A stretch of 64,000 nucleotides of DNA from Actinomycetota bacterium (GTDB taxonomy: Bacteria > Actinomycetota > Coriobacteriia > Anaerosomatales > Anaerosomataceae): the NCBI GenBank assembly GCA_009773565.1, contig WSXY01000007.1, positions 1-64,000 of the forward strand, read 5' to 3'. Shown one piece after another: positions 1-64,000 of the stretch. Under the pieces are notes generated by a model that was not told the DNA's origin, did not search any database, and worked only from the letters and a program-made list of their open reading frames with translations. Position 1 is the stretch's first letter; the number at the start of each line of letters is the position of its first letter. Made by a program: the position numbers and the translations under genes.

Positions 1-373
1 CGGCGACAACGTCGGTGTTCTGCTCCGTGGCGTCGCCCGCACCGACATCGAGCGTGGCCAGGTCATCTGCAAGCCCGGCTCGATCACACCGCACACGGAT
101 TTCACCGGCCAGGTCTACATCCTGACCAAGGACGAAGGCGGCCGTCACACCCCGTTCTTCGACGGCTATCGTCCGCAGTTTTACTTCCGTACCACCGACG
201 TCACCGGCGTCGCGCACCTGCCCGAAGGTACCGAGATGGTCATGCCTGGCGACAACGTCGAGGTCAAGGCCGAGCTTATCGCCCCGATCGCGATGGAGGA
301 GGGCCTGCGCTTCGCTATTCGCGAAGGCGGCCGCACCGTCGGTTCGGGCCGTGTCACCAAGATCCTGAAGTAG
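1..373 (+). CDS. tuf: Elongation factor Tu, C-terminal part (5' end cut by the window)
   Basis: The reading frame is open from base 2 and ends with TAG at 371-373, giving the last 123 residues. It matches EF-Tu domain II end and domain [13 protein letters not shown], the RGQV turn, the GGRHTPFF segment, [14 protein letters not shown] and a C-terminus ending [12 protein letters not shown]-Tu delivers aminoacyl-tRNA to the ribosome as a GTP complex in the cytoplasm. The GTPase domain lies outside the window. Only 25 bases separate it from rpsJ, so it is probably cotranscribed with the S10 cluster, as in many bacteria with a str-S10 arrangement. Confidence 0.97.
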
Positions 374-398
374 CAGACCGTCGACGGAGGGTTGAAAG

Positions 399-707
399 TT
401 GGCGAACCAGAAGATACGTATCCGGCTCAAGGCGTATGACCACGAGATCGTGGATCAGTCCACGAAGATGATCGTGGAGACCGCGCAGAAGACGGGCGCC
501 AAGGTTGCGGGTCCCATTCCGCTTCCGACCGAGCGCAATCTCTATTGCGTCATTCGGTCACCGCACGTGAACAAGGACAGCCGTGAGCACTTCGAGATGA
601 AGACGCACAAGCGCCTCATCGACATTCTCGAGCCCACGCCCAAGACGGTCGACTCGCTCATGCGGCTTGATCTTCCGGCTGGCGTCGATATCGAGATCAA
701 GCTCTAG
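399..707 (+). CDS. rpsJ: 30S ribosomal protein S10
   Basis: This 102-residue protein has the usual S10 length and sequence: [11 protein letters not shown] near the start, then [14 protein letters not shown] and a [12 protein letters not shown] loop. S10 is a 30S head protein and in many bacteria also pairs with NusB in antitermination. The start is TTG at 399, supported by a GGAGG at 386-390. It opens the S10 ribosomal cluster directly downstream of tuf. Confidence 0.98.
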
Positions 708-830
708 GCAGCGTCCGGTAAGACGACATTTCCGGCGGCGGTTCGCCGGTCGTGAGGACGCGGTCCTCTGGGAAACGGTGTGAGTGCACCGGGATGGCCC
801 CAAGACCGCACGAAGCAGAAGGTGAGTTTC
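708..830 (+). other. rpsJ-rplC spacer with two small perfect hairpins
   Basis: This 123-base gap carries two perfect stems: 732-737 with 744-749 (CCGGCG/CGCCGG) and 754-759 with 763-768 (GAGGAC/GTCCTC, three-base loop). Neither is followed by a T run, so they do not look like simple terminators. A GTG at 780 would extend rplC by 17 residues, but the extension resembles nothing in L3 and would overlap this structured leader. Confidence 0.5.
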
Positions 831-1451
831 ATGGCAAAGACGATTCTCGGCAGGAAGCTGGGCATGACCCAGATCTGGAGCGATGACGACAAGCTTATTC
901 CTTGTACCGTCATCGAGGCCGGCCCCTGTGTGGTGTCACTCGTTCGCACTGAGAAGCGCGACGGGTATCGCGCCATTCAGATCGGCTACGGCGACATGAA
1001 AGAGTCAAAGGTCAACAAGCCGCAGGCCGGGCATTTCAAGAAGGCCGGCGTTGCGCCCAAGCGTTTCCTCGCCGAGGTGCGACTTGAGGATGGCGAGCAG
1101 TATAAGACCGGTGACACCATCACGGTCGATGCGTTCGAGACCGGTGCCAATGTTCATGTCACAGGCACCAGCAAGGGTAAGGGCTTCCAGGGCGTCATGA
1201 AGCGTCACAACTTCAAGGGCGGTCCCGGGGGTCACGGTTCGCACTTTCACCGCGCTCCCGGTTCCATTGGTATGTGTGCCAGCCCGTCTCGCGTCCTCAA
1301 GGGCGTTGGGATGCCGGGTCACATGGGTAGCGAGACCGTGACCGTGCGCAACCTCGAGGTCGTCAGGATCGATGCAGAGCAGAACCTGCTCATCCTGAAG
1401 GGCGCTGTGCCCGGTGGTAAGAACGGTCTGCTGACGATCCGACTCGCCTGA
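831..1451 (+). CDS. rplC: 50S ribosomal protein L3
   Basis: This is a 206-residue L3. It starts MAKTILGRKLGMTQIW, the standard N-terminus, and contains the glycine-rich SKGKGFQGVMKRHNF and GGHGSHFHRAPGSIG central extension that reaches toward the peptidyl transferase centre. L3 is an early 23S assembly protein. The ATG at 831 is preferred to the in-frame GTG at 780 because it restores the family N-terminus and has AAGGTGAG just upstream. Confidence 0.97.
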   Translation: MAKTILGRKLGMTQIWSDDDKLIPCTVIEAGPCVVSLVRTEKRDGYRAIQIGYGDMKESKVNKPQAGHFKKAGVAPKRFLAEVRLEDGEQYKTGDTITVDAFETGANVHVTGTSKGKGFQGVMKRHNFKGGPGGHGSHFHRAPGSIGMCASPSRVLKGVGMPGHMGSETVTVRNLEVVRIDAEQNLLILKGAVPGGKNGLLTIRLA

Positions 1452-1494
1452 TATCGCTGAGAAGCGTACGGCTTTTCCTTCCGAGGAGTGAACG

Positions 1495-2118
1495 ATGGCA
1501 ACAGTTGAAGTGAAAGACACAAGTGGCAAGAAGGTGGGCACGGCGGATCTTCCCGACGCCATCTTCGCCATAGAACCGAATGTGTTCGTAGTGCACCAGG
1601 TCGTGCGCAGCCAGATGGCGGCCCGCCGCCAGGGAACGCACTCAACCAGGGGTCGCAGCGAGGTCTCCGGCGGCGGTGCCAAGCCGTGGAAGCAGAAGGG
1701 TACCGGTCGCGCGCGCCAGGGCAGCATCCGTGCTGGCCAGTGGAAGGGCGGTGGGGTCATCTTCGGCCCGACGCCGCGCAGCTACGCGTTCAAGGTGCCG
1801 AACAAGGTCGTCAAGCTTGCGATGCGTAGCGTTCTCTCGGCTAAGACCGCCGACGGTGAGCTCTACGTGATCGACGGATTCGGTATTACCGAGCCCTCAA
1901 CCAAGCAAGCCGCCGCTGTTCTCAAGGCGCTTGGTATCGAGAAGCGTTGTACCGTCGTTGTCGCCAACGATGACATCGTGACGATCAAGTCACTGTGTAA
2001 CCTCCCCAAGGTGAGGGTCATCATGGCTTCTGAGTCAAACACGTATGACCTTGTGGACAACACATCGGTGCTGTTCACCAAGCCGGCACTCGAGTGGCTC
2101 GAGGGGGTGCTGAAGTAA
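1495..2118 (+). CDS. rplD: 50S ribosomal protein L4
   Basis: This is a 207-residue L4 (L4/L1e family). The diagnostic long loop is present (RQGTHSTRGRSEVSGGG, KPWKQKGTGRARQGS), the region that lines the exit tunnel. In Proteobacteria L4 also represses the S10 operon; nothing here shows whether that applies in this lineage. The ATG at 1495 follows a GAGGAG. The stop codon overlaps the rplW start by one base. Confidence 0.97.
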   Translation: MATVEVKDTSGKKVGTADLPDAIFAIEPNVFVVHQVVRSQMAARRQGTHSTRGRSEVSGGGAKPWKQKGTGRARQGSIRAGQWKGGGVIFGPTPRSYAFKVPNKVVKLAMRSVLSAKTADGELYVIDGFGITEPSTKQAAAVLKALGIEKRCTVVVANDDIVTIKSLCNLPKVRVIMASESNTYDLVDNTSVLFTKPALEWLEGVLK

Positions 2119-2405
2119 TGTACGATGCCCGCAACGTCATCATCCGTCCCATCGTGTCGGAGAAGTCCTACACGCTCATGGAGATGAACAAGTACACGTT
2201 CGAAGTGGACAAGCGCGCGACCAAGCCGCATATCGCGCAGGCTATCCAGGAGATCTTTGGAGTCACCGTCAAGGGTGTTAATACCATCAACGTCCCTGGC
2301 AAACCGCGCCGACTGCGCTATAGTAAAGGACTTACGCGTACCTGGAAGAAGGCCGTTGTCACCCTCAAAGACGGTGACAAGATCGATCTCTTCGAAGGTC
2401 GCTAG
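2118..2405 (+). CDS. rplW: 50S ribosomal protein L23
   Basis: This is a 95-residue L23 located at the tunnel exit, where trigger factor and SRP dock. Family features visible are the RNVIIRPIVSEKS opening, the FEVDKRATKPHIAQAIQEIFGV helix and the VNTINVPGK loop. The start is the ATG at 2118 in TAATG, overlapping the rplD stop by one base, which suggests translational coupling. A longer GTG-started frame from 2094 adds eight atypical residues inside rplD and was rejected. Confidence 0.97.
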   Translation: MYDARNVIIRPIVSEKSYTLMEMNKYTFEVDKRATKPHIAQAIQEIFGVTVKGVNTINVPGKPRRLRYSKGLTRTWKKAVVTLKDGDKIDLFEGR

Positions 2406-2443
2406 GCACCCCGCTCGTTGATTAAGGTCGGTCGGTTCTCCTA

Positions 2444-2466
2444 GATGGAGCCGCCCGGCACCGTGG
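2444..2466 (+). repeat. 23-nt repeat element, copy 1 (upstream of rplB)
   Basis: This sequence in the 139-base rplW-rplB spacer matches 13153-13175 in the infA-rpmJ spacer at 21 of 23 positions. The core CCCGGCACCGTGG is identical in both. The two differences are at the eighth and tenth positions. I know of no named element with this sequence. The rest of the spacer (2406-2544) holds no gene, only the rplB Shine-Dalgarno AAGGAGAGG near 2534-2542. Confidence 0.6.
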
Positions 2467-2544
2467 TAGGTCCGGCGTCGTGTCGTTGGGCATCAAGTGA
2501 TGTCCAGTCCCAGACGGGGCGGCCATCGGACGGAAGGAGAGGAC

Positions 2545-3375
2545 ATGGGACTCAAGAAGTACAAGCCGACTTCACCGGGTCGTCGATTCCAGACGGTCTC
2601 CGACTTTGCGGAGATCACACGGTCGACGCCTGAGAAGTCGCTCCTCGAACCGCTCAAGAAGCAGGGCGGTCGAAACAACAACGGGCGCATCACCACCCGT
2701 CACCAGGGCGGTGGCCACAAGCGCCAGTACCGCAAGATCGACTTCAAGCGCAACAAGGATGGTATTCCCGCCAAGGTAGCGACGATCGAGTACGACCCCA
2801 ACAGGTCGGCACGTATCGCGCTGCTCCACTATGCCGACGGTGAGAAGCGCTACATTCTCGCGCCGCTGAAGCTGAACGTGGGCGACACGGTCATGTCGGG
2901 TCTGGGCGCGGATATCAAGCCCGGCAATGCACTTCCCCTTGAGAACATCCCGACCGGTACGGTCGTGCACGCCATCGAGTTGCAGCCCGGTCGCGGTGCC
3001 GCAATTGCCCGCTCCGCTGGAACCTCGGCGCAGCTGATGGCCAAGGAAGGCCCCCACGCGATCTTGCGTATGCCTTCCTCCGAAATGCGCATGGTACCGC
3101 TCAAGTGTCGCGCGACGATCGGTGTCGTCGGTAACCCGGAGCATGAGGGTATCTCGATCGGCAAAGCCGGTCGTGCACGTTGGGCCGGCGTCAGGCCGAC
3201 CGTCCGTGGTACTGCAATGAACCCGGTCGACCACCCGCACGGTGGTGGCGAAGGCAAGAACAAGTCAGCCGGTCGTCATCCGGTTACGCCGTGGGGTGTG
3301 CCCACGAAGGGTCATCGCACGCGTTCGAAGAAGAAGGCATCTTCCCAGATGATCATCCGTCGGCGGAAGAAATAA
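2545..3375 (+). CDS. rplB: 50S ribosomal protein L2
   Basis: This is a 276-residue L2, needed for subunit joining and peptidyl transferase activity. It begins [14 protein letters not shown] and contains the [19 protein letters not shown] segment and the C-terminal [18 protein letters not shown] motif with the conserved peptidyl-transferase-proximal histidine. The ATG at 2545 has GGAGAGG just upstream. The in-frame ATG at 2497 would add 16 residues foreign to the family. Confidence 0.98.
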
Positions 3376-3407
3376 CGCCGGGTCACGAGGAGCTGGAGTC
3401 GAAAGCC

Positions 3408-3686
3408 ATGAGCAGAAGCCTGAAAAAGGGACCCTACGTCGAGCCGCGTTTGCTCCAAAGGATCCACACCATGAACGAGGCTGGCGAGAAGAAGGTCATC
3501 AAGACGTGGTCGCGTTCGTCCACCATCTTTCCGGAGATGGTCGGTCACACGATCGCAGTGCACGACGGTCGCAAGCACGTCCCGGTCTATGTGACCGAGT
3601 CGATGGTCGGCCACAAGCTCGGCGAGTTTTCCCCGACGCGCACGTTCCGCGGGCACGCCGAGGATCGGAAAAAGGGCAAGCGATAG
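3408..3686 (+). CDS. rpsS: 30S ribosomal protein S19
   Basis: This is a 92-residue S19, a 30S head protein close to the A-site finger. Family features are [36 protein letters not shown], and the [17 protein letters not shown]-terminal region. The ATG at 3408 is chosen because it gives the family N-terminus; the frame is open 76 codons further upstream, but only by overlap with rplB in another frame. Confidence 0.97.
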
Positions 3687-3754
3687 TCGTCGGTCGTGAC
3701 ACCGGCCACGCACGCGGATGCGGGCGGACCGGTCATAGTCGGAGGTTCGATTAG

Positions 3755-4096
3755 ATGGAAGCCAGAGCAGTAGCGAGATACGTGAGGGTCAGTCCGCGCA
3801 AGGCGCGGATCGTCATCGACCTCGTGCGTGGAAAGTCAGTGATCGACGCCGAGGCGATCCTCAAGTTCACCGATCGCGCGGCAGCCGAGATCGTCGGCAA
3901 GGTCGTTCATAGCGCGGCGGCGAACGCAGAGAAGAACCTGCGGGTTAAGCCGGAGACGCTTTTCGTCTCACAGGCCTTTGTTGACGAGGGTCCGACCCTC
4001 AAGAGAATCCGCCCGCGCGCCATGGGCCGGGCGTTCCGCATCAACAAGCGCACCAGCCATATCACGATCGTCGTCAAGCAGCGAGAGGAGGCGTAG
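3755..4096 (+). CDS. rplV: 50S ribosomal protein L22
   Basis: This is a 113-residue L22. It has the family opening ([24 protein letters not shown]) and the extended beta-hairpin that lines the exit tunnel narrowing, ending in a SHITIVV strand. Changes in this hairpin cause macrolide resistance in other bacteria. The ATG at 3755 follows GGAGG at 3741-3745. It sits in the normal S10-cluster order between rpsS and rpsC. Confidence 0.97.
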
Positions 4097-4101
4097 CCGA
4101 T

Positions 4102-4821
4102 ATGGGTCAGAAGGTATGCCCTACCGGGTTCCGGCTCGGTATCACCGAGAACTGGCGTTCGCGCTGGTTCCAGGCGAAGGACTACGACAAGACGCTCGCT
4201 GAGGATCTTGCGATTCGCAAGTATCTGCAGTTGAAGCTGAAGCGTGCCGCCGTGTCGAGAATCGATATCGAGCGCAAGGGCGATAAGGTCATCACCGAGG
4301 TGTGGACCGCTCGTCCGGGTATCGTCATCGGCAAGAAGGGCGCCGAGGTCGACGTTCTCCGCAAGGAGCTCGAGAAGCTTGCTGGCAAGCCCGTAGCAAT
4401 CAACATCGTTGAGATCAAGAGGCCCGAGATCGATGCCGTCTTGGTTGCACAGGGTGTTGCGGAGCAGCTCATCGCCCGGGTTTCGTTCCGCCGCGCGATG
4501 AAGAAGGCTGTCACCAGCGCAATGAAGAGCGGCGCGCTTGGTATCCGGATCCAGTGCTCCGGCCGCCTCGGCGGCTCTGAGATGGGTCGTCGCGAGTGGT
4601 ATCGCGAGGGTCGCGTTCCGCTTCACACACTACGCGCGAAGATCGACTACGGTCAGGTCGATGCGCGCACCACGTTCGGCGCCATTGGCGTGAAGGTATG
4701 GGTTTACCGCGGCGACAAGATGCCCGGTCAGGAAGTCGTTGACGAGCGTACGGCCGACAGGCCGCGTTCGGAGCGTCCGGCAGGCCGCGGCCGTCGGCGC
4801 GAGGGCGAAGGGAGATCGTAG
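4102..4821 (+). CDS. rpsC: 30S ribosomal protein S3
   Basis: This is a 239-residue S3 at the mRNA entry channel. It opens [14 protein letters not shown], has a KH domain with [12 protein letters not shown] at about residues 73-84, and the C-terminal S3 domain with [23 protein letters not shown] basic tail ([12 protein letters not shown]) closes the protein. It begins five bases after rplV and is preceded by GAGAGGAGG. Confidence 0.98.
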
Positions 4822-4823
4822 AG

Positions 4824-5246
4824 ATGCTTTTGCCCAAGCGAGTTAAGCACCGCAAAGTGCAGCGAGGCCACATGAGGGGCAACGCAAGCGGAGGAACCGC
4901 AGTCAACTTCGGTGACTTCGGCCTCAAGGCTATGGAAGGTCACTGGATCACGAACCGTCAGATTGAGGCGGCACGTGTCGCGATGACCCGCTATATGAAG
5001 CGTGGCGGTAAGGTCTGGATCAACATCTTCCCGGACAAACCTGTCACACAGAAGCCGGCCGAAACGCGAATGGGATCCGGCAAAGGTAACCCTGAGAAGT
5101 GGGTTGCAGTTGTGAAGCCCGGACGCATCATGTTCGAGGTGGCCGGCGTGAGTGAAGAGGTCGCCAAGGAGGCAATGCGCCTTGCGGCCCAGAAGCTCCC
5201 GATCAAGTGCAAGTTCGTTACCCGAGCCGAATCTGGCGGTGAATAA
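4824..5246 (+). CDS. rplP: 50S ribosomal protein L16
   Basis: This is a 140-residue L16 that organises the A-site tRNA elbow contact and joins late in 50S assembly. It has [15 protein letters not shown] at the N-terminus, [23 protein letters not shown], and the conserved [21 protein letters not shown] loop. It starts two bases after the rpsC stop and reads on into rpmC after three more bases. Confidence 0.98.
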
Positions 5247-5249
5247 TAG

Positions 5250-5462
5250 ATGAAGCCTGTTGAGATCAAGGGTCTTGCTGACCAGGAGCTGACGCAGAAG
5301 CTAAAAGATGCTCGTTCCGAGCTCTTTAATCTGCGCTTTCAGCTTGCGACCGGTCAGCTCGATAACCCCGGCCGGATCCAGGCCGTGAAGAAGAATATCG
5401 CCCGTCTGCACACCGAGTTGCGCGCTCGCGAGATTGAGGCTGCGCGCAGCCAGGCGTCTTAA
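5250..5462 (+). CDS. rpmC: 50S ribosomal protein L29
   Basis: This is a 70-residue, mostly helical L29 near the tunnel exit, where it helps dock SRP and trigger factor. The family signature is present: [27 protein letters not shown] followed by [16 protein letters not shown]. The ATG at 5250 comes three bases after the rplP stop, so coupling is likely. Confidence 0.96.
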
Positions 5463-5484
5463 GACGGCCAGGAAGGGATGACGG

Positions 5485-5745
5485 ATGACTACCGATCGTA
5501 ACCGCCGCAAGGAGCGCCAGGGAGTGGTTGTCTCCGCGAGTGGCGAAAAGACCTGCGTCGTGCTCGTCGAGGCTCGTAAGAAGCACCCCTTCTACGGCAA
5601 GATGATCACTCGCAGCAACAAGCTTCACGCCCACGACGAGGAGAACATCGCTCAAGTTGGCGACCGTGTATCGATCATGGAGACGCGCCCTATCTCCAAG
5701 TTGAAGCGCTGGCGACTCGTTGAAATCGTGGAGAAGGCCAAGTAG
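5485..5745 (+). CDS. rpsQ: 30S ribosomal protein S17
   Basis: This is an 86-residue OB-fold primary 16S-binding protein. Family features are [42 protein letters not shown], and [25 protein letters not shown]. The following 63-base spacer contains a perfect GTCCGC/GCGGAC stem near 5753-5774. Confidence 0.97.
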
Positions 5746-5808
5746 CACCGGTCCGCTCGGGAGTCTGCGGACTACCTGATGACCGCGTAGGCAAGACGGA
5801 GGATAAGA

Positions 5809-6177
5809 ATGATCCAGCAGGAGACACGGCTTAAAGTCGCCGACAACTCCGGTGCCCGCAAAGTTGCGTGCATCAAGGTTCTTGGCGGGTCCAAGCGCCG
5901 GTATGCGTATGTCGGTGACACCATCGTGTGCGCCGTCAAGGAGGCGACTCCGAACGGCAACGTCAAGAAGGGCGACGTCGTCAAGGCAGTCGTCGTTCGT
6001 TGCAAGAAGGAAGTACGTCGTCCCGACGGCAGCTACATCAAGTTCGACGAGAATGCGGCCGTCATCATCGACGCGCAGGGAAACCCCCGCGGTACCCGCA
6101 TCTTCGGCCCGGTTGCGCGTGAGTTGCGCGACCGCAAGTACATGAAGATCGTTTCACTCGCGCCTGAAGTCCTCTAG
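5809..6177 (+). CDS. rplN: 50S ribosomal protein L14
   Basis: This is a 122-residue L14, the usual length, that forms part of the inter-subunit bridge and the translational GTPase region. It opens [19 protein letters not shown] and includes [30 protein letters not shown] and [13 protein letters not shown]. It begins the spc cluster here. Its 3' end overlaps the strong rplX Shine-Dalgarno. Confidence 0.98.
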
Positions 6178-6189
6178 GAGGTGACGCAG

Positions 6190-6513
6190 ATGGCAAAGTC
6201 TCTGACAGTTCGTAAGGGTGACAAGGTTCGCGTCATCGCCGGCAAGGACAAGGGCAAGGAGGGCAAGGTCCTCCGCTCTATCCCCGAGCGTGAGCGCATC
6301 GTCGTCGAGAACGTTGCGATGATGAAGAAGGCCACGCGGCCGAGCCAGCGCAACCAGCAGGGCGGCATCATCGAGATGGAAGGCACTATCCACGTCTCGA
6401 ACGTGATGCTCATGTGTCCCAGCTGTGGTGAGCCGACACGCGCTGCACGTCGTCGTGTTGACGGCGCGCGTATCCGCGTATGCAAGAAGTGCGGCAAGGA
6501 CATCGACAAGTAG
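6190..6513 (+). CDS. rplX: 50S ribosomal protein L24 with a C-terminal zinc ribbon
   Basis: This is a 107-residue L24. The KOW domain opens the protein (KGDKVRVIAGKDKGKEGKV). The C-terminal part carries CPSCGEP and CKKCGK, a CX2C...CX2C pair consistent with a zinc ribbon. L24 nucleates 50S assembly. The ATG at 6190 is preferred over the GTG at 6181 because AGGAGGTGA at 6176-6184 overlaps that GTG and lies at proper spacing from the ATG. Confidence 0.96.
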   Translation: MAKSLTVRKGDKVRVIAGKDKGKEGKVLRSIPERERIVVENVAMMKKATRPSQRNQQGGIIEMEGTIHVSNVMLMCPSCGEPTRAARRRVDGARIRVCKKCGKDIDK

Positions 6514-6520
6514 ACAATTT

Positions 6521-6573
6521 CGGCGCTGACAGCGCCGGATGAGAAAGTCCTGCCGGGTCGGTAATTCGGCAGG
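6521..6573 (+). other. rplX-rplE spacer with two perfect hairpins
   Basis: The 85-base spacer holds two perfect 7-bp stems: 6521-6527 with 6531-6537 (CGGCGCT/AGCGCCG, three-base loop) and 6549-6555 with 6567-6573 (CCTGCCG/CGGCAGG). No T tract follows either one. They may be mRNA processing or stabilising structures rather than terminators, since the operon clearly continues. Confidence 0.5.
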
Positions 6574-6598
6574 CGTCGGACACGGAGGTTGATACGAC

Positions 6599-7141
6599 GT
6601 GACACCAAGACTTAAAGATAAGTACCGTGCAGAGATCGTTCCCGCGCTTCGGGAGAAGCTGGCTTACGTGAACGTGAACCAGGTGCCTCGCCTTGAGAAG
6701 ATCGTTCTCAATATGGGCATCGGCGCCGCAGTTCAGGATCCCAAGCAGCTTGACGTTGCGATGAACGATCTGGCCATCATCTCGGGTCAGAAGCCGGCCA
6801 TGACGCGGGCCAAGAAGTCGATCGCCGGCTTCAAGGTACGTCAGGGTATGCCGATCGGCGCGAAGGTCACCCTTCGGGGCGATCGCATGTGGGAGTTCCT
6901 GGACAGACTCCTTGCGACTGCGCTTCCGAGAATCCGCGACTTCCGTGGCATCAGCGCTACGTCGTTCGACGGTCGTGGCAACTACTCGCTCGGTGTTACC
7001 GAGCAGTTGATCTTCCCGGAAATCGACTATGACAAGGTCGATCGGGTGCGCGGCATGGACGTTACGTTCGTCACAAGCGCGAAGACAGACGAGGAGTGCC
7101 GGGCCCTGCTCGACGAGTTCGGGTTCCCGTTCAAGCGATAG
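6599..7141 (+). CDS. rplE: 50S ribosomal protein L5
   Basis: This is a 180-residue L5 that binds 5S rRNA and contacts P-site tRNA. Family features are [26 protein letters not shown], the [11 protein letters not shown]-type segment ([15 protein letters not shown]), [16 protein letters not shown] and the C-terminal [15 protein letters not shown]. The start is GTG at 6599, with GGAGG upstream at a slightly long spacing. Confidence 0.97.
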
Positions 7142-7196
7142 ATAAGCGCGGATTCTTCGCCCAAGAGGCGGAGTGTCCCGGCAAGGAGGTCACCCA

Positions 7197-7382
7197 GTGG
7201 CAAAGAAATCGATGATCGCCAAGGCCAAGCGTACGCCGAAGTTCAGTGTTCGCGCCGTCAACCGGTGCAACCGCTGCGGCCGTCCGCGGGCGTTTTACCG
7301 GCAGTTCGGTCTGTGTCGCGTGTGTGTTCGCGAACTGGCCAGTCATGGCGAGCTTCCCGGTGTGCGCAAGGCGAGCTGGTAA
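7197..7382 (+). CDS. rpsZ: 30S ribosomal protein S14, zinc-binding type Z
   Basis: This is a 61-residue short S14. It carries [20 protein letters not shown], the CX2C...CX2C zinc site that defines the type Z (C+) form. The GTG at 7197 gives the family start ([15 protein letters not shown]) and has AAGGAGGT at 7182-7189. A frame from 7173 adds eight residues and covers the Shine-Dalgarno, so it was rejected. Confidence 0.97.
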
Positions 7383-7480
7383 GTCTCCAGCTACGGCGTT
7401 AATCGCGGCTTGAGAGGCGTCCGAGTCATGGGCCCGGACGTACCAGCGAGCCTGAAGTGTCCAACCATAGGAGGTACCAC

Positions 7481-7879
7481 ATGAGCATGACAGACCCTAT
7501 CGCCGATATGCTGACTCGCGTTCGCAACGCGAACTCGGCATTTCAGACATCGGTCTCCATGCCCTCGTCCAACAAGCTCGTGGAGATCGCGCGCATCATG
7601 AAGGAAGAGGGCTACGTCGAGGAGTACGTCATTACTCCCGGCGACCCGCAGGCAACGCTGGAGATCACGCTTAAGTACGGTCCCAAGCGCCAGCGGACCA
7701 TCACCGGTATTCGCCGTATCAGCAAGCCGGGCTTGCGTGTGTACGCGAAGAAGGACGAGCTCCCGCGTGTTCTCGGCGGGCTCGGCATCGCGGTCATCTC
7801 CACGTCCGACGGTGTCATGACAGGCAAGAAGGCTCGCGCTGCCGGCATCGGCGGCGAAGTCATCGCATACATCTGGTAA
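7481..7879 (+). CDS. rpsH: 30S ribosomal protein S8
   Basis: This is a 132-residue S8, a primary 16S-binding protein of the platform. It opens [16 protein letters not shown], has the [18 protein letters not shown] helix, and ends with [22 protein letters not shown]. The ATG at 7481 has AGGAGG at 7469-7474 with a six-base spacer; ATG 7487 is a possible alternative. In E. coli S8 represses the spc operon; that role is not visible here. Confidence 0.97.
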
Positions 7880-7912
7880 CCGGACAGGAAGACTGAGAAA
7901 GGAGCGATAGCC

Positions 7913-8449
7913 GTGTCTCGAATCGGCAAACAGCCCATCCCGGTCCCCTCCGGGGTCGAGGTGACAATCAATGGTAATGAGGTCGTCGCGAAAGGACCGA
8001 AGGGTACTCTCACGTCGTCGTTCGACAAGGACATGATCATTGAGCAGGAGGACGGTTTTGTCACCGTCAGCCGCCCAAGTGACGAGCGTCGTCATCGCTC
8101 GCTGCATGGTCTGACGCGCACTCTGATCGCGAACATGGTTGTCGGTGTTTCGGAAGGATTCAAGAAGGACCTCGAGATCGTCGGTGTCGGGTATCGCGCC
8201 GTTCTCAAGGGAACCGATCTTGATCTGAGCCTTGGCTTCAGCCATCCGGTTGTCGTCACTGCGGAGTCCGGAATCACCTTTGAGGTGCCGGTCCCGACGA
8301 AGATCTCGGTGAGTGGTATCGACAAGCAGCGCGTTGGTCAGGTTGCTGCTGAGATTCGCAAGATCCGTCCGCCGGAGCCCTACAAGGGCAAGGGCGTGCG
8401 TTACGCCGGCGAGCACGTTCGTCGCAAGCTCGGTAAGGCCGCCAAGTAG
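7913..8449 (+). CDS. rplF: 50S ribosomal protein L6
   Basis: This is a 178-residue L6 with two similar alpha/beta domains, next to the sarcin-ricin loop. Seen are [16 protein letters not shown], the KGPKGTL strand, and the C-terminal [15 protein letters not shown]-type motif ([20 protein letters not shown]). The start is GTG at 7913, following AAAGGAGCG. Confidence 0.98.
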
Positions 8450-8507
8450 TCGATAAGACGGCGCGCTGAACGAGTCGGCGCGACACTGAGGAGAGTGGAA
8501 CGGAAAG

Positions 8508-8876
8508 ATGGATAAGACGAAGGCAAAGGCAGCAGCGCTTGCGAGGCGTCAGCGCCGCGTGCGTGGCAAGGTGAGTGGATCGGCCGAGCGCCCGCGCCTG
8601 CGGGTCATCAGGTCGAACGCCAACATCTACGCCCAGCTGATCGATGATCTGGCCGGCACGACGCTGGTCTCCGCTTCGACGCTGGATTCCGACATCAAGG
8701 GAGCCGTTAAGTCCGGCTCCAACATTGAAGCGGCGAAAGCCGTTGGTGAGCTGGTTGGCCGCAGGGCTACCGAGGCTGGTATCACGCAGGTGGTCTTCGA
8801 CCGCGGCGGCCGCCTCTACCATGGTCGTGTCAAGTCCCTCGCCGAAGGCGCCCGCAGCGCCGGCCTGTCGTTCTAA
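8508..8876 (+). CDS. rplR: 50S ribosomal protein L18
   Basis: This is a 122-residue L18, which with L5 and L25-type proteins forms the 5S rRNA complex. Family features are [44 protein letters not shown], and the C-terminal [24 protein letters not shown]. The stop is followed after 12 bases by rpsE. Confidence 0.97.
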
Positions 8877-8888
8877 GGGAGGATGTCG

Positions 8889-9407
8889 ATGGCACGCGAA
8901 CGCGATAACGCCGCTCCCGTTTCGGAGCTGCAGGAGAAGGTCGTCTATATCAACCGGGTCTCGAAGGTCGTCAAGGGTGGTCGCCGCTTCTCGCTGACCG
9001 CACTCGTCGTCGTCGGGGACGGTAAAGGACGGGTTGGCGTCGGCATGGGTAAGTCCGCCGAGGTTCCCGTGGCAATCAAGAAGGGCGTCGAGGACGCGAA
9101 GAAGAACATGTTCTCGTTCCCGCTGACCGGCGGCACTATTCCCCATGCAATCATGGGTGAGTATGGTGCGGGCAAGGTCATGCTCAAGCCGGCCGCTCCG
9201 GGTACCGGTGTTATCGCCGGCGGTCCGGTGCGTGCGTTGCTCGAGCTTGGCGGAGTGTCCGATATCCTCTCGAAGTCCCTTGGTACCAACAATGCGCTGA
9301 ACATGGTGAAGGCCGCGGCTCAGGGTCTCAAGGACCTCTCCAGTGCCGAGGATATCGCCAAGCGGCGCGGCAAGACCGTTTCCGAGATCTACGGCCAGAA
9401 GGGCTAG
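8889..9407 (+). CDS. rpsE: 30S ribosomal protein S5
   Basis: This is a 172-residue S5 that shapes the mRNA entry and decoding accuracy. It has the dsRBD-like N domain ([21 protein letters not shown]), the conserved [14 protein letters not shown] and the C-terminal half containing [22 protein letters not shown]. The ATG at 8889 is chosen over ATG 8883 because GGGAGGA lies immediately before 8883, too close to serve it. Confidence 0.97.
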
Positions 9408-9411
9408 TATC

Positions 9412-9609
9412 ATGGCGAAAGAACAGAAGACCGCCATGCTTCGGATCACGCAGGTCAAGAGCGGGATCGGATTCGCGGCAGACCAGAAGGCCACCCTGCG
9501 AGCCCTGGGGCTCAAGCGGATGAACCATACCGTTGAGCAGGCTGACAACCCGGTCATTCGCGGCATGGTGTTCAAGATCAAGCATCTCCTCAAAGTCGAG
9601 GAGTTCTAG
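9412..9609 (+). CDS. rpmD: 50S ribosomal protein L30
   Basis: This is a 65-residue bacterial-type L30. It contains [25 protein letters not shown] and [28 protein letters not shown], the complete family signature. The ATG at 9412 begins four bases after the rpsE stop. A longer frame from 9343 is only an overlap with rpsE and was rejected. Confidence 0.96.
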
Positions 9610-9610
9610 G

Positions 9611-9675
9611 CGACGCACCGCGTCGTATGACAGTCAGTCGGCGGCGAGCAGCCGACGCCGGTGCGAGAGTACCGG
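9611..9675 (+). other. rpmD-rplO spacer with three perfect hairpins in tandem
   Basis: Within the 93-base spacer three perfect stems follow each other: 9611-9616/9620-9625 (CGACGC/GCGTCG), 9637-9642/9651-9656 (GTCGGC/GCCGAC) and 9658-9662/9671-9675 (CCGGT/ACCGG). No T run follows them. The density of stems is higher than expected for a plain spacer, even at this GC content, but their function is unknown. Confidence 0.5.
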
Positions 9676-9702
9676 AAGCGATGAAGAAGGAGCGACCAGT
9701 AA

Positions 9703-10149
9703 ATGCAGATTAACGATCTCTTCCCGGCACCAGGGTCACGCAAGGACCGCAAGCGCGTAGGTCGCGGTCACGGTAGCGGCCACGGCGGGCGCTCGGGCAA
9801 GGGTAACAACGGCCAGTTGTCACGCTCCGGCGGCGGCAAGGGTCCCGGCTTCGAGGGTGGACAGAATCCGCTCCACATGCGGATGCCGAAGCTTCCGGGA
9901 TTCAAGAACCGCAACCGCGTAGAGTATGCGGTGGTCAATGTGTCGCGTCTCGAAGGTCTCTACGCCAAGGGCGAGACGGTTGATGTCGATTCCTTGTTCG
10001 CAAAGGGCGTCATCAAGTCCAAGACCGTACCGGTCAAGGTTCTCGGCGATGGTGAGATCACCAAGGCGCTGACGATCAGAGTCGATAAGGTCTCCGCTTC
10101 AGCGGTGACGAAGATTGAGGCAGCCGGAGGGACGGTCGAGCAGCTGTGA
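9703..10149 (+). CDS. rplO: 50S ribosomal protein L15
   Basis: This is a 148-residue L15. The glycine-rich N-terminal extension (KRVGRGHGSGHGGRSGKGNNGQ and GGGKGPGFEGGQNPLHMRMPKLPGF) threads into 23S rRNA, and the C-terminal globular part follows. The ATG at 9703 is preceded by AAGGAG. Its last codons overlap the secY start, a common arrangement at the end of the spc cluster. Confidence 0.97.
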   Translation: MQINDLFPAPGSRKDRKRVGRGHGSGHGGRSGKGNNGQLSRSGGGKGPGFEGGQNPLHMRMPKLPGFKNRNRVEYAVVNVSRLEGLYAKGETVDVDSLFAKGVIKSKTVPVKVLGDGEITKALTIRVDKVSASAVTKIEAAGGTVEQL

Positions 10150-11414
10150 TTGAGGCGCTTGTAAACGCATTCCGGATTCCGGATCTGCGCAAGAAGATCC
10201 TCTTTACGCTTGCCATCATTGCTCTCTACCGTGTCGGTGCTCACATACCGGTCCCCGGTGTTGATCCGGGTGCCGTCAGCGAGATCGTCCAGTCACAGGC
10301 CGCGCTTGGCCTGTTGAACCTCTTTGCAGGCGGTGCGCTGCAGAACTTCGCGATCTTCTCGCTCGGCATCATGCCGTACATCACCTCGTCGATCATCATG
10401 CAGTTGCTCCAGGCGGTCATTCCGACCCTTGAGCGCTGGTCGAAAGAGGGCGAAGCGGGTCAGCGAAAGATCACTCAGACCACACGGTATCTGACGCTGG
10501 CTATCGGCCTTGTCGAGTCTGTCGGCCTGCTCACGGTATTCCAGCAGCCGATCTCCAACGGCGGCCTCGGGATTCAGTTCGACTGGATCACGCGAATCGC
10601 AATCGTCATCAGCCTGATGGCGGGTACGGCCTTCATCATGTGGCTGGGTGAGCTCATCACCCAGCGTGGTGTCGGAAACGGAATGTCCCTGATCATCTTC
10701 GCGAGCATAGTGGCCCGCTTCCCTGCGACCCTGGTTTCCTCGATTACACTCGGGGAGTGGTACGGGACCGCGATCCTCCTGATCATGTCGTTGGTCGTGG
10801 TCGCTGCGGTCATCTTCATGGAGCGTGGGCAGCGAAGAATCCCGGTGCAGTACGCGAAGCGCGTCGTGGGACGCCGGGTCTACGGCGGAGTCGGCACGTA
10901 TATCCCGCTCAAGGTGAACGGTGCGAACGTTATTCCGATCATCTTCGCGTCGTCGATTCTTCTCTTCCCGGCCACCATTGCGAACTTCTTCCCGACCGTC
11001 GCGTGGCTGAAGAGCTTCTCGAACGCGCTGTCCGGCGGATGGCTCAACATCACGCTGTACGCGGTGTTCATCATCTTCTTCACGTACTTCTACACCGCAC
11101 TCGTGTTCAACCCGGTCGACCTAGCTGACAACCTCCGCAAGAACGGTGGCTTTGTTCCCGGCGTTCGTCCCGGCAAGCAGACCGAGACGTACATCGAGAA
11201 CGTTCTCAACCGGATCACGCTTCCCGGTGCCATCTTCCTCGCAGCGATCGCGGTTCTGCCGCAGATCCTCTTTACGTTTCAGTCGTCGGCTTCGCCGCTT
11301 CTCAAGACATTCGGTGGGACTTCTATCCTCATCATGGTCGGAGTAGCGCTCGAGACGATGACCCAGCTCGAAAGCCAGCTCAAGATGCGTCACTACGATG
11401 GCTTCTTCAAGTAG
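10146..11414 (+). CDS. secY: Preprotein translocase subunit SecY
   Basis: This is a 422-residue channel subunit of the SecYEG translocase, with ten hydrophobic segments. The plug region, ALQNFAIFSLGIMPYITSSIIMQLL, TM4-5 (QRGVGNGMSLIIFASIV) and the cytoplasmic loop with RRIPVQYAKR are visible. It starts with GTG at 10146, overlapping the rplO stop, so it is probably coupled. It exports proteins such as the signal-peptide-bearing gene products at 44388 and 47136. Confidence 0.98.
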   Translation: MIEALVNAFRIPDLRKKILFTLAIIALYRVGAHIPVPGVDPGAVSEIVQSQAALGLLNLFAGGALQNFAIFSLGIMPYITSSIIMQLLQAVIPTLERWSKEGEAGQRKITQTTRYLTLAIGLVESVGLLTVFQQPISNGGLGIQFDWITRIAIVISLMAGTAFIMWLGELITQRGVGNGMSLIIFASIVARFPATLVSSITLGEWYGTAILLIMSLVVVAAVIFMERGQRRIPVQYAKRVVGRRVYGGVGTYIPLKVNGANVIPIIFASSILLFPATIANFFPTVAWLKSFSNALSGGWLNITLYAVFIIFFTYFYTALVFNPVDLADNLRKNGGFVPGVRPGKQTETYIENVLNRITLPGAIFLAAIAVLPQILFTFQSSASPLLKTFGGTSILIMVGVALETMTQLESQLKMRHYDGFFK

Positions 11415-11426
11415 GGAGCGGAGCAG

Positions 11427-12071
11427 ATGAACATCATGCTTCTTGGCGCCCCGGGCGCCGGCAAGGGAACGCAGGCTGCGAAGATCATCGAAGACTTCGG
11501 GCTCGCGCATATTTCTACCGGCGACATCTTGAGGACCGCAGTAGCCAACAAGACGCCGCTCGGCCTGGCAGCAAAGACCCATATGGACAAGGGAGATCTT
11601 GTCCCCGATATGGTCGTCATCGGGCTGGTGAAAGCTCGCCTGCAAGAGCCCGACGCCGAGCAGGGATTCATCCTTGATGGGTTCCCCAGGACGGTCGTCC
11701 AGGCCGACGCCCTCGGCGTTGCGCTTGGCGAGCTCGGCAAGACGCTTGACGCTGTCGTGAGCATCGAGGTCGCGAAGTCTGCTCTGATCGAGCGCCTCAC
11801 CGCCCGAAGGACGTGCAAGCAGTGTGGCACCATCTTCAATGTCATCTCTCAGCCAGAGACTGCGTCGGGCGTTTGTCCCGAATGCGGCGGCGAGCTGTTG
11901 CAACGCGATGATGACACCGTCGAGACCGTCACGAATCGCCTCGAAGTCTACGAGCGCTCTACAGCACCCCTCATTGCGTACTATCGCGACAAGGGTCTTC
12001 TGCACGCTGTCGACGGCAGCCGTTCCGCAGATGCGGTGTTTTCCGACATTCGCTCGATCATGGAGGGCTAA
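11427..12071 (+). CDS. adk: Adenylate kinase with zinc-binding lid
   Basis: This is a 214-residue adenylate kinase that converts AMP and ATP to two ADP. It has the P-loop GAPGAGKGTQ at residues 7-16, the DGFPRT motif near 84-89 and a long-form lid with four cysteines (C130, C133, C150, C153) arranged as a zinc site, as in Gram-positive Adk. It lies in the classical secY-adk-map order, 12 bases after secY. Confidence 0.98.
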   Translation: MNIMLLGAPGAGKGTQAAKIIEDFGLAHISTGDILRTAVANKTPLGLAAKTHMDKGDLVPDMVVIGLVKARLQEPDAEQGFILDGFPRTVVQADALGVALGELGKTLDAVVSIEVAKSALIERLTARRTCKQCGTIFNVISQPETASGVCPECGGELLQRDDDTVETVTNRLEVYERSTAPLIAYYRDKGLLHAVDGSRSADAVFSDIRSIMEG

Positions 12072-12077
12072 CGCTGC

Positions 12078-12824
12078 ATGATCGTTCTCAAGACGCCGGT
12101 CGAGATCGAGGTCATGCGCGAAGCCGGTCGAATCACCGCGGGTGCGCTCCGGCGCGTCGGTGAGGCGGTTCGACCCGGTGTGACAACGCTGGAGCTCGAC
12201 GTGATTGCCGAGGAGTACATACGCTCCGAGGGTGCGGTACCGGCGTTTCTGGGGTACCACGGATTTCCTGCAACGCTGTGTACATCGGTGAACGAGCAGG
12301 TTGTCCATGGGATTCCCGGGTCGAGAGTTCTATGTGACGGCGATATCCTTTCCGTCGATTGCGGCGCTGTTGTAGATGGCTATTTTGGTGACGCGGCCTA
12401 TACATTTCCGGTCGGGACGGTTTCCGATCAGGCGGCAGCCCTGTTGAGTGCGACCAGCGTCTCACTTGATGCTGGCATTGCGAAGGCGCGTCCCGATATG
12501 CGGCTCTATGACATCGGCTCTGCTGTTCAGAAAGTGGCGGAGGCGGCAGGTTTCTCGGTCGTTCGGGAGTATGTGGGACACGGAATCGGCCGTGCGATGC
12601 ACGAGGAGCCGCAGGTTCCGAACTTCGGGCAGGCCGGTAAGGGATTACAGCTCAAGTCCGGCATGGTGTTTGCGATCGAGCCGATGATCAACGCTGGCGG
12701 CTACGATGTGAAATCGCTCAGTGACGGCTGGACTGTCGTCACGAGTGATGGTGCGTTGTCTGCGCATTTCGAGCATACTGTGGCGATTACCGACGACGGA
12801 CCGGTCATTCTTACGTGTGAATGA
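12078..12824 (+). CDS. map: Methionine aminopeptidase, type I
   Basis: This is a 248-residue cytosolic enzyme that removes N-terminal methionine. The five metal ligands of the pita-bread fold are all present: D94, D105 (in GYFGDAAYTF), H168 (YVGHGIG), E201 (FAIEPM) and E232 (FEHTVAI). It begins six bases after adk. Removal of Met from nascent proteins, for example to expose the catalytic Cys of GlmS encoded downstream, is its expected job. Confidence 0.97.
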   Translation: MIVLKTPVEIEVMREAGRITAGALRRVGEAVRPGVTTLELDVIAEEYIRSEGAVPAFLGYHGFPATLCTSVNEQVVHGIPGSRVLCDGDILSVDCGAVVDGYFGDAAYTFPVGTVSDQAAALLSATSVSLDAGIAKARPDMRLYDIGSAVQKVAEAAGFSVVREYVGHGIGRAMHEEPQVPNFGQAGKGLQLKSGMVFAIEPMINAGGYDVKSLSDGWTVVTSDGALSAHFEHTVAITDDGPVILTCE

Positions 12825-12845
12825 AGGTCTGGTAGCGTGTACGTG

Positions 12846-12875
12846 TGGACTGATGCAGTAGAAGTGAGATATACT
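12846..12875 (+). promoter_or_regulatory. Weak candidate promoter upstream of infA
   Basis: The map-infA gap contains TATACT at 12870-12875, a good -10. The best -35 is TGGACT at 12846-12851, 18 bases upstream, which is a poor match to TTGACA. An internal promoter at this place would let infA, rpmJ and the alpha cluster be transcribed separately. The assignment rests on sequence match only. Confidence 0.35.
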
Positions 12876-12914
12876 TCACGTTTGCGGCTTCTCAGTGGTA
12901 AAGGATTGGTGTAG

Positions 12915-13136
12915 TTGGGTAAGCGCGATGACGCCATCGAGATGGAGGGCACGGTTACCGAGCCCTTGCCGAACGCTATGTTCCGGGTCGAGTTGGAGAA
13001 CGGACACAAGGTTCTTGCGCACATCTCGGGTAAGATGCGCATGCACTATATCCGTATCCTTCCTGGTGACAAGGTGACCGTAGAGTTGTCCCCGTACGAT
13101 CTTAGTCGGGGAAGAATCACGTACCGTTTCAAGTAG
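12915..13136 (+). CDS. infA: Translation initiation factor IF-1
   Basis: This is a 73-residue S1/OB-fold protein that blocks the ribosomal A site during initiation. It shows [38 protein letters not shown] and the [25 protein letters not shown] end. The start codon is TTG at 12915, giving MGKRDD, close to the usual MAKKDD; the Shine-Dalgarno (AAAGGA near 12900-12905) is modest, fitting a low-abundance factor. Confidence 0.97.
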
Positions 13137-13152
13137 TCTGTTCGTAGATGAT

Positions 13153-13175
13153 GATGGAGACACCCGGCACCGTGG
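13153..13175 (+). repeat. 23-nt repeat element, copy 2 (upstream of rpmJ)
   Basis: This copy in the infA-rpmJ spacer matches 2444-2466 at 21 of 23 positions. It overlaps a small stem, ACACCC at 13160-13165 with GGGTGT at 13174-13179. At copy 1 the equivalent stem is only partly kept, so the conserved part is the sequence rather than a clear hairpin. Confidence 0.6.
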
Positions 13176-13254
13176 GTGTTGTAGGAAGTCAAAACAAGCC
13201 ACCTGCGGCTGGGTGTGAAGATAGAGCAAGTAGTGTGCTCCGAAAGGAACATCG

Positions 13255-13368
13255 ATGAAGGTACGACCCTCAGTCAAAAGAATGTGTGAGAAGTGCAAGA
13301 TCATCCGCCGACACGGACGGGTACTCGTTATTTGTGAGAACCCCCGCCACAAGCAGCGTCAAGGTTAG
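13255..13368 (+). CDS. rpmJ: 50S ribosomal protein L36
   Basis: This 37-residue gene reads [14 protein letters not shown] followed by a C-terminal [12 protein letters not shown]. Cysteines at 11, 14 and 27 and histidine at 32 form the zinc site of the C+ type L36. The ATG at 13255 is preceded by GAAAGGA. It lies between infA and rpsM, its normal place. Confidence 0.97.
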
Positions 13369-13382
13369 GTAGGAGGGACCAC

Positions 13383-13757
13383 GTGGCACGTATCGCAGGC
13401 GTCGACCTCCCGCGCGAGAAGCGCGTTGAGATCGGTTTGACCTACATTTTTGGAGTCGGGCTCACCACGAGTGAGACAATCCTCCGGGAGACCGGGATCA
13501 ACCCCGATACCCGCGTCCGCAACCTCACCGAAGAAGAGGTCGTGCGGCTCCGCGAGTTCATCGACCGCAACCTGAAGGTCGAGGGTGACCTCCGCCGTGA
13601 GGTTGGGCAGAACATCAAGCGTCTGATGGAGATCGGCTGCTATCGCGGTCTCCGTCATCGCAAGGGCCTGCCTGTCCGCGGCCAGCGTACGCACACGAAC
13701 GCGCGTACTCGCAAAGGCCCCCGCCGTCAGATCGGTGCGAAGAAGAAGGGCAAGTAG
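13383..13757 (+). CDS. rpsM: 30S ribosomal protein S13
   Basis: This is a 124-residue S13 at the top of the 30S head that contacts P-site tRNA and the 50S. It opens [25 protein letters not shown] and has the C-terminal basic tail [27 protein letters not shown]. It starts with GTG at 13383 after GGAGGG. It begins the alpha cluster rpsM-rpsK-rpsD-rpoA-rplQ. Confidence 0.98.
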
Positions 13758-13760
13758 TCC

Positions 13761-14162
13761 ATGGTCGCCAAGAAGAAGACAGTCAAGACGCGAGTCCGCC
13801 GCAGCGAACGCAAGAATATCGCTGTCGGGCAAGCGCACATCAAGAGCACCTTTAACAACACGATCATCACCATCACTGATCCGCAGGGCAATGTGATCTC
13901 CTGGCAGTCAGCCGGCACGGTTGGCTTCAAGGGATCGCGGAAGTCCACTCCGTTCGCCGCTCAGTTGGCTGCGGAGAACTGCGCCAAGATGGCCCAAGAG
14001 CATGGAGTTCGCAAGCTCTCGGTGTTCGTGAAAGGCCCGGGTTCGGGTCGCGAGACCGCAATCCGCTCGCTCCAGGCCGCTGGCATGGAGATTTCGAGCA
14101 TCCAGGATTGCACCCCTGTCCCACACAATGGTTGCCGGCCGCGCAAGCGCCGCCGCGTGTAA
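13761..14162 (+). CDS. rpsK: 30S ribosomal protein S11
   Basis: This is a 133-residue S11 of the 30S platform near the E site. Family features: [46 protein letters not shown] (read in pieces), [21 protein letters not shown] and the C-terminal [18 protein letters not shown]. It starts three bases after rpsM. Confidence 0.97.
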
Positions 14163-14181
14163 TCCGGAAGGACCACCCCTT

Positions 14182-14808
14182 ATGGCACGTTATACCGGGG
14201 CGGACTGCAGACTGTGCCGCCGAGAAGGAATCAAGCTCTTCATCAAGGGTGATCGCTGCTATAGCGACAAGTGCGCGATCGAGCGCCGACCGTACCCGCC
14301 GGGTATGGCCGGTAAGAAGCGCCCTCGCGACAGCGAGTACCGCGTTCAGCTTCGTGAGAAGCAGAAGGCAAAGAGGATTTACGGACTGCTCGAGAAGCAG
14401 TTCCGCGGCTACTACAAGATCGCAAGCCGACTTGCCGGTATCACCGGTGAGAACCTGCTTCGACTTCTTGAGAGCCGGCTCGACAACGTCGTGTATCGTC
14501 TTGGTTTTGCCGCCTCGCGCGATGAGGCCCGGCAGAATGTGCGTCACGGACACTTCCTGGTCGATGGACGACGGGTGGACATCCCCTCATATCGTCTCAA
14601 GCCGGGTCAGGTCGTTGCAGTGGCCGAGAAGGCACGCGAGATGAGTGTCGTGAAGGCAGCTATCATCTCCTCGTCAAAGATGGAGATTCCCGGCTGGCTT
14701 GAGGTTGATGTCGAGAAGCTTCAGGGCAAGGTGCTCTCGCTTCCGACGCGTGACCAGATCGATGCACCCGTACGTGAGCAACTCATCGTCGAGCTCTACT
14801 CCAAGTAA
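14182..14808 (+). CDS. rpsD: 30S ribosomal protein S4, zinc-binding form
   Basis: This is a 208-residue S4, a primary 16S-binding protein that starts 30S assembly. The N-terminal part has CRLCRREG followed by CYSDKC, a four-cysteine zinc knuckle found in the C+ form. The S4 RNA-binding domain includes [20 protein letters not shown] and [23 protein letters not shown] (in pieces). The ATG at 14182 gives the family start MARYTG; a GTG-like upstream extension from 14128 lies inside rpsK. Confidence 0.97.
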
Positions 14809-14841
14809 GACGACCTGATCGAAGCCAAGGAGGCTCGTTTT

Positions 14842-15780
14842 ATGACCGAGTTCATGAGGCCACAGGTGGCGGTCGACGTCATCGATGAGCGGTTCGCCCG
14901 CGTCGTCGTTGAGCCGCTCGAGCGCGGCTACGGCTACACTCTCGGCAACTCGATGCGCCGCGTGCTCCTGAGTTCTCTTCAGGGTGCGGCCGGTACCTCG
15001 ATTCGTATCGAGGGTGTACAGCACGAGTTCTCGACCATCGATGGCGTCCGCGAGGATGTCACCGACATAGTTCTGAATGTGAAGGGTCTGGTGTTCCGTG
15101 ATACCGGAATCGGAGCTGGCGACGCTGTTGCCACGCTGTCGGTAAAGGGCCCGTGCGTTGCGACGGGTGCGGACCTCAAGGTTCCCACCGAGTTCGATCT
15201 CGTTAATCCCGAGCATGTGATCGCCACGCTCGAGAAGGGTGCGAAGCTCGAGATGAGCATCCGCATCGGTGTCGGTCGTGGGTATACGACTGCTGATCGC
15301 AACAAGCGTGCGGAAGACCCGCTTGGTGTCATCACGGTCGACTCGTTGTTCAGCCCCGTCACGCGCTGCACGTATGTGGTGCAGAACACGCGCGTCGGTC
15401 AGCGCACGGACTACGACCGTCTCGTACTCGAGGTTGAGACGAACGGCGCTGTCATGCCGGCCGATGCCGTCGCGCGTGCCGCAAAGATCATCAACGAGCA
15501 CATGACTCTCTTTGCCGAGCAGGCGACGACGCCTGACGCGGAAGAGGGCATCTTCAAGCCTGTCGAGGATGAGAAGGATGGCGTTCTCGACACGCCGATC
15601 GAGGAGCTTGACCTGTCGGTCCGCTCCTACAACTGCCTAAAGCGCCAGGGCGTCAACACGATCGGTCAGCTGACGGAGTGCTCAGAGGCCGACCTGCTCA
15701 ACGTCCGGAACTTCGGGGCCAAGTCCATCGAGGAAGTCAAAGACAAGCTCCAGGCGATGGGCCTGGGCCTGGCGGGGTAG
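14842..15780 (+). CDS. rpoA: DNA-directed RNA polymerase subunit alpha
   Basis: This is a 312-residue alpha subunit. The N-terminal dimerisation and assembly domain (about 1-225) has PLERGYGYTLGNSMRRVLLSS and GDAVATLSVKGP. An acidic linker follows, and the C-terminal domain (about 240-312) has the helix-hairpin-helix LDLSVRSYNCLKRQGVNTIGQL and the NVRNFGAKSIEEV segment that binds UP elements and activators. It sits between rpsD and rplQ, the conserved location. Confidence 0.98.
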   Translation: MTEFMRPQVAVDVIDERFARVVVEPLERGYGYTLGNSMRRVLLSSLQGAAGTSIRIEGVQHEFSTIDGVREDVTDIVLNVKGLVFRDTGIGAGDAVATLSVKGPCVATGADLKVPTEFDLVNPEHVIATLEKGAKLEMSIRIGVGRGYTTADRNKRAEDPLGVITVDSLFSPVTRCTYVVQNTRVGQRTDYDRLVLEVETNGAVMPADAVARAAKIINEHMTLFAEQATTPDAEEGIFKPVEDEKDGVLDTPIEELDLSVRSYNCLKRQGVNTIGQLTECSEADLLNVRNFGAKSIEEVKDKLQAMGLGLAG

Positions 15781-15792
15781 GAGAACCACGAA

Positions 15793-16146
15793 ATGAGACA
15801 CGCCAAGAAAGGGCGCAAGCTCGGCACCGACGCGAGCCATACAAAGGCGATGCTTCGCGGCCTGGCCAGAGCCCTCTTCCTGAACGAACGCATCAAGACG
15901 ACCGAGGCTCGTGCCAAGGAGGTCCGTTCGCTTGTTGAGCGAATCATCTCCTGGGGCAAGCGTGGAGACGTTCATTCTCGTCGTCTCGCCCTCGCGGAGA
16001 TCAACGACCGCGAGCTCGTTCACAAGATCTTCGCCGATATTGCTCCTCGTTACGCGGAGCGTCCCGGTGGCTACACGAGGATTCTCAAGCTCGGACCGCG
16101 CAAAGGCGATGCCGCGCCAGTCGTCATCCTGGAACTGGTTGACTAA
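15793..16146 (+). CDS. rplQ: 50S ribosomal protein L17
   Basis: This is a 117-residue L17. The opening [29 protein letters not shown] and the [21 protein letters not shown] helix are diagnostic, and the [31 protein letters not shown] end is typical. It lies 12 bases after rpoA and is the last gene of the ribosomal cluster before the hairpin at 16182-16218. Confidence 0.97.
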
Positions 16147-16181
16147 GAGGCGCCAATCTCCGGCCTGTCCGGATTCGTTTC

Positions 16182-16218
16182 GAGAGGAGGGCCTCGCCGC
16201 ATCGGCGGGCCCTCTCTC
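16182..16218 (+). terminator. Strong GC-rich hairpin after rplQ, possible terminator
   Basis: A nearly continuous stem joins 16182-16193 to 16208-16218 (one bulged G at 16187), topped by a second perfect stem CGCCG-CAT-CGGCG at 16195-16207. No T tract follows. It marks the end of the alpha cluster, although the ECF genes begin only 25 bases later and may be reached by read-through. Confidence 0.6.
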
Positions 16219-16242
16219 GCGTCCTTGGAGGTGTGTGGACAG

Positions 16243-17052
16243 ATGATCGTTTTTGAGGCCGTCTCGTTCACCTATCCGGGCGCCGCCCGCCCGGCGATCG
16301 CCGATCTCACGCTGACGATAGCGTCGGCCTCGTTGCTCGCTGTCGTGGGTGCGAACGGATCCGGCAAGTCCACCCTCGCACGACTTGCCGACGGGTTGCT
16401 GGTACCCGATTCCGGCCGCGTCATGGTCGATGGGATCGATACAGCCGATGAGCAGCGCTGCTGGGACGTTCGTTCACGCGTTGGTCTCGTGCTGCAGAAT
16501 CCGGACAATCAGATCGTCGGTACCGTTGTCGAGGAAGACGTTGCGTTCGGGCCCGAGAACCTGGGCGTGCCTCGCGAAGAGCTCAGGTCGCGGGTCAGTG
16601 ATGCGCTTGCGGTCGTGGGCCTCACCGGTCTCGAGCGCCGCGAGCCGCACCTCCTTTCGGAAGGCCAGAAGCAGCGTCTCGCGATCGCCGGTGCACTTGC
16701 GATGCGGCCCGAGTATCTGGTCCTTGACGAGCCTACGGCTATGCTCGACCAACGGGGCCGTACCGACGTACTCGGGGTGCTCGATGGACTCAAGCTAGCT
16801 GGCCGCGGCGTGGTGCACATCACGCAGGATACCGGCGAGGCCGCTCGTGCAGATCTCGTTCTCGCGCTCGACGCGGGCTCGGTAGCGTATCTCGGGCATC
16901 CTGCTGGCCTTCTCGGCGATGCGAGTCTTATGGCCGAACTCGGGCTCGAGGCTCCCCCGATCCAAGTCATCGCCGACGAACTCCGTCGCTCCGGCTTCAC
17001 TGTGCCTGAAGTCAGCACTGCCGAGGAACTGGTGGAGGCGCTGTGGCGCTAG
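16243..17052 (+). CDS. ecfA1: ECF transporter ATP-binding subunit A1
   Basis: This 269-residue ABC ATPase is one of two that drive an energy-coupling-factor vitamin or metal importer. It has Walker A GANGSGKSTLARL near residue 35, the Q-loop LQNPDNQIVG typical of EcfA, a variant signature LSEGQKQRLA and Walker B YLVLDEPTAMLD. ATG 16243 is chosen because GGAGGTG at 16227-16233 precedes it; an in-frame TTG at 16225 is possible. The 3' end overlaps ecfA2 by ten bases. Confidence 0.95.
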   Translation: MIVFEAVSFTYPGAARPAIADLTLTIASASLLAVVGANGSGKSTLARLADGLLVPDSGRVMVDGIDTADEQRCWDVRSRVGLVLQNPDNQIVGTVVEEDVAFGPENLGVPREELRSRVSDALAVVGLTGLERREPHLLSEGQKQRLAIAGALAMRPEYLVLDEPTAMLDQRGRTDVLGVLDGLKLAGRGVVHITQDTGEAARADLVLALDAGSVAYLGHPAGLLGDASLMAELGLEAPPIQVIADELRRSGFTVPEVSTAEELVEALWR

Positions 17053-17867
17053 TCGCGAAGGACCTCGGGTACACCTACTCGACGGGCGCGCCGTACGAAT
17101 CGCGCGCGTTGACGGGTGTGGATTTGAGACTGGAGAAGGGCGAGTTGTGCCTCGTGGTCGGCTCGACCGGCTCAGGTAAGTCGACGCTGCTTCGCCTCAT
17201 GTCCGGGCTCTTGGAGCCTGGTGTGGGCAGTGTGCGGGTTGATGATGCCGAGAGTGTTGTGCGCGGGAGCGTCGGGATCGTCTTCCAGAATCCCGAGACG
17301 CAGTTCTTCGCCGAGACCGTCAGTGCCGACGTTGCATTCGGGCCGAAGAATCTCGGTTTCAGCGACGTCGATACCGCCGTCAGCGATGCCATGCTCGCCG
17401 TAGGACTCGAACCGGTTGAGTTTGGCGAGCGTTCTCCCTTTACGCTTTCCGGGGGCGAGGCGCGCCGGGCAGCAATTGCGGGTGTTCTGGCGATGCGACC
17501 GGCGTATCTCCTACTGGACGAGCCGACCGCGGGTCTCGACCGTCGGGGGCGCGAGGTTGTAGTGCGAGCGCTCCTTGAGGCTCGTTTGAAAGCCGGGGTG
17601 CTCCTCGTCACGCATGATCCGGGGGTGTTTCTCGCTCACGCCGATAGGGTGCTCGTACTTGCCGCCGGACAACCCGTCTTCTATGGGAACGTGACTGACC
17701 TGCTTGAGGATGACGGCGCACCATTTGACGTTGCGGGTCTGGTTCTTCCTGATGTCGTTCGAGCCCAGGTACTTGCGCGCTCGCGTGGCGCACGCATAGC
17801 GCGGTTCGCGTTCGATGCAACAGATGCAGCGCGGACACTCGCCGGGGCGCTTGGGGGCCCGTCGTGA
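17043..17867 (+). CDS. ecfA2: ECF transporter ATP-binding subunit A2
   Basis: This 274-residue second ATPase pairs with EcfA1. It contains Walker A GSTGSGKSTLLRL, the FQNPETQFF Q-loop, the signature LSGGEARRAAIAG and Walker B YLLLDEPTAGLD. It begins with GTG at 17043 inside the end of ecfA1 and overlaps the ecfT start by four bases, so the three proteins are likely made in fixed ratio. Confidence 0.95.
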   Translation: MALVAKDLGYTYSTGAPYESRALTGVDLRLEKGELCLVVGSTGSGKSTLLRLMSGLLEPGVGSVRVDDAESVVRGSVGIVFQNPETQFFAETVSADVAFGPKNLGFSDVDTAVSDAMLAVGLEPVEFGERSPFTLSGGEARRAAIAGVLAMRPAYLLLDEPTAGLDRRGREVVVRALLEARLKAGVLLVTHDPGVFLAHADRVLVLAAGQPVFYGNVTDLLEDDGAPFDVAGLVLPDVVRAQVLARSRGARIARFAFDATDAARTLAGALGGPS

Positions 17868-18661
17868 AGGTGCCCGTCACGTTTGGGCAATATGTTCCGG
17901 TCGACTCGCCGGTTCACTCGCTCGATGCAAAAGCGAAGATGGGTCTTGTCGCTGCGTTCACGGCGGCGCTCTTTCTCGTGGATGGCCCGCTTGGAATGGT
18001 CGCTGCCGCAGCAGTGGTGGCTGCAGCCGTCGTGCTCTCTCGCGTCCCCTGGCGCATCGCGCTTCGCGGCATCAGGGCTGTCGTGATGATCCTCATGATC
18101 ACCCTCGCTGCGCACGCTCTGCGCTGGAATCCGGCGACGGTCGCCCTGGTGCGTGTCGGACCGCTTGCTGTTGACGCGGCGGGCCTCAAAGAAGGACTGT
18201 TCTTTGTTGTCCGCATCGTTCTGCTAGTCGTGGGCACCTCACTTCTCACGCTCACAACGTCGCCGGTGGCACTTACCGATGGGCTTGAGCGCATCATGCG
18301 CCCGCTCGCGCGAGTGCGCTTTCCGGCGAGCGAAGTCGCGATGATGCTGACGATCGCGCTCCGGTTCATACCGACGACTGCGCAGGAGGCGGAGAAGCTC
18401 ATCGTCGCCCAGACTGCTCGGGGCGCCCGATTCGATGCGGGCGGGCCGATTGCGCGCGCCCGTGCCTACGCGCCGGTGCTCGTGCCGCTGTTCGTCAACC
18501 TCTTCAGACGTGCGGACGACCTTGCGACTGCCATGGAGGCCAGGTGCTACCGGGGCGGGGTAGGGCGCACCCGTCTCCATGAGTCGAGGATGCGGCCGCG
18601 CGACTGGGCGGTGCTATGCTTGGGAACACTTGTGCTCGCCCTTGTCGGCATCACGCTCTGA
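17864..18661 (+). CDS. ecfT: ECF transporter transmembrane subunit EcfT
   Basis: This is a 265-residue membrane protein with about five hydrophobic segments. It carries the two short ARG-type coupling motifs that dock on the ATPases, seen as TARGARFD and MEARCYRGG. It links EcfA1/A2 to substrate-binding S subunits. No S component lies nearby, which is usual for group II ECF systems whose core is shared by many dispersed S units. The start is GTG at 17864 in GTGA. Confidence 0.93.
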   Translation: MKVPVTFGQYVPVDSPVHSLDAKAKMGLVAAFTAALFLVDGPLGMVAAAAVVAAAVVLSRVPWRIALRGIRAVVMILMITLAAHALRWNPATVALVRVGPLAVDAAGLKEGLFFVVRIVLLVVGTSLLTLTTSPVALTDGLERIMRPLARVRFPASEVAMMLTIALRFIPTTAQEAEKLIVAQTARGARFDAGGPIARARAYAPVLVPLFVNLFRRADDLATAMEARCYRGGVGRTRLHESRMRPRDWAVLCLGTLVLALVGITL

Positions 18662-18670
18662 GGGGTAGAA

Positions 18671-19444
18671 GTGACCGAAACGATCGTCCTGACACTTTCT
18701 TATGACGGCTCCGCTCTGGCGGGTTTTGCGCGTCAGCCGGGACAGGATACCGTTCAGGGACGGCTGGAGGCAGCTCTCGGCACGATCCTTCGAATGCCCG
18801 TGACGATTACCGGTGCCGGCAGAACCGATGCGGGGGTCCACGCGCTCGGGCAGGTCGTGAGTTTCAGCGCCACCGGCAATGAGCCTGGCGAACTATCACT
18901 CGTGCGGTCTCTCAACGCACTTGCCGGTCCGGACATCGTCGTGAGCAGCGTTCGGAGTGCGCCATCCACCTTCAGCGCACGCTATTCGGCTGTCAGCAGA
19001 GAGTATCGCTATCGGATCGTCCCCGGCCCTATCGCGCCGGTCTTCCTGTCGCGCTATTCGTGGTGGCTCAAGTCATCGTTCGATCTCGCTGCGATGCGCG
19101 AGGCGGCATCTCACCTTGTTGGTGAGCATGATTTTCGTTCGTTCTGTGTCGCCGGTTCTGCCGAGGGAAAGCGTACGTCGCGCTTCCTTGAGAGCGTCGA
19201 CATCGCCCCGGACATACAGATGGGCGAGCACTGCATCGTGATTCGGATCGTTGGTAATGCGTTTCTCCATTCGATGGTTCGCATCATCGTTGGCACGCTT
19301 GTCGAGGTAGGTCGCGGGTCGCGCCACCCTGATTGGGTTCTCGAGGTGCTGGCCGCTGGAGACCGTGCGGTGGCCGGGCAGACTGCTCCGGCGCACGGCC
19401 TGACGTTGTGGCATGTTGGCTATCCCGAGGAGAGCTGGCTGTGA
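18671..19444 (+). CDS. truA: tRNA pseudouridine(38-40) synthase TruA
   Basis: This is a 257-residue TruA that forms pseudouridine in the anticodon stem-loop. It shows LSYDGSALAGFARQPG, the catalytic GAGRTDAGVHALGQ with the essential aspartate, FSARYSAVSREYRYRI, and the conserved HDFRSFC motif. It starts with GTG nine bases after ecfT. The order ecfA-ecfA-ecfT-truA-rplM-rpsI is also common in Firmicutes. Confidence 0.96.
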   Translation: MTETIVLTLSYDGSALAGFARQPGQDTVQGRLEAALGTILRMPVTITGAGRTDAGVHALGQVVSFSATGNEPGELSLVRSLNALAGPDIVVSSVRSAPSTFSARYSAVSREYRYRIVPGPIAPVFLSRYSWWLKSSFDLAAMREAASHLVGEHDFRSFCVAGSAEGKRTSRFLESVDIAPDIQMGEHCIVIRIVGNAFLHSMVRIIVGTLVEVGRGSRHPDWVLEVLAAGDRAVAGQTAPAHGLTLWHVGYPEESWL

Positions 19445-19481
19445 GTGCCGGACCAGCGATGGACACGCCCGGTGGCGTTTG

Positions 19482-19510
19482 TTGACACTCCGGCGCTCCG
19501 CGGATAAAGT
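19482..19510 (+). promoter_or_regulatory. Promoter for rplM-rpsI
   Basis: A perfect -35, TTGACA at 19482-19487, lies 17 bases upstream of TAAAGT at 19505-19510 in the 137-base truA-rplM gap. Transcription would start near 19517, leaving a leader of about 65 bases before the rplM start. I did not recognise a known L13 leader structure in it. Confidence 0.75.
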
Positions 19511-19581
19511 GTAAGGGTTCGTTTCCTGAGCCCCGTGAACTCATGAAAACGACACCGTAATCCCAGGTTGTGGAGGACTTA

Positions 19582-20016
19582 GTGAAGACCTATTACGCAA
19601 AGGTCGGCGAGGTTGAGCGCGAGTGGCTGCTTGTCGATGCCACTGACATCCCGCTCGGCAGGCTGGCGAGCGAGGTTGCGCAGATATTGAAGGGGAAGCG
19701 CAAGCCGCAGTACACCCCTCATGTCGACGTCGGTGACTTCGTCATCGTTGTGAACGCATCCAAGATCAAGCTCACCGGTAAGAAACTTACTGACAAGATG
19801 AAGTACCGCCACTCGGGTTGGCCGGGTGGGTTGAAGTCGATCTCGATGGGCGACTTGCTTGCCAAGAACCCTCGTCGTGTTATCGAGGGTGCCGTCAAAG
19901 GCATGCTTCCCAAGAATACGCTCGGCCGTGCGATGGGCATGAAGCTCAAGGTATACGCCGGTCCCGAGCACCAGAACCAGGCTCAGAAGCCGCGTCAGAT
20001 CACCCTGGAGGGTTAG
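19582..20016 (+). CDS. rplM: 50S ribosomal protein L13
   Basis: This is a 144-residue L13, an early 23S assembly protein. It opens [30 protein letters not shown] and has the [11 protein letters not shown] and [27 protein letters not shown] segments. The start is GTG at 19582, because this gives the family N-terminus and GGAGG lies at 19572-19576; the GTG at 19570 would place the Shine-Dalgarno inside the gene. Confidence 0.97.
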
Positions 20017-20019
20017 CGC

Positions 20020-20418
<399 letters not shown>

Positions 20419-20442
20419 GACTGCGAGGCTGGATTTGAAAGC

Positions 20443-20468
20443 AAGGGCCCGCCGCGCGGCGGGCCCTT
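20443..20468 (+). terminator. Rho-independent-like terminator after rpsI
   Basis: This is a perfect 26-base palindrome centred on GCCGCGCGGC (AAGGGCCC...GGGCCCTT arms), followed by CTCTGTTCC rather than a pure T run. It ends the rplM-rpsI unit, with glmM starting only 22 bases later. Confidence 0.75.
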
Positions 20469-20490
20469 CTCTGTTCCGAAGGAGAACCCG

Positions 20491-21825
20491 ATGTCCCGAC
20501 TGTTCGGTACTGATGGCGTCCGTGGGTTTGCGAACCGGGACCTGACGCCCGAGCTCGCGATGAAGCTTGGCGAGGCAGCCGGGCATTTCCTCGGCGAACG
20601 AGGACGCGGTAGCATCGTCGTCGGCATGGACACCCGGCGCAGCGGAGACATGCTTGAGGCCGCGCTGGTGGCGGGAATCTGCTCGGGTGGCGCGGATGCT
20701 CTTCGGCTCGGAATCGTACCGACACCTGCGGTCGCTTATCTGACTCGGTTGCTCGGAGCCGATGGCGGCGTCGTGATCTCGGCATCGCACAATCCTGCGG
20801 AATACAACGGCATCAAGCTCTTCGATCGTGACGGGTTCAAGTTGCCAGACGAGATCGAGGACGAGATCGAGGAGTTCCTCGTCGCGGAACGTGATTGGTC
20901 GCGTCCGACAGGTGCCGGAGTCGGGCGCTCCAGGATCGTCCCGGACGCTGCTGAGCGATACATCTCCCACGCAGTCGAGAGCGTTCGCGGCGACCTTGTC
21001 GGGCTTACGGTTGCGGTCGACTGTGGTCACGGTGCTTCGGCCAAGACGACCATTAAGGCGCTCAAGGATCTTGGGGCGACCGTTCACGCGATCAACTGCG
21101 ACTACAACGGTATGGACATCAATGAGGAGTGTGGTTCGACCCACCTGGGAGTCATCTCAGAGTTGGTTCGCGCACACGATATCGACTTCGGAATCGCACA
21201 CGATGGTGACGCCGATCGAGTCCTCGCCGTCGATGAGACAGGCGCTGAGGTCGACGGAGATATGCTCATGGCGATCATCGCTGCCCACATGATGGAGCGC
21301 GGGGAGCTTGTTCACGATACGGTCGTGGCGACGGTCATGAGCAACCTGGGCTTTGAGGTCGCAATGCGCGAGCGAGGCATCAACGTCATCAAGACCAAGG
21401 TCGGCGACCGATACGTGCTCGATCAGATGCGAACCTCGGGAGCGATTCTCGGTGGCGAGCAGTCCGGTCACGTGATCATGCTTGAGCACAGCACGACCGG
21501 CGACGGCCTTATCACCGCGCTGCAGTTGGCGGCGATCATTCGTCAGACCGAGACTCCGTTGTCCGAACTTCGACAGATAATGCGTCGCTACCCGCAGGTG
21601 CTGAAGAACGTGCCCGTCAAGGACAAGGGGCTGCTATCCGGAAGCGGTGGGGTTCACGACGCTGTGAAGGCCGCAGAGGCTGAGCTTGGCGATCACGGAC
21701 GCGTGCTCGTGCGTGCTTCGGGTACCGAGTCGATCGTTCGCGTGATGGCCGAGGCGAGCGATGAGGCAACGGCGCAGGCGATCGTTGATCGAATCACTGC
21801 TGTCGTCGTGTCCGAACTGGGGTAG
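20491..21825 (+). CDS. glmM: Phosphoglucosamine mutase
   Basis: This is a 444-residue enzyme that converts glucosamine-6-phosphate to glucosamine-1-phosphate on the way to UDP-GlcNAc. It opens RLFGTDGVRG. The phosphorylated catalytic serine is S99 in ISASHNP, the metal loop is DGDADR near residues 236-241, and the sugar loop GGEQSGHVI and C-terminal phosphate loop RASGTESIVRVM are present. GAAGGAG precedes the ATG. The next gene, glmS, supplies its substrate. Confidence 0.97.
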   Translation: MSRLFGTDGVRGFANRDLTPELAMKLGEAAGHFLGERGRGSIVVGMDTRRSGDMLEAALVAGICSGGADALRLGIVPTPAVAYLTRLLGADGGVVISASHNPAEYNGIKLFDRDGFKLPDEIEDEIEEFLVAERDWSRPTGAGVGRSRIVPDAAERYISHAVESVRGDLVGLTVAVDCGHGASAKTTIKALKDLGATVHAINCDYNGMDINEECGSTHLGVISELVRAHDIDFGIAHDGDADRVLAVDETGAEVDGDMLMAIIAAHMMERGELVHDTVVATVMSNLGFEVAMRERGINVIKTKVGDRYVLDQMRTSGAILGGEQSGHVIMLEHSTTGDGLITALQLAAIIRQTETPLSELRQIMRRYPQVLKNVPVKDKGLLSGSGGVHDAVKAAEAELGDHGRVLVRASGTESIVRVMAEASDEATAQAIVDRITAVVVSELG

Positions 21826-21857
21826 TCAGGTCATATTCCGCGCGCTGCGCGGTCACT

Positions 21858-21866
21858 TGGTATACT
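21858..21866 (+). promoter_or_regulatory. Extended -10 promoter for glmS
   Basis: TGGTATACT at 21858-21866 is an extended -10 (TGN followed by TATACT). The -35 is weak (TTCCGC at 21836-21841, 19-base spacing). A transcript would start near 21873, about 50 bases upstream of the glmS ribozyme cleavage site, which fits transcription of the ribozyme with glmS. Confidence 0.6.
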
Positions 21867-21924
21867 GCTCCGCGAGACGTGAACCTCATTGCAGGGAAGG
21901 TGATGCCCACGTACGAGACAGCAA

Positions 21925-22090
21925 GCGCCGGGACTGGCAGCGTGCAAGCGCAGCGGGAGGCGATTACCACCGCGCCAGTTGACGAGGTGAGGGTCCATCG
22001 AAACATTCGGCGGATGGCCCTCCGGCCCACCGGGGTCGAAACGATGGAGACAAAGCACCCGGGCAATCGGGAGACAAAGCGACGTCGGAC
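21925..22090 (+). ncRNA. glmS self-cleaving ribozyme (glucosamine-6-phosphate sensor)
   Basis: The core of the glmS ribozyme is plain. GCGCC at 21925-21929 follows the expected A at the cleavage position (A21924|G21925). Stem P1 pairs ACTGGC 21933-21938 with GCCAGT 21974-21979. The conserved TTGACGAGG starts at 21979, ATCGA lies at 21997-22001 and TTCGGCGGATG at 22006-22016. Downstream are CAAAG at 22051-22055, a CCCG/CGGG stem (22058-22061/22068-22071) and CAAAG at 22075-22079. In known cases glucosamine-6-phosphate acts as cofactor for self-cleavage, and the glmS mRNA is then degraded. Two more hairpins follow before glmS (22105-22119 and 22125-22140). The 3' boundary is approximate. Confidence 0.92.
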
Positions 22091-22201
22091 CGGAGCACAT
22101 CATTGCGGGCAGGGCCCGCTTCCTGGGCGTGAATGCGCCCGGACTCTGCGGTATCACATGCCGCACTACCTGACCTGATCCCTCGCGAGAGGAATACCCT
22201 T

Positions 22202-24028
22202 ATGTGTGGAATCGTTGGATATGTAGGACCCCGCCAGGCGAGCGACGTGCTTCTCGGCGGGCTCGCCCGACTCGAATATCGTGGGTACGACTCGGCTGGT
22301 GCGGCGATCATGAGCGAGGACGAACTCGTCGTCGTACGTCGTGTCGGGAAGCTTGTGAACCTGCGAGAGGCCATCGCTGGCAAACCGGTGCCGGGTACGG
22401 TCGGCATCGGTCACACACGCTGGGCCACGCACGGCGCGCCGAACGAGGAGAACGCCCATCCTCACGTTGATTGCTCTGGCAAGATCGCCGTTGTGCATAA
22501 CGGCATCATCGAGAACTATATGGAGCTACGCGAGGAGCTCGCGGCGAACGGGCATGTGTTGCGTTCGGAGACAGATACCGAGACCGTCGCACATCTCGTT
22601 GAAAGCTACTACGAGGGCGATCTGACCGCTGCGGTCATCAAGACCGTGCGACGCCTTACGGGCGCGTATGCGCTTGCAATCGTTCACCTGGAAGACCCGG
22701 GCACGATCGTTGCGGCACGTGTCGACTCGCCGCTCATCATCGGCATCGGTGACGGCGAGAATATCGTCGCAAGCGACATCCCGGCGGTTCTTGAGTTCAC
22801 GCGCGAGGTGCTCGTTCTTGAAGACGGCGACGTGGCCACCGTCACCGCGAATGGCGTGAGCGTGGTCGACGCTGCCGGAAGGCCGGCCGACTCCGAGATG
22901 ATGCACATCGAGTGGGACCTTGCTGCCGCCGAGAAGGGCGGCTACGAGGATTTCATGTTGAAGGAGATCCACGAGCAGCCGCGCGCCATTCGCGAGACCC
23001 TTCGCGGTCGGATGGACGCAACCGGGAAGATGCAGCTGTCCGAGCTTCAGATGACCGAAGCCCAGCTTGCAGCGGTCGAGCGGGTATTCATCGTTGCATG
23101 CGGCACGAGCTACCATGCAGCAGTCGTCGCCAAGTCCCTTATCGAGCAGTGGGCGCGCATACCTGTTGAAGTCGAGGTCTCAAGCGAGTTCCGGTACGGC
23201 AACCCGATCGTCGGTGAAGACACGCTCGTGGTGGCGATCACGCAGTCTGGAGAAACCACGGACACGCTTGCTGCGGTCCGAGAGGCGCGGCGTCGCGGCG
23301 CCAAGGTCTTCGCGATAACGAATGTCGTCGGGAGTCGCGTGACGCGCGAGACAGACGGTGTCATCTACACGCATGCGGGTCCCGAGATCGGTGTGGCGGC
23401 GACGAAGACGTTCACTGCGCAGATCGCTGCACTCACCGTGCTGGCCCTGAAGCTGGCGCAGGCCAATGGCATGCTCGATCAGAAGCGGGTCGAGGCGCTG
23501 TGGGAGGAACTCTCCCATATTCCTGAAATCGTCGAGGCGATTCTCGCCGATGCGAATGATATCGCCGAGTGTGCAGCGGAATACAAGGACGCGAACTCCT
23601 CGCTGTTCCTGGGTCGCGGCATGGGTGTGCCCGTTGCCATGGAAGGCGCGCTCAAGCTGAAGGAGATCAGCTACATCCATGCCGAGGCGTATGCTGCAGG
23701 GGAGATGAAACACGGCCCGATTGCGCTCATCACTTCCGAGGTGCCGGTCGTTGTCGTCGCTACACAGGGGCATACCTATGAGAAGGTCGTGAGCAATATC
23801 CAGGAGGTGCGTGCTCGCGGAGCCCGTGTGATTGCCGTTGCAACGCATGGTGATCAGGACATCCAGCGTCACGCCGAGCATGTGCTCTATATCCCGGCTG
23901 TGAGCGAGGCCCTCTCTGCGATTCCCGCGACGGTGCCGATGCAGCTGTTGTCGTATCACATCGCCAAGCTTCGTGGCTGCAACGTTGATCAGCCGCGCAA
24001 CCTTGCCAAGTCAGTGACGGTCGAGTAG
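22202..24028 (+). CDS. glmS: Glutamine-fructose-6-phosphate aminotransferase (isomerizing)
   Basis: This is a 608-residue enzyme that makes glucosamine-6-phosphate from fructose-6-phosphate and glutamine. ATG 22202 is followed by Cys, the N-terminal nucleophile exposed after Met removal (MCGIVGYVG). The glutaminase domain (about 1-230) has GIGHTRWATHG and VVHNGIIENY; two SIS isomerase domains follow (CGTSYHA, SQSGET-like TQSGETTDT), with the C-terminus NLAKSVTVE. The frame is open upstream to 22133, but that would remove the essential Cys. It is controlled by the upstream ribozyme. Confidence 0.98.
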   Translation: MCGIVGYVGPRQASDVLLGGLARLEYRGYDSAGAAIMSEDELVVVRRVGKLVNLREAIAGKPVPGTVGIGHTRWATHGAPNEENAHPHVDCSGKIAVVHNGIIENYMELREELAANGHVLRSETDTETVAHLVESYYEGDLTAAVIKTVRRLTGAYALAIVHLEDPGTIVAARVDSPLIIGIGDGENIVASDIPAVLEFTREVLVLEDGDVATVTANGVSVVDAAGRPADSEMMHIEWDLAAAEKGGYEDFMLKEIHEQPRAIRETLRGRMDATGKMQLSELQMTEAQLAAVERVFIVACGTSYHAAVVAKSLIEQWARIPVEVEVSSEFRYGNPIVGEDTLVVAITQSGETTDTLAAVREARRRGAKVFAITNVVGSRVTRETDGVIYTHAGPEIGVAATKTFTAQIAALTVLALKLAQANGMLDQKRVEALWEELSHIPEIVEAILADANDIAECAAEYKDANSSLFLGRGMGVPVAMEGALKLKEISYIHAEAYAAGEMKHGPIALITSEVPVVVVATQGHTYEKVVSNIQEVRARGARVIAVATHGDQDIQRHAEHVLYIPAVSEALSAIPATVPMQLLSYHIAKLRGCNVDQPRNLAKSVTVE

Positions 24029-24055
24029 CGGATGGTCGGCTCCCCGGATCGAACG

Positions 24056-24541
24056 ATGATTAACGGCCTCGGTGTCGATATTGTCGAGATCGACCGCATG
24101 CGGCTGGCGCTCGAGCGACATCCTCGAATGAAGGAGCGACTCTTCTCGGAGGCGGAACGCGCGTACTGTGATAAGCGCAATAAGCCCGAAATCCACTACG
24201 CCATGCGGTTTGCGGCAAAAGAGGCGGTCCTGAAGGCGCTCGGCACAGGGTTCTCACAGGGCATTCGTTTCACAGATGTCGAGGTCTTGCGCGACGAGCG
24301 CGGACGTCCCCAGCCACACCTCCGGGGCAGGGCTGGAGAGGTTGCCGCCGAGGCCGGCGTGGTGGAGATGCATCTGTCGCTGTCCTTTACGCACGCCAAT
24401 GCTGTTGCTTCGGCTGTTGCCATCACGGAACAGATGCGACCGCGAAGAGACGAAGGCGAAGTGTCTCAGACCGAACGGCTCGCCGCGAGCTTCAAGGATG
24501 CGCGCGGTGTGCTGGATGATGTAGGAAACGTAGAGGGCTAG
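24056..24541 (+). CDS. acpS: Holo-[acyl-carrier-protein] synthase with C-terminal extension
   Basis: This 161-residue AcpS moves 4'-phosphopantetheine from CoA to apo-ACP. It opens MINGLGVDIVEIDRM with the metal-binding aspartate, and has the second motif RFAAKEAVLKALGTG near residues 50-64. Typical AcpS has about 120-130 residues; here roughly 35 charged residues follow the LSLSFTHANAVASAVA end of the domain. ATG 24056 is preferred to ATG 24032 because it gives the family start; neither has a strong Shine-Dalgarno. glmS lies 27 bases upstream. Confidence 0.93.
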   Translation: MINGLGVDIVEIDRMRLALERHPRMKERLFSEAERAYCDKRNKPEIHYAMRFAAKEAVLKALGTGFSQGIRFTDVEVLRDERGRPQPHLRGRAGEVAAEAGVVEMHLSLSFTHANAVASAVAITEQMRPRRDEGEVSQTERLAASFKDARGVLDDVGNVEG

Positions 24542-24569
24542 AGAACCGAACCGCGGCCGGGGAGGACGT

Positions 24570-26099
24570 GTGCATTACGCGCTTGATGCAGCCGGTGTGC
24601 GCGCCGCTGAGGATCAGGTCTGTCGGCAGAGTGGCGTTACGACCGCAGTTCTCATGGAGCGCGCCGGGGCGGCACTTGCGGACGAGGTGCTTCGCCGCGC
24701 TCCGAGCGGTCGGATCGTTGTCGTCACAGGCAAGGGCGGTAACGGAGGAGACGGGTGGGTTGCTGCTCGCTATCTGGCCGCAGCAGGATGCGAAGTGCAG
24801 GTGTTCACACTCGTGGCGCCAACGACACTCGATGGCGACTGCGCAGAGGCGGCGCGAGCCACAATCGCCGCCGGCGTGGTGTGGGAGCAGCCCGGCGAGG
24901 CCGGCGAGCTCCCCGGGCGGCTTTCGGATGCGCAGGTTATCGTCGACGCGATCTTCGGCGTGGGATTCTCGGGCGTTGCGCGTGAACCGTATGCATCCGC
25001 CATCCTCGCGATCGAGAGTGCCACAGCATTTGTCGTGTCAGCAGATGTTCCCTCTGGTATCAACGCGGACACGGGTACCGTGTCAGGGCCGGCCGTTCAT
25101 GCTGATGTGACGGTGACGTTTGCGGCGCCGAAAGTGGGTCTTCTGATCCATCCAGGCGCCGCGTGTGCCGGAGAGATCGTCGTTGCGGATATCGGGCTCC
25201 CTGTGGAAGCTATCAGCGCATTCAACTCGCTTGAACTATGGGATCGTAGTGACTACCGGGCGTGCCTGCCCGTGCCCGCCCGAGACGCGCACAAGGGCGC
25301 GCGCGGGAGCGTTCTGCTCGTCACGGGTTCGCGACTCTATGCGGGCTCCGCGGTGCTTGCCGCAGCAGGGGCGATGCGGATGGGTGCCGGCTACGTCTTT
25401 GCTGCGGTCCCGGCATCCATTGTCCCTGTCATGCAGGCGGCGCTACCGCATGTGATCGCGGTGGGTCTTGATGAGACGGGCGAGGGAACACTGGCAACAG
25501 GGTCGGTCGAGCGCATTCTTCGTCTCGCGTCTGAGGTTGGCGCGGTCGTTCTCGGTCCCGGACTCACCACACATCGCGAGGCGACCGAGGTCGTGCGCCG
25601 CCTCGTCGATATGCTGCCAGGTCCACTCGTCTTGGATGCCGACGGCCTCAACGCCTTCGCCGAGCCGGGTCCGGCCGCCATCATGGCGCGCTCCGGGGTG
25701 AGCGTCTTGACACCACATCCCGGTGAACTCGCGCGGCTGCTTGGCGTCAGCATCAAAGACGTGCAGGCGGATCGGCTGGCATCGGCACAGAAGCTGGAGA
25801 GCGTTTCGACGGCGTGCGTCCTCAAGGGGCCGGGGACGATCATCGCCTCTGGAGGACGAGTTGTCGTCACGCGCGCAGGCAATCCCGGGATGGCTACCGC
25901 CGGCTCTGGCGATGTGCTTTCAGGGATGATAGGGACACTCCTCGCCCAGGGACTGGGACCGCTCGAGGCAGGGGCGCTCGGGGCCTACCTCCATGCCCGT
26001 GCCGGCGATTTTGCGGCGGCAGACCTTACGGAGATATGTCTGACCGCGAAAGACCTGCCGGCGTACGTGCCGGCAGCGGTCAAAGAACTCCTTGGTTAG
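24570..26099 (+). CDS. nnrD: Bifunctional NAD(P)HX epimerase / ADP-dependent NAD(P)HX dehydratase
   Basis: This is a 509-residue metabolite-repair enzyme that restores hydrated NADH and NADPH. The N-terminal epimerase half (about 1-215) has VTGKGGNGGDGWVAARYLA and DAIFGVGFSG. The C-terminal ribokinase-like dehydratase half (about 225-509) has HKGARGSVLLVTGS, VLTPHPGELARLLG and the catalytic AGSGDVLSGMIG. It starts with GTG at 24570 after GGGGAGG. The acpS-nnrD-alr neighbourhood is common in Gram-positive bacteria. Confidence 0.96.
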   Translation: MHYALDAAGVRAAEDQVCRQSGVTTAVLMERAGAALADEVLRRAPSGRIVVVTGKGGNGGDGWVAARYLAAAGCEVQVFTLVAPTTLDGDCAEAARATIAAGVVWEQPGEAGELPGRLSDAQVIVDAIFGVGFSGVAREPYASAILAIESATAFVVSADVPSGINADTGTVSGPAVHADVTVTFAAPKVGLLIHPGAACAGEIVVADIGLPVEAISAFNSLELWDRSDYRACLPVPARDAHKGARGSVLLVTGSRLYAGSAVLAAAGAMRMGAGYVFAAVPASIVPVMQAALPHVIAVGLDETGEGTLATGSVERILRLASEVGAVVLGPGLTTHREATEVVRRLVDMLPGPLVLDADGLNAFAEPGPAAIMARSGVSVLTPHPGELARLLGVSIKDVQADRLASAQKLESVSTACVLKGPGTIIASGGRVVVTRAGNPGMATAGSGDVLSGMIGTLLAQGLGPLEAGALGAYLHARAGDFAAADLTEICLTAKDLPAYVPAAVKELLG

Positions 26100-26179
26100 C
26101 ACGGTCACCGGCGCGCTCGGGTAGAATCGAACCACGGAAGGACTCCGGTCAGTGGCCGGTCGAGACTTTTGGAGGAACG

Positions 26180-26638
26180 ATGGAACGAACAGCACGCGAC
26201 ATCATGACGGCGGATCCGCGAACGGTTGTGCGGGAACTGCCGGTCACCGACGCTGCCCGACTCATGGCCGAGAATCGTATCGGTGCGCTACCAGTGCTTG
26301 ATGGCACGAAGCTCGTGGGTATCGTGACTGAAGGCGATCTCATCATGCAGGAAGTGAAGATCGAGTTCCCGACGTACATCCACCTGCTTGACGGCTTCAT
26401 CATGTATCCGCCGTCCACTGCCAAGTTCGAGAGCGAACTCAAGAAGGCCGTTGGGGCGACCGTCGGCGATGTGATGACCGGTAACCCTGTGACCGTTCAG
26501 GCGGATACGACTGTGGCGGACCTGGCGACACTTATGGTCGACAGGGAAGTCAGCAGAGTCCCCGTGCTTGATGGCGACAAGCTCGTCGGCATCGTCAGCA
26601 AGTCAGACATCGTACGCTCGCTGGTCGCAGGGGAGTAG
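26180..26638 (+). CDS. CBS-domain pair protein
   Basis: This 152-residue cytoplasmic protein is built of two CBS domains: ARDIMTADPRTVVRELPVTDAARLM with ALPVLDGTKLVGIVTEGDLI, then VGDVMTGNPVTVQADTTVADLATLM with RVPVLDGDKLVGIVSKSDIV. CBS pairs bind adenosyl ligands and act as energy or redox sensors. No other domain is attached, so its target is unknown. A GGAGG at 26171-26175 sets the ATG at 26180. It is followed three bases later by alr. Confidence 0.9.
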   Translation: MERTARDIMTADPRTVVRELPVTDAARLMAENRIGALPVLDGTKLVGIVTEGDLIMQEVKIEFPTYIHLLDGFIMYPPSTAKFESELKKAVGATVGDVMTGNPVTVQADTTVADLATLMVDREVSRVPVLDGDKLVGIVSKSDIVRSLVAGE

Positions 26639-26640
26639 CG

Positions 26641-27759
26641 ATGACCTACCGCCGCAATGCGTGGACCGAGGTGGATTCCGCGGCAATCGTCCGCAACGTA
26701 CGAACCCTCAAGTCGCTCACGAAACCCGGCACACGCTTTATGGCGGTGGTGAAGGCTAACGGCTATGGGCACGGCTCCGTCGCATCCGCACAGGCCGCAC
26801 TTACCGGGGGCGCTGACAGGCTCGGGGTGGCAACACTCGAAGAGGCGGTAGTTCTGCGAGAAGCAGGCGTCACCGTGCCGATCCATATACTGAGCGAGCC
26901 GCCCTCGTCAGGCGTGGGGTTGGTCATCGAGCAGGCGCTTGTTCCAACAGTCGCGTCACGCGAATTCGCCGTTGACCTAAGCCGGGCAGCGATGCTCGCG
27001 GGGGTGACGGTGCGCTACCACCTCAAGATCGACTCGGGCATGAATCGAATCGGCGTTCGTGCGGAGGAGGCACACGATACCGTCGTGTGGCTCCAGGGGC
27101 TGCCCGGTCTTGAGATGGAGGGGGTCTTCACGCACTTCGCGACGGCGGACGTGCCCGGGGACTGGGAGTTTGAGCGGCAGGTAGAGCGTTTTCAGCGTGC
27201 CATCGACAAGATGCGTACCGAAGGTGTGCGGCCGCCGATAGTCCATGCCGCCAACAGCGCGGCGACCATACTGCATCCGGAGACTCACTTGGATATGGTG
27301 CGGTGCGGAATCGCCATCTATGGACTACATCCCGCACCCTCCACGTATCGAGCGATCAATCTTGAACCCGCAATGTCTGTACATGCCCGGGTCTCGTTCG
27401 TAAAGAGAATCGGTCTCGGTGAGGGCGTTTCGTACGGACTCACGTTCCAGGCAGCCGCACCCACAACGATAGCTACTGTGCCGATGGGATATGCGGATGG
27501 CGTGCACAGAGCTGCCTCTAATGAGATGCACGTTCTCATCGGGGGGCGGCGGTGTCGACAGGTGGGCCGTATCTGTATGGACCAGTTTATGGTCGAGGTT
27601 CCTGATACGCTTCGGGTAGCCCCGGGTGATGAGGTCGTTGTTGTCGGGACCCAGGGATCCGAGAGCATAGTTATGGATGAGCCAGCGGCCTCGGCGGCGA
27701 CAATCAACTACGAGCTTGCCTGCGCTTTCGGGCTCCGGCTAAGCCAGTACCGACGCTAA
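26641..27759 (+). CDS. alr: Alanine racemase
   Basis: This is a 372-residue PLP enzyme that interconverts L- and D-alanine for peptidoglycan. The PLP lysine is K38 in MAVVKANGYGHG. The KIDSGMNRIG and HAANSAA barrel motifs, the catalytic tyrosine in GEGVSYGLTF near residue 263, and the C-terminal GRICMDQFMVEVPD are present. It starts three bases after the CBS gene and is probably cotranscribed with it. Confidence 0.97.
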   Translation: MTYRRNAWTEVDSAAIVRNVRTLKSLTKPGTRFMAVVKANGYGHGSVASAQAALTGGADRLGVATLEEAVVLREAGVTVPIHILSEPPSSGVGLVIEQALVPTVASREFAVDLSRAAMLAGVTVRYHLKIDSGMNRIGVRAEEAHDTVVWLQGLPGLEMEGVFTHFATADVPGDWEFERQVERFQRAIDKMRTEGVRPPIVHAANSAATILHPETHLDMVRCGIAIYGLHPAPSTYRAINLEPAMSVHARVSFVKRIGLGEGVSYGLTFQAAAPTTIATVPMGYADGVHRAASNEMHVLIGGRRCRQVGRICMDQFMVEVPDTLRVAPGDEVVVVGTQGSESIVMDEPAASAATINYELACAFGLRLSQYRR

Positions 27760-28003
27760 AGAGCGGATGGTTACGACTCTCCAACGTTTCTTGTGACAAA
27801 TATCCCGCTTGCTTGCAGGAGAGTGCTCTGCTCACAGCGAACACCCCACATGACACCGGCGTGGAATCGGAAGCGCCGCGTGTCACGTTGTTATGACGGA
27901 ATCGGCGACTACCAGACCAGTGGCGGTTGCGAGCGGTCCTCATGGAGTCCGGAACTGCGTCCGGATCGGACCTGCAAGAACGCTGGGAAGAAGGAGAGAT
28001 CCA
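27760..28003 (+). other. 244-base leader region before the ATPase operon
   Basis: There is no gene here. The region holds possible long-range pairing, ACTCTCC 27776-27782 with GGAGAGT 27819-27825, and a TCCGGA-rich segment near 27950-27972 that can fold back on itself. The best -10-like site is TGTTATGAC at 27889-27897 without a good -35. AAGGAGAG at 27991-27998 is the Shine-Dalgarno of the first ATPase gene. The frame can be extended upstream from 28004 to 27893 but the added residues look random. Confidence 0.5.
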
Positions 28004-28372
28004 ATGGACGAGAAGGTTCTGGAGGAGATCAGATTCCATCAGGACGTCGTCAACAAGGACGCCAACTCGCCGCTGTATCAGATTCGCGAGAAGGAGATGG
28101 AAATCTCCGGGCGCGTTCTGGCGGCGAAGACTCAGGCTGAGAAGATCGTGACTGATGCACGCAAGGCCGCTGCTGACACGCTGCGTACCGCCGAGACTGA
28201 CGCGGACAAAGCTGCCAAGAAGCACGCGGAGACTGCAGTTTCTAAGGCTGAAGCAGAGGCTGCTGAGCTGCGCGGGAAGATCACCGTCGATACTGACGTA
28301 CTCAAGAAAGAATTGGAGAAGCGCCATTCCGAGGCTGTGGATGCAATCGTGTCCATCGTGACCTCGGTCTGA
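28004..28372 (+). CDS. V/A-type ATPase subunit H-like (stalk coiled coil)
   Basis: This is a 122-residue, highly charged and helical protein whose middle (about 30-110) is alanine- and glutamate-rich with heptad character (KTQAEKIVTDARKAAADTLRTAE). This matches the short peripheral-stalk subunit that pairs with subunit E (NtpF of Enterococcus, AhaH of archaea). It is the first gene of the ATPase operon, which is where that subunit usually lies. The function rests on composition and position more than on a sharp motif. Confidence 0.82.
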   Translation: MDEKVLEEIRFHQDVVNKDANSPLYQIREKEMEISGRVLAAKTQAEKIVTDARKAAADTLRTAETDADKAAKKHAETAVSKAEAEAAELRGKITVDTDVLKKELEKRHSEAVDAIVSIVTSV

Positions 28373-28423
28373 CGCTCTTCCTGAATGTAAGGTTCCCGTA
28401 CCACAGGGGAGGAGGGTTCAGGC

Positions 28424-30394
28424 ATGCTGGTCCCAATGGCTAAGGTCGAACTGATCGGGCCGAAGAACCGCTTCTATGACGTAGTGAGCCTGCTTCACGA
28501 CCTCGGGACGCTGCACATCGAAGATCTCTCAAAGAAGATCCAGTCTGGCGAGGTACCACTCGACAAGATGGAAGTGGTTGAAAACCAGGCGGCTGAGAAG
28601 GAGCGTATGGAGGATCTTCTCTTGCGCCTGCGCTCAATCGTCAAGGCACTTCATCTGCCGAGCACGACCATCGATGAGCTTGATCGTGAGAAGCAGTACC
28701 TGCAGTTGTGGAGCATGGACAGCCGTGCGCTTTCTCAGGAAGTCACGGACGTCATCGAGCAGGTCGAGGACCGCACGTCGAGCCTCGCCCAGGCACAGGC
28801 CAACATGGAGGCGGAGATCGCACTCCTCGGCCGCTATGAGCCGATTCTCCACAAGATCCAGCCGCTCGCGAAGCAGATCGTCACGACCGGCACATATGAC
28901 TCGGTAGCCCTGCTTGTCGAGCGGCGCTATAAGGGTGCCCTCGAGGAGCTCAAAAAGGAACTCGACGAGATCACGAAGAGCCAGTGTGAGATCGTCTCGA
29001 CCGATGTCGACGACGACACCACGGCCGTTATCGTGGTCTTTGCCCGGAAGTACTCAGATGGTGTACACAAGTTCCTGGCGATGGAGAACGTGAACCAGGT
29101 TCGTCTGCCGTCAGAGTTTCAGGATATGCCGTTCGATATCGCGTATGACCACCTCAAGGAGCGCCGGTCAACACTGCCCAAGCGCCTCGAGGAGGTTCGC
29201 GCCGAACTGAATGACATGTCGGCAAAGTGGTTCGTTAAGCTTTCAACCATTCGCGACGTCTTGTCGGACAAGATTGACGAGATCAGCGCGATTCCCAAGT
29301 TCGGTCAGACGGAGTACGCGTTCGTCATCACCGGATGGTTGCCGATCGAGCAGGTCAAGCCGCTTCGCAGGACGATCGTCGAGAACTTCGGCACGGACGT
29401 CATCGTGAACCAGGTGGAGATCGACGAGCACGAGTATGAGGAGACCCCGGTCGCCCTCAGCAACCCGAAGTTCGCGGCCCCATACGAGGGCCTTATGTCG
29501 AACCTCAAGGGCGGTCTGCCGATGTACGGCACGATTGACCCGACGACGATCCTTGCGGTGACGTATCCGCTCATCTTCGGCATGATCGTTGGTGACATCG
29601 GCTACGGCAGCGTGATGCTGGCGCTCGTTCTCTTCCTGCGCAGCAAGTACAAGGACAACGCCGGCGTCCAGATGGCGACATCGATTCTCGGACCGGCCGC
29701 GACCATGGCGATCGTTGTCGGGTTCTTCTACGGTGAGTTCTTCGGGGACACCCTGCTCCGGCTGGGTTGGATCAAGTTCATCCCGAACGTGCCGCTCTTC
29801 AAGACACTCCCGTATGACCGAGCGATCGATATCAAGCCGCTCATGTTCCTTGCGCTCGGCGCCGGAGTTGTACAGATCATGTACGGACTCGTTCTCGGTG
29901 TCATCAACGCGATGCGCACGAAGCACACCAAGCACGCATTCCTTAAGGGTGGTCTGATCGGCCTGATCGCGGGCGCGATGATCATCATCTCCGGATTCCT
30001 GATCGTCGGCGATATGTCACCGATACTGAAGGCCGTTGGTGGTCTTGTCCTCGGTGGCGGGGTGCTCACAGCACTGTGGTTCGGCAAGATCATGGGATTC
30101 ATCGAGATACTCGAGACGGTCTCAAACATCGCGAGCTACATTCGTATCATGGCCGTCGGTGTTGCAGGCGCCATCTTCGCGAACGCAATCAACAGTCTCG
30201 TGGTGCAGATGGGCTGGCTCGTTGGCGGCATCATCGGCCTGATTCTCCACACACTAAACATACTTATCTGCGCGTTTAGCCCGAACGTCCACGCATTGCG
30301 TCTTAACTTCCTCGAGTTCTTCGGGAAGTTTTACGAAGCAGGAAAGTCCGAGTACAGCCCGTTCCACAAAACCGGAGGTGAAAAGAGCGCATGA
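28424..30394 (+). CDS. ntpI: V/A-type ATPase subunit I (membrane stator, a-subunit)
   Basis: This is a 656-residue protein. The N-terminal half (about 1-340) is soluble with coiled coils and opens LVPMAKVELIGPKNR. The C-terminal half has seven or eight membrane segments, including PLIFGMIVGDIGYG and the SYIRIMAVGVAGAIFANAIN helix with the conserved arginine of the ion half-channels. It links the peripheral stalks to the rotor ring. GGAGGAGGG at 28409-28417 supports the ATG at 28424. Its stop overlaps ntpK. Confidence 0.96.
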   Translation: MLVPMAKVELIGPKNRFYDVVSLLHDLGTLHIEDLSKKIQSGEVPLDKMEVVENQAAEKERMEDLLLRLRSIVKALHLPSTTIDELDREKQYLQLWSMDSRALSQEVTDVIEQVEDRTSSLAQAQANMEAEIALLGRYEPILHKIQPLAKQIVTTGTYDSVALLVERRYKGALEELKKELDEITKSQCEIVSTDVDDDTTAVIVVFARKYSDGVHKFLAMENVNQVRLPSEFQDMPFDIAYDHLKERRSTLPKRLEEVRAELNDMSAKWFVKLSTIRDVLSDKIDEISAIPKFGQTEYAFVITGWLPIEQVKPLRRTIVENFGTDVIVNQVEIDEHEYEETPVALSNPKFAAPYEGLMSNLKGGLPMYGTIDPTTILAVTYPLIFGMIVGDIGYGSVMLALVLFLRSKYKDNAGVQMATSILGPAATMAIVVGFFYGEFFGDTLLRLGWIKFIPNVPLFKTLPYDRAIDIKPLMFLALGAGVVQIMYGLVLGVINAMRTKHTKHAFLKGGLIGLIAGAMIIISGFLIVGDMSPILKAVGGLVLGGGVLTALWFGKIMGFIEILETVSNIASYIRIMAVGVAGAIFANAINSLVVQMGWLVGGIIGLILHTLNILICAFSPNVHALRLNFLEFFGKFYEAGKSEYSPFHKTGGEKSA

Positions 30395-30714
30395 TCAAGA
30401 ACAAGCTCGCAAGGATGGTGTTCGGCAGTACGTTTCTGACCTCAATGATCGTCCCGGCTATCGCTCTGGCACAGGCAGCAGAGCCAACAGTCCAGGTCGA
30501 CCCCAAGGTCGGCATCGCCAAGGCAGCTTCGGCAGCCGTTGCGATGAGCGTTTCCGCGATGAGCGCTGGCTATGCCCAGGCGAAGATCGGTGCCGCAGGC
30601 GCCGGAACGCTCGCCGAGCGTCCCGAAGCTGGTACCAACATCATCGTTCTCCAGGCGCTGCCGGAAATTATCGTCCTTCTCGGCTTCGTTATCGCCTTTA
30701 TGATCAACGCCTAG
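30391..30714 (+). CDS. ntpK: V/A-type ATPase subunit K (rotor ring proteolipid)
   Basis: This 107-residue proteolipid has two ring-forming membrane helices (about 41-66 and 82-105). The second carries the ion-binding carboxylate E92 in QALPEIIVLLGF, with Q88 four residues before it. A further hydrophobic N-terminal stretch (about 8-28, ending ALAQA) precedes these and resembles a signal peptide. Ion choice (H+ or Na+) cannot be settled from this. It overlaps ntpI by four bases (ATGA). Confidence 0.94.
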   Translation: MIKNKLARMVFGSTFLTSMIVPAIALAQAAEPTVQVDPKVGIAKAASAAVAMSVSAMSAGYAQAKIGAAGAGTLAERPEAGTNIIVLQALPEIIVLLGFVIAFMINA

Positions 30715-30766
30715 TCCGAGCAACGGAAGAACGTCCGGCGCTTGAGGCGCGGGGAAGGATCGACAC

Positions 30767-31345
30767 ATGGCGATAGAGGACATCTTCCGGGCACTGGAAG
30801 AGCAGGCCGACGCCGAGTGCACGGAGATTCTCCGGGTGGCCGAGGCACAAGCCTCGTCCGTCAGAGATGAGGCACACAGGGAGGCCGAGCGCACCAAAGC
30901 GCAGAAGCTTGCGGCTGTCGAGGACGTTATCGTCTCGAAGGTCGGCAAGACGATTAACGCTGCGCGGCTCGAGAACAGAAAGGCGCTGGCGGCGGTACGC
31001 GACAGCGCAGTCGAGCAGGCATTTGCGGGCGCCCTTGAGAAGCTTGGCTCCATGCGGACCGGCGCCGCGTATGAAGGCGTGTTCCGTGCGCTTGTCGAAG
31101 AGACGCTTTCGGCAGTTACCGGAGAGTGTGACGTACTGGTGGATCCGGCCGATGCAGCGCTTGCCGAGAAGGTCGTAAAGGCCGTCAACTCGTCATACGT
31201 CGTGAAGCCGGAGATTTCCACCGCTGGCGGGCTGATTGCAGTCACGGTCGGCGGTAAGGTCACCAGGCGCAACACGTTTGAATCAAGGCTTGAGAAGGCT
31301 CGCATACTCGCGCAGGCACAAGTAGCGGAGATTCTGACCAGATGA
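30767..31345 (+). CDS. ntpE: V/A-type ATPase subunit E (peripheral stalk)
   Basis: This 192-residue protein has a long helical N-terminal half rich in Ala, Glu and Arg (ADAECTEILRVAEAQASSVRDEAHREAERTKAQK, read in pieces) and an alpha/beta C-terminal head (CDVLVDPADAALAEKVV, TAGGLIAVTVGGKVTRRNTFESRLEKAR). The last motif is typical of subunit E, which ties the catalytic head to the stator. It follows ntpK and overlaps ntpC by four bases. Confidence 0.93.
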   Translation: MAIEDIFRALEEQADAECTEILRVAEAQASSVRDEAHREAERTKAQKLAAVEDVIVSKVGKTINAARLENRKALAAVRDSAVEQAFAGALEKLGSMRTGAAYEGVFRALVEETLSAVTGECDVLVDPADAALAEKVVKAVNSSYVVKPEISTAGGLIAVTVGGKVTRRNTFESRLEKARILAQAQVAEILTR

Positions 31346-32433
31346 GTGACACCACGACGAAGAGGCGCGTCGCTCCAAGCAAGCGCGACTACGGGTATTC
31401 CAATGCCCGCGTCCGCGGTATGCGATCGCGCCTACTGAAGCAGCCGTTCATGGATGGTCTGATGCAGGCCAAAGAGCTGAGTGGTGTTATTCAGGGGCTG
31501 ATGGAAACAGAGTATGGCCTGGATCTTGAGGAGCGGTTGCTGCACGGCCGAACGGCCGGACAGATCGACCTTGCCCTGAAGGACAACATGGTCCGTACCT
31601 TCCGCAAGGTGCTTGTGCTCGTGAATGACGAGTCCATTGAGATGCTCAACGCACTGCTCGGACGTTGGGACTTGTTCAACATCAAGACCATCGTTCGCGG
31701 AAGGCACATGAGCCTTTCGCCCGAGGAGATCGTCGAGAGCATGATCGCGGTCGGTCAGCTGACGCAGATCGACCTTGATGAACTTGCGCGTCAGCAAAGT
31801 GTTAAGAGTGTCGTTGACACCCTTTCGACCTGGAAGTTGCCATTCGCGATTCCTTTGCGTGCGGCGATGCCCGAGTACATCGAGAGCGGGAACCTCGCGG
31901 TTCTGGAACTTGCGCTCGACAAGTACTACACCGAGTGGGCCACGAAGCGTCTCAAGGGACGCGGGATAAACCAGCGGTTGGTCAAGCGGTTCCTCGGCAC
32001 ACAGATCGACACGATCAACCTTTTGACATGTCTCCGTCTGCTCAACGCCGATATCGGCGACCAGGATCCGCTGAGGTTCTTCTTGCCCGGTGGCATTCAG
32101 GTCAGTGAGCGTCTTTTCGGGGACCTGGCGCGTATGTCTGATGTCGACGAGGTGTACGACCGCCTGAAGCGGACGCCATACGGGCGACCCGTGGAGGAAG
32201 TAGCGATCAAGTACATCGAGTCCGGTTCTGTCTCGGTCTTCGAGCGTGCACTTGAGGACTACCTCATGCGCCGCGCTTTCATCGTAGGTCGAGGAGATCC
32301 GCTGGGTGTTGGCATCATCATCGGCTACTTGTGGATGAAGGCCAACGAGGTCACCAACTTGCGCATCATCGTCAAGGGCGTTTCGGTCGGCATGCCCGTG
32401 CAGCGGATGAGGGAGGAGCTCATCGTTGTATAA
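31342..32433 (+). CDS. ntpC: V/A-type ATPase subunit C (V0 d-type rotor cap)
   Basis: This is a 363-residue soluble, largely helical protein. It contains YGYSNARVRGMRSRLL near the start and ADPLGVGIIIGYLWMKANEVTNLRIIVKG-like features near the end (DPLGVGIIIGYLWMKANE), which mark the V-type C/d subunit. This funnel-shaped protein couples the central stalk to the membrane ring. The ATG at 31342 lies in ATGA overlapping ntpE. Confidence 0.95.
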   Translation: MSDTTTKRRVAPSKRDYGYSNARVRGMRSRLLKQPFMDGLMQAKELSGVIQGLMETEYGLDLEERLLHGRTAGQIDLALKDNMVRTFRKVLVLVNDESIEMLNALLGRWDLFNIKTIVRGRHMSLSPEEIVESMIAVGQLTQIDLDELARQQSVKSVVDTLSTWKLPFAIPLRAAMPEYIESGNLAVLELALDKYYTEWATKRLKGRGINQRLVKRFLGTQIDTINLLTCLRLLNADIGDQDPLRFFLPGGIQVSERLFGDLARMSDVDEVYDRLKRTPYGRPVEEVAIKYIESGSVSVFERALEDYLMRRAFIVGRGDPLGVGIIIGYLWMKANEVTNLRIIVKGVSVGMPVQRMREELIVV

Positions 32434-32758
32434 GCTCGTCGTACTCACCGATTCTGACACGGGTGACGGCTTCCGGTTGGCGGGCGTTGACGTCATCACG
32501 GTTGATTCACCTGAAGAGGCGCGCAAGCGTCTGAATGAACTTATCGACGACGACTCGAGTGGTATCGTCGCCGTCAATGAGGCGTACATGGCAGAGATTG
32601 ACGAAAGAACGCAGCAGAAGATCAACTCGACGTATCGGCCCATCGTTATCACATTGCCGATACGCGAGAAGCTGCATACGGATGAGGATCACCGGGCGTA
32701 CCTATCACGCCTGATCCGACGGGCAATCGGATTCGACATCACACTGAGGCGAGGCTGA
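32426..32758 (+). CDS. V/A-type ATPase subunit F (central stalk)
   Basis: This is a 110-residue small alpha/beta protein of the rotor stalk (called NtpG in Enterococcus hirae). It shows [19 protein letters not shown] at the N-terminus and [14 protein letters not shown] in the middle. The start is TTG at 32426, eight bases inside ntpC, with GGGAGGAG at 32411-32418. Its TGA overlaps the ntpA ATG (TGATG). Confidence 0.94.
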
Positions 32759-34512
32759 TGATTCTCGGAACGCTCTCTAAGATCACGGGTCCGGTCGTAG
32801 TGGCCGGCGGCATGACCGGCGTCAAGATGTACGACGTCGTCCGGGTCGGCGCAGCCGGCCTCATGGGCGAAGTCATCCGGCTTGAGGGTAACTCTGCGAC
32901 CATTCAGGTCTACGAGGACACCTCGGGTTTGAAGGTCGGAGAACCCGTCGAGTCGACAGAAGGCCCGCTCATGCTTGAGCTTGGGCCCGGTCTGCTGTCG
33001 TCGATCTATGACGGTATCCAAAGACCGCTGCCGATTATCGCGTCCCAGACGGGTAGCGACTTCATCGCACGCGGTACGGTTGTTGCAGCGCTCGATCACA
33101 CCCGCGAGTGGGACTACACGCCGACGGTTGAAGTGGGCCAGGAAGTCGGACCGGGCGATACGCTCGGTACGGTTCAGGAAAGCCCGACCGTCCTGCACAG
33201 GGTCATGGTGCCGCCGGGTGTTCGTGGCAAGGTCACAAAAGTCGTGGCTCCGGGCTCGTACACCGTCTTGGAGGTCGTTGCTGTCCTCGATGGTGAGCGC
33301 GAACTGCGGATGAGCCAGTGGTGGCCTGTGCGCCAGGGTCGTCCCTACGCGCGCAAGCTTGACCCGACCACCCCGTTCCTCACGGGTATGCGTATTCTCG
33401 ACACCTTCTTCCCGATCGCCCTCGGCGGCAACGCCATCATTCCTGGCGGTTTCGGGACAGGCAAAACGGTCACGCAGCAGTCGTTGGCCAAGTGGGCCGA
33501 CGTCGACATCATCATCTATGTCGGCTGTGGTGAGCGCGGTAACGAGATGACCGAAGTTCTGAAGGAGTTCCCTGAGCTTGAAGATCCGCGTACGGGATCG
33601 AAGCTCATGGATCGTACGGTTCTCGTTGCGAACACCTCGAACATGCCGGTAGCCGCGCGTGAAGCCTCCATCTACACGGGCGTCACGCTGGCGGAGTTCT
33701 ACCGCGACATGGGCTACAACGTGGCCATGATGGCCGACTCGACATCCCGTTGGGGCGAGGCGCTCCGCGAGGTTTCCGGTCGACTCGAAGAGATGCCCGG
33801 CGAGGAAGGCTACCCTGCGTACCTCGCGACGCGTCTTGCCGCGTTCTACGAGCGTTCAGGCCGTGTGGCTGCGCTTGGCGCCGACGAACGTGTCGGTTCC
33901 GTCACGATGGTCGGCGCTGTCTCACCTCCTGGTGGAGACATGTCCGAGCCGATGACGCAGAACTCACTTCGCGTAACCGGTGCCTTCTGGGCGCTTGACA
34001 CGTCACTCGCTCATCGCCGTCACTTCCCGGCCATTTCCTGGACCAAGTCGTACACGCTGTTCCTCGGACAGGTGCGGCCGTGGTTCGAGGAAGAAGTCGC
34101 AGACGACTGGGCGAATGTCCGCGAGCGCGCGATGTTCCTTCTTCAGAAGGAAACGGAGCTCCAGGAGATCGTGCAGCTGGTCGGACCGGACGCACTGCCT
34201 GAGACCGAGAAGATCATTCTCGAAGTCGCCCGCATGCTCCGTGAGGATTACCTGCAGCAGTTCGCCTTTGATGCGGTGGACGCGTACTGCCCGCCGAAGA
34301 AGTCGTACTGGCTCCTGAAGACGATCCTGGCGTTCTACGATGCCGCCACACAGGCGATGTCACGCGGTGTTTCGCTCCGCCAGATCCTGCAGATACCGAT
34401 GCGTGATGAGATTTCCACGCTCAAGACGACCGACCACGAGCGCGCAATCGAGCGCATGCAGGAGATGGTCTCGCAGATCTCCGATGAGATCGCCGGAATC
34501 GAGGTGCTCTAA
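32758..34512 (+). CDS. ntpA: V/A-type ATPase catalytic subunit A
   Basis: This 584-residue subunit hydrolyses or makes ATP. It has the family's non-homologous bulge region (about 110-190), the P-loop GGFGTGKT at residues 230-237, [41 protein letters not shown] (in pieces) and the arginine-rich C-terminal domain. The size and GXFGXGKT loop separate it from F-type beta. It overlaps subunit F by one base and ntpB by one base. Confidence 0.98.
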
Positions 34513-35936
34513 TGACCCGGGAAGCAACAGCATTCGATCGCTCGTTGATGTCGGTCGAGTACCAGACCGTCTCATACGTCACGGGTCCGCTCGTCTTCGT
34601 TGAGAACGTCCACGACGTCTCCTACAACGAGATGGTCGCCATCGTCATGCCGGACAAGAGCGAGCGCAGCGGTCAGGTGCTTGAGGTCTCGGGCAACATG
34701 GCGGTCATCCAGGTCTTCGAAGGAACGCAGGGCATCGACGTCGACCAGACGCGCGTCCGGTTCCTCGAGGAAGTCGCCAAGGTCGACGTTTCGCCGGACC
34801 TGCTCGGCCGCGTTCTCGCCGGCACCGGCAAGCCGATCGACGGCGGAGCACCGATCATCCCCGAGAAGCGTCTCGACATCACCGGGTCGCCGATCAACCC
34901 GTACTGCCGTGAACAACCGGCCGACTTCATCGAGACCGGCATCTCGGCCATCGACGGGCTCAACACGCTCGTTCGTGGCCAGAAGCTCCCGATCTTCTCG
35001 GGTTCTGGTCTTCCGGCCAACGAGCTTGCAGCGCAGATCATCCGTCAGGCGCGTGTTGTCTCGGGTGAGCAGTTCGCCATCGTCTTCGGCGCCATGGGTA
35101 TCACGCACCGTGAGGCCGCCTACTTCATGCAGCAGTTTGAGACCACCGGAGCCCTCGAGCGAGTCGTGTTCTTCATGAACCTCGCCGATGACCCCACGGT
35201 CGAGCGCTTGCTGACGCCGAAGTGCGCGCTTACGGTCGCCGAGTACCTGGCGTTTGAGAAGGACATGCAGGTTCTCGTCGTCCTGTCGGACATGACGAAC
35301 TACTGCGAGGCGCTGCGCGAGGTCTCCACCGCTCGTGAAGAGGTCCCTGGTCGCCGTGGCTATCCCGGCTACATGTACACCGACCTCTCGACCATCTACG
35401 AGCGCGCCGGCCGCATCAAGGGTCGCATCGGCTCGGTCACGCAGCTCCCGATCCTGACCATGCCTGACGACGACATCACGCATCCCATCCCTGACCTCAC
35501 CGGGTACATCACCGAGGGTCAGATCGTGCTCTCGCGTCACCTGCACCGTCGTGGCGTGTACCCGCCGATCGACGTGCTGCCGTGCCTTTCGCGGCTCATG
35601 AACCTCGGTATCGGCGAAGGCAAGACGCGCGAGGATCACCGCGCTGTCGCCAACCAGCTCTACGCTGCGTATGCGCAGGGCCGAGATCTCCGGAGACTCG
35701 TCGCCATCGTCGGCGAGGAAGCGCTCTCCGACACGGACCGTCGCTACCTGCACTTCGCTGACGGTTTCGAGAAGCAGATCATCGGACAGGGCGAAACCGG
35801 TCGATCGATCGAGGACACGTTGCGGGTCGGCTGGGAGCTCATGTCCGAGCTTCCCATCGGCGAGCTCAAGCGTGTTCGTGACTTCATCGACAAGTACCAT
35901 CCGACTGCCGGCGAGAAAGCCGCGGCGAAGGAATAG
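34512..35936 (+). CDS. ntpB: V/A-type ATPase regulatory subunit B
   Basis: This 474-residue subunit alternates with A in the head. It lacks a proper P-loop: the equivalent site reads [15 protein letters not shown]. Other family features are [32 protein letters not shown] and [23 protein letters not shown]. About 15 residues precede the normal family start ([17 protein letters not shown]), so a later start is possible, but the ATG at 34512 overlaps the ntpA stop (TAATG). Confidence 0.98.
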
Positions 35937-35969
35937 GCCGAGGCGGCCGGGAAGCGGAGGAGGTGCTGC

Positions 35970-36617
35970 GTGGAAGAAGTTCGACCTACTCGATCTGAAC
36001 TGCTTGAGCGCAAGCAGCAGATCACGCTTGCCGAACAGGGAATGGATCTACTTAAGCAGAAGCGAGATGCCCTGCTCATCGAGTTCATGTCTGTCATGGA
36101 TGAGACGCTCAGGCTTTCGAGTGACCTGCAGCGCACGACTTCCGAGGCGCAGTACAGCCTGGCCATCGCGAAATCGGTCGACGGTGTGGTTTCTGTCAAG
36201 TCGGCCTCGATGGCGACCAAGGGCGAGATCACGATCGACATGACCGGTACGAAGATCATGGGCGTCTCTGTCCCGGTGGTCACGAAGGGCGAGAGCCCGG
36301 TGCGGTCATCGTTCTCACGTGGTTATGCGATCACGAGCGTGTCGTCTCGAATTGATGAGACGGCCGACAAGTTCGAGCGCATTCTCGATGTCATCATCGA
36401 ATATGCGGACATCGAGACGCGCTTGAAGCGTTTGGGTGAGGAGATTCAGAAGACGAACCGACGCGTGAATGCTCTCGAGCAGATCACGGTGCCGTCGTTG
36501 CGGGAGCAGGTCGCTTACATTCGCCAGTCGCTCGACGAGCGCGCGCGCGAGGATCTGTTCCGTCTCAAGAAGGTCAAGCGGAAAATCGAGAAAAGGAAGG
36601 CCGAAGCCCAGAGGTAA
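35970..36617 (+). CDS. ntpD: V/A-type ATPase subunit D (central stalk)
   Basis: This is a 215-residue protein with long helices at both ends forming the rotor axle. It contains RPTRSELLERKQQITLAEQGMDLLKQKRDAL at the N-terminus and RRVNALEQITVPSLREQVAYIRQSLDERAREDLFRLKKVK at the C-terminus (in pieces), both diagnostic. The start is GTG at 35970, after GGAGGTG. It is the last gene of the operon. Confidence 0.96.
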   Translation: MEEVRPTRSELLERKQQITLAEQGMDLLKQKRDALLIEFMSVMDETLRLSSDLQRTTSEAQYSLAIAKSVDGVVSVKSASMATKGEITIDMTGTKIMGVSVPVVTKGESPVRSSFSRGYAITSVSSRIDETADKFERILDVIIEYADIETRLKRLGEEIQKTNRRVNALEQITVPSLREQVAYIRQSLDERAREDLFRLKKVKRKIEKRKAEAQR

Positions 36618-36670
36618 GGGCTCACGGCAGTCGTCGGAAACGTGCGACGTTCCTGATTTCGTACAGTGTG

Positions 36671-36708
36671 GGGCGGTGCCGCCTACCGGGGGGTTATTGG
36701 CACCGCCC
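36671..36708 (+). terminator. Terminator-like hairpin after the ATPase operon
   Basis: A perfect 10-bp stem pairs GGGCGGTGCC (36671-36680) with GGCACCGCCC (36699-36708), with an 18-base loop. The following bases are TACGATGCTGTTT, so the T tract is weak. It lies 53 bases after the ntpD stop. Confidence 0.65.
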
Positions 36709-36755
36709 TACGATGCTGTTTAAGCGCATTTCCTCGCGCAGGTGTCCCGAGATGC

Positions 36756-36789
36756 GAATACCCGCATCCCGGAGGAGATGCGGGTATTC
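36756..36789. terminator. Second hairpin between convergent genes
   Basis: A perfect 13-bp stem (36756-36768 with 36777-36789, eight-base loop) lies 26 bases beyond the end of the minus-strand gene at 36815. It can act for transcripts from either side. Neither flank has a clear T run. The region 36618-36814 holds no gene, only these two hairpins. Confidence 0.6.
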
Positions 36790-36814
36790 GGTAGAGCACT
36801 CGCGCTCGGGGGGT

Positions 36815-37159
36815 CTAGATGCTGCGGGCCCGTATGATATCGCCGACCCGCTCAAGGTTCTCGACACTGTTCCGTGCGTTCTCCTGAAGATCGCGCGCTA
36901 TCTGGATAATGGCCTGCGTATCGTCAGCGGTGAGCTTGCTGAAGTGCAGGTCCTCCCAGTCAAGGCGCTTTTCAAAGGCCCAGAGTTCGCCGATGATCCA
37001 GGACAGGTCCTCGATGTCGTGTTGCGAGTAGACGCTCCAACTCTTCTTCAGGCCCTGGCGTAGCCGGTCGATCGCTCGCTCGGTCGCCTTCTCCTTGCGG
37101 AGCTGAAACGCTCGCCTGCCGATATCTTCATCGGTGGTGTCAGATCGGTTGCCATTCAT
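36815..37159 (-). CDS. Hypothetical protein, 114 residues, charged and helical
   Basis: I do not recognise this family. The protein begins MNGNRSDTTDEDIGRRAFQLRKEKATERAIDR, is rich in charged residues, and looks all-helical, with DLSWIIGELWAFEKRL and TQAIIQIARDLQENARNSVENLERV as amphipathic stretches. No signal peptide or membrane segment is present. The ATG at 37159 is chosen because GGAGG lies upstream; the frame is open to 37453 but that would run through the divergent promoter. It faces the nitroreductase gene head to head. Confidence 0.7.
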   Translation of the reverse strand: MNGNRSDTTDEDIGRRAFQLRKEKATERAIDRLRQGLKKSWSVYSQHDIEDLSWIIGELWAFEKRLDWEDLHFSKLTADDTQAIIQIARDLQENARNSVENLERVGDIIRARSI

Positions 37160-37232
37160 CCTGTCGCCCACCTCCTCATAGCGGTTTTCGCCGTTGCGGG
37201 GTGGTTTCCTGCAAGGCTGCGGGGCGGTCGAG

Positions 37233-37261
37233 TTGTACCTGCGGGTGACCCTCACTAGAAT
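37233..37261 (+). promoter_or_regulatory. Promoter for the nitroreductase-to-tsaD operon
   Basis: TTGTAC (37233-37238) and TAGAAT (37256-37261) are 17 bases apart, a good sigma-70 type match in the divergent gap. Transcription would begin near 37268 and could run through the closely packed genes to the hairpin at 41302-41343. Confidence 0.65.
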
Positions 37262-37325
37262 GAACGGGTGGTTCCGCCCTGCCGGGCGTGCCACGTCATC
37301 CAGGAACCCGGTCCGAAGGGCGGCT

Positions 37326-37841
37326 ATGGAGCTCAGCGACGTCATCAAGAAGCGGCGTAGCGTACGGCACTTCAACACCAAGTTGACCGTCACAGACGAA
37401 GATGTGAGCGCGCTTCTCGAGGCCGCTGTCGCTGCGCCGACCGCGGGCAACATCCAGCCCTGGCGATTCGTGGTCGTGCGTAGTGTCGAGGCACGTGAGC
37501 GGCTTGCTGCTGCGTTGCATCAGCGCTGGGCCGCTGCCGCGCCTCTCGTGATTGTGGTTTGTGTTGATCCGCGCCCCAGCGCGGCCCGCTATAGCGATCG
37601 CGGGGAGTATCTCTACGCGATACAGGACTCCGCCGCGGCGGTTGAGAACATCTTGCTCACCGCAGTTGATCGGGGCCTTGCATCGTGTTGGATCGGCGCG
37701 TTTGACGAGAAGGCCGTTGCAGTCGCTGTTGGCGTTGTGTCCCCGATTACCCCTGTGGCGGTTCTCCCGATCGGCCACTCGGCCGAATCTGCCGGTAAGC
37801 CGGCGCGTCGTCCGCTCGACGAAGTGACGACCTGGCTCTGA
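37326..37841 (+). CDS. Nitroreductase family protein (FMN-dependent)
   Basis: This is a 171-residue member of the short nitroreductase family. It begins MELSDVIKKRRSVRHF, the usual FMN-phosphate-binding opening, with AAVAAPTAGNIQPWRFVVV next, DSAAAVENILLTAVDRGLASCWIGAF in the middle and AVLPIGHSAESAGKPARRPLDEVTTW at the end. Such enzymes reduce nitro compounds or quinones with NAD(P)H; the natural substrate cannot be told. ATG 37326 gives the family start. Confidence 0.9.
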   Translation: MELSDVIKKRRSVRHFNTKLTVTDEDVSALLEAAVAAPTAGNIQPWRFVVVRSVEARERLAAALHQRWAAAAPLVIVVCVDPRPSAARYSDRGEYLYAIQDSAAAVENILLTAVDRGLASCWIGAFDEKAVAVAVGVVSPITPVAVLPIGHSAESAGKPARRPLDEVTTWL

Positions 37842-37842
37842 G

Positions 37843-38538
37843 GTGGGGGAGACGGTGGAGGCAGTTCATCATGGCGTGCGCGGCAGAGGGGCGCACTGCG
37901 TCACCTGTGCCGACCTCACCGCGCTTGAAGAGCACATCGGTGACTGCCGCCGGTGCCCGCTATGGGAGGCGCGTACGCGCGTCGTCTTCGGCGTCGGGGA
38001 TCCTCACGCGAGACTGTTGTTCATCGGCGAGGCGCCCGGTCGCAACGAAGACCGCAAGGGTGAGCCATTCGTTGGCGCTGCAGGCAGGCTCCTGGATGAA
38101 CTCCTCACGAGCATCGACATCGATCGCTCGCAGGTGTATATCGCAAACGTGTTGAAGTGTCGCCCGCCGGGCAATCGAAATCCGCAGCTCGCCGAAATCG
38201 GGACGTGCACGCCGTTTCTTGCGGAACAGGTGCGCCTGATCGATCCGGTTGTGATCGTGACGCTCGGTAACTTCGCGACGAAGCACATCCTGGGTACCGA
38301 CGAGGGCATCACACAGTTACGCGGGAGGTTCCACATAGTAGGCGGCCGTCAGGTGCTTCCGATCTTCCACCCCGCTGCGGCACTCTATTCGCCGGACAAG
38401 CGCCAGTATCTGTTCGCGGACTTCGCCCTTTTGCGCGACACACTCGACGGGGTAGCTCAGCTCGCCCGCGTGTCAGCGACAGCGCTGCCCGCCGGTGCGG
38501 CTGGGCGCCTTCCCTTCGAGATTGAAGGTTCCCTCTGA
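37843..38538 (+). CDS. Uracil-DNA glycosylase, family 4 (iron-sulfur type)
   Basis: This is a 231-residue base-excision repair enzyme that removes uracil. It has the four cluster cysteines C35, C38, C106 and C122 (spacing 3, 68 and 16, as in family 4 enzymes), motif A FIGEAPGRNED, the FVGAAGRLLDELL segment, CRPPGNRNP and the motif FHPAA. The start is one of several GTGs (37843, 37855); the first is given. It begins one base after the nitroreductase stop and overlaps tsaE by one base. Confidence 0.94.
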   Translation: MGETVEAVHHGVRGRGAHCVTCADLTALEEHIGDCRRCPLWEARTRVVFGVGDPHARLLFIGEAPGRNEDRKGEPFVGAAGRLLDELLTSIDIDRSQVYIANVLKCRPPGNRNPQLAEIGTCTPFLAEQVRLIDPVVIVTLGNFATKHILGTDEGITQLRGRFHIVGGRQVLPIFHPAAALYSPDKRQYLFADFALLRDTLDGVAQLARVSATALPAGAAGRLPFEIEGSL

Positions 38539-39020
38539 TGCGGCACGAGATCATCTCGCCGACGGAAGCGACCACGTATCGAGCGGGTGAGTTGATCGCG
38601 GACCTTCTCGCGCCCGGGGATGTCGTCTCGCTGAGCGGTGACCTTGGCGCCGGCAAGACATGCCTGGTCAAGGGTGTGTCGGCTGGTCTTGGCGTCATCG
38701 AGAACGTCACGAGTCCCACGTTCAACATCATGCTCGAGCACCACGGACGACTCGAGCTTTTTCACTTCGATCTCTATCGGCTTGAGCGCGCAGAGCAGCT
38801 TGAGGACATCGACTTCTACGGCACGACCGAGGCAGGCGGGGTCTCGTTCATCGAGTGGGGCGAGCGGTTCCCTGAGGCACTTCCCGAGGACCATCTGTCC
38901 GTCGATATCCTCATTGGCGATGATGATTCGCGCTTGATCGTCTTGAGTCCGTCCGGTCCGCGTGCGAGCGCGCTTGCAGAGGACTGGTCGGCTGCTGTCC
39001 TGTCGGATGTGGGCGCATGA
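38538..39020 (+). CDS. tsaE: tRNA t6A biosynthesis ATPase TsaE
   Basis: This 160-residue P-loop ATPase supports TsaB-TsaD in adding threonylcarbamoyl to A37 of ANN-decoding tRNAs. It has Walker A GDLGAGKT at residues 34-41, the switch TSPTFNIM, the DLYRL motif (FHFDLYRLERAEQ) and FIEWGERFPEALP. The ATG at 38538 overlaps the preceding TGA. Its end overlaps tsaB by four bases. Confidence 0.96.
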   Translation: MRHEIISPTEATTYRAGELIADLLAPGDVVSLSGDLGAGKTCLVKGVSAGLGVIENVTSPTFNIMLEHHGRLELFHFDLYRLERAEQLEDIDFYGTTEAGGVSFIEWGERFPEALPEDHLSVDILIGDDDSRLIVLSPSGPRASALAEDWSAAVLSDVGA

Positions 39021-39823
39021 GCTATGTGATCGCGTTTGATGCCGCGACGGAGCACGTGGCGATCGGCCTGGCGGCTGTCGGTACCGATGCGGCACCAACC
39101 ATGGTCGCTGGAGTGGATTTCTCGGCACCTCGGGCCGCGCTCGGGCGACTTCTGCCTGCCGTGGACGAGTTGCTTGAAACTGCAGGCGTGTCGCGTGCTG
39201 ACATCGTGGCGGTCGCCGTCGGGCGAGGACCCGGTTCGTTTACCGGCGTGCGTATCGCCGTCGCATCCGCGAAAGGGCTTGCCCACGGGCTGGGAGTTCC
39301 GCTTGTCGGTCTCGGAACCCTTGATGCTGTTGCCTGGCGATTCGCTGACGAAGACGCACTCGTGGGCATCGTCGGTGATGCGATGCGTGGCGAGGTCTAC
39401 CCGTGCCTGTTCCGGTGCGGTGGTGGCCGGTGCGAGCGCATCGGGGAGTACCGTGTCTCGAAGCCTGCTGTCGCAGCAGCCGCATGGGCGGCGATGGCAG
39501 ACGCACCCACGATACTTGCAGGCAACGGCCTTGCGAAGTATGTGGACATGTTTCGCGCGGAGCTCGGTGACCGGGTCCTGATAGCGGATGAGTCGCTGTG
39601 GACGCCGACCGGCGCTTCCGTAGTCTCTGCGGCCTTTGCCGAGCGGGATACGCCTTCACTGAGCGGCATATTCGCAGACCCCACACATGCGCACACCTTC
39701 GCGCATCCGGGAATCCTGCTGCCGGTCTACACCCGGCTTTCGGATGCCGAGGAGGCCGAAACGCTTCGTGGTGGCACGACACCCGGGAGTGGCGTTGCCG
39801 GACCGTCAGGAGGTGCGGCGTGA
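39017..39823 (+). CDS. tsaB: tRNA t6A biosynthesis protein TsaB
   Basis: This 268-residue ASKHA-fold protein is a partner of TsaD. It opens YVIAFDAATEHVAIGL and has the family motif VGRGPGSFTGVRIAVASAKGLAHG. The catalytic residues of TsaD are absent, as expected. The C-terminal 60 residues, including the proline- and histidine-rich THAHTFAHPGILLPVY, are more variable. It overlaps tsaE and the rimI-tsaD gene by four bases each. Confidence 0.95.
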   Translation: MSYVIAFDAATEHVAIGLAAVGTDAAPTMVAGVDFSAPRAALGRLLPAVDELLETAGVSRADIVAVAVGRGPGSFTGVRIAVASAKGLAHGLGVPLVGLGTLDAVAWRFADEDALVGIVGDAMRGEVYPCLFRCGGGRCERIGEYRVSKPAVAAAAWAAMADAPTILAGNGLAKYVDMFRAELGDRVLIADESLWTPTGASVVSAAFAERDTPSLSGIFADPTHAHTFAHPGILLPVYTRLSDAEEAETLRGGTTPGSGVAGPSGGAA

Positions 39824-41304
39824 GCGCGATTCGCCGCATGACGCCCGAAGACCTCAATGCCGTTCTCGGTATCGAGGCAGCCTCGTTCGGTGCGCCGTGG
39901 ACACGCGCGCTCTTTGAGGACGAGCTCGCCCGCGAGAATGATCGTGTGTGGCTGGTTGCCGGGGACGACGATGCGCTTGTCGGCTTTGGCGGCATCATGC
40001 TCGCGCCTGATGGTGCCCACATTATGGATCTCGCTGTGACCCCTGAGGCGCGCCGCCTGGGAGTCGCCCGAGGGTTGATGCTTCACCTCGCGAGAGAAGC
40101 CGCCGATCGCGGAGTTGCGAGGATGACGCTTGAGGTGGGGGCCGGCAACACGGCTGCCCTCGCGCTCTATGCGTCGCTCGGATTCACAGCCACCGGGCTT
40201 CGGCCGCGCTACTACGACGACACCGGCGAGGACGCCGTCATCATGTGGGCTGACACCGCGCGACCCGCAGCTATTCTCGCCGCCGAGCGTGGTGAGGATC
40301 TCGTGCTTGCAATCGAGAGTTCGTGCGACGAGACCGCAGCATCGGTGATGCGAGGCGGGACCGAGATCCTGTCGAGCGTTGTCGCCACGCAGGTAGACTT
40401 CCACGCTCGCTTTGGCGGCGTCGTACCCGAGATCGCATCGCGAAAGCACACCGAGGCGATCGTCGGGGTGATCGACGAGGCGCTTGAGCGCGCTGGTGTC
40501 ACGCTTGTCGACCTGGACGCGCTGGCGATCACGTACGGTCCGGGGCTTATCGGCGCGCTTGTGGTAGGCGTCGCGTACGCGAAGGGACTTGCTCTCGGGA
40601 CCGGATTGCCGCTTGTGGGTGTCAATCACCTGGAAGGTCACATCTTCGCGAGCAAGCTCGCCGACCCTGAGCTCGAACCGCCGCTCATCGCGCTTGTGGT
40701 GTCGGGCGGTCATACGTCGCTCGTTCACGTCCCCGCTTGGGGCGAGTATCACACGCTCGGCTCCACCCTCGATGACGCGGCGGGCGAGGCGTTCGATAAG
40801 GTCGCCAAACTTGTCGGTATCGGGTACCCCGGTGGTCCGGCGATATCGCGTCTTGCCGAGCAGGGCAATCCGGCAGCCATCCCGTTTCCTCGGGCGATGC
40901 TCCACTCGGGTGACTATGACTTCTCGCTGTCGGGGCTGAAGACCGCGGTCATCACCTATGTGAGGAAGGAAGAGGCGGCCGGCAGGACGATTCATCTGCC
41001 TGACCTCGCCGCGTCGTTCCAGGCTGCGGTGATCGACGTGCAGGTTGCGAAGGCGGTGCGCGCGGCCACCGAGTATGACGTTCGTCACTTCTGCCTTGGA
41101 GGAGGCGTTGCTGCGAATACGGCGCTGCGCGAGGCGCTCCGTAGTGCGCTCGCGGACAACGGCGTTCGTCTCTCGGTTCCACCGTTCTCACTCTGCACCG
41201 ATAACGCTGCGATGATTGCGGCTGCGGCTCACTTCCGCCTCACGCGTGGTGCGTTCCTCGAGCTGAACGCCGAGGCGACCGCAAGCCTACCCCTCGGGGT
41301 GTGA
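39820..41304 (+). CDS. tsaD: RimI-TsaD fusion: protein N-acetyltransferase joined to t6A transferase
   Basis: This single frame of 494 residues joins two usually separate neighbours. Residues 1 to about 148 are a GNAT acetyltransferase of the RimI type (MTPEDLNAVLGIE, acetyl-CoA loop RRLGVARGLM at 78-87, NTAALALYASLGF). Residues about 160-494 are a complete TsaD: LVLAIESSCDET, HARFGGVVPE, metal ligands H270 and H274 in NHLEGH, SGGHTSLV, DDAAGEAFDKVAKLVGIGYPGG and GGGVAANTALR. RimI acetylates ribosomal protein S18; TsaD makes t6A in tRNA. The start is GTG 39820, overlapping tsaB. Confidence 0.95.
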   Translation: MSAIRRMTPEDLNAVLGIEAASFGAPWTRALFEDELARENDRVWLVAGDDDALVGFGGIMLAPDGAHIMDLAVTPEARRLGVARGLMLHLAREAADRGVARMTLEVGAGNTAALALYASLGFTATGLRPRYYDDTGEDAVIMWADTARPAAILAAERGEDLVLAIESSCDETAASVMRGGTEILSSVVATQVDFHARFGGVVPEIASRKHTEAIVGVIDEALERAGVTLVDLDALAITYGPGLIGALVVGVAYAKGLALGTGLPLVGVNHLEGHIFASKLADPELEPPLIALVVSGGHTSLVHVPAWGEYHTLGSTLDDAAGEAFDKVAKLVGIGYPGGPAISRLAEQGNPAAIPFPRAMLHSGDYDFSLSGLKTAVITYVRKEEAAGRTIHLPDLAASFQAAVIDVQVAKAVRAATEYDVRHFCLGGGVAANTALREALRSALADNGVRLSVPPFSLCTDNAAMIAAAAHFRLTRGAFLELNAEATASLPLGV

Positions 41305-41343
41305 TACGTCCTTGCGAACACGTACCTAAGCGTGTGCGTATCA
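41302..41343 (+). terminator. Hairpin at the end of rimI-tsaD
   Basis: The stem TGATACG (41302-41308) with CGTATCA (41337-41343) encloses a second stem ACACG/CGTGT, and is followed by GATTTTC. The hairpin includes the tsaD stop codon. It would separate the t6A genes from the heat-shock operon. Confidence 0.6.
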
Positions 41344-41361
41344 GATTTTCGCTCTGAGCCC

Positions 41362-41390
41362 TTGCATGAGAGCGCTTACAGCACTAGACT
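41362..41390 (+). promoter_or_regulatory. groESL promoter
   Basis: TTGCAT (41362-41367) and TAGACT (41385-41390) are exactly 17 bases apart. The predicted start near 41397 places the CIRCE operator at the very beginning of the transcript, the standard arrangement for repression by HrcA. Confidence 0.75.
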
Positions 41391-41399
41391 TCGATTCTG

Positions 41400-41426
41400 T
41401 TAGCACTCGGACGTCGAGAGTGCCAA
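41400..41426 (+). promoter_or_regulatory. CIRCE operator for HrcA
   Basis: TTAGCACTC at 41400-41408, a nine-base gap, then GAGTGCCAA at 41418-41426. This matches the CIRCE consensus TTAGCACTC-N9-GAGTGCTAA with one change. HrcA, not encoded here, binds it and represses groESL until GroEL is titrated by misfolded protein. Confidence 0.95.
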
Positions 41427-41519
41427 AGTCGGCCGGAGAATGGGTACATCCTTACTTGCCGCGCCCGTCGCGGAATCTCGTGAGGTACCCGTATGGAACA
41501 AGAAACAGGAGGGTAGAGC

Positions 41520-41810
41520 ATGAATCTCAAGCCGCTAGGCGACAACATCGTCGTCAAGCCCGCCAAGGCCGAGGAGCAGACGAAGTCAGGTCTGGTCATC
41601 CCGGACACGGCGAAGGAGAAGCCCCAGAAGGGCGAGGTCGTCGCCGCCGGCGCAGGCCGCTGGGACGATGAAGGCAAGAACCGCATTCCCATGGATGTCG
41701 CCGTTGGTGACGTTGTGATCTACAAGGAGTGGGGCAAGACATCGATCAAGGTAGATGGCGAGGAGTTCTTCATCATGTCGCAGAGCGACGTTCTCGCTAT
41801 CGCCCTGTAG
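41520..41810 (+). CDS. groES: Co-chaperonin GroES
   Basis: This is a 96-residue heptameric cap of the chaperonin. It has [42 protein letters not shown] (in pieces) with the mobile loop at about 16-34, and the [27 protein letters not shown] core. The leader between CIRCE and the ATG is about 94 bases, with AGGAGGG near 41506-41512. Confidence 0.98.
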
Positions 41811-41845
41811 TGACAATCGTGGCGGCCTTCGCCGCCATTTCGTAG

Positions 41846-43498
<1,653 letters not shown>

Positions 43499-43523
43499 GC
43501 TCGACAAGATCATGTTGCATTTG

Positions 43524-43553
43524 GATGCCTCGGGCGTATTGGCCCGGGGCATC
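43524..43553. terminator. Terminator between groEL and the LysE-type gene
   Basis: A 12-bp stem pairs GATGCCTCGGGC (43524-43535) with GCCCGGGGCATC (43542-43553), with one T-G wobble and a six-base loop. It lies between two convergent genes and can stop transcription from both. Confidence 0.8.
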
Positions 43554-43560
43554 CTCTTGT

Positions 43561-44211
43561 CTACAGGAGTGGCTCGAGCGCGAAACGCGCCCCAAGGTAA
43601 AGCAGGAAGATCGCGCACGCACCGATGACGATGCGATAGACGCGGTCTGACAACACCCGCTTGCCGGCAGACACCGCGCCGATGACCGCGCTATACCACA
43701 CGAGGTCAGCCAGTTGGTGCCCGATGAAGAATGCGGCCACTCCTATCGGTCCGATGGCGAGGCCGTCAGCCGCGAGTTTCACGCCGATCGTCGCCCACCA
43801 GAGTGTCCAATAGGGGCTGGAGAGGCTCATGACGGCGCCATGCAGCACCGGCCCGAAACGTGGGAGCGCCGCGCCTGCGTCTGCATCAGTCTCCAGGCGG
43901 ATGCTGCCTGTGTAGGCGCCGCGAAACAGCCCGAACCCCATCCACAGCAACACTATCCCTCCGAGCACCGCAAGAACTGCGGCCACCGTCGGTTTCGTCA
44001 GGAAGCGTTGCAGGCCGAAAGCGAAGCCGATGAGCAGCGCGCCTTCCAGTGCTGCATGTCCGACGAGCATCAGGAACGCCGAGAGACGCCCCTGACGGAG
44101 CGTTCGCGTGATTGTGACGGTGAGGTATGGTCCGGGTGCCATCGCTCCCGAGAGGCCAACGAGGAACGCTGCAGCACCAAGTGAGAGTGCTTCTTGCAAA
44201 GCCGTGCTCAC
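43561..44211 (-). CDS. LysE/RhtB-family membrane exporter
   Basis: This is a 216-residue membrane protein with about six hydrophobic segments. The GAMAPGPYLTVTITRTLRQG motif at about residues 23-42 is the usual amino-acid exporter signature of the LysE/RhtB family, and FRGAYTG and SSPYWTLWW fit the same family. Substrate cannot be told. The start is GTG at 44211 after GAGGAGGTGG. It stands alone, divergent from the next gene. Confidence 0.9.
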   Translation of the reverse strand: MSTALQEALSLGAAAFLVGLSGAMAPGPYLTVTITRTLRQGRLSAFLMLVGHAALEGALLIGFAFGLQRFLTKPTVAAVLAVLGGIVLLWMGFGLFRGAYTGSIRLETDADAGAALPRFGPVLHGAVMSLSSPYWTLWWATIGVKLAADGLAIGPIGVAAFFIGHQLADLVWYSAVIGAVSAGKRVLSDRVYRIVIGACAIFLLYLGARFALEPLL

Positions 44212-44387
44212 GTTCAGCCACCTCCTCGTGGGTCAGGTTGCGACTATATCGCATCGTCACCGTCTCTCGCGGTGGCTCCCGTGTATTTGGGGCGCATTCC
44301 TGTTTGTGTGGCAGTGCGTTGGGGCAAAGCTCTATAGGGTGCCGGAGGGCACACGGAATGATGTCGAGACTGAAGGGGGAATAACGT

Positions 44388-45941
44388 ATGCACGGAAGAT
44401 CACGACGTACTCTGGCGTTGACAATCGTAGCAGTGCTTGTCCTGGTGATGGTGCTGCCGGGCCTCGCGTTCGCGAAGCGTGGGGGCGCGGCTGCGCCTAC
44501 CGGCATCACGCCGTTGGCCGTCTATCCGAAGGACGCGTACGAGTCTGACGACACGTCCGCGCAGGCGAAGGTGTTGCCCGAGATCAGCGTACATACGTTC
44601 CATAGCGGAACGGATGAAGACTGGTTCAAGTTCTCGACCGACACCACCGGAACGCCCTTCACCCTGGAGACGCAATACATCTCCAATCCGGCGGCCACAT
44701 GGGATACCGAGATGACCATCTACAAAGTCGACGCCGGGGATCCTACGGGTCTGAACGAACTCTGGAATCAGGATGACTCCGATGTCTGGCAGGCGTACGG
44801 CTCGACGGCCTTCTTCAGGGCTCCGGCACCCGGTACGTATTATGTGAAGGTGGAGCCCTTGGGTGATACGGACCGCGGGTACTACTCCACGTTCGTGTAC
44901 AAGGGTATCGGACGTCGCGTCGCCGGTGCGAATCGCTTTGAGACAGCGGTCGCGCTCTCGAAGACCATGTATCCGGATTCGCCGAACGGCGGGTGGGGCG
45001 GCGATGCGGCTGCGAATGGCGTAATTCTGGCCAACGGTACGGCGTTCGCCGATGCGCTTTCGGCTGGCGCCTGGGGCGCGATGCGCCCGGATACTGTAGA
45101 CGACGAGGTCTACCCCTTGTTGCTGACGACGAAGGATGTACTGCCTGCAGTCACTAAGGCCGAGATAGAGCGCCTTGCGATCACCCAGTGGTGGGACGGC
45201 GAGGAGTTCGTGGTGTATGTCATTGGAGGTTCTGGCGTTGTCAGTGACGCTCAGCTCCAGGCCATCAAGAGTCTGCCGTACGTGGCGGATGCCGTGAGAG
45301 TCGCGGGAGCAAATCGATATGCTACTGCGGCGGCCGTCGCATCAATGACCATCGACATCGGCGATCCGGGCACGGTCATCCTCACCAGTGGAATGGGCTG
45401 GGCGGATGGCGTCGCCGCGGGTCCGCTTTGTGGCGCGATGGCCGCACCGATGCTGCTATCGAAGGTCGACACGCTGCCGGTGGAAACCTCGCAGTGGTTG
45501 CTCGATCACCCGACCGTCAGTGACGTGATCATTGTCGGTGGCAGCAGCGTCGTGAGCACGAGCGTCGTCGATGCCCTTGCCGCTGCACCCTACAACATGA
45601 GCGTGACACGGCTCGCAGGAGCGGATCGCTACGCGACAGCTTACGAGGTCGCCGATTACGGAACCACCATCGGTTGGTTCGACCCGCTCGGCTTCACATT
45701 GGTCTCAGGACTTGATTTCCCCGACGGGCTTGCTGCGGGTCCGTTCTCAATGCTAACGGGCGAGGCCTACGGCCCGGGACCGATTCTACTCACCGGGAAG
45801 GCGGAATTGAGCGAAGCGGTCACGGACTACTTCGTCGACATGACGGATGTAAGCCGGCCGAGCTACGCGATCGGCGGAGAAGGTGCCATCTCGGACAAGG
45901 CATTCCGGGAGTTCCTCAATCTTTACGATATGCCGTTCTAG
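44388..45941 (+). CDS. Secreted protein with PPC-like domain and three cell-wall-binding type 2 repeats
   Basis: This 517-residue protein has a signal peptide (basic start, hydrophobic 9-28, likely cut after AFA). A bacterial pre-peptidase C-terminal-like beta domain follows (about 46-173: DAYESDDTSAQAK, DEDWFKFST, GTYYVKVEPL). Three CWB2 repeats begin at RRVAGANRFETAVAL, VRVAGANRYATAAAV and VTRLAGADRYATAYEV, each followed by DALSAG- or DGLAAG-type segments. CWB2 triplets bind the wall in Clostridium and related bacteria. No catalytic domain is seen. AAGGGGGAA precedes the ATG. Confidence 0.93.
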   Translation: MHGRSRRTLALTIVAVLVLVMVLPGLAFAKRGGAAAPTGITPLAVYPKDAYESDDTSAQAKVLPEISVHTFHSGTDEDWFKFSTDTTGTPFTLETQYISNPAATWDTEMTIYKVDAGDPTGLNELWNQDDSDVWQAYGSTAFFRAPAPGTYYVKVEPLGDTDRGYYSTFVYKGIGRRVAGANRFETAVALSKTMYPDSPNGGWGGDAAANGVILANGTAFADALSAGAWGAMRPDTVDDEVYPLLLTTKDVLPAVTKAEIERLAITQWWDGEEFVVYVIGGSGVVSDAQLQAIKSLPYVADAVRVAGANRYATAAAVASMTIDIGDPGTVILTSGMGWADGVAAGPLCGAMAAPMLLSKVDTLPVETSQWLLDHPTVSDVIIVGGSSVVSTSVVDALAAAPYNMSVTRLAGADRYATAYEVADYGTTIGWFDPLGFTLVSGLDFPDGLAAGPFSMLTGEAYGPGPILLTGKAELSEAVTDYFVDMTDVSRPSYAIGGEGAISDKAFREFLNLYDMPF

Positions 45942-45963
45942 TCTTCAGACACGCGTGATTCTG

Positions 45964-45995
45964 ATGCGGGTCGGCCCTTCGGGGTCGACCCGCAT
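45964..45995 (+). terminator. Terminator after the secreted wall-binding protein
   Basis: The 10-bp stem ATGCGGGTCG (45964-45973) with CGACCCGCAT (45986-45995), extended inward by GCCC/GGGG-type pairs, is followed by TCTTG. It lies 22 bases past the stop. A TATACT at 46017-46022 downstream may be the -10 of ychF, without a good -35. Confidence 0.75.
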
Positions 45996-46074
45996 TCTTG
46001 TACGCGAGGGTGGTACTATACTCCAAGCCTGAGGCCGGACAGCGGTCCGTGTTCTTCCCCGGAAGGAGTTCGTC

Positions 46075-47139
46075 GTGTCGCTTTCAATCGGTATCGTCGG
46101 TCTGCCCAACGTTGGCAAGTCGACGCTCTTCACTGCGCTCACGCGCAAGCAGGTTGACGCCTCAAACTACCCGTTCGCCACGATCGAGCCAAACGTCGGT
46201 GTCGTGCCGGTGCCCGATACCCGACTTGATCGATTGGCCGAGCTTGTGACGCCGCTGAAGATCGTGCCTGCAGTCGTCGAGTTCGTCGACATCGCGGGAC
46301 TTGTGAAGGGTGCCAGCGAGGGCGAGGGGCTTGGTAACCAGTTCCTCGCGAATATCCGCGAGACCGACGCGATCGTCGAGGTCGTGCGGTACTTCTCGGA
46401 TCCGAATGTGATTCACGTCGATGGTCGCGTCGACCCGCTCTCGGATGTCGAGACGATTCGAACCGAGTTGATCCTGGCCGATCTTGGAACCATGGAGCGG
46501 TCGTTGCAGCGTCTCGAGAAGGAGGCGAAGCGCGACAAGGCGCTCGAGCCCAAGGTTGCCATCGCGCGGCGCGCGCAGGCGTGGATGAATGAAGGCCACC
46601 GCGCGAGCACGATGCAGATGACGCCCGAGGAGAGGGTTCTCCTTCGTGATCTTCACCTGCTCACGATGAAGCCGATGCTCTACGTCGCGAATGTTGATGA
46701 GGCGGCTGTTCACGCTGAGCTGCCGATGATTGATGGCCAGCGCCCGATTCCGATCTGCGCCAAGATCGAATCCGAGATGGCCGAACTCGAGGCCGCGGAG
46801 CTTGCCGAGTACCTCGAGATGGAGGGCCTGGAAGAGCCCGGGCTCAACACCCTCATCCGCGAGGCATATCGCCTGCTCGGATTGCAGAGCTACTTCACGG
46901 CGGGCGTGCAGGAGGTGCGCGCGTGGACGGTTCGCGTCGGCGCGAAGGCGCCCGAGGCGGCAGGCGTCATCCACTCTGACTTCGAGCGAGGCTTCATCAA
47001 GGCCGAGGTCATCTCGTTCGCCGACTACGATGTGCTCAAGACTGAGGCGGCAGCGAAATCGGCAGGCAAGCTACGCATTGAAGGCAAGGAGTACACGGTC
47101 GCCGATGGCGACGTCGTGCATTTCCGCTTCAACGTCTAA
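46075..47139 (+). CDS. ychF: Redox-regulated ATPase YchF (Obg family)
   Basis: This is a 354-residue Obg-family protein that binds ATP in place of GTP and associates with ribosomes. It has the P-loop GLPNVGKSTLF near residues 8-18, FVDIAGLVKGASEGEGLGNQFL, the altered G4 site NVDE that explains ATP preference, a coiled-coil insertion, and a C-terminal TGS domain. The start is GTG at 46075 after GGAAGGAG. The stop overlaps the end of the convergent amidase gene. Confidence 0.97.
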   Translation: MSLSIGIVGLPNVGKSTLFTALTRKQVDASNYPFATIEPNVGVVPVPDTRLDRLAELVTPLKIVPAVVEFVDIAGLVKGASEGEGLGNQFLANIRETDAIVEVVRYFSDPNVIHVDGRVDPLSDVETIRTELILADLGTMERSLQRLEKEAKRDKALEPKVAIARRAQAWMNEGHRASTMQMTPEERVLLRDLHLLTMKPMLYVANVDEAAVHAELPMIDGQRPIPICAKIESEMAELEAAELAEYLEMEGLEEPGLNTLIREAYRLLGLQSYFTAGVQEVRAWTVRVGAKAPEAAGVIHSDFERGFIKAEVISFADYDVLKTEAAAKSAGKLRIEGKEYTVADGDVVHFRFNV

Positions 47140-48839
47140 GGTGTGGGCAGCGGCGCCGGGAAGCGCCGGGCCTTATTGAGTTCCCACTCCAGAAGATTTG
47201 AGAGCACGCCCGTGCCGCCGATCATGGTGAAGCCCGGGATGCGGCTGTTGTTGACCATCACCCACTCGCGTGTGTAGGGCGAGAGGTACGCGCTGCCGCA
47301 CAGCACGACCGGCGCGCGACGGCTGGCCGCGTATGCGCCGGCCGTCAGCGCATCGGGGAAGTCCACGCCTGTCGCGATGACTGGCGTTATGGTGCCCTGC
47401 GGCCAGAAGCGGCGAAGCACTACGACGTTCGTCTGGTAGCGGTCGATTCCGTAGAGCCAGGTTACGCTGAGCGACGTTCGAATCGTGTTGACGACCGGCG
47501 TAGAGATCACGCCTGGTCCACCGACGACGACCGCGCGCGTGAGTTCCTCGGAGTGGCCGGCGATGAACGCAGCCGTTGGTTCGGAGAGCGTATCGGTACG
47601 TGTGAGGAGAATCGGCATCCCGCGCATCCCTGAGAACGCGGAAGCCGACGTCGCGTCCGGGAACGCTGTCCCCGCGACGATAGTCACGCCGGCGCCTGGC
47701 TGTAACCCGACCTGCTCGGCGACAAGCGCCGCCGTCTCGTAGCGGTCAGCTCCGGCGATTCGCTCTACGGCATCCGTAGGAAGTCCCGCGGCCTGGCGAG
47801 CGACATCCGCCACGCTTGTGGCGATGGCTGCCGCGCCGCCGAGCACGACGATCTTCGAGGGACGGAGTGTCGTAATCGCTGCGGCCGTCGAAGTAGTCAG
47901 GCTTTCGCGGGGGGTGAGTAGCACCGGTGCGTTGAGCTTTGTTGAAAGCGGTGAGGCTGCGAGCGCGTCAGCCCAGTCTTCGCCCGATGCGAGGATGACC
48001 GTCTGCGCGCCGCTCGGCCAGCCTGCGAGCGCGGCTGCGGCTGACGTCGCGTAGCGGTTCAGCCCGGCGATTCTCGGCTCGATGGGAGTGAAGGGACGGG
48101 TAGCGAAGAACGTGTCGACCGCGTCTGCGACACCAGCAGCAACCCTTGTTCGGAACCACGGGGAAAGCAGTTTCGCGCGGTCTGCCGGGTTTGAGATGAA
48201 GCCGACCTCGATAAGCGCGGAGGGCATATTGGCCCAGCGAATCACGTAGTAGCCGACGGCGTCGACCCGACGAGACCTCATCCCAGTGTGCGCGACGACC
48301 TCGGTCTGTAGAAGCGTCGCGAAGCTAGAGGAGCGTATACGGTCCGACTCGGTATCCCAACTGTTGTAGAACGTCTCGGTGCCGGTTGCCGTCCCCCCGG
48401 CGTTGTTATGGATAGAGAGGAAGAGGTCGGCTCCGAAGGAGTTGGCTTTATTGCTACGAGCCTGCAGGTCATCGTAGGGAATCGGGTAGGCGCCGGTCCG
48501 GTTGTCAGCGAAGAAGCCGTAACCGTCGGTTGCTTCGCTGTACTGCCAGGTGGGAATGTCAGCGTTTTGGATGGTGGAATCGGTCGTCCGACTCATCCCC
48601 ACGCGATGGCCTCTGGACTGGAGAACGCGACGCACTTCCAAGGCGATGAGGAGGTTGGCCTGCTGCTCTTCGACACCCGCATAGGTGGCACCGGGATACC
48701 GACCGCCATGTCCGGGATCGAGAAAGACTGAACCGGCGGAGGCGGGTAGGGGACTAGAGAGAGTCGCCACGAAGAGCGAAACAAGCGTCACAAGGAATGC
48801 GCGACGTAGGAGGGCTTCGATAGTGGGCTGCGACTTCAT
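47136..48839 (-). CDS. Secreted N-acetylmuramoyl-L-alanine amidase with three cell-wall-binding type 2 repeats
   Basis: This 567-residue protein has a signal peptide (hydrophobic 14-35, likely cleavage after ASA). The amidase_3 domain (about 37-235) shows all zinc and catalytic residues: H44 in DPGHGG, E58, H144 in LSIHNNA and E211 in ALIEVGF. Three CWB2 repeats follow (RIAGLNRYATSA, RIAGADRYETAA, WLYGIDRYQTNV). It cleaves the amide bond between MurNAc and the peptide, in wall turnover or cell separation. AGGAG lies before the ATG at 48839. Its stop overlaps ychF by four bases. Confidence 0.95.
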   Translation of the reverse strand: MKSQPTIEALLRRAFLVTLVSLFVATLSSPLPASAGSVFLDPGHGGRYPGATYAGVEEQQANLLIALEVRRVLQSRGHRVGMSRTTDSTIQNADIPTWQYSEATDGYGFFADNRTGAYPIPYDDLQARSNKANSFGADLFLSIHNNAGGTATGTETFYNSWDTESDRIRSSSFATLLQTEVVAHTGMRSRRVDAVGYYVIRWANMPSALIEVGFISNPADRAKLLSPWFRTRVAAGVADAVDTFFATRPFTPIEPRIAGLNRYATSAAAALAGWPSGAQTVILASGEDWADALAASPLSTKLNAPVLLTPRESLTTSTAAAITTLRPSKIVVLGGAAAIATSVADVARQAAGLPTDAVERIAGADRYETAALVAEQVGLQPGAGVTIVAGTAFPDATSASAFSGMRGMPILLTRTDTLSEPTAAFIAGHSEELTRAVVVGGPGVISTPVVNTIRTSLSVTWLYGIDRYQTNVVVLRRFWPQGTITPVIATGVDFPDALTAGAYAASRRAPVVLCGSAYLSPYTREWVMVNNSRIPGFTMIGGTGVLSNLLEWELNKARRFPAPLPTP

Positions 48840-48916
48840 CTACGTGCTCCTGGTTGGGAGCGGGCTACCCAGACATTGAACCACAGATAGACCGACCCAC
48901 CAAGCTGGCGCATCTT

Positions 48917-50863
48917 CTAGTGGGGACGGTAGTCGGGAACGATCGACTCCAGGAGACGGCGAATCTCACCTGAGGAGCGCTCGTCACCCGCCTTAATGAG
49001 TGAGTCAATGAGGGCACTCAAAGGCGCTTCGGCATCGAGGGGGATGACGTTGACCGCCATGATCTTGTCGGCGGTGGTTGGCAACAGCTTCTCGGCGTGC
49101 GTTGTGAGCATCTCGTGCATCTTCTCCGCCGGGCGCAGGCCTATAAACTCGATAGGCACCCGTACACCGCTGAGAGAGATCATCTTTGAGGCGAGGTCGA
49201 CGATCTTTACAGGCGTGCCCATGTCGAGAACGAAGAGGTGACCTTCGGCATCCAGAGCCTGTGCCTGCAGGACAAGCAGGCTGGCTTCGGAAATCGTCAT
49301 GAAGTAGCGCGTCATGTCCGGGTGGGTGACTTGCAGCGGCTCACGATTTCGCAGGCGAGCCTCAAAGATGGGTACGACGCTTCCCCGGCTGCCAAGCACA
49401 TTGCCGAAGCGGACCACACACACCGGCACACCTTTACGGCATGCTGCGAAAGCGAGTCGTTCTGAGACCGCTTTCGTGACGCCCATGACGCTCGTGGGCT
49501 CGACCGCCTTATCCGTAGAGATAAGGACGACGCGTTCGGGCTCGTATTGCTCGCAAGCTTTGAGCACGTTCAGTGTGCCAAGAACGTTCGTGAGAACCGC
49601 CTCGTCTGGCGCGATCTCCATCAAAGGAACGTGCTTGTATGCCGCAGCGTGAAACACAAGATTCGGACGGTGCTCTGCAAAGACGCTCTGCAGCTTACCC
49701 GTGTTGCGGATGTTGCAAATAGCCATTACCGGTCTGCTCGGCTTGTCTCCGCGTAGTTCAAGGTAGGTTTCGTAGAGTCGTGACTCGTCGACATCGAGGA
49801 GCACGAGGCGTCGCGGACCGAAACGGAGCACTTGCCTGGCAAGCTCGGAACCAATGGAGCCAGCGGCGCCGGTAATAAGCACGACCTTGTCAGTGATGGT
49901 GTGCGCGATGCGCTCGCGATCGAGCACGACCGCATCCCGTCCGAGCAGATCCTCTGCCGCCACGTGTCTGAACACGCGAGTGTTGAATTCTCCCGAGAAC
50001 TGCGACAGAGATGGGGCAATCTGGGTTGGGAGGCCTGAGGCTGCACAGATGTCCAGGACTCGACGTTGTTGAGACGCTTCGCCCGAAGGCATCGCGACGT
50101 ATATCTCATCGGCGTTTAGTCGTTTGGCGATTTCGGGCAGGCGTTCAATCGGTCCAAAGACCGGGACGCCGCGGAGAACCCTGCCGGCTTTGTTAGGGTT
50201 GTCATCGAGGAAGCCTGTGACTTTAAGGCCATACTCCGGGTGCGCTGCTATATCCCGTAGCATGATCGAACCCGCGTCGCCGGCACCGACAACCAGTATC
50301 CGACTCGCTTCTCGTGGCGCTGCAACAATCTCGTGCAGGTATGCGCTTACGCGGTCGTAGGCACGAACTACCGTAGCGCCCATGAGCTCGAACACGGCCA
50401 GGAGTGCCAGTACACCAAGGGGCGCGTAGCGTCCGCCCCCGGGTGTAGGGATGGTCAAATCCATAAGAGCGAGGATCGCGGTGCCCGCTGCAACGCTCAA
50501 GAAGAGTCGGATGTATGTGCTGGCTCCAGCGTACCGCCACACATGGCGGTACAGCCCGGCGAGAACGAACCCAGTGACGAACACCAGCACTGCAACCGCG
50601 GATACGATGCCGATGTTGCCCCGGAACTCAGGGAAGGCTGGCCCGTCGAATCGCGCCCAGTATGCCAGCAGTGTGGATGCGATGATGATGAGTGTATCAA
50701 CAGCGACGTACACGACCTTGGGTAGCCATATGGGATACCTGGAGTAGCGTATATGCGATGCGCCGGTATCGGGAAGGGGCGTCATCTCGCGTGTCGTACT
50801 CAGTATTGGAGTGAGCCTATTAGCGCTGTTCTTCACTTGACTATCTCGAGCGCATGAGTGCAC
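48917..50863 (-). CDS. Membrane-bound FlaA1/CapD-type nucleotide-sugar dehydratase, copy 1
   Basis: This 648-residue protein has four N-terminal membrane segments (about 50-165), a first Rossmann domain (VVGAGDAGS at 191-199) and a second NAD-binding SDR domain (GAAGSIGSE at 332-340). The SDR site has S458, K464 and Met460 where other SDRs have Tyr, the SMK form of the FlaA1/WbpM class, with STDKAVEPTS before it. Relatives dehydrate UDP-GlcNAc-type sugars at C4/C6. The start is uncertain: GTG 50863, GTG 50836 or ATG 50785. It is about as long as its neighbour at 51279 and closely similar along the whole length. Confidence 0.92.
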   Translation of the reverse strand: MHSCARDSQVKNSANRLTPILSTTREMTPLPDTGASHIRYSRYPIWLPKVVYVAVDTLIIIASTLLAYWARFDGPAFPEFRGNIGIVSAVAVLVFVTGFVLAGLYRHVWRYAGASTYIRLFLSVAAGTAILALMDLTIPTPGGGRYAPLGVLALLAVFELMGATVVRAYDRVSAYLHEIVAAPREASRILVVGAGDAGSIMLRDIAAHPEYGLKVTGFLDDNPNKAGRVLRGVPVFGPIERLPEIAKRLNADEIYVAMPSGEASQQRRVLDICAASGLPTQIAPSLSQFSGEFNTRVFRHVAAEDLLGRDAVVLDRERIAHTITDKVVLITGAAGSIGSELARQVLRFGPRRLVLLDVDESRLYETYLELRGDKPSRPVMAICNIRNTGKLQSVFAEHRPNLVFHAAAYKHVPLMEIAPDEAVLTNVLGTLNVLKACEQYEPERVVLISTDKAVEPTSVMGVTKAVSERLAFAACRKGVPVCVVRFGNVLGSRGSVVPIFEARLRNREPLQVTHPDMTRYFMTISEASLLVLQAQALDAEGHLFVLDMGTPVKIVDLASKMISLSGVRVPIEFIGLRPAEKMHEMLTTHAEKLLPTTADKIMAVNVIPLDAEAPLSALIDSLIKAGDERSSGEIRRLLESIVPDYRPH

Positions 50864-51091
50864 GAGAATACTGGCCAGGTGTTGCCGGACAAGATGCCTC
50901 CTAGAAGTAGTAGCGTCTACTCGTCACTAACGTTGTTGCAGTAACGACATTCATGAAGTGTTTCTAGTTGGCCCGAGCCCAACCCGTAAGGCCTAACCTC
51001 ACATCGTTCGCGCCATGCTTGTCACGTTCGGCAATCAGGTCATATTGGTTCCACGAGGCGGGTCGAGGACCGACGGCCTCTGAGCCGCCGC
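50864..51091. other. Gap before capD-type copy 1, with a short possible upstream frame
   Basis: No full gene is visible. On the minus strand AGGAGG (50902-50897) stands four bases before a TTG at 50892 that opens a 19-codon frame ending TGA at 50835-50833. That stop overlaps an in-frame GTG of the dehydratase at 50836, so translation may be coupled. Open frames on both strands across 50964-51291 have no protein-like composition I can recognise. Confidence 0.4.
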
Positions 51092-51265
51092 TTACTTCCG
51101 GAACACTCTTTTTGCGGCCTCGAGAAGCCCCACGCGCTGGAGAACCCATTTGGCCACCGGTGCCAATCGCCTCTGGGCTCGCAGGACCGGCCCCTCGGAG
51201 CAGTATTTCTGGACCAACCGGTCGAATGGTACCGTATCCAGGTCCCCAAAGAAGGCGTTTCGCAT
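51092..51265 (-). pseudogene. 57-residue gene remnant between the two dehydratase genes
   Basis: The frame runs from ATG 51265 to TAA 51092 and begins 13 bases after the stop of copy 2, without a Shine-Dalgarno. The protein (MRNAFFGDLDTVPFDRL..., ending EAAKRVFRK) has ordinary composition with amphipathic helices and looks like the C-terminal tail of a longer enzyme. I do not recognise which one. It may be left from a deletion that removed a gene between the two paralogs, or it may be a small real gene. Confidence 0.4.
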
Positions 51266-51278
51266 GGGCACAGCGGGT

Positions 51279-53204
51279 CTACGGCTGGTGAAATTCCGGG
51301 ACTATCGATTCCAGCAGACGCCGGATTTCGCCCAGGGAACGCTGCTCACCGGCCTCCATCAGCTGATCTATCAGTGCTCTGTTGGGCGAGAGAGTGGAGC
51401 TTGTGTTCACCGCCAGTACCTTCTCGGCGGTAGTTGGGAGCAAATGCTCAGTTGGAGAATGGAGGATTTCATACAGTTTCTCGCCCGGCCGAAGACCGGT
51501 GAACTCAATTGGCACCCTGATTCCGCTGAGGGAGATCATCTTGGCTGCCAGGTCGACTATCTTCACGGGTTCACCCATATCCAACACAAACAGGTGGCCA
51601 TTGGCATCAAGCGCTTGGGCCTGGAGAACCAGACGGCTCGCTTCAGCGATGGTCATGAAGTAGCGTGTCATGTCCGGGTGGGTGACCTGAAGTGATTCGT
51701 GGTTGCTCAGGCGGGCTTCAAATATGGGTACTACGCTGCCCCGGCTACCGAGCACGTTGCCAAATCGCACTGCACACGCGGGAACACCGTGGCGACACGC
51801 CTCGAAGGTGAGCTGCTCCGCGATCGCCTTCGAGGCACCCATCACACTGGTCGGTTCGACGGCCTTGTCAGTTGAAATGAGGACAAAGCGTTCGGGTTTG
51901 AACTTCTTGCACACCTCAAGCACGTTGAGTGTTCCGAGGACATTTGTGAGGATAGCCTCATCGGGGCAGATCTCCATCAGGGGTACGTGCTTGTAGGCTG
52001 CTGCGTGAATCACTAGGTCGGGACGATGCTCTGCAAAGACAGTCTGGAGTTTGTGGGCGTTGCGGAGGTTGCAGATCGACATCGTGGGACTTGTGGGGTT
52101 CTTCTCGCGTAGCTCGAGGTAGGTCTCATAGAGACGCGACTCATCGACATCAAGCAGGACAAGGCGTCGCGGTCCAAACAGGAGAGCTTGTCTGGCTATT
52201 TCGGAGCCGATGGAACCAGCGGCACCCGTGATTAACACCACTTTGTCAGTGATGGTGCGGGCGATCTGGCCCAGGTTGAGTGAAACTGGCTCTCTGCCCA
52301 GAAGATCCTCTGCTGCCACACGCCGGAAGGCGCGAGTATTGAAGTCTCCCGTGAACTGCGAGAATGGAGGTGAGATCTGAGTGGGGAGATCCGAGGTTGC
52401 ACATATGTCGAGGATTCTAAGTTGCTGAGGCGTTTTCATCGACGGCATCGCAACGTATATCTCGTCGGCGTTCAACCGCTTGGCGGTCTCGGGTAGATGT
52501 TCGATTGGTCCATATACCCGGATGCCGCGAAGAATCCGACCGATCTTGCTGGGGTCGTCATCGAGGAAGCCGACGACCTTGATGCCATATTCCGGGTGCG
52601 CCGTCACATCTCTCAACATGATCGAGCCAGCATCGCCGGCTCCGACAACTAGCACGCGTTTGGCTTGGTGCGGTGCTGAGGTCACCTCTTGCACGTGCGC
52701 GCTCATACGACTGTACGCGCGCAGCGCTACTGAACTGAGGAGCTCAAAGACACCCAGAAGCGCAATCACGCCAAGAGGCGCATAGCGTCCGCCACTGGAC
52801 GTGGACACCGTCAGATTGAGGACGGCAAGGATAGTAGTACCCAGCAGGGCGCTCGAGAAGATTCGCATGTAGGTGCTGACTCCAGCATAGCGCCATACAT
52901 GACGGTAGAGTCCGGACGCCGTGAGACTCATGATGAACACAAGTGTGGCAACCGCAGACACGATGCCGATGTTCTCTTGAAATTCCGGGAACACTGAGCC
53001 GCCGAATCGTGCCCAATACGCGAGAACCGTGGAAGCGATAATAGTAAGCGTATCAAGTGCTACATACAGAGTTGTGGGAAGCCAGGCGTGCCTTCCCGGG
53101 TATATCCCAGATGACACTCTAGCACGCGCTGTTGTCCTCATCTGGCCCCCTGAACGAGCATGCCGGTGGTGGTCTTTCACAAGTGTCTTTCCTGGCTTCC
53201 CCAA
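51279..53204 (-). CDS. Membrane-bound FlaA1/CapD-type nucleotide-sugar dehydratase, copy 2
   Basis: This 641-residue paralog of the 48917 gene has the same plan: four membrane segments, VVGAGDAGS near 187-195, GAAGSIGSE at 327-335, and STDKAVEPTSVMGASK with Met in the usual Tyr position. Whole segments are identical to copy 1, such as LNADEIYVAMPS and NVLGSRGSVVPIFEARL. The start is uncertain: TTG 53204 has no Shine-Dalgarno, GTG 53180 follows AGGAAAG, and ATG 53141 follows GGGGG. It is divergent from capE. Confidence 0.92.
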   Translation of the reverse strand: MGKPGKTLVKDHHRHARSGGQMRTTARARVSSGIYPGRHAWLPTTLYVALDTLTIIASTVLAYWARFGGSVFPEFQENIGIVSAVATLVFIMSLTASGLYRHVWRYAGVSTYMRIFSSALLGTTILAVLNLTVSTSSGGRYAPLGVIALLGVFELLSSVALRAYSRMSAHVQEVTSAPHQAKRVLVVGAGDAGSIMLRDVTAHPEYGIKVVGFLDDDPSKIGRILRGIRVYGPIEHLPETAKRLNADEIYVAMPSMKTPQQLRILDICATSDLPTQISPPFSQFTGDFNTRAFRRVAAEDLLGREPVSLNLGQIARTITDKVVLITGAAGSIGSEIARQALLFGPRRLVLLDVDESRLYETYLELREKNPTSPTMSICNLRNAHKLQTVFAEHRPDLVIHAAAYKHVPLMEICPDEAILTNVLGTLNVLEVCKKFKPERFVLISTDKAVEPTSVMGASKAIAEQLTFEACRHGVPACAVRFGNVLGSRGSVVPIFEARLSNHESLQVTHPDMTRYFMTIAEASRLVLQAQALDANGHLFVLDMGEPVKIVDLAAKMISLSGIRVPIEFTGLRPGEKLYEILHSPTEHLLPTTAEKVLAVNTSSTLSPNRALIDQLMEAGEQRSLGEIRRLLESIVPEFHQP

Positions 53205-53258
53205 GAAGGGTTAGGAGAATCTAGGAAACGGAATACCGAGCATGCGATGGAGTGGCGT

Positions 53259-53300
53259 GGTTGACTGAGCCCCGTTCGCACAGAACTCCCTCAGTCAATC
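53259..53300. repeat. Inverted repeat in the divergent polysaccharide promoter region
   Basis: GGTTGACTGAG (53259-53269) pairs with CTCAGTCAATC (53290-53300), 11 bp with one G-T pair, separated by 20 bases. It lies in the 316-base gap between copy 2 and capE, so it could be an operator for both directions or the end of an RNA. Confidence 0.5.
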
Positions 53301-53340
53301 ATGAAGTATAGAGAAGCGTCGGGCATGGTGAAAGGTTATG

Positions 53341-53371
53341 TTGCCTGTCTCTGCAACCGGAGTGCTATTCT
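53341..53371 (+). promoter_or_regulatory. Candidate extended -10 promoter for the capE operon
   Basis: TTGCCT at 53341-53346 and TATTCT at 53366-53371, spacer 19, with TGC directly before the -10 (extended form). It would start a transcript near 53378, leaving about 140 bases of leader before the capE start. The rest of 53205-53520 contains no gene I can support. Confidence 0.5.
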
Positions 53372-53505
53372 TGCGAAGCGTGGGAATGCGCAGTCTGCAA
53401 TGTTTTCATGTCTGGAAACCCATTCGACGTGGGTCAATCCGGGCGGTAGCCATTCTTGAGTCCTAAGTGTTCGTCTCGGACACTGCTGGCATGAGCAGAT
53501 GAGGT

Positions 53506-53531
53506 GGGGGGGGTCTCGAATTGTTTCGAGA
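53506..53531 (+). promoter_or_regulatory. G8 tract and start-codon hairpin at capE
   Basis: Eight G residues (53506-53513) form part of the only Shine-Dalgarno candidate (GAGGT then G8). Next, TCTCGAA (53514-53520) pairs perfectly with TTCGAGA (53525-53531), so the TTG start codon 53521-53523 lies in the four-base loop. Both features may influence how often capE is translated. Confidence 0.55.
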
Positions 53532-54570
53532 TAGCACTTTGCTAGTTACCGGTGGTACTGGGAGTTTTGGCCACGCGATTGTCGACCGTTTTCTGGACAC
53601 AGACGTTGGACATATCCGCGTCTTCTCGCGTGATGAGGCGAAGCAGGACGACATGCGTCATCACTATCAGCGCACGTGTCCCGAAGTGTCCGACAAGATC
53701 AAGTTCTACATAGGTGATGTTCGTGATGTTCATTCGGTGCAGGATGCCATGCATGGCGTTGATTATGTCTTTCACGCGGCCGCGCTCAAGCAGGTTCCGT
53801 CCTGCGAGTTCTTTCCCATCGAGGCCGTGAAGACGAATATCCTCGGCACTGAGAACGTGCTCTCAGCGGCGATCATGGCAGGTGTCCAGAAGGTCATATG
53901 CCTTTCCACTGACAAAGCGGCCTATCCCATAAATGCGATGGGAACCAGTAAGGCGATGATGGAGAAGGTATTCATCGCCAAGTCCCGGACGGCCGACGGA
54001 ACCCTCATCTGTGGCACCCGATATGGGAATGTCCTGTGTTCGCGTGGGTCGGTTATCCCGCTGTTCATCGATCAGATCAAAGCCGGTAAGCCGCTCACAG
54101 TGACCGATCCGAAAATGACACGCTTCTTTATGAGTCTTGAGGAGGCGGTCGAGCTCGTCCTCTATGCTTTCGCGCATGCGGATACGGGTGACATCATGGT
54201 TCAGAAGGCGCCGGCTTCGACCATTGGCGACTTGGCTCAAGCAATCCACGAACTCTTCGGCTCAGACAACGAGATCAAGACGATAGGCATTCGTCATGGC
54301 GAGAAGAACTACGAGACGCTTCTCACCTTTGAGGAACGCAGCAGTGCGATAGACCTCGGTGAGTACTTCAGGGTCCCCGCCGACAAGCGCGACTTGCACT
54401 ACGACAGGTACTTCAGCGAAGGGGCGGGCGCTCCGTCGAGGGGCGGAGAGAGCACCTACGAAGAATACACGTCTCGCAACACGGAGCAGCTCAGCGTCGA
54501 GCAGGTCAAGGACAAGCTTTTGAGCTTGAGCTACGTTCGTGAGGAGCTTGCTGGCTGGAAGGCTCGCTGA
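53521..54570 (+). CDS. capE: CapE-like UDP-N-acetylglucosamine 4,6-dehydratase/5-epimerase
   Basis: This is a 349-residue soluble SDR enzyme. It has GGTGSFGHAIVDRFL at residues 11-25, FHAAALKQVPSCEFFPIEAVKTNILG, LSTDKAAYPINAMGTSK (Met140 and Lys144, the SMK-type site) and RYGNVLCSRGSVIPLF. CapE converts UDP-GlcNAc to the 4-keto-6-deoxy-L-arabino sugar in the UDP-L-FucNAc path, and the next gene is its normal partner capF. The start is TTG at 53521. It overlaps capF by one base. Confidence 0.93.
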   Translation: MFRDSTLLVTGGTGSFGHAIVDRFLDTDVGHIRVFSRDEAKQDDMRHHYQRTCPEVSDKIKFYIGDVRDVHSVQDAMHGVDYVFHAAALKQVPSCEFFPIEAVKTNILGTENVLSAAIMAGVQKVICLSTDKAAYPINAMGTSKAMMEKVFIAKSRTADGTLICGTRYGNVLCSRGSVIPLFIDQIKAGKPLTVTDPKMTRFFMSLEEAVELVLYAFAHADTGDIMVQKAPASTIGDLAQAIHELFGSDNEIKTIGIRHGEKNYETLLTFEERSSAIDLGEYFRVPADKRDLHYDRYFSEGAGAPSRGGESTYEEYTSRNTEQLSVEQVKDKLLSLSYVREELAGWKAR

Positions 54571-55688
54571 TGAAGGTCCTGGTCACCGGAGCCGCGGGAT
54601 TCATTGGCAAGAACTTGGTCGAGCGATTGAAGGGCAGTGGGTGCCCGGAGGTTTCGGAGGTGTTCGAGTTCACGCGCGACTCGGACATGCACATGCTGGA
54701 GAGGTATTGCGCGGAGAGCGATTTCGTCTTCCATCTTGCGGGAGTGAACCGTCCAAGTGATCCTGCGGAGTTCATGGAGGGAAACGCTGACCTCACAACA
54801 CACCTTCTGAGTACGCTCCGGCAGTCCAATGTTTGCCCCGTAGTGCTCGCTTCCTCGACGCAGGCCGCATTCGACAACCCATACGGACAGAGTAAGAAGA
54901 TTGCGGAAGACATCGTGATCGGCTACGCGCAGGACACGGGTGCTTCTGCATTCATATACCGTCTGCCTGGTGTCTTCGGTAAGTGGTGCCGGCCCAACTA
55001 CAACAGCGTTGTCGCGACGTTCTGCTACAACACAGCGCGGGGCATCCCCGTCCGGATCGATCACCCGACAACTCGGCTCGCTCTCGTCTACATCGATGAT
55101 GTAGTGGACGAGTTCGTTCGTGCGCTCAGGGGCGAAGCAACTCAGATCGAGGGAGGTCTGTACGCCGTCCCTGTCGTTCATGAAGCCATATTGGGCGATA
55201 CCGCAGGACTTCTCGATGAATTCAAGGAAAGCCGCGAGAAGCTGACCGTTCCCGACATGGGCGACGCCTTCACAAAGAAGCTCTATGCCACGTACCTGAG
55301 CTACCTTCCCACCGATGCATTCAGCTACCCGCTTGAGATGAGATCAGATGAGCGCGGCAGCTTCACCGAGATCATCCGTACGCCCGATCGAGGCCAATTC
55401 TCCGTGAACATAAGCAGACCTGGCATCGTCAAGGGCAATCACTGGCACAACACAAAGAACGAGAAGTTCGTCGTTGTGGATGGTGAGGGGGTCATTCGCT
55501 TTCGCAAGGTGGGCGAGGACGCTGTGATCGAGTACTTCGTATCCGGGGAGAAGATCGAAGTGGTCGATATCCCGCCGGGCTATACGCATAACATCGAGAA
55601 CCTCGGGGATACGGACATGGTGACCTTCATGTGGAGTAACGAGTGCTTCGACCCCGACAATCCGGACACGTTCTGGCTGGAAGTGTAG
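54570..55688 (+). CDS. capF: CapF-like bifunctional 4-keto-sugar reductase/3-epimerase
   Basis: This is a 372-residue two-domain enzyme. The N-terminal SDR reductase (about 1-245) has GAAGFIG at 7-13 and Y105xxxK109 (YGQSK). The C-terminal cupin (about 252-372) has metal ligands H291, H293 and E298 in NHWHNTKNEKF and H340 in PPGYTHNIEN. The cupin epimerises C3 and the SDR reduces C4, giving UDP-6-deoxy-talosamine-type product. A CapG-like 2-epimerase, needed to finish UDP-L-FucNAc, is not in the window. Confidence 0.94.
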   Translation: MKVLVTGAAGFIGKNLVERLKGSGCPEVSEVFEFTRDSDMHMLERYCAESDFVFHLAGVNRPSDPAEFMEGNADLTTHLLSTLRQSNVCPVVLASSTQAAFDNPYGQSKKIAEDIVIGYAQDTGASAFIYRLPGVFGKWCRPNYNSVVATFCYNTARGIPVRIDHPTTRLALVYIDDVVDEFVRALRGEATQIEGGLYAVPVVHEAILGDTAGLLDEFKESREKLTVPDMGDAFTKKLYATYLSYLPTDAFSYPLEMRSDERGSFTEIIRTPDRGQFSVNISRPGIVKGNHWHNTKNEKFVVVDGEGVIRFRKVGEDAVIEYFVSGEKIEVVDIPPGYTHNIENLGDTDMVTFMWSNECFDPDNPDTFWLEV

Positions 55689-55699
55689 ATGGACGGCCG

Positions 55700-56857
55700 A
55701 TGAGGATACTCGTTCTGTCCAGTTTCACGAAGTCCCTTCTTTGGTTCCGACTCGACCTCATGGATGCACTCGTAGCAGCCGGTCATGAAGTGATCGCCTT
55801 GGGTTCGGATGACGATGAGGCCTACAGGCGCGAATTCCTGGAACACGGTATCGTCTACCACTCGTTCCGGGTTTCGAGGAACGGCCTTTCGCCCTTTGAT
55901 GATCTCAGGACCTACCGGGAACTGAGAGAGACCATTGGGAGAATCGCCCCCGACAAGGTCTTCGTCTACCAGGCGAAGACGATCGTCTATGGTGGCCCGG
56001 CGGCTCACAGGTGCGGCGCCGAGGTGTATCCGATGATGGGGGGGCTTGGCTCCATCTTCAGGAATAGCGGCCTACGGAACAAGCTGGTTCGGCTCATTCT
56101 GAAAGTCCAGTACAAGAATGCCTTCAGGCGAAGCGAGAAGGTATTCTTCCAGAATGAGGATGACCGCTCGGATCTTCTATCATTCGGTCTACTGCCGCCC
56201 GAGAAGACGGTTATGGTGAACGGCTCCGGAGTCAACCTTGAGCGGTTCACCCAAGAGCCCTTGCCGGGCGAGGCGGTCTTCCTGTTCGTGGGGCGGTTGC
56301 TGAGGGACAAGGGCGTCGTCGAGTATCTTGATGCATGCGCGGAAATCAAGAGGCGACATCCGCAGGCGCGTTGCCTGCTCGTGGGCCCATATGATACAAA
56401 CCCTTCGGCCCTTGTGCCCGATGATCTCGAGCCATATGTGGCGGACGGCACTGTCGAGTACTGCGGAGAGCAGGAAGACGTTCGACCATACATCACGCAG
56501 AGTAGTGTCTTCGTGCTTCCTTCATACCATGAGGGAACACCGAAATCGGTTCTCGAGGCAATGGCGATGGGGAGGCCCATCATCACCACGACAGCTCCTG
56601 GGTGTCGCGAGACCGTCATCGATGGAGTGAACGGGTACTTGGTAGAAGCTAGAAGCGTTCAGGCTTTGGCGGATCGTATGGAGCGTCTCATCGATGATGT
56701 CGAACTCGTTGCGAAGATGGGCGCTGAGAGCCGTCGGATCGCGGAAGAAAGATTCGATGTGCACAAAGTGAACGGAGTCATCCTGAAAGCGATGGGACTC
56801 GGAACGGACCTCGCGTCCGAGACGATCATACCGACGACAGCTACGGAGAGACTCTAG
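55700..56857 (+). CDS. Glycosyltransferase, family 4 (GT-B fold)
   Basis: This is a 385-residue glycosyltransferase. The N-terminal half has MRILVLSSFTKSLLWFRLDLMDALVAAGHEV and YPMMGGLGSIF; the donor-binding half has FLFVGRLLRDKGVVEYLDA and the EX7E-type SYHEGTPKSVLEAMAMGRPIITT. It resembles PglA/CapM-type enzymes that add HexNAc to a lipid-linked sugar. ATG 55700 is the only start that gives the family N-terminus. A run of seven G lies at 56038-56044. It follows capF by 11 bases. Confidence 0.92.
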   Translation: MRILVLSSFTKSLLWFRLDLMDALVAAGHEVIALGSDDDEAYRREFLEHGIVYHSFRVSRNGLSPFDDLRTYRELRETIGRIAPDKVFVYQAKTIVYGGPAAHRCGAEVYPMMGGLGSIFRNSGLRNKLVRLILKVQYKNAFRRSEKVFFQNEDDRSDLLSFGLLPPEKTVMVNGSGVNLERFTQEPLPGEAVFLFVGRLLRDKGVVEYLDACAEIKRRHPQARCLLVGPYDTNPSALVPDDLEPYVADGTVEYCGEQEDVRPYITQSSVFVLPSYHEGTPKSVLEAMAMGRPIITTTAPGCRETVIDGVNGYLVEARSVQALADRMERLIDDVELVAKMGAESRRIAEERFDVHKVNGVILKAMGLGTDLASETIIPTTATERL

Positions 56858-57835
56858 ATGGGCTATGACACTATCAGCTTCCCCAGCGACACGACCTTTC
56901 TGGTAACAGGAGGGGCGGGTTTCATCGGGTCGAACCTGTGCGAGGCGCTCCTGAGAATGGGGCATGAAGTTCGCTGCCTGGACGATCTTTCGACCGGCAA
57001 GCAGGCGAACATCGACCTCTTCCTCGACGATCCACGCTACACCTTCATCAAGGGGGACATACGTAGCCTGGAAACCTGCATGGGGGCGACGGCTGGCGTT
57101 GACTTCGTCTTGCACCAGGCGGCTTGGGGAAGCGTTCCGAGAAGCATTGAGCACCCCCTGTTGTACGAGGAGACGAACATCAGGGGCACGCTCAACATGA
57201 TGGAAGCCTCTCGCCAGAATGGCGTGAAGAAGTTCGTGTATGCATCAAGTTCGTCCGTATACGGCGACTCCCCGACAATGCCCAAGAAGGAGGGGAGCGA
57301 AGGACAGATCTTCTCTCCCTACGCGCTCACTAAACGTACGGGCGAGGAGTACGGAAGACTCTACGCTGCGCTCTACGGGCTCGACACCTACGGACTGCGG
57401 TACTTCAACGTGTTCGGACGGCGTCAGGATCCCAGTGGGGCATATGCGGCGGTTATCCCCAAGTTCATTCAGCAGCTCCTGAACGATGAGCCGCCCACCA
57501 TAAATGGTGACGGTGCGCAGTCAAGGGACTTCACCTATATCGAGAATGTTATCGAAGCAAACCTGAAGGCGTGCTTTGCACCGCATGAAGCAGCGGGACA
57601 GACGTTCAACATCGCTTTTGGCGGGCGCGAGTATCTTATAGACATCTACCATGTGTTGGCGGAGGCCCTCGGGAAAGAGATCGAGCCGATCTTCGCGCCT
57701 GAGCGCATCGGCGACATCAAGCACAGCAATGCCGATATCACGAAAGCCCGTGAGGTGCTTGGGTACGATCCCAGCTACAGTTTTCATGATGGGATTGAGT
57801 TGGCGATAGAGTGGTACAAGGGCAACTTGCAGTGA
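56858..57835 (+). CDS. Nucleotide-sugar 4-epimerase-like SDR (WbpP/GalE type)
   Basis: This 325-residue SDR has GGAGFIGSN at residues 18-26, HQAAWGSVPRSIEHP, SSSSVYGD and the catalytic Y155xxxK159 (SPYALTK). RYFNVFGRRQDPSGAYAAVIPKF and the GDIKHSNADITKAREVLGY end point to WbpP-like UDP-GlcNAc/UDP-GalNAc 4-epimerases rather than dTDP-sugar dehydratases. It starts directly after the preceding stop. It probably supplies UDP-GalNAc or a uronate derivative to the neighbouring transferases. Confidence 0.9.
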   Translation: MGYDTISFPSDTTFLVTGGAGFIGSNLCEALLRMGHEVRCLDDLSTGKQANIDLFLDDPRYTFIKGDIRSLETCMGATAGVDFVLHQAAWGSVPRSIEHPLLYEETNIRGTLNMMEASRQNGVKKFVYASSSSVYGDSPTMPKKEGSEGQIFSPYALTKRTGEEYGRLYAALYGLDTYGLRYFNVFGRRQDPSGAYAAVIPKFIQQLLNDEPPTINGDGAQSRDFTYIENVIEANLKACFAPHEAAGQTFNIAFGGREYLIDIYHVLAEALGKEIEPIFAPERIGDIKHSNADITKAREVLGYDPSYSFHDGIELAIEWYKGNLQ

Positions 57836-57851
57836 GCGCAAGGATACGCCG

Positions 57852-59021
57852 GTGACGAAGGGGACCATCCTATACATAGGTGGATTCGAGCTACCCGATA
57901 ACAACGCCGCAGCCCATAGGGTCTTCGGAGTTGCGAAGGCGCTGCGCGTCATCGGATATGAAGTCGTTCTTATTGGAGTGTCCAAGGGACCCCTGGAGAC
58001 GATCGAGCAAGGTAGAAGAGAGATCCAGGGCTTCGATACGTGGTCGCTTCCATACCCGCAGAGCACAAAGGACTGGATTGAGCACGTTTCCTCCATCGAT
58101 GCCCTGAGCACGATTGGCGGCCACTACGAACGTGTGACCACCGTGATCCTCTACAACTATCCAGCTATGGCTTTGAGCAGAGCTATGTTGTATTGCCGCC
58201 GACGTCGAATCAAGTGCCTGTGTGATTGCACAGAGTGGTACGGCATGCCCAGAGGTCTTTCGTTGTCTGCGGTTGCCAAGGCCGTGGACACAGTCGTCCG
58301 AATGCGAATCCTGCAGAAGCGAACCGACGGGGTCATCTGTATCAGTTCATACCTGCAGCGGTACTACGAATCGCAGACGGCCACCGTGCTGGTCCCGCCG
58401 CTGGTTGATCTTGATGAAGAGAAATGGCGCTCAGGGGCCGTGCAGAGCGAGAGCGCTGGAAAGACCTTCGTCTATTCAGGATCTCCTGGGAGGGACAAAG
58501 ACAGACTCGATGTCGTGGTGGAATCGTTGGCGACCTTGGATGAGTCTCTGAGCTACACCTTCAAGGTCCTCGGAGTCACGCAGGCGGAGTATCTCGGATA
58601 CTATCCGGAGCATCGAGAGGTGCTCATTCGGCTGGGGCAGCGGGTCATCTTTCTGGGGCGCGTCCCGCATTCTGAGAGTCTGACGCATGTGAGGTTCGCG
58701 GACTTCACCGTCTTCATCCGCCAGGCCAATCGCGCGAACAACGCAGGCTTTCCCACAAAGTTCGTCGAGAGCACGGCATGCGGAACGCCTGTCATTACGA
58801 CCGAAACCTCGGACCTGGGCAGATATGTTCACAGCGGGGAGAACGGCTTTCTTGTATGTTCTGATGCCGATGAACTCGGCGGTCTTCTGGCAGACATCAT
58901 TAAGGGAGAAGCTGTGCTCGACCACGGAATTGACAGCCGTGTGTTCGACTACCGCTCCCACGTGGAGGGAATACGGGCGTTCCTCGCAACGCTGGATTTG
59001 TCGGGTGGCATGAATGTGTAG
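57852..59021 (+). CDS. Glycosyltransferase, family 4-like
   Basis: This is a 389-residue GT-B protein. It opens ILYIGGFELPDNNAAAHRVFGVAKALRVIGYEVVLIG, the N-terminal Rossmann half of a retaining transferase. The C-terminal half has FVYSGSPGRDKDRLDVVVESLA and GFPTKFVESTACGTPVITTETSDLG, the donor-site region. The sugar is unknown. The start is GTG at 57852, 16 bases after the epimerase. The end overlaps the next gene by eight bases. Confidence 0.9.
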   Translation: MTKGTILYIGGFELPDNNAAAHRVFGVAKALRVIGYEVVLIGVSKGPLETIEQGRREIQGFDTWSLPYPQSTKDWIEHVSSIDALSTIGGHYERVTTVILYNYPAMALSRAMLYCRRRRIKCLCDCTEWYGMPRGLSLSAVAKAVDTVVRMRILQKRTDGVICISSYLQRYYESQTATVLVPPLVDLDEEKWRSGAVQSESAGKTFVYSGSPGRDKDRLDVVVESLATLDESLSYTFKVLGVTQAEYLGYYPEHREVLIRLGQRVIFLGRVPHSESLTHVRFADFTVFIRQANRANNAGFPTKFVESTACGTPVITTETSDLGRYVHSGENGFLVCSDADELGGLLADIIKGEAVLDHGIDSRVFDYRSHVEGIRAFLATLDLSGGMNV

Positions 59022-60186
59022 TCTCCTGGCAGCCATAGGCAAACTTCTTACTTCAGGCGATAGAGATGAAAGAGAAGATGCCGTGCGGAGCGAGGCGTCG
59101 ACCGCGGATAGGAGACCTCGAATCCTCATCACGCTGCGAGATGGCGGAGAGAACGGCGGTCCCTATGTGAGTCACCAGCGGATCATGGAGAGTGATCTCA
59201 AAGACACATACGAGTTCATCCCGCTCATGGTTCCGAGAGCAAGAGTCCTCATGCGACCTGCCGGAATGAAATCCTTCGTGAAGTCCATCAAGAGCGCACG
59301 ACCGGACATAGTGCACTACGCAGGGCTCCAACTTGAGGGGTATCTCGTCTCCACCGCAATAGGATTAGCAGGGGTGAAGAGATCTGTTCTAGCCGTGCAC
59401 GGAAGCTCGCGGGAGGCGGTGTACTTCGCTACTTATAAGAGACTCGTGGTCTCTGTGTTGGAGGCCATCACGCTCAGGCGAGCGAGCATGTGCTACACCG
59501 TGAGCGACTATGCCGCCGGCTGGGATACGATTCGACACAACTCGCGCAACTTCTTTGGGCGCATCTACAACTTGCCGTCTCAAAGTATGGCATCCCATGA
59601 GGTCGGGGGTGTGAGACGTGAACTGGGCATTTCGTCCGATGACACGGTCGTGGTCTCAACTGGAAGAGTCACCGCGGAAAAGGGTTTCGACGTACTGTTG
59701 GAAGCCCTCAAGCTTGTCGATTGTTCAACTCGTTTCAAGGCCCTGATCGTAGGAGAAGGTGACTATCTCGAAACGATGAAGGCAGGCGTACGCGCCAGCG
59801 GGCTGGGCGGTGATGTGATCTTCCTGGGCTATCGAGCGGATGTCTATCGCATCTTGGCCGAGAGCGACATCTTCGTACTCTGTTCGTTGCATGAGACACT
59901 GAGCAATTCGATCATTGAAGCTGGTCAACACGCACTTCCCGTTGTGGCAACAGATGTCGGCGGCGTGCCTGAGATAGTGCGCGACGGCTACAATGGGTTC
60001 TTGGTCGATCCTGGCTCAGCTGGGGATGTCGCACGTGCCCTCGAAAGACTCATCGGCGACCCTGATCTGCGACGAACGATGGGACAGAACGCCTACCTGA
60101 ACATTCAAGACAGATTCGGGACCGAGGAGACACTCGGCCAACTCGGAACGCTATATAGGGAGTTGTTGGATGCAGCACGGGACTAA
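59014..60186 (+). CDS. Glycosyltransferase, family 4
   Basis: This is a 390-residue transferase. After about 35 variable residues the catalytic part starts at RPRILITLRDGGENGGPYVSHQRIM. The donor half has VVSTGRVTAEKGFDVLLEALKLV, IFVLCSLHETLSNSIIEAGQHALPVVATDVGGVPEIV, the usual EX7E region. The ATG at 59014 overlaps the preceding gene; a later start just before RRPRIL is possible. It overlaps the polymerase fusion by 17 bases. Confidence 0.9.
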   Translation: MCSLLAAIGKLLTSGDRDEREDAVRSEASTADRRPRILITLRDGGENGGPYVSHQRIMESDLKDTYEFIPLMVPRARVLMRPAGMKSFVKSIKSARPDIVHYAGLQLEGYLVSTAIGLAGVKRSVLAVHGSSREAVYFATYKRLVVSVLEAITLRRASMCYTVSDYAAGWDTIRHNSRNFFGRIYNLPSQSMASHEVGGVRRELGISSDDTVVVSTGRVTAEKGFDVLLEALKLVDCSTRFKALIVGEGDYLETMKAGVRASGLGGDVIFLGYRADVYRILAESDIFVLCSLHETLSNSIIEAGQHALPVVATDVGGVPEIVRDGYNGFLVDPGSAGDVARALERLIGDPDLRRTMGQNAYLNIQDRFGTEETLGQLGTLYRELLDAARD

Positions 60187-62569
60187 GAGGACCCTTGATT
60201 TCGTCGATCTCGGGGCTGCTGGTCTCTTGACCTTCTGCACAGTGTCGGCGGTGTTCCCTCCGCTTCGGACTGTAGGAGACAATAGGGTTCTGTCTCTTGT
60301 GGCCCTCGTGCTCTGGTTCGTCATGGCCTACTGGCGCAAACCGGTCTTCTTCACGCGGGCGACGAGATATCGGCTGATTGCACTCGCTTTCACGTTGTTT
60401 GCCATGATCGTTCCGTACATGTTCGGGAACGAGACGATAGCGCACCGATACCTTTCGTTGCTGTTGCTCTCCCTCGGATACGTTGTGTACGAGTACTATC
60501 GGGACGCTCAGCAACTTCCGATTCTCGGGAAGATTACCAAGGTCACGCTCGGTTTCGCGATCGTAACGGCTCTCGTGACACTCCGTGGACTCGTCAACGA
60601 TCCGTACTTGGTTCGCCGTATCAAGAGCACCGGTGAGTTCTCCTCTGCGATGTCGGCGCAAGGAATCGGGGGGTACGAGCTCGTCTACTTCGCCACACTG
60701 GGCGGCGTCATCGCGCTATCCGTGTTGCTGATGACTCCCAGCATCAAGACAAGAATCTCAGCAGCGCTGCTCTATCTCCTGTCCTTCGTGCTGATCGTGC
60801 TTTCAAACTACTTCACCGCATTGCTCGTCGCCATTGCGGCGCTCGTCATTGCCCTTGGTCTTCGCGCACGCAGCATGAACCGAAAGTCCCTCGGCCTACT
60901 GGCCATCCCTGTCGCATGCTGCGTACTGGTCCTGATCGTCGTATTGATGGTGCCCGTGGCGTCACCTCTTGGGGAGCCCACGTCACGAATGAACAGGATC
61001 AAGTATGCGGCCACCGACGGGATTGTAGCGCAGTATCTGAATCAGCGCGGACCCTTGCTGCTTGAGAGTCTCGAGTCAGCAGTCGAGCATCCTTTGCTGG
61101 GACTGACCGCTACAAGGATTGAGATGTACGAAGGCTATCTGACGGGCTTCGGCCAACATTCTCATATCTTCGACACCTTTGCCTTGTTCGGCTTTCCTGC
61201 TGGGCTCGTGAGCATCTATGTCCTCTTCATGCCGTTCAAGCGACGTCTCAAGAACAAGCGCATGCGCGTTCTGAGCGTGCCGTTCGTGTTCAGCTATGCC
61301 GTGATTCTCTTCTTCAACAACGCAACCCCGTCCTTGGCGATTGCCGCGTACTTCATATTTCCACTCGTGTTCGACCGCATTGACGAGACAACCGGGAATC
61401 GCGCGACGGACGTCGCAAGTGAACCTGCATCGACTCGGAGTATCAAGTACATCGCCTACTACGATACTGCTGACAACGTTCAAGAACAGCGCAACTATGT
61501 GCTTGCTGCAACCAACAAGCTCGAGTACGTGTTCACAGCTCTGAATAGAAATGGTCTACGGGTCGAGATCGTTTCCGCATGTACAACACGGGGCCCCGGG
61601 AGTCTCAGGGGCAAGACCAGCGTGCTGGGCGATCAGAACACACTGAAGCTGTTTCCAACGTTGTCTGGGGCAAGCCGATTCACCAGGATGACTAGCCGTG
61701 CGTCAGTGCGGGTGATGTTGTTCGTTTATTTGATATTGCACACCAAGAGACATGAAGATGTCGTCGTGTACCATTCTCCCGGTTACCCCAACCTGATCGT
61801 CTTGGCTAAGAAGATGAAGGGTTTTCGCCTGATCCTCGAGGTGGAGGAGATCTACGCTGACGTCAATGGGGAGAGCAGGCTCCGTGCGAAGGAGTATCGG
61901 GTGTTCGAGCAGGCTGATGCGTTCATCCTGCCGACAGAACTTCTGGAAGAGAAACTGAATGTTCGCAACAGGCCTACCGTAATCGTCCACGGAACGTATC
62001 AACTAGAGGCAGAAAGGGACTCAGCATTTGACGACGGGCGAATCCACGTTGTTTACGCGGGCACCTTCGACCCGCGCAAAGGGGGGGCGTCTGCTGCTGT
62101 TGCTGCTGCGGAGTTTCTTGATGCCCGACACCATGTGCATATCATTGGATTCGGGGGAGAGCGGGATACGCAGTCTCTGCTGACTCTGATAGACGACGTT
62201 TCTGCCAAGACTGAATGCAGGGTCACCTATGATGGCCTGTTGGCGGGCGAGGAGTATATCGATTTCCTGCAGAGCTGCGATATCGGTCTCAGCACCCAGA
62301 GGTTGGGCACTGAATTCAACGAGACCTCTTTCCCGTCAAAGGTGTTGTCCTATATGGCAAACGGACTACAGGTGGTTTCGGTTCGACTGAAGGTGCTGGA
62401 AGCGTCTGGAGTTGGGGACTTGATCTTCTACTATGAGACTGACACTCCCGAGGCTATCGCAGGTGCCATCAAGACAGTTGACTTAGGCCGAGTCCACGAT
62501 AGCAGGACGCGTATTTCGAGCTTGGACGCGGACTTTCTGGCGGGTCTACGGAAGGTGTTGAGCAGATAG
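60170..62569 (+). CDS. Fusion of a Wzy/O-antigen-ligase-like membrane protein with a glycosyltransferase
   Basis: One open frame of 799 residues. Residues 1 to about 402 have ten or more hydrophobic segments and, near 317-350, HPLLGLTATR then GQHSHIFDTFALFGFPAGLV, the periplasmic loop and following helix typical of Wzy polymerases and O-antigen ligases (H330, H332). A linker of about 20 polar residues follows. Residues about 424-799 form a GT-B glycosyltransferase (IKYIAYYDTADNVQEQRNYVLAATNK; YAGTFDPRKGG; TSFPSKVLSYMANGLQVVSV). Both parts act on lipid-linked glycan but on opposite sides of the membrane. A G7 run lies at 62081-62087. Confidence 0.88.
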   Translation: MQHGTKRTLDFVDLGAAGLLTFCTVSAVFPPLRTVGDNRVLSLVALVLWFVMAYWRKPVFFTRATRYRLIALAFTLFAMIVPYMFGNETIAHRYLSLLLLSLGYVVYEYYRDAQQLPILGKITKVTLGFAIVTALVTLRGLVNDPYLVRRIKSTGEFSSAMSAQGIGGYELVYFATLGGVIALSVLLMTPSIKTRISAALLYLLSFVLIVLSNYFTALLVAIAALVIALGLRARSMNRKSLGLLAIPVACCVLVLIVVLMVPVASPLGEPTSRMNRIKYAATDGIVAQYLNQRGPLLLESLESAVEHPLLGLTATRIEMYEGYLTGFGQHSHIFDTFALFGFPAGLVSIYVLFMPFKRRLKNKRMRVLSVPFVFSYAVILFFNNATPSLAIAAYFIFPLVFDRIDETTGNRATDVASEPASTRSIKYIAYYDTADNVQEQRNYVLAATNKLEYVFTALNRNGLRVEIVSACTTRGPGSLRGKTSVLGDQNTLKLFPTLSGASRFTRMTSRASVRVMLFVYLILHTKRHEDVVVYHSPGYPNLIVLAKKMKGFRLILEVEEIYADVNGESRLRAKEYRVFEQADAFILPTELLEEKLNVRNRPTVIVHGTYQLEAERDSAFDDGRIHVVYAGTFDPRKGGASAAVAAAEFLDARHHVHIIGFGGERDTQSLLTLIDDVSAKTECRVTYDGLLAGEEYIDFLQSCDIGLSTQRLGTEFNETSFPSKVLSYMANGLQVVSVRLKVLEASGVGDLIFYYETDTPEAIAGAIKTVDLGRVHDSRTRISSLDADFLAGLRKVLSR

Positions 62570-63111
62570 TGTGGACCATTCTGGACAAGATCTTCAGCAA
62601 GTGCGCACGGGTCTATCAACGCAACGTTTTTCTCAGCAAGAAGAACGTTCAAGGCGGTGGAGACCTGCTGTGTTACGGAAAAGTCTATTTCTTTGGCGCC
62701 CCTCGTATTCAACTCGGAAGTAATGTCCGTATTTGGCCAGGCGTCTCATTCGCAGGCGACGGCACGATAGTCATTGGTGACAATGTCTCCATAGGCAAGG
62801 ACTGCAATATCTACGCTTCGAAGCAGGGGGGCGTGAGCATCGGCGACGATGTGGCTATCGCCGCTCAGTGCTACATCATTGACAGCAACCACCGGACCTC
62901 CAAGGACGAGTTGATTCGCAACCAGGCCTTGGAGTCCCAAGAGATCATCATCGAACATGACGTCTGGATCTCAGCCGGTTGCGCCATTGTTAAGGGCGCA
63001 AAGATCCGCGACGGTGCAGTTATCGGAGCGGGCGCCGTAGTGAACACCGAGATTCCTGCCTATGGTATCGCTGCGGGAGTCCCCGCCAGAGTCATTCGAA
63101 TGAGAACCTGA
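62569..63111 (+). CDS. Hexapeptide-repeat acyltransferase (left-handed beta helix)
   Basis: This is a 180-residue protein with the repeated (LIV)GX4 pattern of the WbbJ/LacA type: IQLGSNVRIWPGVSF, IVIGDNVSIGKDCNIYA, VSIGDDVAIAAQCYIID. The catalytic histidine is likely in DSNHRTSKDE, and the end (VIGAGAVVNTEIPAYGIAAGVPARVI) is characteristic. It probably acetylates a sugar of the polysaccharide. The start is GTG at 62569 overlapping the fusion gene stop. Confidence 0.91.
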   Translation: MWTILDKIFSKCARVYQRNVFLSKKNVQGGGDLLCYGKVYFFGAPRIQLGSNVRIWPGVSFAGDGTIVIGDNVSIGKDCNIYASKQGGVSIGDDVAIAAQCYIIDSNHRTSKDELIRNQALESQEIIIEHDVWISAGCAIVKGAKIRDGAVIGAGAVVNTEIPAYGIAAGVPARVIRMRT

Positions 63112-63119
63112 GGCCGTCG

Positions 63120-64000
63120 TTGAGCAGAAGACGAGGAGTAGTATTTTCATACGTACTGCTCGCTGTTGAAGTGGCTTCAAGCCTCCTGTTCACCCCCTAC
63201 CTGATCAGATCGCTGGGGCAGGCCGAGTACGGCCTGTACAGTTTGGTCGCATCGATCACAGCGTACTTCGTGTTGCTCGACGCGGGCGTGGGCAATGCCC
63301 TAGTCAGGTACATTGCGAAGTTCCGTGTTTCAGATGACCTCCTTCAGCAGAAGAGACTCCTCGGTCTGTCGGTTCTGTACTATTCCGGGATCGGAGTCGT
63401 TGTTACTCTCCTGGGCCTGCTGCTTCAAGACAATCTCGCTTCGATATTTGGTGGAGGCCTCACGGTTGCCGAGCTGGAGCGGGCCGGCACGATGTTGAAC
63501 ATCACCTTACTCAATGCAGCGCTGGCACTGGTGATCTCTGCATTCGATCGGACGATAATCGCCTACGAGCGCTTCGTATTATCAAAGTGTTTGCTTATTG
63601 CCCGAGTCATACTGCGCGTGATGGTCCTAACGGTCCTGCTTTATATCGGATATCGAGCAGTGACTGTGGTTCTTGTGAACTTGGTTCTCACTGTCGTATT
63701 TGGCGCGATTGCAGTCTCGTTTGTCTTGTTCGGGCTGAGAGTGCGTCCGATGTTCAGCGGGATAAAGTTCAGCTTTGTACGAGAAGTACTCGGCTACTCG
63801 ACATTCATATTCATACAGATGGTGGCAACCCAGATCAGCTCGATGACCGATCAGGTTCTGCTCGGGATCATGACCACCTCGGTAACGATCGGCATCTATG
63901 CGGTGGGAGCGCAGGTCGCAATGTACTTCCAATCCATCGCAGGGAGCATCAACAGCGTGTTGATGCCCGGTGTTGTTCGGATGGTGGAGAACGATACCTG
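63120..64000 (+). CDS. Wzx-type polysaccharide flippase, N-terminal part (cut by the window edge)
   Basis: The frame is open from TTG 63120 to the last base, giving 293 codons without a stop. It opens SRRRGVVFSYVLLAVEVASSLLFTPYLIRSLGQAEYGLYSLVASITAYFVLLDAG (in pieces), the standard start of MATE/MOP-type Wzx flippases, and has about eight hydrophobic segments so far. It would move the lipid-linked repeat unit across the membrane to the polymerase. GAGG at 63110-63113 serves as the Shine-Dalgarno. Confidence 0.88.
   Translation, partial: MSRRRGVVFSYVLLAVEVASSLLFTPYLIRSLGQAEYGLYSLVASITAYFVLLDAGVGNALVRYIAKFRVSDDLLQQKRLLGLSVLYYSGIGVVVTLLGLLLQDNLASIFGGGLTVAELERAGTMLNITLLNAALALVISAFDRTIIAYERFVLSKCLLIARVILRVMVLTVLLYIGYRAVTVVLVNLVLTVVFGAIAVSFVLFGLRVRPMFSGIKFSFVREVLGYSTFIFIQMVATQISSMTDQVLLGIMTTSVTIGIYAVGAQVAMYFQSIAGSINSVLMPGVVRMVENDT

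Follow-up and report, generated by a model that had tools for sequence, protein, structure and literature searches.

The glmS ribozyme class is best known from Bacillota. Of 463 glmS ribozymes surveyed by McCown and colleagues in 2011, reportedly only two lay outside glmS mRNAs, and the same authors are said to have described variants from Deinococcus-Thermus with extra stems in the catalytic core. A role for RNase J1 in the decay of the glmS mRNA of Bacillus subtilis was reportedly established by Collins and colleagues in 2007. Cleavage by the ribozyme marks the glmS mRNA for degradation (review, PMC11477304).

We analysed a 64,000-nucleotide stretch from an actinobacterial (Coriobacteriia) genome, here called the window, in which the first-pass annotation had placed a glmS ribozyme ahead of glmS. 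This is borne out by a search with the RF00234 covariance model (cmscan), which gives a clear match of 62.8 bits (E 4.3e-12; gathering score 37 bits) covering the full model, 1-167 of 167. It is the single Rfam match in the whole window, in agreement with the earlier statement that glmM is preceded by no such element, and the genome holds only this one copy of RF00234. A second covariance model, trained on the copies of this order with the window sequence among them, scores 129.6 bits at the ribozyme compared to 10.4 bits at the window's next best place. The sequence blocks that had been named all lie where they had been located, namely A21924/G21925 with the GCGCC segment, P1, TTGACGAGG, ATCGA, TTCGGCGGATG and two ACAAAG blocks, and the core of the ribozyme class is present in the window as A/GCGCC, GACGAGG, AUCGA, UCGGCGGAUG and the ACAAAG blocks. 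At the level of sequence, the element is thereby confirmed as a complete glmS ribozyme belonging to this well-known class. The features of the locus are collected in Table 1.

Table 1. Positions of the features discussed, in window coordinates except for the two rows marked L140
Feature	Position	Strand	Remarks
glmM, phosphoglucosamine mutase	20491-21825	+	upstream gene; TIGR01455, 551 bits, above cut-off
Extended -10 promoter, TGGTATACT	21858-21866 (TATACT 21861-21866)	+	start expected near 21873
glmS ribozyme	21913-22097	+	RF00234, full model length, 62.8 bits; covariation over 49 copies
Cleavage site A21924/G21925 and GCGCC segment	21924-21929	+	invariant in 49/49; cleavage position by homology
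P1	21932-21938 with 21974-21980 (span 21932-21980)	+	tip split into P1a and P1b, three-way junction
P1a, GCGU-GCAA-GCGC	21940-21951	+	hairpin on P1 tip
P1b	21953-21973	+	hairpin on P1 tip
Catalytic core	21981-22016	+	GACGAGG 21981-21987, ATCGA 21997-22001, TTCGGCGGATG 22006-22016; invariant or nearly so, 49/49
P2	21989-21994 with 22017-22022	+	100% of cells paired; two-sided changes in 5/6 pairs
P3	22023-22038	+	loop CCGG 22030-22033
P3.1 pseudoknot	22030-22033 (P3 loop) with 22090-22093 (3' tail)	+	two-sided changes in 4/5 pairs; 90.6% of cells paired
P4	22042-22049 with 22080-22087	+	7/8 pairs covary; 91.6% of cells paired
P4.1	22058-22062 with 22067-22071	+	GCAA loop; 5/6 pairs covary
Three hairpins between ribozyme and gene	22105-22119, 22123-22142, 22147-22165 (span 22105-22165)	+	fold z -2.7
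glmS, glutamine--fructose-6-phosphate transaminase	22202-24028	+	controlled gene; TIGR01135, 852 bits
nagB-linked ribozyme (L140)	L140:3012-3161		upstream of nagB
nagB (L140)	L140:3209-4000		downstream of ribozyme

With the RF00234 class as it occurs in Bacillus and Clostridioides, the window copy shares the cleavage-site motif, the core blocks, P1, P2, P3, P3.1, P4 and P4.1, and the position ahead of glmS, but it differs in its high-GC Coriobacteriia host, in a P1 tip formed by two hairpins and in a tandem G.A in P4. The Deinococcus-Thermus variants resemble it in lying outside Bacillota and in being structurally varied; whereas their extra stems are reportedly in the core, that of the window is on the peripheral P1. 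Residues in the core segments at 21981-22016 include those that we assign, by reference to the crystal structures, as the catalytic and ligand residues.

To judge the fold by covariation, we aligned 49 copies, all of them from the order to which the window belongs and the window copy among them. The core (the cleavage-site surroundings and the GACGAGG, AUCGA, UCGGCGG and CAAA blocks) is invariant or nearly so. For the structure composed of P1, P2, P3, P3.1, P4 and P4.1, 95.6% of the cells are paired compared to 83.7% in shuffled alignments, 27 of the 37 pairs are changed on both sides compared to 15.5, and the covariation score is 0.390 compared to 0.167, with two-sided changes in each of the helices P1, P2, P3 and P4. 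None of 500 shuffles reaches the observed covariation values, though this count is not a probability, as the sequences are mutually related. Slid controls, which preserve the relatedness, nevertheless fall far below the true register, with only 28-45% of cells paired. The complementary CGCC and GGCG segments of the core pseudoknots P2.1 and P2.2 are present and both invariant across the 49 copies, so that covariation is silent on this part of the structure. That the match is a chance resemblance, or a functionless pseudo-element, is refuted by the covariation; together with the E-value of the match and the fixed genomic position in 49 genomes, this makes such a reading almost inconceivable.

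The ribozyme lies in the 5' leader of glmS, the ATG of which is 277 nt past G21925 on the same strand, and acpS is the next gene after glmS. A same-strand glmS is found 212-297 nt beyond the cleavage site in 48 of the 49 copies, and the remaining one ends at a contig edge. An extended -10 had been reported upstream of the ribozyme, and one is indeed present, though 67 bases before G21925 rather than the approximately 50 first given; no -35 element was identified for it. Motifs of the TGNTANNNT type occur with fairly steady spacing, 58-97 bases ahead of the cleavage site, in 45 of the 49 copies. Strong hairpins between ribozyme and gene had likewise been described, and folding supports their presence but gives three instead of two. 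We considered these as a conserved attenuator and rejected the idea, given a mean z of only -1.0 over 48 leaders and lengths that vary from 69 to 132 nt; they are probably incidental.

The location of the ribozyme in the glmM-glmS gap, preceded by an extended -10 that is itself conserved, makes self-cleavage of the glmS mRNA triggered by glucosamine-6-phosphate (GlcN6P) by far the likeliest function to be predicted for the element. The promoter in the glmM-glmS gap, if active as expected, would produce a glmS mRNA from approximately 21873 carrying the ribozyme in its leader, and the leader RNA would adopt the standard P1-P2-P3-P4 double-pseudoknot structure. When abundant, GlcN6P, the product of GlmS and the presumed ligand, would bind and act as cofactor, and the RNA would then cut itself between A21924 and G21925. 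The RNA downstream of the cut, with its 5'-hydroxyl, would be degraded, probably via RNase J, a homologue of which is encoded in the genome (TIGR00649, 583 bits), and with the loss of the mRNA the synthesis of GlmS would fall. Drawing on the sequence, the covarying structure, the position, the conservation and the RNase J gene, we assign a probability of roughly 0.93 to a functional, vertically inherited glmS ribozyme that would have its promoter in the gap, the standard fold, cleavage in response to GlcN6P and subsequent mRNA decay.

The window copy has the lowest Rfam score in the order, 62.8 bits compared to 78-111 bits, owing to peripheral parts: an enlarged, bifurcated P1 and a P4 with tandem G.A (22047/22082 and 22048/22081, with Watson-Crick pairs on either side). 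The fold of the P1 three-way junction has an energy of -21.7 kcal/mol, and 4 of 200 shuffles are equally good. A two-hairpin P1 is found in 8 of the 49 copies, which are the window's, those of four sister genomes (L116, L122, L127 and L128; genus g10) and three from family f13 (L014, L015 and L117). The three-way junction at the P1 tip (window 21940-21973) occurs in two families of the order, and a tree of the ribozymes groups the window copy with genera g10 and g4. Since P1 is peripheral, the variant would be expected to carry no loss of activity.

The low score and the P4 mismatches could also indicate a decaying ribozyme, one with its fold still in place but with poor cleavage or a weak response to GlcN6P, in a family from which the ribozyme is being lost. 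Such losses are visible among the relatives. Within the order, seven orthologues of glmS (L146-L152; 73-80% identical), four of them in a genus of the window's own family (g6), are without a ribozyme, and searches before all seven with both Rfam and the order's own model, filters off, found no remnant of one. These genes have short leaders, and in most of them an extended -10 persists close ahead of glmS, a pattern resembling deletion of the leader but not of the promoter. Six further genomes, of other genera in the window's family (L154-L159), carry a distant, ribozyme-less GlmS, about 52% identical, which has a planctomycetal protein as its closest neighbour in the GlmS tree and apparently replaced the original one. 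The absence of the ribozyme from close relatives implies that the lineage can manage without it, and the window copy could thus be weakening. However, the window copy retains every core position that does not vary among the 49, P3.1 pairs perfectly (CCGG/CCGG), and the features that lower the score are peripheral, the bifurcated P1 being common to the four sister genomes and the tandem G.A being enclosed by Watson-Crick pairs. We therefore consider decay improbable and continue to favour a functional ribozyme.

Looking more widely, of the 69 genomes that represent the order, which is probably Anaerosomatales, 49 carry the ribozyme. A sample of the taxonomic class (398 genomes) yields 15 further genomes with a ribozyme over the cut-off, all from a single family (f18), and a sample of the phylum (396 genomes) contains 75, which are the window's own and 74 from outside the class, in about ten families; glmS lies downstream in all ten of the phylum loci read. 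The rarity implied by the first-pass annotation was thus overstated, and the ribozyme is an inherited, widespread feature of the order and no one-off oddity. No papers on glmS ribozymes in Coriobacteriia were found in the literature searched. Among named loci retrieved by GlmS similarity, a ribozyme also stands before glmS in many Bacillota, in one Sumerlaeota record and in one Anaerolineae record, while none is present in the Aquificota, Nitrospirota, Acidobacteriota, Planctomycetota and archaeal loci obtained in this way.

The number of Bacillota relatives of GlmS that carry the ribozyme, and the fact that the ribozyme is best known from there, might suggest that gene and ribozyme were acquired together from Bacillota. 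In a GlmS tree of 135 rows, made by a quick method, the window protein falls inside Coriobacteriia and Bacillota form a separate clade (SH-aLRT 99), which argues that the glmS gene was not imported from them. On this placement we reject an import of the ribozyme together with glmS. The synteny with glmM and the occurrence of the ribozyme in most genomes of the order (49 of 69) point the same way, and we regard joint acquisition as very improbable indeed. A tree of 80 ribozyme copies gives an AU p-value of 0.48 for one actinobacterial clade, and does not decide on an ancient transfer of the leader alone.

A different arrangement is found in family f18. One of its genomes carries a pair of ribozymes, of which the first precedes glmS and the second precedes nagB, which encodes glucosamine-6-phosphate deaminase (TIGR00502, 381 bits) and is followed by an acetyltransferase related to the C-terminal half of GlmU and then by glmM. 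Six more f18 genomes have a ribozyme directly ahead of a closely related nagB (90-94% identical), and acetyltransferase and glmM come after nagB where the locus was read. Altogether there are seven such nagB-linked loci, in seven Coriobacteriia genomes (L140, L135, L137, L139, L141, L142 and L144). In the copies linked to nagB the core blocks are preserved, and a shortened P1 is common to them. The available portions of the literature searched on the glmS ribozyme and nagB report no ribozyme before nagB. The possibility that these genomes are missing GlmS was rejected, as glmS is present in all of them and in 15 of 15 f18 genomes. In four of the six other genomes with a nagB-linked ribozyme, none was found around glmS at the loci read (L281, L283, L286 and L289). 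Near glmS in one f18 genome we observed a ZMP/ZTP riboswitch (RF01750; L281:3693-3772, 52.1 bits against a cut-off of 39).

For a NagB working in the catabolic direction, a switch that silences it just when substrate is plentiful would make little sense; feedback by the product would fit a NagB running in reverse. We offer such a reverse-running, product-inhibited NagB as a hypothesis. Tentatively, and at less than even odds, the ribozyme of Coriobacteriia may be a regulator of long standing with no fixed bond to glmS, which f18 copied or moved to a nagB-acetyltransferase-glmM cluster where NagB would make GlcN6P from fructose-6-phosphate and ammonia and where this product would switch NagB off. 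The window copy would then show this system in its conventional form, linked to glmS, and with a three-way-junction variant of P1 particular to it.

Feedback by GlcN6P through an mRNA that cleaves itself is a predicted, lasting trait of one order of Coriobacteriia and of several other actinobacterial families, and with this spread the textbook account, which assigns the device to Bacillota, is incomplete. The losses in which the promoter was kept, and the replacements of glmS by foreign genes within the same order, are useful for asking when the switch becomes dispensable. The ribozyme on nagB in f18, for its part, makes a testable prediction about the direction in which NagB would run.
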